42,612 nucleotides of DNA from an uncultured Alphaproteobacteria bacterium. Lineage in GTDB: Bacteria; Pseudomonadota; Alphaproteobacteria; RF32; CAG-239. The notes beneath the pieces were generated by a model. That model saw only the letters and a list, made by a program, of their open reading frames with translations. It was not told where the DNA came from and did not search any database. Both the position numbers and the translations under genes were made by a program. The stretch covers positions 1 through 42,612 of the forward strand of contig CALXUQ010000007.1 of NCBI GenBank assembly GCA_944391725.1. Direction: 5' to 3'. Shown one piece after another: positions 1 through 42,612 of this stretch; positions within the stretch are counted from its first letter, which is position 1, and each line of letters begins with the position of its first letter.

Positions 1-80
1 CATACCTTCTTATAGCATCGTCGTCGTGAGCATTCAACCCCCATTAAAATGGGGGTAGTCTGTAAGGCATTAAAACAAAG

Positions 81-107
81 CTTTCCTCTTAAAGGGGAAA
101 GTTTTTT
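81..107 (+). terminator. Rho-independent terminator of an upstream unit
   Basis: A nine-pair stem at 81-101 (CTTTCCTCT against AGGGGAAAG, one G-U pair) closes a three-base loop and is followed by six T at 102-107. It lies before ogt, so it should end a transcript entering from the left edge. A second hairpin without a T-run (37-56, CCCCCAT/ATGGGGG) lies just before it. I do not recognise what bases 1-60 encode. Confidence 0.6.
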
Positions 108-161
108 CTTTTGCTTGTCAAACCAACTTTTAAATTTTATGGTGAGGAATGGAGGAACAAA

Positions 162-626
162 ATGCAAATTTGCCATTACCCAAGCCCGCTTGGAGTTATC
201 ACTATCGGCTGTGAGAATGATTTTATCACCCTGCTCCGGTTTGGGGAAATCAACCCCAGCGAAAATATGATTATTAGCAATAACAAATTGTTAGAACAAG
301 CTTGTCAACAGTTAGATGAATATTTCAAAGAAGCGAGAAAGGAGTTTAATTTGCCGCTCAACCCTCAAGGTACTCCGTTTATGCAAAAAGTGTGGCAAGC
401 TTTGCAAAAAATCCCCTATGGCCAGACCAAGAGTTATCAAGAAATTGCCCAAGAAATTGGCAATATCAAGGCTTGTCGTGCGGTGGGGCTGGCTAACAAT
501 CATAACCCGATTGCCATTTTCATTCCTTGCCATCGGGTCATTGGCAAAAGCGGTCAGCTCACCGGCTACCGCGGCGGATTAGACATCAAACAGCAACTGC
601 TCAATTTAGAACAGAAAAATATATAG
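162..626 (+). CDS. ogt: Methylated-DNA--protein-cysteine S-methyltransferase (Ogt/AdaB type)
   Basis: Suicide repair enzyme that moves the alkyl group from O6-alkylguanine in DNA to its own cysteine. The active-site motif IPCHRVIG is clear near residues 121-128, followed by the usual GQLTGYRGG turn. The helix-turn-helix part (FMQKVWQALQKIPYGQTKSY) is also canonical. The protein is 154 residues when started at 162, normal for the single-domain family. The frame stays open to an upstream ATG at 111, but the ATG at 162 has a strong GGAGGA site five bases before it and begins with the typical beta strand. It stands alone on the plus strand, followed by palindromic repeats that may serve as its terminator. 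Confidence 0.93.
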   Translation: MQICHYPSPLGVITIGCENDFITLLRFGEINPSENMIISNNKLLEQACQQLDEYFKEARKEFNLPLNPQGTPFMQKVWQALQKIPYGQTKSYQEIAQEIGNIKACRAVGLANNHNPIAIFIPCHRVIGKSGQLTGYRGGLDIKQQLLNLEQKNI

Positions 627-717
627 CGTCATCCCTCGATTGCATTAGCAATCGTAACCCCCAAAGAGTTATTCCTCGTTTTCTGACAAGAAAACGTCAA
701 GGAATCTTCCGTTTTTT
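627..717. repeat. Tandem palindromic repeat, two hairpin units
   Basis: Two consecutive palindromes. Unit one is CATCCCTCGATTGC then ATTA then GCAATCG (about 632-656). Unit two is ATTCCT-GTTTTCT then GAC then AGAAAAC-AGGAAT (about 670-706), ending in CTTCCG and seven T. A close relative, with the same order of units and the same linker AAAGAG, lies at 36351-36432. Stem tips differ between copies but stay complementary. The last unit plus T-run could terminate ogt. The element is intergenic and has no convincing ORF. Confidence 0.65.
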
Positions 718-720
718 TAA

Positions 721-852
721 TGGGGAAAGTACAGGAGCTGGGTACTCCCGCAAGCGGGTCCTCCTCATCACGTAAGGCTCTGTCTGCGCACTTTGTGCTT
801 GCCAATCGCCAACTATCGACTTCGAACCTTACAGGTTCGCGTCCAACTTTCC
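721..852 (-). other. tRNA-like element sharing the tRNA-Ser acceptor stem
   Basis: Read on the minus strand it begins GGAAAGTTGG and ends CCTGTACTTTCCCCA, nearly the same first and last bases as the tRNA-Ser gene at 893-979. The seven acceptor pairs (GGAAAGT/ACTTTCC) are kept and CCA follows directly, without the discriminator base. The interior does not fold as a normal tRNA. It holds three hairpins: CGAACCT/AGGTTCG, GCAC/GTGC and ACCCGC/GCGGGA. No anticodon arm is visible. It could be a decayed tRNA-Ser duplicate, a tRNA-derived repeat or a tRNA-like RNA domain; the sequence cannot separate these. Confidence 0.5.
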
Positions 853-859
853 TAAAATT

Positions 860-890
860 AAAAAAAACCGAGCGATGCTCGGTTCTTTTT
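860..890 (-). terminator. Terminator of tRNA-Ser
   Basis: Stem ACCGAGC/GCTCGGT (867-883) with a three-base loop, followed on the minus strand by a run of T (complement of the A-run at 859-867). It sits directly after the tRNA CCA end. A T-run also follows on the plus strand, so it may work both ways. Confidence 0.7.
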
Positions 891-892
891 AA

Positions 893-979
893 TGGCGGAA
901 AGTACAGGACTCGAACCTGTGGAACGGAAACCCGTTCACGGATTAGCAATCCGCTGCATTACCACTCTGCCAACTTTCC
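893..979 (-). tRNA. tRNA-Ser (anticodon GCU)
   Basis: Class II tRNA of 87 bases including an encoded CCA. The acceptor stem GGAAAGT/ACTTTCC is perfect and the discriminator is G. The anticodon stem CGGA/TCCG encloses the loop TTGCTAA, giving anticodon GCU for AGC/AGU serine codons. A long variable arm built on AACGGG/CCGTT follows, then the T arm with GGTTCGAGTCC. The long arm together with GCU makes serine identity secure. Confidence 0.96.
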
Positions 980-996
980 AGCGCGGTATGGGGTAA

Positions 997-1025
997 TATG
1001 TATATTATCTTTCCTCACTCGTCAA
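997..1025 (-). promoter_or_regulatory. Candidate promoter of tRNA-Ser
   Basis: On the minus strand TTGACG (1020-1025) is followed after 17 bases by TACATA (997-1002), or after 15 bases by TATACA (999-1004). It lies about 20 bases before the tRNA 5' end in an AT-rich stretch. The -35 box is good and the -10 box only fair. Confidence 0.4.
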
Positions 1026-1156
1026 TACATTTTTTTAATTTATTTTCCGTTTTTATAAAACTTATTCTTTTTCACCCCCTCACCCCTTGACTTTATTTAC
1101 CCAAGGCTTATCACATTAGCTAATAAATCATATTATCAACATTCAAATTATTACTT

Positions 1157-1384
1157 ATGAAGACATTATTATTTTCATGTTTGTGCTGTGGATTTTTATC
1201 TTGTTCAAGCAGTATTCCAAGTGTGAGAGCTCCATCATCTACAACAGCTCCACAAGAATATTCCCTTAAACCTAATATGGATATAGCAACACAAAGTCAA
1301 GAAGACCAAAAACGCCTTATCCAATTTGCAGATAAAAATAATCTTGTATCCATCAGCATTTTCTGTTTATCGCTCGATAAATAG
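1157..1384 (+). CDS. Small putative lipoprotein
   Basis: A 75-residue product with a short positive start, a hydrophobic stretch and a lipobox-like FLSC at residues 13-16, followed by a serine-rich spacer. This is the pattern of a signal peptidase II substrate anchored by Cys16. The rest is polar and matches no family I know. It is monocistronic and ends just before a strong terminator. The ribosome site is weak, so translation is likely but not certain. An alternative is a short spurious frame, but the signal peptide and the terminator argue against that. Confidence 0.55.
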   Translation: MKTLLFSCLCCGFLSCSSSIPSVRAPSSTTAPQEYSLKPNMDIATQSQEDQKRLIQFADKNNLVSISIFCLSLDK

Positions 1385-1394
1385 CTAATATTAA

Positions 1395-1426
1395 AAAAGC
1401 GTACTTTTCAAAGTACGCTTTTTTTT
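1395..1426. terminator. Bidirectional terminator between convergent genes
   Basis: Eleven-pair stem AAGCGTACTTT/AAAGTACGCTT at 1397-1420 with a two-base nominal loop, flanked by A-rich sequence on the left and eight T on the right. It separates the small lipoprotein (plus) from the ZIP gene (minus) and can end both. Confidence 0.8.
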
Positions 1427-1427
1427 C

Positions 1428-2201
1428 TTAATCCAATACAATTTTGATGTAAGTCATACAAATAAAGCCCAAGAACAATGCACAGGCAGACTTTTCTGTT
1501 TTTTTAAAACCATAAGTCTCTGGCAAAATCTCATTTACGACCACAAACAACAAAGTACCCCCGGCCATGGCCATGCCAAGCGGAACAATTTTTTCGCTCA
1601 TACCCATGGTTACCAAACCAAGCGCCGCCCCCAAAGGCTGTACCAACCCGATTGCAGCCGCAGTCAAGGCAGCTTTGAGACGCGAACATTTAGCTGCCAC
1701 TAACGAAATGGCAATGGTTAAACCTTCAGGAATATTGTGCACCGCGATTCCTAAAACCAAACTATTGGGGTTCATAAAATTTTCTGCACTATAAGCAACC
1801 CCAACCGCCAATCCTTCGGGGATTTTGTGAAGAGTAATGGCAATAATAAACAGCCACGCCGTTTTGAGGCTAAAGTGCATACCATGATGCCCCATATTAT
1901 TATGCTCATGAGGTAATAGCTCATTAAGAACCCACACTAAAGCCACACCGGAAAACACAGCCCCGGTATACCACAATGCCGCCACTTGAATATTAGAATG
2001 GAATTTGATGATTTGGTTCATCGAAGGAGACAGCAAAGAGAAAAATGCCGCCGCCAACATTACCCCTGCTGCAATATTAAGCAAGAAGTTTATATTTTCT
2101 TGAGAATAGCGCTTTTTCAAAAATATCATAAAACCGCCCACACCGGTAATCAGTCCGGCAACGGTTGCAGCAATCATTCCTTGAGTAAAAATTGTTTCCA
2201 T
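1428..2201 (-). CDS. ZIP family metal transporter
   Basis: Inner-membrane importer of divalent metal, most likely zinc or iron. The two signature helices are plain: HKIPEG at residues 125-130 and HNIPEG at 155-160, which form the metal site in ZupT/GufA-type ZIPs. A histidine-rich loop (HEHNNMGHHGMH, 98-109) precedes them, as usual between TM3 and TM4. Eight hydrophobic segments are visible in 257 residues, the normal bacterial length. The start has GAGGGAT five bases upstream. It is monocistronic. No metal-responsive operator is recognisable in the 130-base upstream gap. Substrate is inferred from family only. Confidence 0.9.
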   Translation of the reverse strand: METIFTQGMIAATVAGLITGVGGFMIFLKKRYSQENINFLLNIAAGVMLAAAFFSLLSPSMNQIIKFHSNIQVAALWYTGAVFSGVALVWVLNELLPHEHNNMGHHGMHFSLKTAWLFIIAITLHKIPEGLAVGVAYSAENFMNPNSLVLGIAVHNIPEGLTIAISLVAAKCSRLKAALTAAAIGLVQPLGAALGLVTMGMSEKIVPLGMAMAGGTLLFVVVNEILPETYGFKKTEKSACALFLGFICMTYIKIVLD

Positions 2202-2290
2202 TTATCATCCCTCACAAATATAATCTGGGCTAATAATAAGCCGATAAATTTTATTATCAACACTAATTCTGCCAAATTTTGCAGTTTCAA

Positions 2291-2322
2291 CAAAAAAAAC
2301 GCCGGATTTATTATCCGACGTT
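2291..2322 (-). terminator. Terminator of the unknown gene at 2337
   Basis: Stem AACGCCGGAT/ATCCGACGTT (2298-2322) with T-run on the minus strand. The single C/A mismatch seen on the plus strand becomes a G-U pair on the minus strand, which shows that the minus direction is the functional one. Confidence 0.75.
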
Positions 2323-2336
2323 TTAATCTTTAAGCA

Positions 2337-3023
2337 TTAATGTTTGCTCAAATCATAGCGATACAAATAAAAATCGTCTTTTTCAAGAGATTTGGCAAAA
2401 TTCCCCATAAACTCATTCATCCAATCAGTTTGAGGCCACTCCGAAACAAACTGTACCACAAAAAAACCATGACGCATTAAAATTGGATAATCAAATGTTG
2501 CTGATGGATGTTTCACATACACTTCCAACCAAAAATTTTCATGAAAGCGTACCACTGTATTTTTATTCCAATCCAACCACCAAACCTGATGTTCAAAATC
2601 ATCAACAAAATCACTTAAGGTCAAATACTTACGTCGGATTGCCATCAAAGTTGAAGCAATCGAACTATGTAAATCACAACAACACGGCATATCATCTATC
2701 GCGGCCATTTCCAAGTTGTTAAGTGATAACCGACAGTATTGCCCCAATTTTACACGCACCGAAACATCTGATATTCCCGGCAATAAATTAAGCATCTCCG
2801 CTAAAGAATATTTTTTAGCCGGCAAATTCGGCATTAAAAACATTTTGACCACTTTTTCCCATTCGCGACTTTTTTCCTCAATTTGCGATGCAATTTGTGG
2901 CGTCATTAAAACCGGAGCTTTTCTGTTACCGGCATTCTTAGCAAATACTAGCTCATTTTGCAATTCAGTTTTGATTCTACTAGAATCACTAGCTACTTCA
3001 CGTTTATGAGTTTTCCGTTTCAT
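2337..3023 (-). CDS. Hypothetical protein, 228 residues
   Basis: Unrecognised soluble protein. It has a basic, polar N-terminus (residues 1-40) and no signal peptide or membrane segment. A CCC cluster sits near residue 120 (DMPCCCDLHSS) and the C-terminal half is rich in W, F and Y. It is flanked by its own terminator and lies downstream of the gatB terminator, so it is probably transcribed alone. The upstream region is very AT-rich. The three adjacent cysteines could bind metal, but nothing else supports that. No function is proposed. Confidence 0.7.
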   Translation of the reverse strand: MKRKTHKREVASDSSRIKTELQNELVFAKNAGNRKAPVLMTPQIASQIEEKSREWEKVVKMFLMPNLPAKKYSLAEMLNLLPGISDVSVRVKLGQYCRLSLNNLEMAAIDDMPCCCDLHSSIASTLMAIRRKYLTLSDFVDDFEHQVWWLDWNKNTVVRFHENFWLEVYVKHPSATFDYPILMRHGFFVVQFVSEWPQTDWMNEFMGNFAKSLEKDDFYLYRYDLSKH

Positions 3024-3094
3024 AATAAAAAATTTTTAATTAAAACAATAATATGATATTTTGTTAAAAGGTTTAGCATCAATATTTTAAAAGT

Positions 3095-3122
3095 CAACAA
3101 AAAAGCCTCCCGAAGGAGGCTT
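3095..3122 (-). terminator. Terminator of the gatCAB operon
   Basis: Eight-pair perfect stem AAGCCTCC/GGAGGCTT (3103-3122) with a CGAA tetraloop complement, followed on the minus strand by T-rich sequence. It lies 23 bases after the gatB stop. Confidence 0.8.
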
Positions 3123-3144
3123 ATGCGTTGTTAAGACGTTATTT

Positions 3145-4602
3145 TTATGATAAGCGCGATTGCAGCAAACCATTAACCACTGCGGGGTTAGCTTTGCCGC
3201 CGCTGGCCTTCATCACTTGACCGACAAACCAGCCCATCAAACCGGTTTTACCATTGCGATAAGCTTCCACATTGGCCGGATTATCAGCAATAATCTTGTC
3301 AATAATAGCCTCAATTGCGGCAGTATCAGTCACTTGTTTTAAGCCTTTTTCTTCCACGATTTTCTCAGGAGATTCGCCAGTTTCGGCCATCATTTCAAAG
3401 ACATCTTTAGCGGTTTTGCCATTGATGACACCTTTAGTGATTAAATCCACCAATTTTCCGAGATTTTCGGCACTAATCGGACTTTCATGAATGCTTAGAC
3501 CGTCTTTGTTAAGCAATGCAAAGAAATCTCCCATCATCCAGTTCGCCACCTTTTTGGCATCGTGACCGGCCGCAGCCTTTTCAAAAAACTCTGCTACCTC
3601 GCGGTTTTCGCACAAGACCATAGCGTCATAAGCCGTAATGCCGAGTTCGTTAATAAAGCGAGCTTTTTTCGCATCGGGGAGTTCGACCATTTCTTTTTTG
3701 ATGTTGTCGATATATTCATCAGTGAGCACCAAGGGCAACAAATCCGGCTCAGGAAAATAGCGATAATCATGAGCGAATTCTTTCTTGCGCATAAGCTTAG
3801 AAGTTCCGCTTGCCGGATCAAACTGACGGGTTTCCTGTTCGATTGTTCCGCCGTTTTCATAAACTTCGACATGACGCTTGGCCTCACTTTCAATCGCCTG
3901 CATCACAAAACGCACCGAGTTGACGTTTTTCATCTCACTACGCGGACGGAAAGAAGTTTCGCCCACTTTGCGAACCGATACATTGACATCGCAGCGCATT
4001 GAACCTTCGTCCATATTGCCATCACAGGTGCCGAGATAGCGCACAATGGAGCGCAGTTTGCGTAAGAACTCACCGGCTTCTTCGGGAGAACGAAAATCTG
4101 CCTTGGTCACAATTTCCATCAAACCGACACCGGCCCGATTCAAATCCACAAACGTCATGCTCGGGTCCAAATCGTGAATAGATTTTCCGGCATCTTGCTC
4201 AATATGAATCCGCTCAATTCCGATAGTACGGCGAGAACCATCTTCGGTTTCCACTTCCAAACTACCCTCACCTACCAAAGGATACTGAAATTGCGTAATC
4301 TGATACCCCTGCGGCAAATCGGCATAGAAATAGTTTTTGCGGGAAAATTCGGAATATTTATTGATTTTAGCGTTCAAACCCAAACCGGTTTTAATAGCTT
4401 GGCGCACACATTCCTCGTTTAAGGTTGGGAGCATACCGGGCATTCCGGCATCAATAAATGATACATTATGATTGGGCTCAGTGCCATATTCGGTTGAAGC
4501 CCCGCTAAACATTTTCGAGTTAGACACAATCTGGCAGTGAATTTCCAAACCGCAGATAACTTCCCATTTGTTTTTTTCGGTTTCAATAATCATTGCGGTC
4601 AT
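3145..4602 (-). CDS. gatB: Aspartyl/glutamyl-tRNA(Asn/Gln) amidotransferase subunit B
   Basis: Catalytic and tRNA-binding subunit of GatCAB, which turns misacylated Glu-tRNA(Gln) or Asp-tRNA(Asn) into the correct amidated tRNA. The N-terminal [13 protein letters not shown] strand, the [10 protein letters not shown] motif and [16 protein letters not shown] are hallmark sequences. The C-terminal GatB/YqeY helical domain ends in [20 protein letters not shown]. At 485 residues it is full length. It is the last gene of gatC-gatA-gatB; one base separates its ATG from the gatA stop, and GGAG sits about nine bases upstream inside gatA, so translational coupling is likely. Confidence 0.97.
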
Positions 4603-4603
4603 C

Positions 4604-6070
4604 TTACATCACTCCCTCAAACTTAGCATCTTCCTCTAAGGCTGATGCCACCTTAAATACATCACCTTCATCAAAAGCTTTGCCGATAACCTGCAAGCCC
4701 AAAGGCAAACCATCTGAGGTCAGGCCTATTGGCAAGCTCAGAGCGGGCAATCCGGCCAAGCTGATAGAAACCGTAAATACATCGTTGAGCCACATGGTAA
4801 TCGGATTTTCCTGCATTGATTTATCACCAATGGGGAAAGCCGGTGTTGGTGCTGTCGGTGTCAAGATAAGGTCGCATTTTTCAAAAGCGGCTTGGAAATC
4901 TTCCACAATTCTGCGGCGCACTCTTTGTGCTTTGAGATAGTAAGCATCATAATAACCGGCCGAAAGCACATAAGTCCCAATCATAATCCGGCGTTTTACT
5001 TCCTTGCCAAAACCTTCGCTACGGGTGTTGATATAAAGGTTATCAAGATGTTCACCGTTGACCCGCAAACCATAGCGAATACCGTCATAGCGCGCCAAGT
5101 TCGCCGACGCCTCGGCCGGAGCAATAATGTAGTAAGTCGGCAAAGCATATTTGGTGTGCGGCAAAGAAATGTCGACAATTTCCGCACCGCGAGCCTTGAG
5201 CATGGCAATAGCTTCGTCCCAATATTTTTCCACTTCTTTGTTGAGACCTTCCACACGATACTCTTTAGGAATACCGATACGCATACCTTTAATGTTCTGC
5301 CCCAAGAATTTTTCAAAATCAGGAACCTCAACCCGAGCCGAGGTAGAATCTTTATCATCATGACCGGACATGGTTTTGAGCAAGATTGCACAGTCGCGAA
5401 CATCTTTACCAATCGGGCCGGCTTGGTCCAAAGAAGAAGCAAAAGCAACAATACCATAACGGGAACAACGTCCGTAAGTCGGTTTAATTCCGGTCACCCC
5501 GCAAAAAGCCGAAGGCTGACGAATAGAACCGCCCGTATCAGTTGCCGTGGCACCGGCACACATTTGTGCGGCCACTGCCGCCGCCGAACCGCCGGAAGAA
5601 CCACCGGGGACTAAATCGATATTAGAGTTTTTAGCCTTCCACGGATTAACCACCGGATCGTAATAGCTGGTTTCGTTACTTCCTCCCATTGCAAACTCGT
5701 CCATATTGAGCTTGCCGAGCACACTGATACCGGCATCAAGCAGCTTTTGAGTTATGGTTGACTCATATTGCGGAACAAAACCGTCCAAAATATGCGAACA
5801 AGCCGTAGTACGGATACCTTTGGTACAAAACAGGTCTTTAATCCCCATCGGAATACCTTCCAAAGCTCCGGGAGTATTATCGGCATATTTTTTATCAGAG
5901 ATTTCAGCTTGATTGAGAGCCACCTCCGGTGTTTCGAGCACATAAGCATTGGTATATTTGTTTTTTTCCATTTGGCTGATATAATCTTTGGTCAGCTCCA
6001 CTGCCGAAAATTCTTTTTTCTTAAGCCCGTCAAGAGCCTGCGCAATAGTCAGTTTAGTTAAATCTGTCAT
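4604..6070 (-). CDS. gatA: Aspartyl/glutamyl-tRNA(Asn/Gln) amidotransferase subunit A
   Basis: Amidase-signature subunit that hydrolyses glutamine and channels ammonia to GatB. The Ser-cisSer-Lys triad is visible: Lys78 (GIKDLF), Ser158 (PGGSSGGSA) and Ser182 (DTGGSIRQP). The protein is 488 residues, normal for GatA. I start at the ATG at 6070, which has AGAGAG upstream; a TTG two codons earlier is possible. It lies between gatC (12 bases upstream) and gatB in the order C-A-B. The need for GatCAB implies that the organism lacks GlnRS, AsnRS or both, which cannot be tested here. Confidence 0.97.
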
Positions 6071-6082
6071 CTTCAATCTCTC

Positions 6083-6370
6083 TTATTCAATCACTTTTGG
6101 AACCGCAAAATAACCATATTCTTGCAGAGGAGCATTAGCCAATATCGCCTCCGGTTGGTTTCCTTCCGTTACCACATCTTTGCGCATGGTTAAGTTGGTT
6201 TGGTTGACAGAAACCAGCGGCTCCACCCCATCCGTATCCACTTCGTTAAGTTCCTCGACCCAAGTCAAGATTTTGTTAAATTCATCTTTTGTATCTTCAA
6301 TTTTATCATCGTCAACTTTCAAACGCGATAAAAAAGCAATTTTTCTAACTGTATCTGCATCAATAGCCAT
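6083..6370 (-). CDS. gatC: Aspartyl/glutamyl-tRNA(Asn/Gln) amidotransferase subunit C
   Basis: Small clamp subunit that wraps around the GatA-GatB interface. The 95-residue product shows the family pattern: VRKIAFLSRLKVDDDKI at the start, FNKILTWVEELNEVDTDGVEPLVS in the middle and the C-terminal region with RKDVVTEGNQ and a YGYFAVPKVIE tail. AGGA lies seven bases before the ATG. It is first in the operon, after a 77-base AT-rich gap from sppA that could hold the promoter. Confidence 0.95.
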   Translation of the reverse strand: MAIDADTVRKIAFLSRLKVDDDKIEDTKDEFNKILTWVEELNEVDTDGVEPLVSVNQTNLTMRKDVVTEGNQPEAILANAPLQEYGYFAVPKVIE

Positions 6371-6447
6371 TTTTCATTCCTGTCATATTAAGTTTTTTTC
6401 TAAAATAAAACGATTCCCGATTAAATCAACTTTGCTCTTTGGGTTAT

Positions 6448-8262
6448 CTACATCACAATCTCAAACGGCAGCAACACTGCATCATATTGCAACCGATGCA
6501 GAAGCTGCAGTTTTTGCCAAGGCAAACCGCTGTTTTGCAAAATTTTGCCGGCAGATATTTGCGGCGTTCCGTTGATTAATTCGTTAATTTTTTCGGATAA
6601 AGTTTTCGGACGTGGAAATTCGGCAATTTTATATTTTTGTCCTTTAGGCAGTTTAGCCAGTTCGCGAACCTTATAAAATGCCGTGTTCAAACCACCGATT
6701 TCATCAACCAGCTTAAATTTAGCTGCCGCAGTACCTTGCCAAATTCGTCCGCGCGCCAATTTATCGAGTTCTTTATCAGAAATTTTGCGTGCTTTTTCCA
6801 CTTGCGAGGTAAAATCGCGATACACATTGTCCAAAGAGCGATTAAAGGCCGCTTTTTCGGAAGGACTGAATTTGCGATTACCGCTCAAAATACCGGAGTT
6901 TTTACCAAATTGGAGTTCGGCCCAGTGAACATTGATTTTTTTCCACAAATTTTCCAATACAAGTTTGCCGCCCAAAACACCGATAGACCCGGTAACACTC
7001 AGCGGTTCGGCCAAAATATAATCACCGGCCAGAGCCACAAAATATCCGCCTGAGGCCGCATAATCACCCATAGACACCACTACCGGAACATCTTTTTTCT
7101 TTTTGAGAGTGTTAATAGCATTCCAAATTTCGGCCGAAGCGGTGTAACTGCCGCCCGGAGAATTAATCCGCAACACCACCCCCTTCAAATTCGGCAGTTT
7201 GGCAATTTCCTTGAGTTGCTTGACCGTCTGGCGAGAAGACACCACACCTTGTTGCCACATATCTTGTCCGGCCTCACCCTCGACAATTTCTCCCTCCAAG
7301 ACCAAGAAAGCAATGGTTGGCACCTTTCCCTGATTATCACTCAAAAGGTTCAAATAAGAGTGAATGGGATAAAACTCTGCCCCTTTATTTCTGGCTTTGA
7401 GTTCATCGTTAAATTCGTTCTTAAAAGCAACAATATCGACTAACTTATTATTCAGTCCGTCTTCAGCCCGAATTGGCGCCCGATTAATCAGCTCAATCAA
7501 TTCTTTGGGTTGCATTTTGCGGTCTTTACTCACATCACTGACAAACTGCAAGAAAATGGTGCCGCCGAGCTTGGTCATTTCACTTTTATATTGAGGAGAG
7601 AGTTTGTTATCAATCAAGCTGGCCATAGCGTTTTTATATTCGTGACGTGCATAGAACTCGGGAGTAATACCGATTTTATTTAAAGTGTCGCGCAAAAACG
7701 GCACTTCAATATTAATTCCGGTAATTCCGATTTCGGTATTGGGCTGCATCCAAATCTCATCAAAAGCCGCAGCTAAGTAATATTCTGAAGTTCCGCCGCC
7801 AAGCACACCCATTCCGGTTGAATAGATATAAGCTTTTTTACCCTGAGAACGAAAATATTTGATAGTATCGCGCAGTTCCTCAATTTGTGCCAAACCTAAA
7901 GAAGATACATTAATTTCACCGGCTATTGCCTTCACACGATTGTCAGTAGCCGCCACATTAATAGCTTTTATCAACTCATAAAAAGTCATTGAAGGAGTAT
8001 CCGAAAACCCATAGAGCCACTCATCGCCTTTACGCTCGGCAATCGGTTCGTCAAAATTAACGGTTAAAATAGCCTTGGCTGGCATAGGCTCAGCCAATTG
8101 TGTTTCTTTGCCGAGCACACCGATAAGCGCAATGAGGAGCAAAATAAAGATAACCCCAAAGATAGCCAAAGCAAACAACAATGCTCTGGTAACGATACGC
8201 AGATTTAGCATTTTGCGAAGATTTTTCGGAGCCTTAGGGAAAGGAGAAGTCAGATTAACCAT
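6448..8262 (-). CDS. sppA: Signal peptide peptidase SppA, long (double-domain) type
   Basis: Inner-membrane serine protease that clears cleaved signal peptides. One N-terminal membrane anchor (about residues 25-50) is followed by two tandem S49 domains, as in the 67-kDa enterobacterial form; 604 residues fits that class. The Ser-Lys dyad is split across the domains as expected: Lys210 (HEYKNAMAS) in the first and Ser404 (DYAASGGYFVA) in the second. The INSPGG strand motif near 367-371 is also present. Its stop lies 77 bases before gatC, and no terminator is obvious, so read-through into gatCAB is possible. Upstream, 138 bases separate it from the next gene. Confidence 0.94.
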   Translation of the reverse strand: MVNLTSPFPKAPKNLRKMLNLRIVTRALLFALAIFGVIFILLLIALIGVLGKETQLAEPMPAKAILTVNFDEPIAERKGDEWLYGFSDTPSMTFYELIKAINVAATDNRVKAIAGEINVSSLGLAQIEELRDTIKYFRSQGKKAYIYSTGMGVLGGGTSEYYLAAAFDEIWMQPNTEIGITGINIEVPFLRDTLNKIGITPEFYARHEYKNAMASLIDNKLSPQYKSEMTKLGGTIFLQFVSDVSKDRKMQPKELIELINRAPIRAEDGLNNKLVDIVAFKNEFNDELKARNKGAEFYPIHSYLNLLSDNQGKVPTIAFLVLEGEIVEGEAGQDMWQQGVVSSRQTVKQLKEIAKLPNLKGVVLRINSPGGSYTASAEIWNAINTLKKKKDVPVVVSMGDYAASGGYFVALAGDYILAEPLSVTGSIGVLGGKLVLENLWKKINVHWAELQFGKNSGILSGNRKFSPSEKAAFNRSLDNVYRDFTSQVEKARKISDKELDKLARGRIWQGTAAAKFKLVDEIGGLNTAFYKVRELAKLPKGQKYKIAEFPRPKTLSEKINELINGTPQISAGKILQNSGLPWQKLQLLHRLQYDAVLLPFEIVM

Positions 8263-8355
8263 TGCACACTCGATTTCTAAAAAAACACATTTTAAACAAT
8301 GGATTTAATATATAATTTTCACCCAAAAACTCAAGATTTTTTTTTGCATACAAGC

Positions 8356-8381
8356 ACAAAAAAGCGGCTAAAAGCCGCTTT
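8356..8381 (-). terminator. Probable terminator of the gene at 8401
   Basis: Stem AAAGCGGCT/AGCCGCTTT (8361-8381) with a three-base loop, followed on the minus strand by a short T-run. It lies 20 bases after the stop codon. Confidence 0.6.
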
Positions 8382-8400
8382 AAGAAGAAGTTGATAAATT

Positions 8401-8997
8401 TTAGTAGCGCTGCCGCTCTTGTAAATATTGGTAAGATTGTTCTCTTACTTGCAAAGCCTGAGCGGAAGAATTCGTCGGCTTAGAAGATTGGTTATAAACA
8501 TTTCGGAATGCCGCCAAAGCTTTTTCAAAAAGCATAGCATCCGGATTTGAACTTTGACGCTGTTCCCGCTCTTGACGAGTTTGCGAGATAATATCGCGTG
8601 TATAGACTTTTTCGGTAGCAAAACCGGTAATTTTGGTCATATAGCTGTTAATTTTTTCCGGAGTAAGAGCATTGACCAGATTATCGGTCAGGATAGGAGA
8701 AGCCGAAATTTCCATACCGCGGGTAAAGATATTGCGTTCAAAAAACTCCCGACTTTCGCGGCGCTGACGATTTTTATCCAACACAGCGTCGATATAAACA
8801 ATTTCCACCACATACTTGCGAAAGTTTTCATTAGCCAGAACCCGCAAACTACGCGGCGTTGCCTCCGGTTGTTCGGCCGCTTTCATAATCGCCAAAAAGC
8901 GCAGCTTTTTCACGTCTTTAATCCGCGAACCGTTATTGCGATACTGGTTAGTTTCGTCGATTAGTTTTTGATATTCATTGTAAAGCTCAGTTTTCAT
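8401..8997 (-). CDS. Hypothetical protein, 198 residues
   Basis: Unrecognised, highly charged, mostly helical protein with no signal peptide or membrane segment. It is rich in R, E, Q and N, with clusters such as RRESREFFERN and RQEREQRQSS, and ends in a Q/Y-rich tail (SYQYLQERQRY). It is monocistronic, with a terminator after it and the hairpin-repeat region at 9.1-9.6 kb upstream. GGGG-type sequence precedes the ATG. Composition is typical of a cytoplasmic coiled or disordered protein. No function is proposed. Confidence 0.65.
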   Translation of the reverse strand: MKTELYNEYQKLIDETNQYRNNGSRIKDVKKLRFLAIMKAAEQPEATPRSLRVLANENFRKYVVEIVYIDAVLDKNRQRRESREFFERNIFTRGMEISASPILTDNLVNALTPEKINSYMTKITGFATEKVYTRDIISQTRQEREQRQSSNPDAMLFEKALAAFRNVYNQSSKPTNSSAQALQVREQSYQYLQERQRY

Positions 8998-9109
8998 TCC
9001 CCCACACTCCGCTTTACTTCAAATTTTCCTTAGAATATCACAAAAATAGTCCCATTTCCAGTACTTTTTTTGAGGTAAGATGCATTTTTTAAGAAAATTT
9101 ACCTTATAT

Positions 9110-9338
9110 GCCCACAAAACCCCTCAACTAAATTGTAGTCGAGAGATGACATAACATTATGCTTAAAAACAAAGCGACCACAATCCTAGCGTACAAAGAA
9201 ATAAAATAACTCAACCTTTGGCACAAAAAAAGTTCGGAGTTTGAGGTTAGTAGAGTGATTTATAGGGGAGATGACAATCCTAGCGTACAAAGAAATAAAA
9301 TAACTCAACCTTTGGCACGAAAAAAGTTCAAGATTTGC
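9110..9338. repeat. Degenerate and half copies of the intergenic hairpin families
   Basis: 9113-9152 resembles the palindrome at 36454-36490 (CCCCT...GTAGTCGAG). Two half copies of the long hairpin follow: a 55-base segment at 9181-9235 is repeated at 9275-9329 with one mismatch. Both carry the conserved loop side TCCTAGCGTA, but then run into AAAGAAATAAAATAACTC instead of the complementary arm. Bases 8998-9109 show no gene or clear signal. Confidence 0.65.
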
Positions 9339-9431
9339 GGCTTATAACGTGAAAAACAAAGCGGTCAAAATCCTAGCGTATATAGAAATACGTGGATTTT
9401 GACCGTTCTGCAGTTTTTCGCGCTAGAAGCC
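9339..9431. repeat. Long hairpin element, copy C
   Basis: A 93-base imperfect palindrome. The outer arms GGCTTATAACG/CGCTAGAAGCC and GAAAAAC/GTTTTTC are followed by a perfect 12-pair stem CGGTCAAAATCC/GGATTTTGACCG and an apical GCGTA/TACGT pairing. It is almost identical to the copy at 36787-36879. It lies downstream of the minus-strand acylphosphatase gene, where a terminator or 3' stabiliser would be. Confidence 0.8.
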
Positions 9432-9464
9432 CAAAACAATCTTTAAACTCTGGCACCCCTTAAA

Positions 9465-9600
9465 GTTCGGAGAATGAGTCGTATAGAGTAATTTCTAGGA
9501 GCGAAACAAACCCTAGCGTAGATAGACCTACGTGGGTTTGTTGAGTTCTCCGTAAAATTGCTCTAGACGACCATTATACGAGCTTTAAGAGAGCTTTAAG
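9465..9600. repeat. Long hairpin element, copy D (different stem)
   Basis: Same architecture and same apical segment (CTAGCGTA...TACGTGG) as copy C but with another stem: AACAAACCC (9505-9513) pairs with GGGTTTGTT (9534-9542), and AGAG-AATTT pairs with AAATT-CTCT outside it. The right flank, rich in CTTTAAG, abuts the acylphosphatase stop codon. The change of stem sequence with pairing retained shows that the fold is selected. Confidence 0.75.
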
Positions 9601-9894
9601 TTACCAAACCCTCACAAACTTCCCCACCTCAATCGGCGGCAAAAAGGAGCTGACCCGCCCCACAATGAAAGATACGCGGTCAACCCGAGCTAAAGACGGA
9701 CCCTTGTGACAAGCCAAAATCATGGCATCAATTTTTTCTTCTTCGCCGGACATCAAAATTTCTACACTGCCATCGGGCGCATTGCGCACCCAACCGGAGA
9801 TTCCCCCAATCGCCTCTGCAGTCTTAATCGCCCAGTAGCGAAAACCAATCCCCTGCACGCGTCCCTGAATTTTGATGTAGACTTCTTTATCCAT
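9601..9894 (-). CDS. acyP: Acylphosphatase
   Basis: Small enzyme that hydrolyses acyl phosphates such as carbamoyl- and acetyl-phosphate. The 97-residue product has the phosphate loop RVQGIGFRYW near residues 12-21, including the catalytic arginine, and the GWVRNAPDGSVEI strand with the catalytic asparagine. It overlaps the end of the ATP12-like gene by eight bases, so the two are translationally coupled. The C-terminal tail (FLPPIEVGKFVRVW) is slightly different from the usual F.I.Y ending. It is last in the run rluC-asmA-atp12-acyP and is followed directly by the hairpin cluster. Confidence 0.93.
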   Translation of the reverse strand: MDKEVYIKIQGRVQGIGFRYWAIKTAEAIGGISGWVRNAPDGSVEILMSGEEEKIDAMILACHKGPSLARVDRVSFIVGRVSSFLPPIEVGKFVRVW

Positions 9895-10390
9895 TTTGTT
9901 TTAAGAACTTCTCAATTTCGACCAGCTCTTGACGCACTTCGGCACGCCGCTTTTCGGCTTCTTCTTCCACGCCCCAGTTTTCGGCCTGCCAAAGTTCTTC
10001 AAGATACGCCGCCTCAAAAGCCTGCTTGGCATTAATCCGCCCTTTGACCAAGGCCGCCGCCAACAAAACAGATTTCATATTTAAGGCCGCCACATAAAAA
10101 GCCGCCAATTCTCTATCGGATAATTTTTCCAAAAACACCTTCAAACGATAACCGGAAGTTTTTTCCTGCTCGGGCACGTCCAAACTTTGCGTCCGGATAA
10201 ATTTGGTATTGATTTCTTCATTGGCCCATTCGAGCAACGGCCCCCAAATTTTTTCTTGTCTTTTGAGCAAATCTTCATTTTGACCCCAAAACAACATCAT
10301 ATCCGTCAAAGAAAAGCGCACCAAACGGTCAATCACTTCTTCACGGTCTTTGCCAATTTCTTTGGCAGTTTTTTCCAAGTACAAGTTCAT
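9887..10390 (-). CDS. ATP12-family F1-ATPase assembly chaperone, short form
   Basis: ATP12 proteins bind the F1 alpha subunit before it joins the hexamer. The C-terminal helical domain is clear: the LLKRQEKIWGPLLEWANEEI segment, the block AAFYVAALNMKSVLLAAALVKGRI and the conserved QAENWGVEEEAE end. The product is only 167 residues, while alphaproteobacterial ATP12 proteins are usually about 230-260, so the N-terminal beta domain is missing. Upstream DNA is occupied by the asmA end 16 bases away, so no hidden N-terminus fits. GAGGTG lies about eleven bases before the ATG. This could be a natural short form or a trimmed gene. Confidence 0.8.
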   Translation of the reverse strand: MNLYLEKTAKEIGKDREEVIDRLVRFSLTDMMLFWGQNEDLLKRQEKIWGPLLEWANEEINTKFIRTQSLDVPEQEKTSGYRLKVFLEKLSDRELAAFYVAALNMKSVLLAAALVKGRINAKQAFEAAYLEELWQAENWGVEEEAEKRRAEVRQELVEIEKFLKQNG

Positions 10391-10406
10391 AATTTGTTTT
10401 TCACCT

Positions 10407-12503
10407 CTATTGCTTAAAAATATTGATAATATTTTTGGCCGTATTTTTCAAATCTTTGATACTGTTATCAATTTGTTTTTCGGCATCTTGATAAGCACCC
10501 TGAGTGGTTGCCGCCACTCCGCTCGGAGCCGGAAAACGGTTTTGATAAGAAGTACCTTTGAGCGCGGTATAACAAGGCGAACTATCTACCTGCAACAACT
10601 GCGACCCCAGATAAGATGTTCCGCCCGTTGCCGCCACCCCGATAATAGCCTTGGCCGTAGAAGAATTGTCCAACGCCAGCTTCGGTGAGGTCAATGTTCC
10701 CTGCACCTTGATAAACGAGGCAATGGCCTGTACTACGTTCAAATCCGTAATATTGGGCTTAATGCTGAAATCAATTTTATCATTAAGCAAATTGATGTGA
10801 CCATCACCAACCACGGTCATTTGTTTAGAGCTAATAGCAATACCTTTGGGGAAATTTGCTTTTCCGCCCTTAATATCACTGCGCACCACCGCACAGTTCA
10901 AATCTATTTGTTTGGCCGCAGTCCGTTTTACTTGCAAGACATCAAGCAATTGATTGATAAAATTACTGGTCAAGAACTTGAGCTTACCGGTTTGAACAAC
11001 CGACTTGTTCAAAATTGCAATCACCTGCCCGCTCAAATCATTAACCAACTGGCGCGCGGTTGCCCCTTGCCCGACCAGATTAATGTCAAGGTCAATATTG
11101 CCACCGGACGTAATACCGAAATCATCGGCTCCGGCCACCTGAAACTCTTGGTGCAATTGTTGCAACAACAAGTTTTTGCCGGTCATTTTAAGGCTCAGCT
11201 CTTGGGCTTTGGCATTCAACCCCAAAATTGCATCAATCACGCCGCCGCCAAAACCAAGCTTGAGCGGGTTAACCTTGAGCACACCATTGTTAAGCGAGGC
11301 CGTTAAGTTCACGTTATTTGCCTGCATTCCGGCATCAATAATCAATGTTCCGATAGCAAGCTTAACATCGGCATTAACCAAATTTAGCATTTCAAAGGGG
11401 ATTTTAGTATCAGGCACCAACTCGCTCGCATAAGCTGCATCAATCAGCGAGGGCATTTGCCAAGCCATATTGCTGTTTTGGTTAAATGCGGTCAAATCAA
11501 ACTTATCGCTGGTCAAATCTGCATTAATGTAAGGGATTTTTCCGGCAATATTAGCGCTCAGCTTACCGCGGATAAGGTTGTTTACCACATTAAGCGTGGA
11601 GATATCGGCAGTTACATTTTTCAAATCACCCGAAATTTGTGCAATCAAAGTAGTTTCCGGTGCATTAAAGTTTCCGGCCGGATTATAAATATTGGTATTA
11701 AGATTATAAGACAAATTGCTCAAAATATTGCTGAGCGTACCTTGAGTACTGACATCAACCCCATAAGCATTAACCGCCAGATTAATCGGATATGAAGATT
11801 GATTGTTCAAGAAATTATTCACCGAACCGGCAATAAGCGAACCCTTAATCTGTTGAGCATTCAACACAACATCAAACTTTAGATTAATCTCATCATCTAA
11901 GCTCGGCAAGGCCAAAGCAATGGAATTAATCTGCAATTCGGTCTTGTTGCCTTTGTCATCATACACCACCAACCCGTCATTAATGGTCACGCTTTTGGCG
12001 GCCAACCCCACCAAAGCCACACCGGCGGAGTTAACCTCTTTGACCTCTGCACTTGGAGTTGCAACTTCTGCCGCCGCTTGAGGTTGCGCCTCAGTGTTAG
12101 TCGGCAGTTTGAACACCCAGTTTTGCTCACCGTTAGCCGCCACTTCCAAAAAGATTTGCGGTTTGATAAGATTAATATTGCTGATTTCGATTTGCTTTTT
12201 CAAGAGTGGCAATAGCGAAAACTGCACTTCCAAACTTTCGATTTTCACCATTTGCGGATTTGCCGCCCACGGAGCATTTGCCAATTCGACATCTTCAATC
12301 ACAATGGTCGGCGTGAGTGAAAGTCCGATGCTGGCATCACCATTAATTACCAACTCGCGCCCCAGCTCTTTTGAGGCCAACTCGGTCACATAACCTTTGT
12401 ATTTGTTGAAATCAAACGTTTTGATAAAGATATACCCGCCGACAATTACCACCAACAGTAAAATCAGCACGAGTGAGAAAATCACTTTAAAAAATTTAGC
12501 CAT
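10407..12503 (-). CDS. AsmA family protein
   Basis: Large envelope protein of the AsmA class, thought to bridge inner and outer membranes and to act in phospholipid transport. A single N-terminal membrane helix (about residues 5-27) precedes the AsmA domain, with FDFNKYKGYVTELASKELGR and the SLTPTIVIEDVELANAPWA block typical of the family. The rest is beta-rich repetitive sequence, with an AsmA-type C-terminal part around residues 410-620. Length 698 is normal. AAGGAG lies seven bases before the ATG and overlaps the rluC-like stop, so it is in an operon with that gene and with the ATP12-like gene. Confidence 0.9.
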   Translation of the reverse strand: MAKFFKVIFSLVLILLLVVIVGGYIFIKTFDFNKYKGYVTELASKELGRELVINGDASIGLSLTPTIVIEDVELANAPWAANPQMVKIESLEVQFSLLPLLKKQIEISNINLIKPQIFLEVAANGEQNWVFKLPTNTEAQPQAAAEVATPSAEVKEVNSAGVALVGLAAKSVTINDGLVVYDDKGNKTELQINSIALALPSLDDEINLKFDVVLNAQQIKGSLIAGSVNNFLNNQSSYPINLAVNAYGVDVSTQGTLSNILSNLSYNLNTNIYNPAGNFNAPETTLIAQISGDLKNVTADISTLNVVNNLIRGKLSANIAGKIPYINADLTSDKFDLTAFNQNSNMAWQMPSLIDAAYASELVPDTKIPFEMLNLVNADVKLAIGTLIIDAGMQANNVNLTASLNNGVLKVNPLKLGFGGGVIDAILGLNAKAQELSLKMTGKNLLLQQLHQEFQVAGADDFGITSGGNIDLDINLVGQGATARQLVNDLSGQVIAILNKSVVQTGKLKFLTSNFINQLLDVLQVKRTAAKQIDLNCAVVRSDIKGGKANFPKGIAISSKQMTVVGDGHINLLNDKIDFSIKPNITDLNVVQAIASFIKVQGTLTSPKLALDNSSTAKAIIGVAATGGTSYLGSQLLQVDSSPCYTALKGTSYQNRFPAPSGVAATTQGAYQDAEKQIDNSIKDLKNTAKNIINIFKQ

Positions 12504-12506
12504 TGT

Positions 12507-13439
12507 CTACTCCTTAAAAGAAATTCCGAGCTGGTTCAAACTTTGCCGAAAATGCTCCGGCAAAGGCGCTTTAATAATTTTTTTCTGATTATATAGTACG
12601 GATAAATCAATTTTGTATGCGTGCAGATGCAGTTTATCGGCCAGTTCGCTAAAACGCCGCCGCTCGGAGCCAAAATATTTGCCATCTCCTACAATCGGCG
12701 TGCCGAGATATTCCATATGCGCTCTGATTTGATGAGTTCGTCCGGTTAAAGGCGACGCCTCAAGCAAGGCAAATTTATCTCCCACTTCATCAATGATGTG
12801 ATATTCGGTTATGGCTGGCTTTCCTCCATCGGAAACCATCACTTTTTCGCCCACTTTTTCAAGCGGAGCCTTAATTTCTCCGACAGATTTCTTCGGACAA
12901 CCGCGCACCAAAGCCAAATAGGTTTTCGGCAGTTTATGCTCTCTAAAAGCTTTGGTTAAGACATCTGCCGTTTTGCGATTGCGCGCCAAAAGCAAAATCC
13001 CGCTGGTATCTTTATCGATTCGATGCACCAAGCGCGGCTTTTCTTCATTGCCAAACTTGAGAGCATCTAACAACTTGTCGATATGAAATGAGGTATTAGT
13101 TCCGCCCTGTACCGCGATTCCCGAGGGCTTGTTGAGAACAAGAATATTATCATCTTTGTAGATAACCAAAGACTTGGCAAAATCACTGTCTTTTTTAGAT
13201 ATTGCCGTTTCATTTTTAGTGGGCATTTCATCAAGATTAAGCGGAGGCACGCGCACTTCTTGTCCGGCTGTTAATTTAAGCGAAGTTCCGGCCCTTTTAC
13301 CATCAACTTTAATTTGCTTGGTCCGCAACAATTTTTGCAAATGCCCGAGTGAAAGCTTGGGATAATACTTCATGAACCAGCGATTAAGCCGCATTCCGTC
13401 ATCAATATCTTTAACTTTGATTAGTTCCACACCCGACAT
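12507..13439 (-). CDS. rluC: RluA-family 23S rRNA pseudouridine synthase (RluC-like)
   Basis: Converts specific uridines of 23S rRNA to pseudouridine. An N-terminal S4 RNA-binding domain (about residues 13-70) precedes the catalytic domain, with HRIDKDTSGILLLA near residue 139 carrying the catalytic aspartate. GRTHQIRAHMEYLGTPIVGD is the second family signature. The protein is 310 residues, the usual size for RluC or RluD. S4 placement and similarity favour RluC, but the target sites cannot be decided by eye. AGGAGCAAAA precedes the ATG. It starts the operon with asmA, the ATP12-like gene and acyP. In many alphaproteobacteria a RluC gene lies close to crcB and ATP12 genes, and the same grouping is seen here. 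Confidence 0.9.
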   Translation of the reverse strand: MSGVELIKVKDIDDGMRLNRWFMKYYPKLSLGHLQKLLRTKQIKVDGKRAGTSLKLTAGQEVRVPPLNLDEMPTKNETAISKKDSDFAKSLVIYKDDNILVLNKPSGIAVQGGTNTSFHIDKLLDALKFGNEEKPRLVHRIDKDTSGILLLARNRKTADVLTKAFREHKLPKTYLALVRGCPKKSVGEIKAPLEKVGEKVMVSDGGKPAITEYHIIDEVGDKFALLEASPLTGRTHQIRAHMEYLGTPIVGDGKYFGSERRRFSELADKLHLHAYKIDLSVLYNQKKIIKAPLPEHFRQSLNQLGISFKE

Positions 13440-13507
13440 TTTTGCTCCTTTCCTAAACCTTGTAGAGTTTAGCGGAAGGATAAAAAAAATACAAGCCCAT
13501 TAACATC

Positions 13508-13536
13508 AAAAAAAACCGTGAATTTTCATTCACGGT
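13508..13536 (-). terminator. Terminator overlapping a stop codon
   Basis: Nine-pair stem ACCGTGAAT/ATTCACGGT (13515-13536) followed by eight T on the minus strand. The TGA of the small gene at 13526 lies at the top of the hairpin, so translation ends inside the terminator. Confidence 0.8.
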
Positions 13537-13774
13537 TTTTGTTTTTGCGCGCTTCTCGGGCCAACTTACGCCGTTCTCGACGCGAAAGTTTAGGCTCAAG
13601 AGCATCATTACGATTTAACGCACCTGGATTGGCCGCAATGCCATACTCATTTTTTAGTAGTTGCGCCAACTCCATGTCATCTGCATTTGCAAGCTTTACC
13701 AAGTCTTCAGCCACCGTTTTTAAGTCAAGCCGAACACCGCTGCAAGAAAATAAAATTTTCTGATTTTTATTCAT
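13526..13774 (-). CDS. Hypothetical small protein, 82 residues
   Basis: Unrecognised. The start MNKNQKILFSCSGVRLDLKT is followed by an acidic middle and a strongly basic tail (LSRRERRKLAREARKNKNRE), which suggests RNA or ribosome contact but is not diagnostic. The ribosome site is weak. Transcription probably continues from rarA-crcB, 54 bases upstream, because there is no terminator between them and a good one covers its stop codon. That terminator supports it being the real last gene of this unit. Confidence 0.6.
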   Translation of the reverse strand: MNKNQKILFSCSGVRLDLKTVAEDLVKLANADDMELAQLLKNEYGIAANPGALNRNDALEPKLSRRERRKLAREARKNKNRE

Positions 13775-13828
13775 ACATATAATGATAGATTAATAATTAA
13801 TTTTTAAAACTGCATATAATTCAATCAA

Positions 13829-14188
13829 CTAAAAACACATTTTTCCGATTTTGATACCGATAAACAAAAACCCCACTCCCAAGAGCAAAGAACCGAGCAA
13901 ATAAAGAAAAGCCTCAGCTAACTTGGCATTGGTCATTAGGTTTCCAAAATCGAGCATATAGGTAGAAAAGGTGGTAAAACCGCCGAGCATTCCGGTAATT
14001 ACAAATGCCCGCACCTCCGGGCGCAAATTAGCTTTGTTGGCAAAATATTCAAAGGCAATTCCAATCAGCATTGCTCCCAGTAGGTTAACACTCATCACCG
14101 CCCAGTGGTTACCGATTTTCGCACACACCAAATGCCGCAAAATCGAGCCGATTCCGCCACCCAAAAACACACTTAAAACCGTTGTCAT
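13829..14188 (-). CDS. crcB: Fluoride ion channel CrcB/Fluc
   Basis: Small inner-membrane channel that exports fluoride as a dual-topology dimer. The 119-residue product has four hydrophobic helices. Family signatures are GGGIGSILRHLV at the start, the SVNLLGAMLIG asparagine helix and GMLGGFTTFSTYMLD, which holds the phenylalanine-box residues. Its ATG overlaps the rarA stop (ATGA, 14185-14188), so it is translationally coupled to rarA. With no leader of its own there is no room for a fluoride riboswitch here. It is followed by an 82-residue unknown gene. Confidence 0.95.
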   Translation of the reverse strand: MTTVLSVFLGGGIGSILRHLVCAKIGNHWAVMSVNLLGAMLIGIAFEYFANKANLRPEVRAFVITGMLGGFTTFSTYMLDFGNLMTNAKLAEAFLYLLGSLLLGVGFLFIGIKIGKMCF

Positions 14189-15525
14189 GATTCTTGTTCC
14201 TTATTATTTTGTTGTTTTTTGGCCCGTTGTTTTTCCGCCCGCAACCGATCAAAATAATCCACTCTTTTCTTAATTTCGCGTTCAAATCCCCTATCAACCG
14301 GATGATAAAGCTTAGCCCTGGCAATTCCGTCCGGAAAATAATTTGCTCCCGAAAAACCATCTTCACAATCGGGGTCATATTCATAACCAGCGTTATACCC
14401 CAAATCGCGCATCAGCTTGGTCGGCGCATTGAGAATATTTTTAGGCGGCATTAATGAGCCGGTACGTTTGGCCATATCGCGTGCCGCATACATAGCTTTG
14501 TATACCCCCACCGATTTTGGCGCCGTGGCTAAATATACCGTCAACTGCATAAGAGCTAAATCACCTTCAGGTGACCCCAAACGCTCATAGGTCTGCCAAC
14601 AAGAAATTGCCTGCGTCACTGCGTTGGGATCAGCCATTGAGACATCTTCAATCGCAAAACGGGTTAAACGCCGAAAGATATATTTGGGGTCTTCTCCGGC
14701 TTCGAGCATACGCGCCACCCAATAGAGCGCCGCATCAACATCGGTTCCGCGCAAAGATTTATGAACGGCTGAAATCAGATTATAGTGGCCGTCCCGCCCT
14801 TTGTCATAGATTGGAGCGCGTGAGCGAATAATTTGCACAATGCTGTCTTTATTAAAAATTTCCCCCTGCTTGGCATAAGCCCACACCGATTCGGCCAAAT
14901 TAAGAATATAGCGTCCGTCACCATCGGCCGTATCTTTCATAAACTGGCGGGCTTCATCATCAACCGGAAGTTTTTTACCCACTTCTCGCTCAGCCCGTTG
15001 TAATAGTTCTTCAAAATTATCCGCACTCAGCCGATTAAGGACAAACACTTGGCAACGAGAAAGCAACGCCGCATTGAGCTCAAAAGACGGATTTTCGGTG
15101 GTTGCACCCACCAAAATCACCGTACCATCTTCCACATAGGGCAAAAAACCATCTTGTTGCGATTTATTGAAACGATGGATTTCATCCACAAACAGCAACG
15201 TGCCTTTTCCTTGAGTGGCGCGCCGTTCTTGAGCATAAGTAAACACCCGCTTCAAATCGGCCACTCCGGAAAACACCGCCGAAATTTGTTCAAAATACAG
15301 ATTAGTATGCTCGGCAATCAAACGAGCAATGGTAGTTTTACCGCATCCGGGCGGTCCCCACAGAATAAAGGAAGTGATTTTACCCGAAGCAATCATCCGC
15401 CCGAGAGGGGCATTTGGCCCCACGACCTGATCTTGGCCTACCACTTCGTCAAGTGACTTTGGGCGCAGACGATCAGCCAGCGGACGTTTGACCTGAGCTG
15501 AAAATAAGGTATCTTCTTCCATCAT
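14185..15525 (-). CDS. rarA: Replication-associated recombination protein A (RarA/MgsA)
   Basis: AAA+ ATPase of the clamp-loader clade that acts at stalled replication forks. Visible motifs are Walker A GPPGCGKTT near residue 57, Walker B LLFVDEIHRF, sensor 1 LVGATTENPSFELN and the arginine finger region LLSRCQVF. The C-terminal MgsA domain (DPNAVTQAISCWQTYERLGSPEG onward) completes the family layout. The frame is open to a TTG at 15549, but ATGs at 15525 and 15522 next to AGAGGA fit the usual N-terminus better. It is followed directly by crcB with a four-base overlap. Confidence 0.95.
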   Translation of the reverse strand: MMEEDTLFSAQVKRPLADRLRPKSLDEVVGQDQVVGPNAPLGRMIASGKITSFILWGPPGCGKTTIARLIAEHTNLYFEQISAVFSGVADLKRVFTYAQERRATQGKGTLLFVDEIHRFNKSQQDGFLPYVEDGTVILVGATTENPSFELNAALLSRCQVFVLNRLSADNFEELLQRAEREVGKKLPVDDEARQFMKDTADGDGRYILNLAESVWAYAKQGEIFNKDSIVQIIRSRAPIYDKGRDGHYNLISAVHKSLRGTDVDAALYWVARMLEAGEDPKYIFRRLTRFAIEDVSMADPNAVTQAISCWQTYERLGSPEGDLALMQLTVYLATAPKSVGVYKAMYAARDMAKRTGSLMPPKNILNAPTKLMRDLGYNAGYEYDPDCEDGFSGANYFPDGIARAKLYHPVDRGFEREIKKRVDYFDRLRAEKQRAKKQQNNKEQES

Positions 15526-15634
15526 TCCTCTGATTATCGATTCGTTCAAAATTTGTTCTAATATAACAGAAAGAAAATATTTTTACAGCCCCAAAATCAT
15601 CAAACAGAAAGGAATTCTCGCCGCATAAGTATCA

Positions 15635-16972
15635 TCACCGTCCGCCGGATAGATGCGACATAATTTTAGCGCCCAAAGCCCGACGCTTTTTGGCAAATTC
15701 CCCAAACAGCTTATCCACCCCCAAATTTTCTTCGGTTTTGCGGAGCTTATCATAATAGCGCCCTTTAGGATTATGTTGTTTGTATAGTTCATACAAATTG
15801 GCCGCTTCGGGCACCACATCTTGATAATCCATAAAAGCATCATACATCTGACGCCGCGATTTAGCCTTAGTCAAAGCATTAGCAAAGGCATACACATTCA
15901 AATCTTGAGCATAGCGGCTCACAACATTTTCACAAACCCCCGCTTCTTCCAACCAGCCGTATTTGGGCTCACCCCACTTTTGCTGTATTAACTGTTCCAA
16001 TGGCTCGTTGGAATTTTTATAAGTATGATATTCATCGCGGCTCAACATATTATTTTTAACCGTTTCAAACGTAAATTTGGCCACCTTTTCCAGACTAAAT
16101 CGACCATTTTCTTTGCCAAACTCCATTCGTCCTCTTCGCCCCAAAGAGCTCAACTGGTCCACCACTTTCATCAGCGGCCGAATATAATTATAATCTGCCA
16201 AACTTTTATTTCCGCGTCCAAAATACATCCGCATAGCCGCATGTTTAATCAGAGTTTCGCGCATTTTCTGAAATTCGCTCTCGGTTCTCACTCTCAAAAG
16301 CATCATCGTCGCCCCAAACAGCTCCGCCTGAGTTTCACTCATATAGCTCAGATACTCTTGCTCATTGTTATATATCTGCATTGCCGACTGCCGAGCTTTT
16401 CCGGTAGAATTATTAGCTCTTTTAGCCCAAACATTCAAAAATTTCTGATTAAATTCATCAAATTTAAGTTTGTGCTGTAACACATGGCTCATCTCATGAT
16501 AAAAGTTCTGTACCGAAAGAGCCTCCGACACTCCGGCCGAATATAGCATCAACACATCATTGTCACGATACAAACAATACCCACTGGCAAACTTACCCAT
16601 ATTTAAAATTTCCGGCGTATAAGTAGTACCCCGCAACCACGCCGCCGGACTATCACTTTTATCAAGTCCGACATTCTTCATAAATTGCGGAGCATAAGTC
16701 CCAAGGCGACTGGCAATTTTGCTAATTAAAGCCCCGTTATGAACCCGTCTGTTCAAACCACTTTTTCTCGCATCAACACCATGATTATACAAATATGCCA
16801 CACAATTAATACCCGACTTATGCATTAATTTTTCAAGCTCACAGCAATCCGGCTCAACAAAATCCTCCACTTCGCGCAAAAAAGCAGGCTCCGCACAAAA
16901 CGGATAAGCCCCACCGCGAATATATTCGGCAATATTGTGTAAGACATCTTCTCGGGTTTCGTTCCAAAACAT
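15635..16972 (-). CDS. Putative zinc metallopeptidase-like protein (HExxH)
   Basis: A 445-residue protein without signal peptide or membrane helix. The motif FYHEMSHVLQHKL gives HEMSH at residues 159-163, the zinc-binding HExxH pattern. A candidate third ligand is a glutamate in SETQAELFGA (213 or 217), the gluzincin arrangement. The remainder is helical, charged and unfamiliar; it recalls putative metallopeptidase domains often found in conjugative or phage-related contexts. GAGGGG lies about eight bases before the ATG. It follows the coupling-ATPase gene by 63 bases on the same strand and may be its co-transcribed partner or a secreted substrate; both are inference. Confidence 0.7.
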   Translation of the reverse strand: MFWNETREDVLHNIAEYIRGGAYPFCAEPAFLREVEDFVEPDCCELEKLMHKSGINCVAYLYNHGVDARKSGLNRRVHNGALISKIASRLGTYAPQFMKNVGLDKSDSPAAWLRGTTYTPEILNMGKFASGYCLYRDNDVLMLYSAGVSEALSVQNFYHEMSHVLQHKLKFDEFNQKFLNVWAKRANNSTGKARQSAMQIYNNEQEYLSYMSETQAELFGATMMLLRVRTESEFQKMRETLIKHAAMRMYFGRGNKSLADYNYIRPLMKVVDQLSSLGRRGRMEFGKENGRFSLEKVAKFTFETVKNNMLSRDEYHTYKNSNEPLEQLIQQKWGEPKYGWLEEAGVCENVVSRYAQDLNVYAFANALTKAKSRRQMYDAFMDYQDVVPEAANLYELYKQHNPKGRYYDKLRKTEENLGVDKLFGEFAKKRRALGAKIMSHLSGGR

Positions 16973-17035
16973 CGCTTTTCCCCTCAGATTTTTCTAAAAT
17001 CATACCATAGCCGGCTTATGTTGTCAATATTTTGT

Positions 17036-19561
17036 CTAAATATCATCCGGATTGTTGACCACATATTTCTTATCGAGCTCCAAGGGCTGAGGTTCGTGCT
17101 CACTCTCCTCACCAATTTGTTCCTCAACTGTAGTCTGCTCCAAACTCATCTTCTGCTCATCGACTGGCGATAAATCATCCTTGCCCTCATTTTGCGGCAG
17201 TTCAAAAGATTTTTCAGTCATCCACCAATCATCCGAATTTTCATTCATCAGCTCTTGTAGCTTCTCGGTCTCAAACTTGACCTTCCGACTACTCCATTTC
17301 GACGTAATTTCTTCTGTCAGCACACTGGTCTTATCGGGAATTTGCGCCTTAAATTCTTCAGCTTTTTCAAAAGCTTTAGCAATAAAGGCATCAACATCTT
17401 CACCCTTATCAATCTTAATCCCCGAGTTTTTCAACACCTCAATCAGCAACGGCGGATTCAAATCCTGCGGATTGCGTTTTCTCCAAGTTTCCAATGCCAC
17501 AAAACACTTAGGCTTGAGTGCCGATTTTTCAATCATATTCGGATTGTTTAAGAAAAACTCCGCCTGCGCCCTAATCGGCCGATGATAAAACCCTTCTGCC
17601 AACAACAAACTATCCCCACGCCTGAATTGTTCGTCCTCGCGATGATTATTCAGCGCCTTAGCAATCCGCCGATAATAACTTCCGTCGCTCAGCCCGTGCC
17701 GCAAGTTCAAAATTCCCCGATTTCCGACTTTAGGAATCTGCACCGACTTAGTTGCCAAGCCGGACAATTTCTCCAATTCCTTACTCAAATTCTTATTATT
17801 TGCCGCGGTCATCAACTTAAACGTAGCCGCCGAAATAATCTTTTCCAACCGCTCCGCCCCATACAACTCTTGCACCGATTGCAAACTATTTGAAATCAGC
17901 AAGAAAGAAATCTTAGCTTCCAAACCGCCTTTTAAACCATCGTCAAGCGCACTATATTTTGGCAACTTTGCCAAATCATCCATCACCACCAATAACGGGA
18001 ATTCGCCCGCACTACGGTGCACTACTAAAGCATCTTCAATCAGCATATCCATAAAAAAGCGGCTCATATAATCCTGATTATAGACATTGTAGATTGTTGA
18101 CACTTGCCAGTTTCCATATTGGTTTTTCACCCCGCGAACATAGCGCAGATAAAAATCGCTCACCGCTGTTCGTTCGCGAATAATCTTGTTTCTAAACACG
18201 GTTAACGGTTTTAGTATCATCGGAAAAACAATATTTCGCTGTTGCTTTGACAGATAAAAAATTTGTCGCAATTCATGTTTGACCCGTTGCGGATAGCCAA
18301 ACAAAGCCGCTTCTTCCAAAAGTTCCTCCAAAAACATTTTCCAGACATCATCGTCTTGATTACCGCCTTGAGCAATCAGAAAATATCTCTGGATTAAAAA
18401 ATCGGCAAACATCGGCAGACACATTTCCCGTCCTTGCCATTCTTCAGGAATTCCGCCCCAACTTCCCACCGGCAGATAATTATCCCAGTTGAGTTTATTG
18501 GTTTTGGTCCAAGCGATAACCTTTTGGCTGACTTTTTCGGGCATCAATGCATAATAACTCAGGAGCAACTCGCGATCTTCCCGAAACACCGAACCTTTTT
18601 CCGAGATTTTGGTTAAGAAATAATCATTAGCCGTCGCTTGCTCCACCTTAGCGGTAAAAAATTGCAACAAACCGTCCAAAGCAATCAGGCTCAACCTATC
18701 CCAATAATTTTCTTCACCGTTATTATGGCTCAAGCCCAACAACGCCTTGGAAAGCACCCAAATATAGTGTTCACGCTTATTACCTCCGCGGGGCAAATTG
18801 CGCAAGGAGAGCGGGTTCCATCTTGGCCAATATTCTCCTTTTTCAGGATTATCACTCAAACGCCAATCAAAATAGAACACCGGCCCCAATTGTGCCCGAT
18901 ATCCGGAAGTATATTTGGCTAGAATACCACTGTCATCAGTAGCGGCAATACAAGCCTTGTCCGATTCCAAAATCGAAGGAATTGCCACTCCTGAGGTTTT
19001 ACCCATACCGCTTTCCCCCAACGCCCAAACACTATACGTATTTGGCAGTTTGAGATTGCGGCTAAAGCAACGTCCCAAAAACATCAAAAAACCATCAAAC
19101 AAGCCCATTTTCTGGATTTCATTTTCGGTTGCAAAATGTTGTTTGAGAGCAAAATGGAGTTTAGTAAAGTTATTAAACCTCCGCACCGCCAACCATAAGC
19201 CCCAAAGCATTAACGGCACAATCAAAAACGGAATAGCCATTCCCCAAGAGAACTTATCCTTCTGCCACGAATGCCATACCGCAACAATCCATTCTTGATA
19301 TGCCTCCAGCAACTTGAGCGGATTGGTAGTCAAACTCCATATAAACCCTGCCACTCGGCTCAAACTTTTAGCCGATAAACCATATTGCACAATATGAGCC
19401 ACCCCCAACAGCAAAGCCAGCCCCAGCACTATCAAAACTGCCCAGACCAACCATTTCAGTCCGCGGCCCAAAATTCGGCACTGCCGATTCTCTTTAAGAT
19501 AATTAATGGTAGTAACCAATATGGTAAACAGATTTTTAATCACGCGACCGACCCCGCGCAT
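17036..19561 (-). CDS. VirD4/TraG-type type IV coupling ATPase
   Basis: Membrane-anchored ATPase related to type IV secretion coupling proteins, which feed DNA or protein substrates to a secretion channel. Two N-terminal membrane segments (about residues 36-58 and 107-128) precede the nucleotide domain. Walker A is GESGMGKTSG near 182-191, and the following VAIPSIL and YTSGYRAQLGPVFYFDW segments are typical of TraG/VirD4. Walker B is LLVVMDDLAKL (about 522-532), with Asp-Asp-Leu where most members have Asp-Glu-Phe. SNSLQSVQELYG matches the usual SxxQ-LYG motif. An acidic tail of about 150 residues follows. The ATG is inside the end of the pentapeptide gene (26-base overlap). No VirB genes are in the window. 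Confidence 0.87.
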   Translation of the reverse strand: MRGVGRVIKNLFTILVTTINYLKENRQCRILGRGLKWLVWAVLIVLGLALLLGVAHIVQYGLSAKSLSRVAGFIWSLTTNPLKLLEAYQEWIVAVWHSWQKDKFSWGMAIPFLIVPLMLWGLWLAVRRFNNFTKLHFALKQHFATENEIQKMGLFDGFLMFLGRCFSRNLKLPNTYSVWALGESGMGKTSGVAIPSILESDKACIAATDDSGILAKYTSGYRAQLGPVFYFDWRLSDNPEKGEYWPRWNPLSLRNLPRGGNKREHYIWVLSKALLGLSHNNGEENYWDRLSLIALDGLLQFFTAKVEQATANDYFLTKISEKGSVFREDRELLLSYYALMPEKVSQKVIAWTKTNKLNWDNYLPVGSWGGIPEEWQGREMCLPMFADFLIQRYFLIAQGGNQDDDVWKMFLEELLEEAALFGYPQRVKHELRQIFYLSKQQRNIVFPMILKPLTVFRNKIIRERTAVSDFYLRYVRGVKNQYGNWQVSTIYNVYNQDYMSRFFMDMLIEDALVVHRSAGEFPLLVVMDDLAKLPKYSALDDGLKGGLEAKISFLLISNSLQSVQELYGAERLEKIISAATFKLMTAANNKNLSKELEKLSGLATKSVQIPKVGNRGILNLRHGLSDGSYYRRIAKALNNHREDEQFRRGDSLLLAEGFYHRPIRAQAEFFLNNPNMIEKSALKPKCFVALETWRKRNPQDLNPPLLIEVLKNSGIKIDKGEDVDAFIAKAFEKAEEFKAQIPDKTSVLTEEITSKWSSRKVKFETEKLQELMNENSDDWWMTEKSFELPQNEGKDDLSPVDEQKMSLEQTTVEEQIGEESEHEPQPLELDKKYVVNNPDDI

Positions 19562-21362
19562 CAATCATCCGCTCGGTTTGGGCTTTTTCTTTAGCTTTTT
19601 CTTTAGCTTGTGCCAAAGCTTTTTCCTCAGCGGCTTTTTGCATATGCTCGCGTTTACGTTCTTCTAACAAACGTTGTTTTTCGAGCTCTCGGTCATGTTC
19701 CGATTTGGCTCGATTTTGTTCTTGCTCGCGCTGTTGCTCCAGTTCAACCTCGCGACGTTGTTGTTCTTGCTCGCGTTGCCGCTCCAGTTCGACCTCGCGA
19801 CGTTGCTGTTCTTGCTCGCGTTGCCGCTCCAGTTCGACCTCGCGACGTTGCTGTTCCGGCTCATCCTCGCGCCCTTTGTTCCGAAGAGCCGCTTGTTCTT
19901 TGTTTGCCCTTTGTTGCATCATTTTTTGGCGCTCAGCCTCTCGCTGATACAACAATTCCTGTTCCAAACGTCTCTCCCTCTCTTGAGATTCTCGCTCAGC
20001 CACCTGCTGTTGTTCTTCTTTTTCGGCTATTTGTCTTGCTGCCTTTTGTTGACGAATTTCTTGCTGATAAGCCTCCTGCAAAGATTGTTTTTGCTCCGTC
20101 TGAACCGACTGCTGCTCGGCCTCTTCCCGAGCCAAAGTTTGTCTTTCTTGGTTTTCTCTTTGTAGCGCCTCGTTTTCTTGCCGACGATTCTCCTCGCGCA
20201 TTCTAACCGGTTCAGTTTCCCGCGACACTTGCATAGCCGCCCGATTGGCTTGTTCATACAAACGCGCTTGCTTTTCTTGCTCCATCTGCGCCAACATTTC
20301 TTTTTTGCGCGCTTCAATCGCCGCCCGCAGTTCGGCATTATGCGATTTCACTTCCGCCTCTCGTTCACCGCGAATATGTTCCAGCGCTTCCGTATCTTTA
20401 ACCGGAGGCTTGGGAGCACCGCTCCGAAAAACCTTTTTACCCACCTTCAAAATTTGTTCAATACTAATACCTTTGTGCTTGGTAGTATCAATCACCCCAA
20501 ACTGTCCGCGCCCAAAAAACAGGCCTTCCAAATCAATATTCAGCTTTTTGGCTTGCGGCTTTTTCGGAGCTAATAGTTTGGCCAATTCCTGAGCATTAGG
20601 CACTCGCCCCAAAGCTTGAGCAATTTGCTCGGGCGTAATTTTGCATTCGCTCAGATCCAGACCAACAATATTCACTCCGGTAAAATCACACCCCGTAAAA
20701 TCCACTCCGCGCAGACTTACTTTAGATAAATCAATTTTTGATAAATCCAGCAAAGTCAGATTGATACGAGCTAAGTTTAGTTTATGAGGATAATATTTTG
20801 CTAAATATTCAATTAAGGCTTGAAGTTCTTCAATCCCGAGTTCATCAATGGTAATATCGAGCAGCAGTGTCCCTTCGATATCGGCCTCATTTAGTTTCAC
20901 CCCACTCAGATTCGCGCCGGTAAAATTAGCATTTTTGAGCACCGTTCCGGACAATATAGCCCCGGTCAAATCCGCCCCGGAGAGATTGGCTTCCGTCAAA
21001 TTAGCCCCCGAAAAATCCACCCCTTTGAGGTTACATCCCGAAAAATCCACCCCGGTTAAATTAGCGACCGAGAAACTGGCATTTTCAAGATTCTCGCCGA
21101 CAAACTTTCCGCCTTCAAGATTTTTGCCGCTAAATTCAATAGTTCCGATTGTACTTCCGCCCAAAACCGATTGTCCGGCCACGGCCGACCAGCTCACGGT
21201 TCCGCCATCATCATCGGGTTTAGGACGAGGTTTAGCAGATTTATCCTCAGTCGCCAAGTGGTCCTCAGTTTCCCTAACCGGCGCATCAGATTGCTCGCGT
21301 GAATGTTTCAACTTCTCACGCATGGCTTGCAATCCAAAATCTGTCGTATCTTGCTCACTCAT
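19536..21362 (-). CDS. Pentapeptide-repeat and coiled-coil protein
   Basis: A 608-residue modular protein. A low-complexity start (1-60) is followed by pentapeptide repeats of the A(D/N)LxG type (about 75-165, with a short second set about 205-243), which build a right-handed quadrilateral beta helix. From about residue 310 to 600 it is a Q/E/R-rich helix, probably a long coiled coil, containing near-identical repeats of 16 residues around REVELERQREQEQ. No signal peptide is seen. Its 3' end overlaps the coupling-ATPase gene by 26 bases, which implies coupled translation and a shared task. It could be an adaptor, scaffold or substrate of that ATPase. The ATG at 21362 is preferred over an upstream TTG. 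Confidence 0.75.
   Translation of the reverse strand: MSEQDTTDFGLQAMREKLKHSREQSDAPVRETEDHLATEDKSAKPRPKPDDDGGTVSWSAVAGQSVLGGSTIGTIEFSGKNLEGGKFVGENLENASFSVANLTGVDFSGCNLKGVDFSGANLTEANLSGADLTGAILSGTVLKNANFTGANLSGVKLNEADIEGTLLLDITIDELGIEELQALIEYLAKYYPHKLNLARINLTLLDLSKIDLSKVSLRGVDFTGCDFTGVNIVGLDLSECKITPEQIAQALGRVPNAQELAKLLAPKKPQAKKLNIDLEGLFFGRGQFGVIDTTKHKGISIEQILKVGKKVFRSGAPKPPVKDTEALEHIRGEREAEVKSHNAELRAAIEARKKEMLAQMEQEKQARLYEQANRAAMQVSRETEPVRMREENRRQENEALQRENQERQTLAREEAEQQSVQTEQKQSLQEAYQQEIRQQKAARQIAEKEEQQQVAERESQERERRLEQELLYQREAERQKMMQQRANKEQAALRNKGREDEPEQQRREVELERQREQEQQRREVELERQREQEQQRREVELEQQREQEQNRAKSEHDRELEKQRLLEERKREHMQKAAEEKALAQAKEKAKEKAQTERMIDARGRSRD
19715..19860. repeat. Tandem 48-base coding repeat
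   Basis: About three units of a 48-base sequence built on CTCCAGTTCGACCTCGCGACG and GTTCTTGCTCGCG lie inside the coiled-coil region of the pentapeptide-repeat gene. The last two units are almost identical and the first has a few changes. The length is a multiple of three, so copy-number change would keep the frame. Confidence 0.8.
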
Positions 21363-21435
21363 CCTTTTACTTTGCAACCGACATTAACACTTTTGGTTAT
21401 GATAACTCATGTTTTCAGATTTTACAAACAAATTA

Positions 21436-23268
21436 TTAGCGCAAAATGCAGCCAAAGCGGTCATTTTTGAGCCTTTCGCACAAATTTGCCCACCCACCGT
21501 CAGCCGATTCCACAATCAACCGATACCACACTTGTCCGTTGACCTCGGCGCGCTCGATTTTTGGGCTTTTATTTTGGAGCTCCGGATAAAGCTGACGCAG
21601 CATTTTCCATTCCAAATCCGCATTTTCCTTTTGCAAATAAGCTCCCAGTTGCAAAACCTTGCGTTGATTATAATCGGCTACCGTAGCACTCACCGCGGCG
21701 GACTCTGCTTTAGCGGCAACCGTTTGAGTCTTTTCTTTTTGCATTGCCGGCACTTTCCCGTTCAAAGCATGGGGATCATCAAATTTTTTGCCATCATCGA
21801 CCAAATTTTCGAGCCAATTTTCACCCTTGGCCCAATCTTTATCGGACACATTCCATTTTTTAGCCTCTTTTTTGGGTGAATTAGAAAGCATATTCACCAA
21901 ATCCTGATTAAAAGCAATTTTCAGATTATCTTTAATAACTTTAATGTCTTGCTGGAGCAACAACGGGCTAAACGGCGAAAATCCGGTATAGAAATACAAA
22001 GAACGCAAAGCCACGGCCCGTTCTGCCAAAATTTGGCTTTCTTGCATTTCACTTTCCAACAGTTTGTTTTTAAGATTCAGCACCTCGAGCTTGTCCTTAT
22101 AGCTACCGCGAAAACCTTTTTCTTTGGCTCTGATTTCTTGTTTTTGCTTGGCAATCCGCTCCCGCACGATTGACAAATCAAGTGAAGTCAGGTTCACCAA
22201 ATTATAAGCCAGCTCGACTTGGGCAAAGATAGCCGTGCCTAAATCCTGATACACCACTTCCCGATAAGCTTTTTTCCGATTCGCATTTTTCTCCTGCCGA
22301 TAATCGAGCACCGAAATCAGCAAATCTTCCGCCACTTTCATTCCCCGACGCACCAATCCGTCCACATATAGCGGGTCTTTTATATCATATCCGTTAATTT
22401 GCAGATGCTCCACCTCCGGATAATTTTGCATTACCTTGTTTTGAATCACCTCAAAACTATTGTCATAGCCATCACTTTTAGCCCTGAGCAATTCTTTGCG
22501 ATTTGCCGCCGCAGTTTGTTGAAAAGTCTTGAGATTAAAGTTGCTGTCAAAATCTTCCAGCTCATAAAAACGTTTTCCCTCAAGCTCAAGTTTCTGGTCG
22601 TCAGATTGGATAAGTTTGGCATATTGCGCCACATTGGCCAGCAAAGCGTTGCGCACCTGATTTTGTTCCAATACGGCCACTTCCAAACCTTTTTTATACT
22701 CAATATCGGCATCGCTAAGTTTGCCGTAGCGCTCCATTTTTTGTTTGAGATTATCAATAATTTTGAGTTCTTTTTTGGTTTCGCGGTCAATATCCTTAAT
22801 TTTTTTCAAGGCAAAAAGAGCGTCTTCATGAGCTTTGATGGCAGCCAAGGCCAAATGTTGAGCCGAGTTGGCAAATATATAATCATCACGCGCTTCACAA
22901 ACTGTTTCAAGTTCATATTCCGCCAAAATCACCGCAAAATCGAGCACACGTAAAGCATCATAAAGCTGGCTTTCTTGTCCTGCTTTCACGTTTAGCACAC
23001 TGGTCATTAAATCGCGCGCCGAAACTTTCTGTTCCCCAAGATTAAGCCTATCCGCCATGGCTTTTCTGGTAGTATTGATATTATATTTAACCGCTCTGGC
23101 CATGGAAGTATAAACATCGACCCGTCCTTTCAGTTCCTCGGTTTGCGCCTCCACGATTTCATCTTGCGGATTCTCGCTCAAGGTCAACGACTTTTTATCA
23201 CTGCTGCAACCAAACAGCACCACTGTCGCCACCAACACACCCCACACTTTTGCACCAGATAATCTCAT
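21436..23268 (-). CDS. Lipoprotein with helical TolC-like body and SPOR-like C-terminus
   Basis: A 610-residue exported lipoprotein: the signal peptide ends at the lipobox VVLFGC (Cys21), followed by SSDKK. The long middle is helical with heptad-like patterning; parts such as the ALRVLDFAVILAEYELE and AVLEQNQVRNALLANVAQYAKL segments recall the hairpin helices of TolC-family outer-membrane channels, but no beta-barrel strands are evident. The last 70 residues (KVLQLGAYLQKENADLEW to the end) have the spacing of a SPOR peptidoglycan-binding domain. GGAG lies eight bases before the ATG. It is first in the run leading to the coupling ATPase. Family assignment is tentative; lipidation is well supported. 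Confidence 0.72.
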   Translation of the reverse strand: MRLSGAKVWGVLVATVVLFGCSSDKKSLTLSENPQDEIVEAQTEELKGRVDVYTSMARAVKYNINTTRKAMADRLNLGEQKVSARDLMTSVLNVKAGQESQLYDALRVLDFAVILAEYELETVCEARDDYIFANSAQHLALAAIKAHEDALFALKKIKDIDRETKKELKIIDNLKQKMERYGKLSDADIEYKKGLEVAVLEQNQVRNALLANVAQYAKLIQSDDQKLELEGKRFYELEDFDSNFNLKTFQQTAAANRKELLRAKSDGYDNSFEVIQNKVMQNYPEVEHLQINGYDIKDPLYVDGLVRRGMKVAEDLLISVLDYRQEKNANRKKAYREVVYQDLGTAIFAQVELAYNLVNLTSLDLSIVRERIAKQKQEIRAKEKGFRGSYKDKLEVLNLKNKLLESEMQESQILAERAVALRSLYFYTGFSPFSPLLLQQDIKVIKDNLKIAFNQDLVNMLSNSPKKEAKKWNVSDKDWAKGENWLENLVDDGKKFDDPHALNGKVPAMQKEKTQTVAAKAESAAVSATVADYNQRKVLQLGAYLQKENADLEWKMLRQLYPELQNKSPKIERAEVNGQVWYRLIVESADGGWANLCERLKNDRFGCILR

Positions 23269-23397
23269 TTTGTCCGCTCCCCGATAATTTCAGAACTGTA
23301 ACAATATGTAACAAGAATTTAAAAGCTTTTTATCAAAAAAGATGGTATATGTAAACCAAAATATCACAACATTGATTTTATATGAGGTTAATCGAAA

Positions 23398-24429
23398 ATG
23401 AACAACACGATTAAAGTAGCAGTTATCGGCGCCGGCATGATGGGCAAAAACCACCTGAAAACCTACAAAAACATTAAAGGTATAGACTTGGTTGGTGTCT
23501 ATGACATTTTCCCCGATGCGGCCAAAGCTGCTGCCGAAACTTTTGGGATTAAAGCTTTTTCATCCATGGAAGAAGTTGCCAAGAACGTTGATGCGGTCAG
23601 CGTTGTTACCACTTCGGTTACTCATGCGGAAGTCGGAAGCTTTTTCCTCAACCGCGGCATTCACTGCCTGATTGAAAAACCCTTGGCCACCACCGAAGAA
23701 GAGTGCCAAATGTTGATTAAGGCCGCCAAAGATAATAATGTCACCTTGTTGGTCGGCCACATTGAACGCTTCAACCCGGCGGTTGAACAAATGGGCAAAA
23801 TCTTGTCCGATACCTCCAAGATTCGCTCACTCACTGCCCAAAGAATGTCGGCAGCCAGCGGACGCATCACCGATGTTGACGTGGCAATGGATTTGATGAT
23901 TCACGATATTGAAGTTATCCAATCTTTGGTTAAATCACCGGTAGTTAATGTGCAAGCCGCATCAGTCAAAACTCCCGACCACAAATCCGGCAAAGATTAC
24001 ATTACTGCACTCATTGAGTTTGCGAGCGGCGCCACTGCCAATTTGACTGCCAGCCGCATCACTCAAGCTCGAGTTCGCACCTTGTCTGTTACTACCGATA
24101 CCAACTATATTGATATGGACTTCATCAACCAAAGCATCAATGTTCATACTCAAGGTCGTATGCCCTATGTCAACCAAGAAGAGATTCCAGAATGGATGCA
24201 CTATGGCTTAAAAGGCAGCGTTGAACAATTGTTCATTCCGACCAACCAACCGCTCCAAGCCGAGCTCACTCACTTTATTAACTGCGTTAAAGGGTTAGAA
24301 ACTCCGCGTATTAGTGGTGAAAATGCTCTCGATGCTCTGCGGGTGATTTGGAAAGTTCAGGAGAAACTCGGTTTTTTTAGCCAAGACAATACAACCGCAA
24401 ACAACGTTGCAAGCGCTGCCGCAGCTTAG
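23398..24429 (+). CDS. Gfo/Idh/MocA family NAD(P)-dependent oxidoreductase
   Basis: Sugar-type dehydrogenase with an N-terminal Rossmann fold (VAVIGAGMMGKNHLKTY, residues 7-23) and the EKPLATT motif with catalytic Lys94. MDLMIHDIEVI near 163-173 carries the conserved aspartate and histidine of the active site. The total of 343 residues is normal for the family. GAGG lies about ten bases before the ATG. The next gene, truA, starts six bases after its stop, so they share a transcript. Substrate cannot be read from the sequence. A UDP-GlcNAc 3-dehydrogenase (GnnA-like) role in lipid A is one option, but no partner transaminase is nearby. The C-terminus has a short alanine-rich tail. Confidence 0.9.
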   Translation: MNNTIKVAVIGAGMMGKNHLKTYKNIKGIDLVGVYDIFPDAAKAAAETFGIKAFSSMEEVAKNVDAVSVVTTSVTHAEVGSFFLNRGIHCLIEKPLATTEEECQMLIKAAKDNNVTLLVGHIERFNPAVEQMGKILSDTSKIRSLTAQRMSAASGRITDVDVAMDLMIHDIEVIQSLVKSPVVNVQAASVKTPDHKSGKDYITALIEFASGATANLTASRITQARVRTLSVTTDTNYIDMDFINQSINVHTQGRMPYVNQEEIPEWMHYGLKGSVEQLFIPTNQPLQAELTHFINCVKGLETPRISGENALDALRVIWKVQEKLGFFSQDNTTANNVASAAAA

Positions 24430-24434
24430 TTCCG

Positions 24435-25178
24435 ATGCCTCGCTACAAGATTACGGTTGAATATGATGGGACCAACCTGTTGGGCTGGCAACGTCAGTTA
24501 GATGGTCCTTCTGCACAAGAGCATTTAGAAAATGCTCTTTTTGCATTTACTCACCAAACCACCGAAATTTGCGCCGCCGGACGCACCGATGCCGGCGTCC
24601 ACGCTTTAGCCCAAGTTGCTCATTTTGATACTGAGAAAGAATGGGACTTATATCGCCTGCGCGAGGCTTTCAACGCCAATTTGCGCAATGCGGATGCTCC
24701 GGTTGTGGTTTTGTCGGTTGAACCGGTGAGTTCCGATTTTCATGCCCGATTCTCTGCGGTCGGACGCGGCTATATTTATCGGATACTAAACCGCCCCACT
24801 CCCAGCCCTATTGCAAAAAATCGAGTTTGGTGGGTTCCTTATCAGCTAGATATTGAGGCCATGCGGCAAGGCGCGCAATATTTGCTTGGGCATCATGACT
24901 TCAGCTCGTTTAGAGCCGCCGCTTGTCAGGCCAAATCCCCCCTTAAAACCTTAGATAAGCTAGATATTGAGAAACACGGCGATGAAATTATTTTCACGGT
25001 TGAGGCTCGTTCCTTTTTGCACCACCAAGTCCGAAACATGGTCGGCACCTTAAAAATGGTCGGCAATGGTTTTATTCCACCGGAAGAAATTCAACATATT
25101 TTGGAGCAAAAAGACCGCAAAGTTGCCGGCCCCACCGCCCCGGCTTGCGGTTTATATTTAGCCAAGGTTATGTATTAA
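24435..25178 (+). CDS. truA: tRNA pseudouridine(38-40) synthase TruA
   Basis: Makes pseudouridine at positions 38-40 of the tRNA anticodon arm. The catalytic aspartate is Asp52 in AAGRTDAGVHALAQV. Other family blocks are YKITVEYDGTNLLGWQRQ at the start, DFHARFSAVGRGYIYRI in the middle and SFLHHQVRNMVGTL near the C-terminus. At 247 residues it is full length. It is closely spaced behind the Gfo/Idh gene and ends in a strong terminator. Confidence 0.96.
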   Translation: MPRYKITVEYDGTNLLGWQRQLDGPSAQEHLENALFAFTHQTTEICAAGRTDAGVHALAQVAHFDTEKEWDLYRLREAFNANLRNADAPVVVLSVEPVSSDFHARFSAVGRGYIYRILNRPTPSPIAKNRVWWVPYQLDIEAMRQGAQYLLGHHDFSSFRAAACQAKSPLKTLDKLDIEKHGDEIIFTVEARSFLHHQVRNMVGTLKMVGNGFIPPEEIQHILEQKDRKVAGPTAPACGLYLAKVMY

Positions 25179-25213
25179 AAAAACTCCCTGCCCTAAGGCG
25201 AGGAGTTTTTTTA
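25179..25213 (+). terminator. Terminator of truA
   Basis: Stem AAAAAACTCC/GGAGTTTTTT with an inner GCC/GGC pairing, directly after the stop codon and followed by a T-run. A-rich and T-rich sides make it usable from the opposite strand too. Confidence 0.82.
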
Positions 25214-25227
25214 GATAAGTAATACGC

Positions 25228-25903
25228 TCAGAAAGCTAAGCAACACCTCACATTAAATACTCGGCATTTAAGACTACTATATGCACCGCCATAAACGTGC
25301 TCATTCCAAGCTTTACCCATCCCATACTCAGAGGAAGACCAAATGCTTATCTCCGCCGATAACCACTAAAGAACGGTTCACAATCTTATGATTGCTTACC
25401 ATTAGTCTTACTTGATATATCGCTGGTAAAAACCCCTCTCCCGGTTTCACTCCGTTCTGAGAATAATTTGCACACCATTCAGCTGCCGGAAATTTCACAT
25501 TATTATCCTTAGCATAAGCCATTAGCTGTTGAGTATTGACAAACCCGTCATTCAAATTGACAATACCAATCATACCATCTTGTTTTGCCCAAATTTTTTG
25601 GACCTGTTCAGGAGTAACAATCAAGCCTCGTTTCCCTTTTGGGCATCATTATCTGGGGTTCACCCAAGCCACCACAGCTTGCAAATTAGGATATGTTCTT
25701 GGATTAGGCGAAAACTTGGCCCCTTCAAAGGCATACCAGCCGACTTGCACATCACTATCAATCTCCGCCCCTGTGCTTTTAGGGTTAGCCACATCTGCAA
25801 ACACTTCATCAACAATTGATACAATATCATCTTTAGATAATTGCAATACCTCAATAGTTGTCCGCATCCACGATTTAAGAAATTTTTTCTTATCCGCATC
25901 CAT
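25228..25903 (-). pseudogene. Broken DUF1566-like (C-type-lectin-like) gene, paralogue of the gene at 35494
   Basis: The reading frames here line up along the whole length of the intact protein at 35494-36201. Shared blocks include GWYAFEG-FSP-YPNLQ-VVAW, then WC-Y-NGVKPGEGF-PAI, then WSSSE and an ending VRC-LAF. Two lesions are visible. Near 25610-25655 two compensating small frame slips create in-frame TAA and TGA after VAWVNPR. Near 25348 a one-base slip moves the WSSSE segment out of frame. The N-terminus (MDADKKKFLKSWMRTT) is still open. A functional split gene is unlikely. Assembly error is the main alternative, because single-base slips account for all the damage. Confidence 0.82.
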
Positions 25904-25998
25904 AATTCATACAAATTAATCGGTTAATAATTTTTGTTATATCCAACTCTTAGCAAAGTGAACACTTAGAGGCAATGAAAAAGCCTCAATAAAAATGA

Positions 25999-26179
25999 GA
26001 TTAATCGCTCAATTTGCGAGTTTCATTTTTTCTTGAAACTTAAGGACTGTCAGGAAACTCGATAATTGAGATGAGTAGAAGCGAAAATAGAAAAGACGAA
26101 AATCCTAGTGTACATAGTAGTACATGGATTTTCGGCTCTTTCTGATTTTTGCGATTAATCGCTCAATTTGCGAGTTTCC
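25999..26179. repeat. Long hairpin element, copy E, and 26-base duplication of the tilS 3' end
   Basis: A 127-base imperfect palindrome spans 26053-26179. GGAAACTCG and AATTGAG on the left pair with CTCAATT and CGAGTTTCC on the right; an inner GAAAATCC/GGATTTTC stem and an apical TGTAC/GTACA follow. The right arm is the last eight codons and stop of tilS. The same 26 bases (GATTAATCGC through GCGAGTTTC) occur again in direct orientation at 25999-26024. The apical segment CCTAGTGTA...ACATGG is the counterpart of CCTAGCGTA...ACGTGG in the other copies. Confidence 0.78.
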
Positions 26180-27276
26180 AAAGCACGGCGTAATTTATAA
26201 GGCAACTCCACTACCTTTTTTCCGTTCCCTCCATACTCTGGGTGAGCGGCCACAAAATCGGCCCAAGCTTGCTTGGATAGTTTGTGAGGACTTTTGAGTT
26301 CTTGGACAATCCATAGTTGCTTTTGAAATTTAAAAATCTCACAATCAGAAAGTGTACGTCCGGAAAAATCCGACTGGTGCAAGGCTTCCCAAAGTCGCTC
26401 AACCTCTTCCATACCGGGAGGGTAGATTTTTCCGCTTATTTTTTTAAGCAGACTGCTCAGCACTCGCAAACCGATTTCCTCATGCAAAGATAACAAAGAA
26501 GCAGGCGAAAGCGAAGCCCCGACATCACCCCAAAACTTGACTTCTTGGTGAACAAAGCTATCGGTTTGCTTTTCCAGATAGTCGCGCACTCGCGCCATTT
26601 CCATTGCGGTGTTACACAAGCGCTCCCGGCTCAAACCAATATTTGCTTCCAACTCCGGCAAGAGTTTACGAATTTTCACCCGCAGAAAATCCTCACAATC
26701 ATTGGAAGCATCTTCCACCCAAGCGATATTTTGTTTTTGCAAATATGATTTTAAGTCTTCCGGATTAATCTGGAGCAAAGGCCGCGCAATATAGAGATTT
26801 TTCCATTTAACCAGTGGCGCCATCGCCGACAAACCATCCACCCCGCTACCTCGTTGTAAGCGCATTAAAAAGGTTTCGGCTTGGTCACGCTTGTGGTGCG
26901 CAATCAGCAAAGCCGAGGCTCCGTTTTGCATACACCAATCATACATCAGACCATAGCGAGCCACCCGCGCCGCATTTTCAATCCCCCGAGATGGCTTGTC
27001 GCCTTGCCAATATAAAATCTGGTGTTTGATACCATGAGTTTTCATAAGTTGCGCCACATACTGCGCCTCATCTTCGGCCTCAGGGCGCAAGCCATGCTGC
27101 ACGGTCAACGCCGTAAAATTTCGATTATGTTTAGCGCACCATTTGGTGAGCAAAAACACCAAAGCTAACGAGTCTGCCCCACCGGACACCCCGACGGCCC
27201 AATCTCCGGTCACCTCGGATTTATTATCCAGCCAAGCCCAAAAATTGTTAAGCTCCACCTGCCAAGCCGAATTCAT
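26155..27276 (-). CDS. tilS: tRNA(Ile)-lysidine synthetase
   Basis: ATP-dependent enzyme that attaches lysine to C34 of the AUA-reading tRNA(Ile). The PP-loop VGVSGGADSLALVFLL gives SGGADS at residues 31-36, and later family motifs follow, including HHKRDQAETFLMRL and RGSGVDGLSAM. At 373 residues it is within the normal range. I start at the ATG at 27276, five bases after the ybgF stop; a TTG at 27291 would overlap ybgF. It lies in the alphaproteobacterial order pal-ybgF-tilS, but ftsH, the usual next gene, is absent and the hairpin repeat follows. Its last eight codons form one arm of that hairpin. Confidence 0.95.
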   Translation of the reverse strand: MNSAWQVELNNFWAWLDNKSEVTGDWAVGVSGGADSLALVFLLTKWCAKHNRNFTALTVQHGLRPEAEDEAQYVAQLMKTHGIKHQILYWQGDKPSRGIENAARVARYGLMYDWCMQNGASALLIAHHKRDQAETFLMRLQRGSGVDGLSAMAPLVKWKNLYIARPLLQINPEDLKSYLQKQNIAWVEDASNDCEDFLRVKIRKLLPELEANIGLSRERLCNTAMEMARVRDYLEKQTDSFVHQEVKFWGDVGASLSPASLLSLHEEIGLRVLSSLLKKISGKIYPPGMEEVERLWEALHQSDFSGRTLSDCEIFKFQKQLWIVQELKSPHKLSKQAWADFVAAHPEYGGNGKKVVELPYKLRRALETRKLSD

Positions 27277-27281
27277 TTTAA

Positions 27282-28151
27282 TTACTTGCACCCCAATTTT
27301 TTGGCTTCACTGGCCGCCCGATCCAAAATCGCCTTATCTGCTTTGGGGAACTCGGTTTTCATACTGTTAAAAGCTTGACAAGCCTCCGTATTTTTCTTCA
27401 AATTTTGCATGGACATACCAAGCTTAAGCAAGCTATCCGGACCTTTGGAGCCATCTTTATATTTTTCAATCACTTTCGCAAAAGCCACTGCTGCTTTCTG
27501 ATAATTTTTCTGCCCATAGAAGACCTCACCCAACCAATATTGAGCATTTCCGGCCAACTTATCATCAGGAGCCTTTTTCAAAATATCATTAAAGCGTTGC
27601 TCTGCCACTTCAAAATCACTAATTTTAACGGCGGCAATACCTTCATCATAAATCTGCTGTACGGACTTAGTTTTCACCGGAGCCAAATCATCACCTTTAG
27701 CAATACTGTCTCCCGTTACAGACTTGGGCGCTCCGACTGCCACCGGAGCCTTAAATTTTTCTTGGTTCAGCGAGAGCGAAGCCGGCGGAGTAGTGCCGTC
27801 AACTGGTTTTCCCTCAATCATCTTGATACGCACATCAACGTCTTTATTAATCAAATCAATTTTATTTTCGAGTTGTTTGATTTTGTAATTAGTTTCATCA
27901 ACTTGACCGCTAATCTGGCGCAATTTCTCATCAAATTCACCGATTTTGACTGCGATATCTGCGGCCGAACGAGGATTGGAAATTCCGTCATTTTGCTCCC
28001 GATACATTTGTCGTTGCAAAATTTCCAATTCCTGACGAATAGCCTCAATTTCGTTCATAACCGGCTCCGAGGCATTATATTGTTGAGCCCGAGCCGAAAC
28101 ACTACTGCTTAAAATTGCCGCACAAACAAAAGTCAAATATTTATGGTTCAT
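27282..28151 (-). CDS. ybgF: Cell division coordinator CpoB / Tol-Pal protein YbgF
   Basis: Periplasmic partner of the Tol-Pal complex that links outer-membrane constriction with peptidoglycan synthesis. A signal peptide (MNHKYLTFVCAAILSSSVSARA) precedes a coiled-coil trimerisation region (about residues 30-110). A proline- and lysine-containing linker follows, then tetratricopeptide repeats (about 160-289; AQYWLGEVFYGQKNYQKAAVAF is typical). The ATG at 28151 with AAGG upstream is chosen because it starts the signal peptide; the frame is open 13 codons further. Length is 289. It lies between pal, from which a terminator separates it, and tilS. Confidence 0.93.
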   Translation of the reverse strand: MNHKYLTFVCAAILSSSVSARAQQYNASEPVMNEIEAIRQELEILQRQMYREQNDGISNPRSAADIAVKIGEFDEKLRQISGQVDETNYKIKQLENKIDLINKDVDVRIKMIEGKPVDGTTPPASLSLNQEKFKAPVAVGAPKSVTGDSIAKGDDLAPVKTKSVQQIYDEGIAAVKISDFEVAEQRFNDILKKAPDDKLAGNAQYWLGEVFYGQKNYQKAAVAFAKVIEKYKDGSKGPDSLLKLGMSMQNLKKNTEACQAFNSMKTEFPKADKAILDRAASEAKKLGCK

Positions 28152-28271
28152 AGTTTTACCTTTTCTGCGATAATCAACATAACTTTTCACGCGCCGTAAA
28201 GCAAATTTATACTAGCCCAAATGTTATGCAAGCACAAGCACAAACTTTTACCTGCCCACATCTCCGGCATC

Positions 28272-28300
28272 AAAAAAGGCGCTCCCAAAGGAACGCCTTA
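28272..28300 (-). terminator. Terminator after pal
   Basis: Stem AAGGCGCTCC/GGAACGCCTT (28277-28300) with a four-base loop and one mismatch, followed by six T on the minus strand. It lies between the pal stop and ybgF, so ybgF probably has its own promoter in 28152-28271 or depends on partial read-through. Confidence 0.72.
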
Positions 28301-28325
28301 ATTTGAAATAACATACCTAAGTAAA

Positions 28326-28790
28326 TTATTTAACGCTGCTGATAACAGTTACAGCGCGACGGTTTTGAGCCCAAGCTTCTTCATTGTTGCCCAAAACGAA
28401 GGGTTTTTCTTTACCATAAGAAATGATAGAGATTCTGTTGGCATCAATACCTTGAGAAACCATGTACTGTTTTACAGCATTAGCACGGCGTTCACCCAAT
28501 GCCAAGTTGTATTCTCTGGTACCTCTTTCATCGCAGTAACCTTGAACAACAACATCTACATTGTCGTGTTTTTTGAGCCATTTAACTTGAGTTTCAACAA
28601 CTTCGGTTGCATCCATAGACAAAGCCGAGCTGTCAAAAGCAAAGAAAACGTTTGCTTCAGCATTTTCCATAAAGTCTCTTGCTTCTCTGGATTCGCATTC
28701 GCTGCCGCCGAACAAACCGCCGTCAGAACCGAAAGAAGAACAACCGGACAAGAGAGCCATTGCGCAAAACAGACTTAAAAGTTTTTTCAT
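28326..28790 (-). CDS. pal: Peptidoglycan-associated lipoprotein Pal
   Basis: Outer-membrane lipoprotein that tethers the envelope to peptidoglycan as part of Tol-Pal. The signal peptide ends in the lipobox LLSGC, followed by SSFGSDGG. The OmpA-like domain covers most of the rest; VVVQGYCDERGTREYNLALGERRANAVKQYM contains the diaminopimelate-binding aspartate and arginine. The length of 154 is normal. GGAG lies about ten bases before the ATG. The 288-base gap up to the divergent pheA is AT-rich and should hold the promoters for both genes; on the minus strand a TTGAAA box near 28870 is a possible -35. tolQRAB are not in the window. Confidence 0.96.
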   Translation of the reverse strand: MKKLLSLFCAMALLSGCSSFGSDGGLFGGSECESREARDFMENAEANVFFAFDSSALSMDATEVVETQVKWLKKHDNVDVVVQGYCDERGTREYNLALGERRANAVKQYMVSQGIDANRISIISYGKEKPFVLGNNEEAWAQNRRAVTVISSVK

Positions 28791-29078
28791 TTTATTATCT
28801 CCATATGGGTTTATTATTGTTAATTGCTAAACAACTAATACAGCTCTAACTTAAGCAATAAAAATTAATTTTTCAACTACAAAAGCACAATCAATCTAAA
28901 AAAAATTAAAAAAAATGATTTTTTGTCGTCGCATCATAAATTTTTGCGACCGAATATCACCACATTTCATTTTTATAATCTAAAAAATCGATTCTTTAGT
29001 TTAAGATAATTCTTGCCATTGTCTGGAAATATTTTTATATTGTCAGCCAGCATCAAAATACATAATGAGGACAACGTC

Positions 29079-29915
29079 ATGAAAACAAAAATCGCCTACC
29101 AAGGTGTTCCCGGAGCCTATTCCCACATAGCTTGCCACAATGTTTTTCCGGAGCAAGAATATATTTCTTGCGAAACCTTTGAAATGACGATGGATATGGT
29201 CCAAAAAAATCAAGCTGACTTCGCCATGATTCCGGTTGAAAACTCCAATGCCGGACGTGTTGCCGATGTACATTTTTTGTTACCCGATGCCGGCTTATAC
29301 ATAAACGGCGAATATTTTTTGCGCATTGAACACCAGCTTTTAGGGCTCAAAGGCAGCAAACTATCCGAAATCAACACCGCCTCCTCTCACCCTCAAGCTT
29401 TGGCTCAGTGCTCCAATTTCTTAAAACAACACAATATCAAAGCCATTGCCAGAATTGACACCGCCAAATCTTGCGAAGATGTCATCAAAAATAATGACAA
29501 GACCCAAGCCGCCATTGCCTCCAAGCTGGCTGCAGAGATTTATGACTTGGAGATTCTCCAATCCAACATTGAAAATGCTTCCAACAATACCACCCGTTTT
29601 CTGATTATGTCCACCCATAACATTGTTCCTGAAAATGATGGCCAAAAGTTCATTACATCTTTGGTATTCCACGTCAAAAGCATTCCCGCCGCTTTGTACA
29701 AAGCCTTAGGCGGTTTTGCGACCAACGGCATCAACATTACCAAGCTGGAAAGCTATCTGGTCGGCGGCAAGTTTGTCTCTGCAATGTTTTATGCCGAAAT
29801 TGAGGCGCACCCTGACGAGATAGGCTATCAAAACGCGCTTGAAGAACTTCGTTTTTTTGCCGACACGGTAAAAATCATCGGCACCTATCCCGCGCACCCC
29901 TACCGTGATTTGTAA
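29079..29915 (+). CDS. pheA: Prephenate dehydratase
   Basis: Converts prephenate to phenylpyruvate in phenylalanine synthesis. The catalytic domain starts IAYQGVPGAYSH and carries NNTTRFLIM with the TRF motif at 172-174. A C-terminal ACT regulatory domain (about 194-278) follows, where ESYLVGG replaces the usual ESRP phenylalanine-binding motif, so feedback control may be altered. There is no chorismate mutase part; at 278 residues it is the stand-alone alphaproteobacterial form. The frame is open from 29013, but the ATG at 29079 has GAGG eight bases upstream and matches the family start. Confidence 0.94.
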   Translation: MKTKIAYQGVPGAYSHIACHNVFPEQEYISCETFEMTMDMVQKNQADFAMIPVENSNAGRVADVHFLLPDAGLYINGEYFLRIEHQLLGLKGSKLSEINTASSHPQALAQCSNFLKQHNIKAIARIDTAKSCEDVIKNNDKTQAAIASKLAAEIYDLEILQSNIENASNNTTRFLIMSTHNIVPENDGQKFITSLVFHVKSIPAALYKALGGFATNGINITKLESYLVGGKFVSAMFYAEIEAHPDEIGYQNALEELRFFADTVKIIGTYPAHPYRDL

Positions 29916-30020
29916 AATTAATCGCCAAATTTAAGAAAATTCAATTTCCTACTTGCAAAATTTTATAAAAAGATTATGCTTTCAGCACAAATTTTATATA
30001 TCTTTAAATAATTATGCTTT

Positions 30021-30305
30021 ATGGAAAACTTTAATTTTGATTATGATGCAGCGGTTGCTAAAGGTTCAATGAAGAAATATCACCTCTTTGAACTCGGTGG
30101 TATTTATACCCGTCAAAACTTTCAATGGTTTAAAAGCCCGGTTATTGCTAACGGCCCTTACGGTATAAAATTAAGAGACTTAAAAGTTAACAATGCAGTC
30201 CAAATGCCTGTCGCCGGAAAAAAATATAACCTCAAATTTCAGGTTGTGTTTTTAACCTACAACAGTGTTACGATAGACATTTTGGAAATTGAAGAAGTGA
30301 AGTAA
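30021..30305 (+). CDS. Hypothetical small protein, 94 residues
   Basis: Unrecognised soluble protein. The start MENFNFDYDAAV is acidic, and the remainder looks beta-rich with many aromatic residues (YHLFELGGIYTRQNFQWF). It has no signal peptide, membrane helix or cysteine. It lies 105 bases after pheA on the same strand and ends before a very strong terminator, which supports a real transcript. The ribosome site before the ATG is poor. It could be co-transcribed with pheA or have its own promoter in the AT-rich gap. No function is proposed. Confidence 0.6.
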   Translation: MENFNFDYDAAVAKGSMKKYHLFELGGIYTRQNFQWFKSPVIANGPYGIKLRDLKVNNAVQMPVAGKKYNLKFQVVFLTYNSVTIDILEIEEVK

Positions 30306-30317
30306 AACCGCCAAATT

Positions 30318-30362
30318 AAAACCGATTTTGTTATGATAACAAAATCGGTTTATTTTTTTTTT
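30318..30362. terminator. Strong terminator between convergent genes
   Basis: Fifteen perfect pairs (AAACCGATTTTGTTA/TAACAAAATCGGTTT, 30319-30351) with a three-base loop, followed by ten T on the plus strand. On the minus strand TTTTAATTT follows, so it may also end the F0 operon at atpF. Confidence 0.88.
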
Positions 30363-30373
30363 TATATCTTATC

Positions 30374-30985
30374 TTATTTCAAATCGGCAATAGTTTTAAT
30401 TGATTCGTCAATCAACTTATCCTGCGACTTTTTATCCAAACTTTTAGTCAAGACTTCTTTTAAGGCCTTGATGGTCATTTCAGAAGCCAGAGCCGTAATC
30501 TCCTTAACGGCAGACTCTTGTGCGGTTTTAATTCTCTGTTCGGCTTCTTTTTGTTTCATATTCATTTCGGCTTCCAGCTTTTTGAGGCGTTCGTCTTTAA
30601 GCATTTCGATTTCGCGTTCAGACTTACGCAAAATATTTTTGGCCTCTTTTTCGGCATTTAAATATTTTTTTTCATATTCAGCCAGAAGTTTTTGAGCATC
30701 TTCATTGAGTTTCTGAGCTTCGGTGATTCTATCGGCAATCGCCTCAATACGCTTGTTGAGCATCAAGTTCAAAATCCGCCCGATAGGTCTTGCAAGCATC
30801 AACACCACCAGTACAAACGCCAATCCCACCCAAAATTCCGGATTTTCATAGAACGCACCGCCGTGTCCGCTCACTTCCTGCTCCACGGTTTCCACAACCT
30901 GAGCCACCGTATTCGCGGCATCAAACACAGCATTCTGTGTAGTTTCCATCATTTCGCTGTTTGTCATCATTTGCCCTGTTGCCAT
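30374..30985 (-). CDS. atpF: ATP synthase F0 subunit b
   Basis: Peripheral stalk subunit of the proton-driven ATP synthase. A polar, methionine-rich start is followed by one membrane helix (about residues 50-70, EFWVGLAFVLVVLMLARPI) and a long charged helix full of E and K that forms the right-handed coiled coil with b'. Length is 203. AAGGTG lies about eight bases before the ATG. It is last in atpI-atpB-atpE-b'-b. The F1 genes are not adjacent, which is the split arrangement usual in alphaproteobacteria. Confidence 0.93.
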   Translation of the reverse strand: MATGQMMTNSEMMETTQNAVFDAANTVAQVVETVEQEVSGHGGAFYENPEFWVGLAFVLVVLMLARPIGRILNLMLNKRIEAIADRITEAQKLNEDAQKLLAEYEKKYLNAEKEAKNILRKSEREIEMLKDERLKKLEAEMNMKQKEAEQRIKTAQESAVKEITALASEMTIKALKEVLTKSLDKKSQDKLIDESIKTIADLK

Positions 30986-31007
30986 GATTTTTCACCTTGC
31001 TTAAGTT

Positions 31008-31478
31008 CTAGCGAATAACCTTACGTATATTTTCGTTTGCCACACCCGAAATACCGATTTTTTTAACAATTTCGGTTGCCAAATCGGCCGAAATATCTCG
31101 TACTTTATCCAAAGTATCGGCCTTGCTTTGATTAATTTTGGCCTCACCCTCGCTCACCTTTTTGCGCAAGCGTTGAGCCAACTGATTTTGCTTTGATGTA
31201 ATCTCGGCTTCCAGTTCTTTTTTGGTCACTTCCAAAGCCTCATTTGCCTCTTTGGTCGCATTGCTCAAAGCCAAATTATATTTCGCCAAAGATTCCTCGG
31301 CCAAACGTTTGGTTTCGGCTGCCTTGTCGAGATATTCATCAATTTTATTTTGCCGCCGATTCAAGATATCGGCAATTCTCGGCACAATAAAATTTGCCAT
31401 AAAAAACAGCAGTGTAAAAAAGCAAATACACAACCAAAACAGCTGAGAAACATACCAAGTAGGGTCTAACTGCGGCAT
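31008..31478 (-). CDS. atpG: ATP synthase F0 subunit b'
   Basis: Second b-type subunit (b'), found in alphaproteobacteria, cyanobacteria and plastids, which pairs with b in the stalk. The start MPQLDPTWYVSQLFWL is the family hallmark, followed by the membrane helix (about 12-33) and the FIVPRIADILNRRQNKIDEYL segment. The remainder is a charged helix. GGAG lies eight bases before the ATG at 31478; a GTG one codon earlier is possible. Length is 156. It lies between atpE and atpF. Confidence 0.93.
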   Translation of the reverse strand: MPQLDPTWYVSQLFWLCICFFTLLFFMANFIVPRIADILNRRQNKIDEYLDKAAETKRLAEESLAKYNLALSNATKEANEALEVTKKELEAEITSKQNQLAQRLRKKVSEGEAKINQSKADTLDKVRDISADLATEIVKKIGISGVANENIRKVIR

Positions 31479-31568
31479 CACAAATCTCCGGAAGACATTC
31501 TAAAAAAGGAAGTCGGAGCAAATTACACCTGTTCTGCAATCTGCTGCCGCCTCCACTCCCCAATTAAA

Positions 31569-31790
31569 TTAGTTACCGGTCAACATAACCAAAGCAATAA
31601 CCAAAGCATACAATGCGATAGCTTCAACTGCGGCAAATCCGGCCCAGCCGTAGATATCGACATCTTTTTTAACTTGCGGATTGCGGCCGACGGTTGAGAT
31701 AATAGTGGTCCAAACTTGCGACACACCCCAAGCGGCAACCGTCATACTGAGAGCGCACATACCAGCCCCGATATAAACCATAGGTTCCAT
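31569..31790 (-). CDS. atpE: ATP synthase F0 subunit c
   Basis: Proteolipid that forms the rotor ring. The 73-residue hairpin has two membrane helices joined by the polar loop GRNPQV (residues 35-40) and the ion-carrying Glu56 in AAVEAIALYALVIAL. The residues around Glu56 show no clear sodium-binding signature, so protons are the likely ion. It is spaced regularly between atpB and b'. Confidence 0.96.
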   Translation of the reverse strand: MEPMVYIGAGMCALSMTVAAWGVSQVWTTIISTVGRNPQVKKDVDIYGWAGFAAVEAIALYALVIALVMLTGN

Positions 31791-31863
31791 TTTTATTCCT
31801 TTCTAAAAGTTAAACTAAAAACACTCCATACATAATTATAGCAAAAACATAAACAAATCGTTA

Positions 31864-32586
31864 TCAATGCTCATGAAGCGCATCGCCCAAATAAATACAG
31901 CTCAAAACCGTATAGATAAAGGCCTGCAACAAAGCAATAAAGATTTCAAACACCACAATTGCCGCATCAAAAGCCAAGGGGACGATTCCGCCGATTCCAA
32001 GAGCCAAGACAAATCCGGCAATAATTTTAAGCATAATGTGTCCCACCGTCATATTTGCCACCAAACGTACTGTAAGGCTAAACGGTTTGCTCAAAAACGA
32101 AATCATTTCGATTGGCACAATCAGCGGTGCTAAAGCTAACGGTATACCCTTTGGTAAAAAGGTACGCAGATAGCCGAGCTTTTTCTTCTTGATACCAATG
32201 GCAATATTAAAGAGTAGAGCAATCAGCGAAAGCCCGCCCACCGCAGCTAAATGTGAAGTAAACGTAAAAGCATAGGGGAACAACCCCAACACATTACCAA
32301 AAGCCACAAAGGTAAAGAGAGTAAAGATAAACGCAAAATATTTCATACCTTCCAAGCCCACGTTTTCGCGCACCAATCCGGCAATAAACTCATAAAGCAC
32401 TTCGGGAATGGATTGTGAGATAGAAGGAATGATTGTACGTTTACGCAAGCAAAAACCCATCAGCGAAACCGCCAACACCACTGCCAAAACCATAAACAAA
32501 GACGAGTTGGTAAAAGAAACATCAGTCTCGCCGATATGGAGGGGAATTAAGGGTTTGATTTCAAACTGTTCCATCGGGTTAGACAC
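31864..32586 (-). CDS. atpB: ATP synthase F0 subunit a
   Basis: Stator membrane subunit forming the two half-channels for protons. The essential arginine is in FSLTVRLVANMTVGHIML, and the C-terminal helix with AFIYTVLSCIYLGDALHEH is typical. Six or so membrane helices are visible in about 240 residues. Start choice: the GTG at 32586 has AGGAG eight bases upstream, while the GTG at 32590-32592 is too close to that site and the ATG at 32574 is too far. The gene follows atpI almost without a gap. Confidence 0.95.
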   Translation of the reverse strand: MSNPMEQFEIKPLIPLHIGETDVSFTNSSLFMVLAVVLAVSLMGFCLRKRTIIPSISQSIPEVLYEFIAGLVRENVGLEGMKYFAFIFTLFTFVAFGNVLGLFPYAFTFTSHLAAVGGLSLIALLFNIAIGIKKKKLGYLRTFLPKGIPLALAPLIVPIEMISFLSKPFSLTVRLVANMTVGHIMLKIIAGFVLALGIGGIVPLAFDAAIVVFEIFIALLQAFIYTVLSCIYLGDALHEH

Positions 32587-32591
32587 GAGCA

Positions 32592-32894
32592 CTACTCCTT
32601 TTTATTTTCTTCACTTTTGACAAAGCGATAAACGTTCAAAAATCCGGCGGCAAACCCTAAGAACAAAAAGAAGACCAAGCACCATGGCTGAGTGGCAAAA
32701 TACCAGTCGGCCACATATCCCAATCCGGCACCGACCAATACTCCCGAGAGCAACTCCGTCCCGACCCTAAAGCCGGTTTTGGTTGCATAGGCATATTCAG
32801 ATTCGGCCTTGTGCCCGCGGATAGCTTGCTCTTTTTTTTGCAATTGAGCAATTCTGTCCTCAATTTGTTTAATGTCGTCAGGCTTTTTTTTCAT
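32592..32894 (-). CDS. atpI: ATP synthase assembly protein AtpI
   Basis: Small membrane protein that helps assemble the c ring. A charged N-terminus with a short coiled region (IKQIEDRIAQLQKKEQ) precedes two membrane helices joined near residue 70, with RVGTELLSGVLVGAGLGYVAD and FFLFLGFAAGFLNVYR, the usual AtpI/AtpZ pattern. The ATG at 32894 is preferred over a TTG at 32912. It is first in the F0 operon, 47 bases after the DsbA-like gene, in a run of minus-strand genes. Length is 100. Confidence 0.88.
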   Translation of the reverse strand: MKKKPDDIKQIEDRIAQLQKKEQAIRGHKAESEYAYATKTGFRVGTELLSGVLVGAGLGYVADWYFATQPWCLVFFLFLGFAAGFLNVYRFVKSEENKKE

Positions 32895-32940
32895 GTTTCT
32901 ACCATATCGCAAAAATAGTTACTGACTTATTAAAAGCGGA

Positions 32941-33666
32941 TTATTTTTTTTCGTCGCACCCAAGATAACGATTCAAAATAGCCGCCATATCCTCATAAGA
33001 AGGCGCACCATAATACATCTCGCGCATATTTTTGCCTACAATCAGGAAAGCCGGAGTTCCCTGGATTTTGAAGTTTTCCATTGCCTGCTGGCGACGGTTT
33101 AAAATCTCTCTGGCTTTGGCATCATCATGCAAACAAGCCTCGGCTTTTTGAGAGTTAAGTCCACTCAGCGCCGCATATTGAGTAATAATTTCTTCGCTTT
33201 TGCGCGAAAGTCCCCACTCGCGTTGTTTCTTAAACAGCAAATCCACAAAAGCAAAATATTGTTTGTCACTCACGCATTCGGCCACCATAGCTGCTTGCAT
33301 TGATTTTGCCTCCAGCGGGAAAGGGATAAAGACCAAACGCACCAAGCCTTTATCAATATAGTTTTTCTTAATTTCGGGCAAAACCTGCAAATGGAAATCG
33401 GCACAATGGAAGCACCCGTAAGAAGAAAATTCATAAATCGCCACCGGAGCCTTGGGGTTGCCCAAAATTTTACCCTGAGGCAGAGCCGCATTTTTATTAA
33501 TTTCGACCGTGTTATCTTCAGCCTGCGCATTTTTCACTAACACCGGTACGCCATCTGGCCCCATCACAAAACCTTTGGCCGAAAGATAGATGCCCGCCGC
33601 AATCAAAAACACGGCCACTCCGGCCACCCAACTGCTGATTGTTCTGATAATTTCTTCAAACTTCAT
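32941..33666 (-). CDS. DsbA-family thiol:disulfide oxidoreductase
   Basis: Exported thioredoxin-fold protein that oxidises or shuffles disulfides in the periplasm. An N-terminal hydrophobic anchor or signal (about residues 10-32) is followed by the thioredoxin domain with the active site CFHC (Cys85-Cys88) and the cis-proline loop GTPAFLIVG. Length is 241. The start at 33666 has AGGTGA about eight bases upstream. The neighbour upstream is a DUF721/DciA gene; the pair DUF721-DsbA is a recurring alphaproteobacterial arrangement, although the usual partners mutY and smc are not here. Confidence 0.9.
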   Translation of the reverse strand: MKFEEIIRTISSWVAGVAVFLIAAGIYLSAKGFVMGPDGVPVLVKNAQAEDNTVEINKNAALPQGKILGNPKAPVAIYEFSSYGCFHCADFHLQVLPEIKKNYIDKGLVRLVFIPFPLEAKSMQAAMVAECVSDKQYFAFVDLLFKKQREWGLSRKSEEIITQYAALSGLNSQKAEACLHDDAKAREILNRRQQAMENFKIQGTPAFLIVGKNMREMYYGAPSYEDMAAILNRYLGCDEKK

Positions 33667-33681
33667 TTTTAACATCACCTA

Positions 33682-34224
33682 TTATTTATTATCTGATTTA
33701 TTGTTTTCGTTGAACACACTGTAACCCAATTTTATTAAAATTTCTTTTAAGTGTTCGTTTTGAACTTCATTAGTGATTTCTTGGATATAATTTTTTTCAT
33801 CATCACTTACAAGCAGTGGCTCATTATTTTTGAGCGGCTTTGGTTTGCGCATATTTTCAAAATCAAACTGAGCATCTTGGCGGATTCTCAAACTGCTCAC
33901 TGCCTTGTATCCGAAATAAGTGTTGATTTTAGCCAGGATTTGGGTTTCGCGATGCTGGAGCTCCAAGGCAAAGGCCCCGCTCGGAACCAAAAGATGGAGC
34001 ACCCCGTCACTACGTTGATTAGCCCGAAAATCAATTTTTTCCGGAAAACAATAATCCGCCAAATCAGAACCGATAATTTCTTCCCAATGGCCCAGCATTT
34101 CCACTTGCATAATTCCGTTATGTCCGAGAATTTTCTGCACCAAAGGACGAATATTTTTGGCCACGGCCAACAAATCGGCATTGGTTCTTTTATCTTCGCT
34201 ATGTTTATCTGTTTTTTGTGTCAT
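33682..34224 (-). CDS. DUF721/DciA family protein
   Basis: DciA-type proteins help load the replicative helicase DnaB in bacteria that lack DnaC. The conserved domain (about residues 15-105) has GHWEEIIGSDLADYCFPEKIDF, then VLHLLVPSGAFALELQHRETQILAKINTYFGYKAVSSLRI, matching the family. The rest is polar and probably disordered. Length is 180 from the ATG at 34224; the frame is open to a TTG at 34242. It lies 15 bases before the DsbA-like gene. Role by family only. Confidence 0.85.
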   Translation of the reverse strand: MTQKTDKHSEDKRTNADLLAVAKNIRPLVQKILGHNGIMQVEMLGHWEEIIGSDLADYCFPEKIDFRANQRSDGVLHLLVPSGAFALELQHRETQILAKINTYFGYKAVSSLRIRQDAQFDFENMRKPKPLKNNEPLLVSDDEKNYIQEITNEVQNEHLKEILIKLGYSVFNENNKSDNK

Positions 34225-34345
34225 GATTACAAGGTTTAACAAACAATTTCGCCTCTGGCAAGAGTATTAACAAGCTATCGTCAAGTTATTGACTATCCGC
34301 CGCAAGCTTGCCATAATCTCAAACAATATTTAAGGAAACAAATCC

Positions 34346-34651
34346 ATGGAAATAGGTTTAATCATCAAGGCCGTTTTAGCGCTGATTTTTGTCTTAGGGC
34401 TGTTGTTTGTGACTGTCTGGGGGCTCAAATATTGCGAGCTCAAAAGCGGCAACAATCGTTTTTTCAACAAGATACGCCAGGCCAAACGCTTGGAGATTAA
34501 GGAAAGCACCCGCGTCGACTTGCGCAATTCTATAGTACTGATTCGTTGTGATGATACCGAACACTTGGTTCTGCTCAGCCCGGGGCACAATCTGTTGCTC
34601 GAAAGCAAAAAAATTTCCGCCCAACCTCAATCTAAGGACCATAAGAAATGA
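34346..34651 (+). CDS. fliO: Flagellar biosynthesis protein FliO
   Basis: Small inner-membrane protein that helps assemble the FliP core of the flagellar export gate. One N-terminal membrane helix (about 6-28) is followed by a cytoplasmic domain with KRLEIKESTRVDLRNSIVLIRCDDTEHLVLLSP, the FliO signature region. Length is 101. AAGGA lies nine bases before the ATG. Its stop overlaps the fliP start (ATGA, 34648-34651). No other flagellar gene is in the window. Confidence 0.88.
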   Translation: MEIGLIIKAVLALIFVLGLLFVTVWGLKYCELKSGNNRFFNKIRQAKRLEIKESTRVDLRNSIVLIRCDDTEHLVLLSPGHNLLLESKKISAQPQSKDHKK

Positions 34652-35391
34652 TGAAAAAGCTCGCTTTGTTTGTCGGAATTACGTTTGCCGCCTGGCTTTT
34701 TTCAACCGATTATGGTTTGGCCCAGACCTTAAGTATTGATGTTGCCAATGAGCCCACCGGCTCTGCCACCGCCCGTATTTTCAACATCATTATGCTGATT
34801 ACGGTTTTATCTTTGGCACCGTCGATTCTGGTAATGATGACCTCGTTTACCCGCATCATTGTAGTTTTTTCCATTACCAGAAGTGCATTATCCACCAACT
34901 CCACCCCGCCTAATATGATACTGATTTCTCTAGCTTTGTTTTTGACTATGTTTATCATGGCGCCGGTATTTCAAAAATCTTGGGACGAAGGTATCAAACC
35001 CATGATAGATGAAAAAATTGAGATAATGGAAGGCTTGGAAAAAGCCACTAACCCGATTAAGGAATTTATGATTAAGAATACACGCGAGAAAGACTTATTG
35101 TTGTTTAGTGATATTTCTCAAGAAGAAAAAGCCGAAAGCATTGAGGAAACTCCGCTCAAAGTAGCCATACCGGCTTTTATGATTAGCGAACTCCGCCGTG
35201 CTTTTGAGATAGGGTTTCTGATATTTATTCCGTTTTTGATTATTGATATGGTGATTGCGTCGATTCTCATGTCCATGGGTATGATGATGCTCCCGCCATC
35301 GGTATTATCTATGCCTTTTAAGATTATCTTCTTTGTTTTGATTGATGGCTGGTACCTGCTCGCCGGCTCTCTGGTCCAAAGTTTCAAATGA
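34648..35391 (+). CDS. fliP: Flagellar biosynthesis protein FliP
   Basis: Core subunit of the flagellar type III export gate. A cleaved-type signal peptide (about 1-25) is followed by the membrane helix with ITVLSLAPSILVMMTSFTRIIVVFS, then the PPNMILISLALFLTMFIMAPVF block and the C-terminal IPFLIIDMVIASILMSMGMMMLPP signature. Length is 247, normal for FliP. It is translationally coupled to fliO. FliQ and FliR, often adjacent, are missing here, so the export-gate genes are dispersed. Confidence 0.95.
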   Translation: MMKKLALFVGITFAAWLFSTDYGLAQTLSIDVANEPTGSATARIFNIIMLITVLSLAPSILVMMTSFTRIIVVFSITRSALSTNSTPPNMILISLALFLTMFIMAPVFQKSWDEGIKPMIDEKIEIMEGLEKATNPIKEFMIKNTREKDLLLFSDISQEEKAESIEETPLKVAIPAFMISELRRAFEIGFLIFIPFLIIDMVIASILMSMGMMMLPPSVLSMPFKIIFFVLIDGWYLLAGSLVQSFK

Positions 35392-35493
35392 GATTACGGC
35401 TTGACTTTTATATAAAAACTGCTAAGTAAGAATAAAAATCGAATTATTAATTATCAATAACATATATTATTAACTTCTAAAATTTTTATAACT

Positions 35494-36201
35494 ATGGACG
35501 ACAAAGAGAAATTAGAACAACATCCCGAAACTCTGTTAAAAGAAAATAAAATCACCTCCAGAGAGTTGGTAGAGATGTCCGAAAAACTCAAAAAACATTA
35601 TCCCGGCTTACCTCACGTCTGTGATTACTATGGCTATGCCGTTGATATCGGATGGTATGCATTTGAAGGGCATCGCTTTTCACCGGATCCTAATGCTTAC
35701 CCCAACCTTCAAGGGGTAGTTGCTTGGCTTAGTCGAAATCTACACGCTGAACCAGGAGAGCAAGGACTGATTATCACTCCCGATAAGATTACTAAACCTT
35801 GGGGTGATTACTGTCCTCCATACAATAGCTTAGATGATGGTAAGCAAAACACATTATCCATGCTCAAAGATGTAAGGAAACGTGCAGAATCAATGAGCTA
35901 TTTTGGCAAAGATTTACCTATCGCCTTATGGTGTGCCAAATATTGCAAAAATGGGGTAAAACCTGGAGAAGGTTTCATGCCGGCAATCCACCAATTAGAA
36001 GCGATTGTTGATAACAGCTACCGCGTCAATGATGCCTTAAAAAGGATTAACGGCGCTTTGATTGGCGGAACCATATGGTCATCCTCCGAAACCGGACAAA
36101 GAGCTTACTGCATAAAAACCGGATGGCTTCGCACCGGTCCGACAATAGAAAGTGAAAGCAAGTGGATCGATTATCATGTCCGCTGCGTTATTGCATTTTA
36201 A
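35494..36201 (+). CDS. DUF1566-like (C-type-lectin-like fold) protein
   Basis: A 235-residue protein with no signal peptide. A helical N-terminus (1-45) precedes the conserved segment GWYAFEGHRFSPDPNAYPNLQ. A lectin-like domain follows with WCAKYCKNGVKPGEGFMPAIHQL (typical sequence is WYLPS..EL), WSSSETGQ, and the ending VRCVIAF. WSSSE with a final VR-V-AF is the signature of DUF1566 or Fib_succ-major-type domains, whose relatives include receptor-binding and diversity-generating-element target proteins. A broken paralogue lies at 25228-25903. It is monocistronic, with a strong terminator, and is followed by the third hairpin cluster. Its function is unknown. Confidence 0.75.
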   Translation: MDDKEKLEQHPETLLKENKITSRELVEMSEKLKKHYPGLPHVCDYYGYAVDIGWYAFEGHRFSPDPNAYPNLQGVVAWLSRNLHAEPGEQGLIITPDKITKPWGDYCPPYNSLDDGKQNTLSMLKDVRKRAESMSYFGKDLPIALWCAKYCKNGVKPGEGFMPAIHQLEAIVDNSYRVNDALKRINGALIGGTIWSSSETGQRAYCIKTGWLRTGPTIESESKWIDYHVRCVIAF

Positions 36202-36207
36202 CCAACA

Positions 36208-36246
36208 AAAAAATACCATTTGCATTCGGCAAATGGTATTTTTTTT
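36208..36246 (+). terminator. Terminator of the DUF1566-like gene
   Basis: Thirteen perfect pairs (AAATACCATTTGC/GCAAATGGTATTT) around a five-base loop, followed by eight T. It begins seven bases after the stop codon. Confidence 0.88.
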
Positions 36247-36261
36247 AAGCTTTAAAGTAAT

Positions 36262-36660
36262 CACAAATTTGCGGCTTATAACGTGAAAAACAAAGCGGTC
36301 AATGCAACAGAGCCAGCAATTTTCTTTCAAGGCAAAGTCAAGTAAAAAGCTCATCCCTCGATTGCGCAAGCAATCGTCAAACCCAAAGAGTCATCCCTCG
36401 TTTTTCAGAGAAAAACGTCCAGGGATCTTCCGATTAAAGAGACAAACTCGAAGACCCCTTGACGACTACTATCGTAGTCGAGGGGTGACATTTATATTGT
36501 ATTAGTCGCCCGCTAGACGAACTTTAAACTTCGGCACGAAAAAAGTTCAAGATTTGCGGCTTATAACGTGAAAAACAAAGCGGTCAAAATCCAGCGTATA
36601 AAGAAATAAATAACTCAACCTCTGGCACTTCTTAAAGGTCGGATAGTGAGGGGAATAATA
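36262..36660. repeat. Mosaic of hairpin-family fragments and short palindromes
   Basis: 36267-36300 is a truncated left arm of the long hairpin (GCGGCTTATAACGTG...AAAGCGGTC). 36351-36432 is the second copy of the double palindrome seen at 627-717. 36454-36490 is a further palindrome (CCCCT-GAC-ACTAC, TATC, GTAGT-GAGGGG). 36499-36592 is a 94-base segment repeated at 36728-36821 with two mismatches; here it continues as a half hairpin. No convincing gene lies in the region. Confidence 0.72.
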
Positions 36661-36727
36661 AGAAACCAGAAAAAATACGACTGAGTGTATAAAGACATAC
36701 ACGATTAGAGTATTTTTTCTGGCTTCT
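36661..36727. repeat. Long hairpin element, copy F (third stem sequence)
   Basis: The perfect 13-pair stem CCAGAAAAAATAC (36666-36678) / GTATTTTTTCTGG (36710-36722) is extended by AGAA/TTCT, with an apical six-pair hairpin GTGTAT/ATACAC around AAAGAC. It has the same layout as copies C, D, E and G but a different stem and apex, with pairing retained. Confidence 0.8.
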
Positions 36728-36886
36728 GTATTAGTCGCCCGCTAGACGAGCTTTAAACTCCGGCACGAAAAAAGTTCAAGATTTGCGGCTTATAACGTGA
36801 AAAACAAAGCGGTCAAAATCCTAGCGTAGATAGACCTACGTGGATTTTGACCGTTCTGCAGTTTTTCGCGCTAGAAGCCCAAATAC
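36728..36886. repeat. Long hairpin element, copy G, with conserved linker
   Basis: The linker GTATTAGTCGCCCGCTAGACG with CTTTAAACT...AGTTCAAG (36728-36784) leads into the 93-base palindrome 36787-36879. That palindrome is almost the same as copy C at 9339-9431, differing mainly in the apical loop. It ends 17 bases from the stop of the beta-barrel gene. Confidence 0.8.
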
Positions 36887-36895
36887 TGAACTTTT

Positions 36896-37504
36896 TTAGA
36901 AGGTGTAACGCAAACCTGCATAGTACTCATGCGCGTTCACATCTGCCTCGTCGATTGAGCCCATATCTAAGTAACGATAACCAAAATCAAGATTGAGGCA
37001 CTTATTGAGGCGGATAGATAAACCACCACCCAAAGACCATGTAAAGTTATTTTCATCCCAATTACGAGGATTACCGCCGGTTGCACGCGTTGTCATGGTC
37101 AAATCGGTATAACCCAAACCACCGCTGATGTAGGGGCTGATGATATAATTTGGCATGAGGTCAATATAGCCATTAACCATATAAGACTTTGCCTCCAAGC
37201 TGGCTTCACGCATTGTACCGGGAAGAGCTCCGGCCACACGCTCCGAATAGTCATCACGATAGGTATATTCTAACTCAGCCCGGAAGTAGCGCCAACGATA
37301 ACCGAATGCACCGCTGACAAACCACACATCATCAAAATCGATAACGGCTTTATCATAAAAGCTGTCTTTTTTAGAGTTCATATTCGGGTTAGTACGTCCG
37401 CCTTTAACTGACAAATAAAGCCCGTCGCGTGCTTCTGCCACACCGGCCGAAACAAAAGATGCCAACACTAGAGCTGATGCCGCCATAAGAAATTTTTTGC
37501 TCAT
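36896..37504 (-). CDS. Outer-membrane beta-barrel protein
   Basis: Small barrel of the OmpA/Opa-like eight-strand class. A signal peptide (MSKKFLMAASALVLASFVSAGVAEA) precedes alternating amphipathic strands such as GLYLSVKGGRTNPNM, YFRAELEYTYRDDY and PYISGGLGYTDLTM. The C-terminal strand YYAGLRYTF ends in phenylalanine, the signal recognised by the BAM complex. The mature length is about 177. The ATG at 37504 has GGAGAT nine bases upstream; the frame is open 20 codons further, but that would precede the signal peptide. It has a good promoter at 37566-37594. Ligand or role is unknown. Confidence 0.88.
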   Translation of the reverse strand: MSKKFLMAASALVLASFVSAGVAEARDGLYLSVKGGRTNPNMNSKKDSFYDKAVIDFDDVWFVSGAFGYRWRYFRAELEYTYRDDYSERVAGALPGTMREASLEAKSYMVNGYIDLMPNYIISPYISGGLGYTDLTMTTRATGGNPRNWDENNFTWSLGGGLSIRLNKCLNLDFGYRYLDMGSIDEADVNAHEYYAGLRYTF

Positions 37505-37565
37505 AAACTTAATCTCCACACTCAGTTTATACAAACATTTTCGTAATTTTTTATAATTTGTCAAA

Positions 37566-37594
37566 TTTATACAATATTTTTTTTAAATAATCAA
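37566..37594 (-). promoter_or_regulatory. Promoter of the beta-barrel gene
   Basis: Minus strand: TTGATT (37589-37594), a 17-base A-rich spacer, then TATAAA (37566-37571). Five of six and five of six matches to the sigma-70 boxes with ideal spacing. Predicted leader is about 55 bases. Confidence 0.6.
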
Positions 37595-37689
37595 GTACAA
37601 TTTTCACAATAAATAAACTTTTGTGCCTAGCATAGCCCACTAATTATTATTAATTTATTAATAAGGGCAGTTATCCACCCCAATAAGGA

Positions 37690-38178
37690 CTATTTTTGAT
37701 TAAAATTGCGCGAATGACGAAAATTATTGTGGCAAATCGCAATTGCCAAAGCATCGGATGCATCATTGTTGACAGGTTTAGCACCGGGCAGGAGCACTTT
37801 AACCATAGTTTCGACCTGATTTTTCTCGGCATGCCCCACTCCGACCACCGCTTTTTTGATTTGATTAGGTTCATATTCGGCCACCGGAATCCCTGCCTGA
37901 GCCGGAGCCAGAATGACCGCACCGCGGGCTTGACCTAGTTTCATTGAGGAGAAAGGATTATTGTTGACAAAAACAATTTCGATTGCGGCCTCATCAGGTT
38001 GGTAACGATTGATAACCTCGCACACCCCCTGATAAAGCTTAGACAATCTGGAAGCCAAATCCAAGCTGGTGTTAGTTTTGATTACCCCATCGGCCACATA
38101 GCGAATGCGGTTATTTTCCACCTCAATCACCCCCCATCCGGTAGATGACAAGCTTGGATCGAGCCCCAAAATTTTCAT
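37690..38178 (-). CDS. ruvC: Holliday junction endonuclease RuvC
   Basis: Resolves Holliday junctions by paired nicks. The four acidic catalytic residues are in place: Asp7 (GLDPSLSSTGW), Glu67 (AIEIVFVNNNP), Asp139 and Asp142 (NNDASDALAIAICH). Length is 162, normal. Its ATG is two bases after the yebC stop, so the two are coupled; yebC-ruvC is a common pair. ruvA and ruvB, which usually follow, are absent, and the next gene downstream is the beta-barrel gene. Confidence 0.96.
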   Translation of the reverse strand: MKILGLDPSLSSTGWGVIEVENNRIRYVADGVIKTNTSLDLASRLSKLYQGVCEVINRYQPDEAAIEIVFVNNNPFSSMKLGQARGAVILAPAQAGIPVAEYEPNQIKKAVVGVGHAEKNQVETMVKVLLPGAKPVNNDASDALAIAICHNNFRHSRNFNQK

Positions 38179-38180
38179 AA

Positions 38181-38933
38181 TTATTCTTCTACTTCCGGCA
38201 ATACGCCATCGGCAAAATCTGCATTATGAATAACGCGTTGCACGTCATCATCATCTTCCAGAGCATCAATAAAGCTCAGGAATTTTTCTGCGGTTTCGGC
38301 ATCGGTGATATCGGTTTTGACCATTGGTTTCCAATCCAAACGAGAAGCCGAAGGAGTGCCGAACTGTTTTTCCAACACTTCGGTCACATTCCCCAAGTCA
38401 TCGGGCAAAGTTTCGATTGAATGAAACTCATCATCAGAAACCACATCATTGGCACCGGCTTCCAAAGCAGCCTCAAAGATTCTATCGGCATCAGCCACGC
38501 TTGCCGGATATTGAATAAAGCCGATACGCTCAAAGTTAAATGCGACCGAGCCGCTTTCGCCCATCACACCGCCGCGTTTACCAAAAATGGTGCGGACATT
38601 ACCGGCAGTACGATTTTTGTTATCGGTCAATGCCTCAACAATAATTGCAACTTTACCGGGGCCAAAGCCTTCGTAACGAACTGCCACATAATCATCACCG
38701 CCGGCCACTTGAGTAGCTTTGGCAATTGCGCGTTCGATATTATCTTTAGGCATACTTTCGGCTCTTGCCGCCTGAATAGCCAAGCGCAAGCGCGGATTTT
38801 TGTCCGGGTCGGGCAGACCGCTTTTAGCCGCCACGGTAATTTCGCGAGCAAGTTTAGCAAAGACTTTAGCTTTTTTGGCATCTTGAGCGCCTTTGCGATA
38901 CATAATATTTTTAAACTGGGAGTGTCCAGACAT
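38181..38933 (-). CDS. yebC: YebC/PmpR family regulator
   Basis: Conserved protein of the YebC family, described as a DNA-binding regulator and, in some members, as a translation factor for proline-rich stretches. The start MSGHSQFKNIMYRKGAQDAKKAKVF, the NIERAIAKA segment and VRYEGFGPGKVAIIVEALTDNKNRTAGNVRTIF are diagnostic. Length is 250. GGAGG lies nine bases before the ATG. It heads the yebC-ruvC unit. Confidence 0.95.
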   Translation of the reverse strand: MSGHSQFKNIMYRKGAQDAKKAKVFAKLAREITVAAKSGLPDPDKNPRLRLAIQAARAESMPKDNIERAIAKATQVAGGDDYVAVRYEGFGPGKVAIIVEALTDNKNRTAGNVRTIFGKRGGVMGESGSVAFNFERIGFIQYPASVADADRIFEAALEAGANDVVSDDEFHSIETLPDDLGNVTEVLEKQFGTPSASRLDWKPMVKTDITDAETAEKFLSFIDALEDDDDVQRVIHNADFADGVLPEVEE

Positions 38934-39024
38934 TACTTACATCCTCCATAAAAGCATAATTCTCTGCATTTTTACTGCAAAATATTTTGAAAATCAAGCC
39001 TGACCGCAATTTTTTTTTATAAGA

Positions 39025-39798
39025 TTAATCTTCCAGCAAAACATATTCTAATTTATGCTTATCGGCATTAAGGACTTTAATTTTAACTCCGTTGATATTA
39101 ACGGTCATACGTGCCAGCGGAAAACTAATATCCTCAAACTCGCCCATATCGGCATCTTGGTATTGGCTATAATCATAAAAAGTAAACATCATTCTATCCA
39201 GATTAACACCTTGATACTTAATATCAAAACCCTTCACCGGTTTAGTTTGTTCGCTACGGGTAACCTTAACCGGTTCCATCCGCAAATTATCCGGGCTCGG
39301 CACAAAAGTTGCCTCAAGTATTGCCAAACGTCCGTTACGAATTTGTCCCATTTCATCATAAAAAGAGCCATCAGGCTTAATCATATACACAAAACTATCA
39401 AGCTCAGACGGGATTAGGCGATATTCCACCCCCTCAATTTGGACCGCACCCAGCACCCGCATTGGTTTTCCGGCCGGAATTTTACCCGGCACCGAGGCAC
39501 TGTTCATAAATCCGTCCACATTAGCTTTGACCAAATTTGTTTCATAATTTTTAATCTGGTAGATTTTGTCACTCACCACCGAATATCCGACATACGCAGT
39601 CAATATTTCATTGCTTTTCACGCTTTTTTCGCTCACATATTCTTCATTGACCAACTCTTCGCCGCTGTTATAAAAAACAATCGGATAAGTACTGAAACTC
39701 TCCACAAAAGTCCGTCTTTCATCCCACCAACTTTTGCCATTGACAAAAGAGCAAGCCGTAAGCAACATCAACAAGCCCAACAATCCGCATTTTTTCAT
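39025..39798 (-). CDS. Putative lipoprotein
   Basis: A 257-residue exported protein of unknown role. The ATG at 39798 gives MKKCGLLGLLMLLTAC, a signal peptide with a lipobox (LTAC, Cys16), and GGTAG lies upstream. The frame is open for 67 further codons, overlapping the divergent prmA, but that part looks non-coding. The body is beta-rich without known motifs; the repeated mention of YRLIPSELDSFVYMIKPDGSFYDE-type strands suggests a soluble domain. It is monocistronic. Confidence 0.75.
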   Translation of the reverse strand: MKKCGLLGLLMLLTACSFVNGKSWWDERRTFVESFSTYPIVFYNSGEELVNEEYVSEKSVKSNEILTAYVGYSVVSDKIYQIKNYETNLVKANVDGFMNSASVPGKIPAGKPMRVLGAVQIEGVEYRLIPSELDSFVYMIKPDGSFYDEMGQIRNGRLAILEATFVPSPDNLRMEPVKVTRSEQTKPVKGFDIKYQGVNLDRMMFTFYDYSQYQDADMGEFEDISFPLARMTVNINGVKIKVLNADKHKLEYVLLED

Positions 39799-39892
39799 AA
39801 ATCTACCCTGTCTACAAAGTTTATTAAGGAATAATTTAATTATTATACTATATTTTCGAGTTAGTAAATAATGATTTAACCATGGGTATAAA

Positions 39893-40768
39893 ATGCACGA
39901 TTCCGGAACCTGTTGGCAAGTTAGCTTTGCCCCGCAATATGAAATTTCCCCGGCCTGGGAAGAATTTTTAGAAGAATATTTTGAAGTTGTATCCGACAAT
40001 TTTAACGATGACGGCTCAGATAATTTGGTTGGCTATCTGCGTCACCCCTTTGATGAAGCCGATTTTCGCCGCCAAGCCGCATCCTTAGGGTTAAGCACCC
40101 CCGAATTTCAGGTTGAGGTTCTCAAAAGCGACAGCTGGCTCAAAGATAATGTCATCCGCTTTGCCCCTTTTGAGGTTGGCGAATTTATGATTTATGGGAT
40201 TCACGAAGAACAACAGCCTCAAACATCTAAACTCCCCTTACGGATTTATGCCGCCACTGCTTTTGGCTCCGAACACCAAACCACCAAATCTTGCCTTTTG
40301 GCCTTGTGCGATTTGTATCACCAAAACATTCCTCACCGGCAAATTTTAGATGTCGGTTGCGGCTCAGGCATTTTGTCTTTGGGGGCAGCCAAACTTTGGG
40401 GCAAGAGCACGCATATCACCGCAGTAGATATTGATGACGAGGCCGTTATTGTCACTCGTCAGAACGCCGAAGACAATCAGCTAGACCACATTATCACGGC
40501 GGCAATCAGTAATGGCTATCAATCAGAAATTGTCAAAGCTAATGCTCCCTATGACCTAATATTAGCCAATATTTTGGCTCGTCCCTTAATTGAGATGGCA
40601 CCGGACTTAAGCCAACACCTGCACCCCGGCGGATATGCCATACTTTCAGGTTTCATCAAAGAGCAAGAAGATTGGGTAATTGATGCTCATAAACAACAAG
40701 GACTGGAATTAGTCAAAATGTATGAAATGGATAACTGGCGCGCCGCGCTGATGGAGAAAAAAGCATGA
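39893..40768 (+). CDS. prmA: Ribosomal protein L11 methyltransferase
   Basis: SAM-dependent enzyme that methylates ribosomal protein L11. The SAM-binding motif ILDVGCGSGILSLGAAKLWG starts near residue 150, with the acidic TAVDIDDEAV strand after it and the NxLARPL motif (DLILANILARPLIEMAP) that identifies PrmA. The N-terminal substrate-recognition domain is shorter and more divergent than in E. coli, as in other alphaproteobacteria. Length is 291. The ribosome site is weak. Its stop overlaps the aminopeptidase start (ATGA, 40765-40768). Confidence 0.92.
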   Translation: MHDSGTCWQVSFAPQYEISPAWEEFLEEYFEVVSDNFNDDGSDNLVGYLRHPFDEADFRRQAASLGLSTPEFQVEVLKSDSWLKDNVIRFAPFEVGEFMIYGIHEEQQPQTSKLPLRIYAATAFGSEHQTTKSCLLALCDLYHQNIPHRQILDVGCGSGILSLGAAKLWGKSTHITAVDIDDEAVIVTRQNAEDNQLDHIITAAISNGYQSEIVKANAPYDLILANILARPLIEMAPDLSQHLHPGGYAILSGFIKEQEDWVIDAHKQQGLELVKMYEMDNWRAALMEKKA

Positions 40769-42453
40769 CCTTAAACGAACTTCAACAACAACTGTCTTCT
40801 CAAAAAATTGATGCCTGTATCATCACCCGCCACAATCAGTTTTTAGGACAAGATATCTTGCCTTCCGAAAACCGGATTCATCAGCTCAGCGGTTTTAGCG
40901 GATCCGCCGGAACTTTACTGGTATTTAAGGATAAAGCCTATTTGTTTACCGATGGCAGATATGAAATTCAGGCCGCTCGCGAAACCAACCCCGAGCAAAT
41001 TGAAGTAGTTATTACCAATGGCCAAAGCTTAGGCACCTGGATGCAAAATAACCTACGCGAAAACAAGTTAAAAATTGGCTACAACCCTTGGTGTCACAGC
41101 GTTTCCGAAACCGACTTTTGGAAACGTGCACTCAAAAACATTGAGTTTGTAGAACTCCCCGAACTTTTAGCCGATTCGCTTTTGGATAAAAAAGAAGTTG
41201 ATATCTTTGAGCATGATATCACTTTTGCCGGCGTATCTATGGATGAGAAAATCTCTCTTCTGACCGAGTTTATGAAGAAAAACCAACTCGGCGGATTTTT
41301 GCTCACCTCTTGCGATAGTGTTTCCTGGCTGCTGAACCTGCGTTCAAACTGCCTGCCCGACACTCCGATACTCCGTGCTTTTGCCTTTGTCAATGCCTTG
41401 GGCGAAGTTAGTCTGTTTACCAACGATTTCAACCAGCTTGAACATGAACTGAAGAACTATAAAAACCAAAACATCGGGCTTGATTGCAAACACGCTCCGC
41501 GCGCACTGTTTAGTTTGATGAAAAAATATAAAATATGGATTGAGAACTTGCCCGACCCCATTCAAGCCTGGAAAGCAGTTAAAAACCCAATTGAAATTTC
41601 CAACCTAAAACAAGCGCACCTCCGCGACGGCGTGTCTTTGGTGCGTTTGCTAATCTGGCTGGAACAAAACTATGCCGGCAAAACCGAACTTGACGTCGTC
41701 CAAAAAATACACGAACTGCGTCAGGAAAATACCAATTTTTATTCCGAAAGTTTTGATACCATTGCCGGATTCGGTGCTAACGGGGCTGTCGTTCACTACC
41801 ACCCGCAAACAGAAACCAATTTAGAATTAAAAGACGGCTCGCTCTTACTGTTAGATAGCGGAGCACAGTATTATGACGGAACTACCGATGTCACCCGTAC
41901 CATTGCCATCGGGGCTCCAACACCTGAGATGATTCGTGACTATACTTTAGTCTTAAAATCACATATCGCTCTGGCCACGGCTTGCTTTCCGGAAGGCACG
42001 TCAGGTCTGGCTCTCGATGCCATCGCCCGTGCCCCGCTTTGGAAATGTGGCAAAAACTACAATCACGGTACCGGACACGGAGTCGGCTTTTTCCTCAATG
42101 TTCATGAAGGCCCCAACAGCATTTCCAGCCGCAACTCGCAAACTCCGCTGGCAGAAAATATGATTACTTCCATCGAGCCCGGATATTATAAAGAGAACCA
42201 TTATGGGATTCGGATTGAAAACATGGCCCGCGTAATTAGTTGCAACAATCCCGAATTTGAACTTCCCATGCTTGGGTTTGAAACTTTAACACTCGTCCCC
42301 CTTGATAAACAGCTGATTGATAAATATCTCCTAACCCGGGAGGAGCAAGATTGGCTCAACTGCTATCATCAACAAGTTTTTGAGCAACTCTCACCTTTGC
42401 TTAATCCTCAAGAACAAAACTGGCTCCGTCAAGCTTGCGCTCCCTTGGATTAA
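40765..42453 (+). CDS. Xaa-Pro aminopeptidase (aminopeptidase P, M24B)
   Basis: Cuts the N-terminal residue before proline. Two creatinase-like N-terminal domains (about 1-290) precede the pita-bread catalytic domain. The dinuclear metal ligands are visible: Asp364 (LLDSGAQYYD), Asp375 (GTTDVTRT), His438 (GTGHGVGFF), Glu471 (SIEPGYY) and Glu485 (GIRIEN). The 562-residue length matches the long, three-domain APP1-like class. The gene is translationally coupled to prmA and is followed after 19 bases by an exported protein gene on the same strand. Confidence 0.94.
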   Translation: MTLNELQQQLSSQKIDACIITRHNQFLGQDILPSENRIHQLSGFSGSAGTLLVFKDKAYLFTDGRYEIQAARETNPEQIEVVITNGQSLGTWMQNNLRENKLKIGYNPWCHSVSETDFWKRALKNIEFVELPELLADSLLDKKEVDIFEHDITFAGVSMDEKISLLTEFMKKNQLGGFLLTSCDSVSWLLNLRSNCLPDTPILRAFAFVNALGEVSLFTNDFNQLEHELKNYKNQNIGLDCKHAPRALFSLMKKYKIWIENLPDPIQAWKAVKNPIEISNLKQAHLRDGVSLVRLLIWLEQNYAGKTELDVVQKIHELRQENTNFYSESFDTIAGFGANGAVVHYHPQTETNLELKDGSLLLLDSGAQYYDGTTDVTRTIAIGAPTPEMIRDYTLVLKSHIALATACFPEGTSGLALDAIARAPLWKCGKNYNHGTGHGVGFFLNVHEGPNSISSRNSQTPLAENMITSIEPGYYKENHYGIRIENMARVISCNNPEFELPMLGFETLTLVPLDKQLIDKYLLTREEQDWLNCYHQQVFEQLSPLLNPQEQNWLRQACAPLD

Positions 42454-42472
42454 CCAGAGATAAGGAAATATA

Positions 42473-42612
42473 ATGCTTAAAATCAATATGCTTGCGGCAC
42501 TATTGCTGAGCGTAAGTGCCGCAACCGTTTCTGCGCAATTGCCGCAATATGAAGGCGGATATACTCCGAGCCAAAGTTTAGAGGAATATTTTGCCGCCTC
42601 CAACGAGAACGA
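42473..42612 (+). CDS. Exported protein, partial (cut by window edge)
   Basis: The first 46 codons of a gene that continues past the window. They encode a signal peptide (MLKINMLAALLLSVSAATVSA) with a likely cleavage before QLPQYEGG. AAGGA lies about six bases before the ATG. It follows the aminopeptidase by 19 bases, so it is probably in the prmA operon. The mature part seen is too short to assign. Confidence 0.75.
   Translation, partial: MLKINMLAALLLSVSAATVSAQLPQYEGGYTPSQSLEEYFAASNEN

Follow-up and report, generated by a model that had tools for sequence, protein, structure and literature searches.

Rickettsia palindromic elements (RPE), known since 2000, are dispersed palindromes of ~95-150 bp, many of which lie inside open reading frames (ORFs); the literature searched identifies no mover for them. 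RIME-type elements of rhizobia may be linked to the hairpin family described here. In Brucella, the palindromic intergenic repeats Bru-RS1 and Bru-RS2 measure 103-118 bp, and the Bru-RS of this genus and RPE-4 to RPE-7 of Rickettsia have been listed as distinct families (PMC2267715). The GTAG/CGTC REPs, which occur with RAYTs, are palindromes of 20-40 bp that carry the tag at their foot (PMC3733652). The QMITE2 element of Coxiella is a hairpin of 150-190 bp found mainly in 3' UTRs, and it is also present in some alphaproteobacteria (PMC5896051).

The hairpins reported here resemble REPs in being palindromes that lie downstream of genes, occur in clusters and span several phyla (PMC3733652). 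However, they are ~125 nt long, are conserved at the tip, carry no GTAG/CGTC tag at the foot and need no resident Y1 transposase. They also differ from RPE, as the window elements form intergenic or gene-end arrays and in-frame insertion inside genes occurs only in Rickettsia. Integron attC sites, which are further marked by RYYYAAC/GTTRRRY boxes and an integrase, share with the window elements a folded site that adjoins a stop codon.

The window, by which we mean the whole 42,612-nucleotide stretch analysed, is a complete contig (C7) of the alphaproteobacterial genome G000 (1.57 Mb in 78 contigs). An initial annotation had reported five hairpin copies in it, and all five are present at the positions given or a few bases off (hairpins C to G, Table 1), although the full hairpins are longer than reported, at ~125-130 nt, as F and G illustrate. 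A covariance model run over the window returns exactly these five (E 1e-25 to 2e-16); four of them are in the training set and the remaining one is very similar to C, which makes the result a demonstration of completeness rather than independent proof. The apex pattern TAGYGTANATAGNNNTACRTGG has four matches in the window against 0.03 expected. An Rfam scan of the window matched only a tRNA family and left the hairpins without a match.

Table 1. Hairpins, truncated copies and adjoining genes of the window, followed by the sites of the associated helix-turn-helix (HTH) unit in G000 and the sister species G003. The strand given for a hairpin is the top strand, the one whose fold is selected, which reads AG...TG at the tip.
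Feature	Position	Strand	Evidence or remark
Two truncated copies	9165-9318 (~9165-9200, 9229-9300)	+	Repeat families D8, D11, D17
Hairpin C	9325-9443	+	Covariance model 81.7 bits, E 7.7e-17; fold computed
Hairpin D, C/D array unit nearest acyP	9460-9590 (model match 9464-9585)	+	119.5 bits, E 1e-25
Hairpin D outer stem			TTAAAGTTCG/CGAGCTTTAA; stops ~11 bases short of acyP stop
acyP (acylphosphatase-like)	9601-9894	-	C/D array at its 3' end; ORF list and translation
Hairpin E	26053-26182 (model match 26056-26177)	+	Sequence, translation, covariance model
tilS	26155-27291	-	ORF list, translation, orthologues
36-bp fragment of the arm of the copy at 36546-36606	36267-36302		Repeat families D1, D4
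Truncated copy limited to 5' arm and start of apex	36546-36606	+	Repeat families D1, D4
Hairpin F, outer array unit, second type of middle stem	36632-36756 (model match 36636-36753)	+	90.6 bits
Hairpin G	36768-36897 (model match 36773-36893)	+	86.7 bits; stop adjacency
Outer-membrane beta-barrel gene, end ...GLRYTF*	36896-37564	-	Stop codon in hairpin G base; translation
HTH unit, G000 contig C1, L052	~930-1520		
HTH unit, G000 contig C1, L053	~820-1390		
HTH unit, G003 contig C1	near 14, 33, 69, 115 kb		
HTH unit, G003 contig C2	near 24, 59 kb		
HTH unit, G003 contig C10	near 23 kb		

Placement of all copies just after minus-strand stop codons, as the initial annotation had it, is broadly right, but F is the second unit behind G rather than at a stop, D ends ~11 bases before the stop of acyP (which we take the gene to be, from the earlier naming and motif recognition), and E enters the coding end of tilS. 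The right outer arm of E is that coding end (ETRKLSD stop), its left arm is an imperfect inverted copy of the same sequence, and nearby, at 26001-26027, the tilS end recurs as a 26-bp direct copy. The outer stem of G, AAAAAAGTTCA/TGAACTTTTTT, overlaps the barrel gene's stop codon; the gene retains a native-looking ...F* end. The truncated copies at 9165-9318 consist of the 5' half and the start of the apex, fused to GAAATAAAATAACTCAACCTTTGGCAC.

Several other repeats occur around these hairpins. A short tag, CTYTGGCAC, stands ~10 bases before the A-tract of most hairpins (36620-36630 and 9298-9320 in the window, and G000 arrays generally) and may be part of the element. Fragments of a CATCCCTCG-type repeat (repeat family D14) lie at 629-682 and 36351-36404, one of them directly preceding the F/G array. 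The same repeat type is part of a multicopy unit made up of a ~200-nt structured leader, a gene for an 82-aa helix-turn-helix protein and a CATCCCTCG...CGAGGGGTGAC hairpin; the end of the unit adjoins the right half of the present hairpins at a constant junction, GTATTAGTC. This unit has no Rfam match, and its Pfam HTH matches are weak. Elsewhere in the window, a minus-strand gene contains 45-base coding repeats at 19673-19852 (repeat family D2).

Computed folds give each unit as one long interrupted hairpin of ~125 nt with breaks at constant places: an outer stem, a GAG/ATA internal loop, ~10 pairs, one mismatch, ~11 pairs, a middle stem and the tip. The middle stem is wholly different between element types, while the tip is conserved in sequence as AGYGTA/TACRTG around a variable loop, which in most cases is longer than the 6-base-gap pattern allows. 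The covarying stems described in the initial annotation are upheld on 37 elements from several species of the host's taxonomic family. Both sides have changed at 21 of the 25 consensus pairs, and 90.3% of cells remain paired, a figure that falls to 33-34% when the partner is slid by one column. Doubly changed cells number 240, where shuffling gives 90 on average and the slid controls never more than 62; these counts are not independent events, because units within an array are homogenised, as in the mreC-mreD arrays of G000 and G003, where the tips of units 1 and 3 differ between the species and match within each.

The inner tip pairs G-C, T-A and A-T are invariant in the same 37 elements, so the tip is conserved by sequence and the arms by structure only. 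The earlier statement that structure, not sequence, is conserved therefore captures the stems and misses the tip, whose sequence is conserved across phyla as well. Compensated change had also been proposed for the apex; its loop is indeed variable, but AG.GTA......TAC is invariant or nearly so and the apex is not free to change. A nested insert of ~80 bases (CAGTCGATAGTTGGCGATTGGCAAGC...GAGATCA) occurs at a fixed point just after the tip in L051, L053 (1626), L064 (6277), L066 and L068 (1227), and is an element targeting the tip.

Comparison of related genomes shows that the elements move. A three-hairpin array lies between mreC and mreD in G000 and in its sister species G003, and is absent from the congener G002 (84% MreC identity) and from all other relatives seen. 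In the array-free congener, mreD starts within a few bases of mreC. Both species that carry the array have an MreC ending in DYGL*; array-free species have DFGLLEQQ* or a longer end. The element lies within the gene's last codons, and its TTAA end provides the new stop codon. The site is filled in two sisters and empty in a congener, which is the one clear empty/filled site worked out, and no target-site duplication was seen there. Terminal inverted repeats, a feature of MITEs, are present as the outer stems.

Another example is the tilS hairpin, which is found in G000 and G003 only. G003 has an extra tandem unit that includes the tilS end, where G000 keeps just the 26-bp direct copy, and other arrays also differ in unit number between the two species. 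In outline, these comparisons show insertion followed by tandem expansion and contraction. The tilS case and some arrays had suggested that the end of the host gene is in every case the source of the left outer arm. This was rejected as a rule, since the outer stem at mreC is missing from the congener's empty site.

The reading that we favour, with a probability slightly better than even, is a family of non-autonomous mobile palindromic elements of the RPE kind, ~100-150 nt long, present in several phyla and moving as single-stranded hairpins in a fork-linked manner. The structure, spread, gene-end placement and mobility of these elements are well supported, and the mechanism of movement is what we infer. 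An explanation by a known insertion element or MITE with its transposase, which the initial annotation had set against its own reading, proved half right, as the elements are MITE-like and mobile and no transposase is tied to them.

The position of the elements relative to genes is strongly one-sided. Summed over seven groups, a bottom-strand gene ends 45-75 bases from the hairpin centre in 79 elements, against eight in the mirror arrangement, and in the 79 the gene's stop codon lies in the base of the outer stem. The strand that folds can be read from isolated mismatches in the arms, which were aligned with symmetric penalties: on the top strand, summed over four sets, G.T outnumbers A.C (206 vs 114) and A.G outnumbers C.T (385 vs 35). 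Wobble and purine-purine mismatches thus point to the top strand, antisense to the adjacent gene, as the one whose fold is under selection. This argues against a simple 3'-UTR role in the mRNA as the source of the constraint.

Such a role is the essence of one alternative, in which the hairpins are functional 3'-UTR RNAs, either terminators or protectors of mRNA 3' ends, that help the upstream gene, with an old mobility of little importance. A constant position and direction at the 3' ends of genes would suit it, as would the A-tract/T-tract outer stems, which resemble those of bidirectional terminators, and the match of the sRNA family sX9 to two Lysobacterales hairpins on the gene-sense strand. 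However, like the selection on the antisense fold, arrays that reach five units, the absence of elements from most G003 contigs and an insertion within the mreC-mreD operon, where termination would silence mreD, all speak against it. Intrinsic terminators have a GC stem followed by a U run; the outer stems do carry T runs, but these are short, and a terminator scan, itself weak, gave no site overlapping the outer stem. Taken with this evidence, a 3'-UTR function as the main explanation appears unlikely.

Orientation also follows replication. A model scan of 1.17 Mb of G003 gave 30 matches, one being the opposite strand of another, with none on array-free contigs. All 29 elements (12 of 12 sites) have their top strand on the contig's C-rich strand, an orientation that is partly confounded with that of genes, the majority of which are on the leading strand. 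On the 196-kb contig, all seven sites follow plus-strand genes, though 39% of the coding DNA is on the other strand. Local skew around the G000 sites agrees in most cases, with short loci confounded by coding bias. In a complete Rickettsia genome, the skew changes sign at ~380 kb and ~1,075 kb, and the orientation of 27 of 34 elements agrees with it (19 of 23 among the intergenic ones). Around 11 elements of this genome lie within ORFs with the top strand as sense, which fits the in-frame insertions known in Rickettsia (PMC10969869).

Elements in G003 occur on contigs C1, C6, C17, C19 and C20 only, 22 of the 29 on the single 196-kb contig, and C2-C5, C7-C16 and C18 are element-free. The GC skew of element-bearing contigs is at least 0.048 in size; most element-free contigs, not all, show weaker skew. 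Contig C3 of this assembly (L321, L354-L358; 115 kb) has 17.7% G+C against 41% for the genome and is probably contamination.

The strand pattern admits a different cause. The instability of palindromes on the lagging strand is established biology, and insertion could be unbiased if whichever strand forms the stronger hairpin has to be kept from serving as lagging-strand template, where palindromes are cleaved or deleted. A survival bias of this kind yields the same pattern as an insertion preference, so the strand bias could reflect survival rather than insertion. In keeping with it, the C-rich strand, which does not serve as the lagging template, is in most cases the one that folds more strongly. 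The one-sided adjacency to stop codons and the conserved tip are left unexplained by survival, which on its own we consider a possibility of some weight, though not a probable account. It is compatible with the favoured reading of mobile hairpins and could replace the lagging-strand insertion step of that reading.

In the proposed mechanism of these mobile palindromic elements, the element would move as a single-stranded hairpin, more likely of DNA than of RNA, and a protein would recognise it at the tip. Pairing with the lagging-strand template, at the replication fork or close to it, the hairpin would become joined to the chromosome. The insertions that survive would mainly be those at the extreme 3' end of a gene, since a stop codon comes with the element's own end and the start of the next gene stays intact. 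Copies would then multiply and homogenise in tandem.

Two candidate enzymes were considered as movers. If the hairpin were the RNA of a SINE-like element, transcribed from the antisense strand and reverse transcribed into gene ends, the selected strand would be that RNA, and a nicked gene 3' end could prime the copying. Yet no reverse transcriptase (RVT_1) is encoded in the copy-rich genomes G000 and G009, and the one array scanned has no promoter for the antisense strand, which leaves this route very unlikely. The other candidate is a Y1 transposase, of the RAYT or IS200 type, moving REP-type repeats. G000 does encode one Y1 transposase, and the hairpin, its gene-end location and the lagging-strand bias recall the REP system. 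On the other hand, G003 carries 62 copies without any Y1 transposase, no apex copy lies beside the Y1 genes checked, and the conserved part is the tip and not a GTAG foot; we regard movement by Y1 as extremely unlikely. A resident Y1 transposase or reverse transcriptase as a required partner is contradicted by the copy-rich genomes that lack each, and a search of the RVT_1 and Y1 families revealed no autonomous transposon with the same ends. A phage origin was likewise rejected, as all viral contigs together hold one exact tip match.

The elements are numerous in the host's relatives. G000 has ~60 apex copies (51 exact matches to a looser tip pattern and ~12 with one mismatch), most of them grouped in arrays, where two to five units follow one another at intervals of 115-310 bases. 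The copy-rich genomes G000, G003 and G009 have 60-75 copies each. The tip is present in almost every genome of the host's taxonomic family, most of which have at least four apex matches, and similar copies are found on rhizobial and sphingomonad megaplasmids.

The tip is also found far beyond this family. An exact-tip scan of 84,980 species genomes found at least 115 stretches, against ~15 expected by chance as calculated from the size of the collection. The matches listed include Rickettsia, gut Clostridia, Verrucomicrobia, Deferribacteraceae, Ochrobactrum, Rudaea and a Coxiella endosymbiont, and nearly all of those listed lie in long hairpins; a few loci, for instance in Paenibacillus and Bacilli, look like chance matches. 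Counts per genome, with a loop of 4-6 bases allowed and the reversed pattern as control, were 187 against 1 in Verrucomicrobia, 56 against 1 and 34 against 3 in two Rickettsia genomes, 46 against 3 in a gammaproteobacterium, 34 against 2 in Ochrobactrum, 33 against 2 in Deferribacteraceae, 26 against 1 in Rudaea, and 22 against 0 and 13 against 1 in two Clostridia. Kinship with Coxiella QMITE2 was considered as well, and the two tip matches in one Coxiella endosymbiont genome do not support a shared origin.

A covariance model built from host-family elements only gives full-length matches to foreign elements, across phyla, with E-values down to 2e-8 (Clostridiales 2e-8, Deferribacteraceae 2e-7, Ochrobactrum 3e-7). 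Several Rickettsia and Verrucomicrobia elements match it at E 1e-5 to 1e-3; such weaker matches are not proof alone, because the foreign loci were preselected by the tip, which by itself contributes up to ~27 bits (L173 being a tip-only match). A scan of 0.8 Mb of the complete Rickettsia genome with a model free of Rickettsia sequences gave 23 matches at E<=1, the best at 3e-4, and some of these are without the exact tip.

These matches bear on the relation to described families. The view that the hairpins belong to no nameable repeat class agrees with the Rfam result for the window but was too strong, since the same architecture occurs in Rickettsia, in Ochrobactrum and in a Lysobacterales genome. 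The likeness to RPE lies in long, dispersed palindromes of many copies, with the tip occurring 34 times in one Rickettsia genome and 56 times in another; it rests on tip and model matches in Rickettsia genomes rather than on published RPE consensus sequences, and unification of the window elements with RPE is moderately supported. The likeness to Bru-RS is one of description rather than sequence identity, and comes from Ochrobactrum, closely related to Brucella, where the tip pattern matches 34 times and the model also finds an element. The Xanthomonas sRNA sX9 (RF02228) was the only Rfam family to match hairpins across the window, neighbouring arrays and foreign loci. It matches two hairpins of a Lysobacterales genome, apex included, scoring 45.1 bits on one, which passes the cut-off, and 33.0 bits on the other, which does not, but it covers only half of the hairpin, on the gene-sense strand, and the window elements fall below its cut-off. 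For Bru-RS, RIME and sX9 as families, unification is at the stage of a lead.

The literature searched, in which few subscription papers were reached, holds no source that joins RPE, Bru-RS and sX9 or describes a shared tip, and no paper on the tip sequence or on palindromes, lagging strand and stop codons combined. Very tentatively, and as something we hold to be less than probable, all of these may be one ancient cross-phylum class of mobile single-stranded hairpins with the tip AGYGTAC/GTACRTG, moved at the fork by a widely distributed enzyme or host factor and set in fixed orientation at stop codons, of which RPE, the Bru-RS/RIME-like repeats and sX9 would be branches.

A tip and architecture shared among Clostridia, Verrucomicrobia, Alpha- and Gammaproteobacteria would make one class of several local curiosities. 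The shared tip would also give a concrete recognition sequence with which to find the protein, and together with the covariance model it offers a search handle in unannotated metagenomes. The class would, in addition, be a natural case for reading from genome sequences how insertions lie with respect both to stop codons and to the replication fork.
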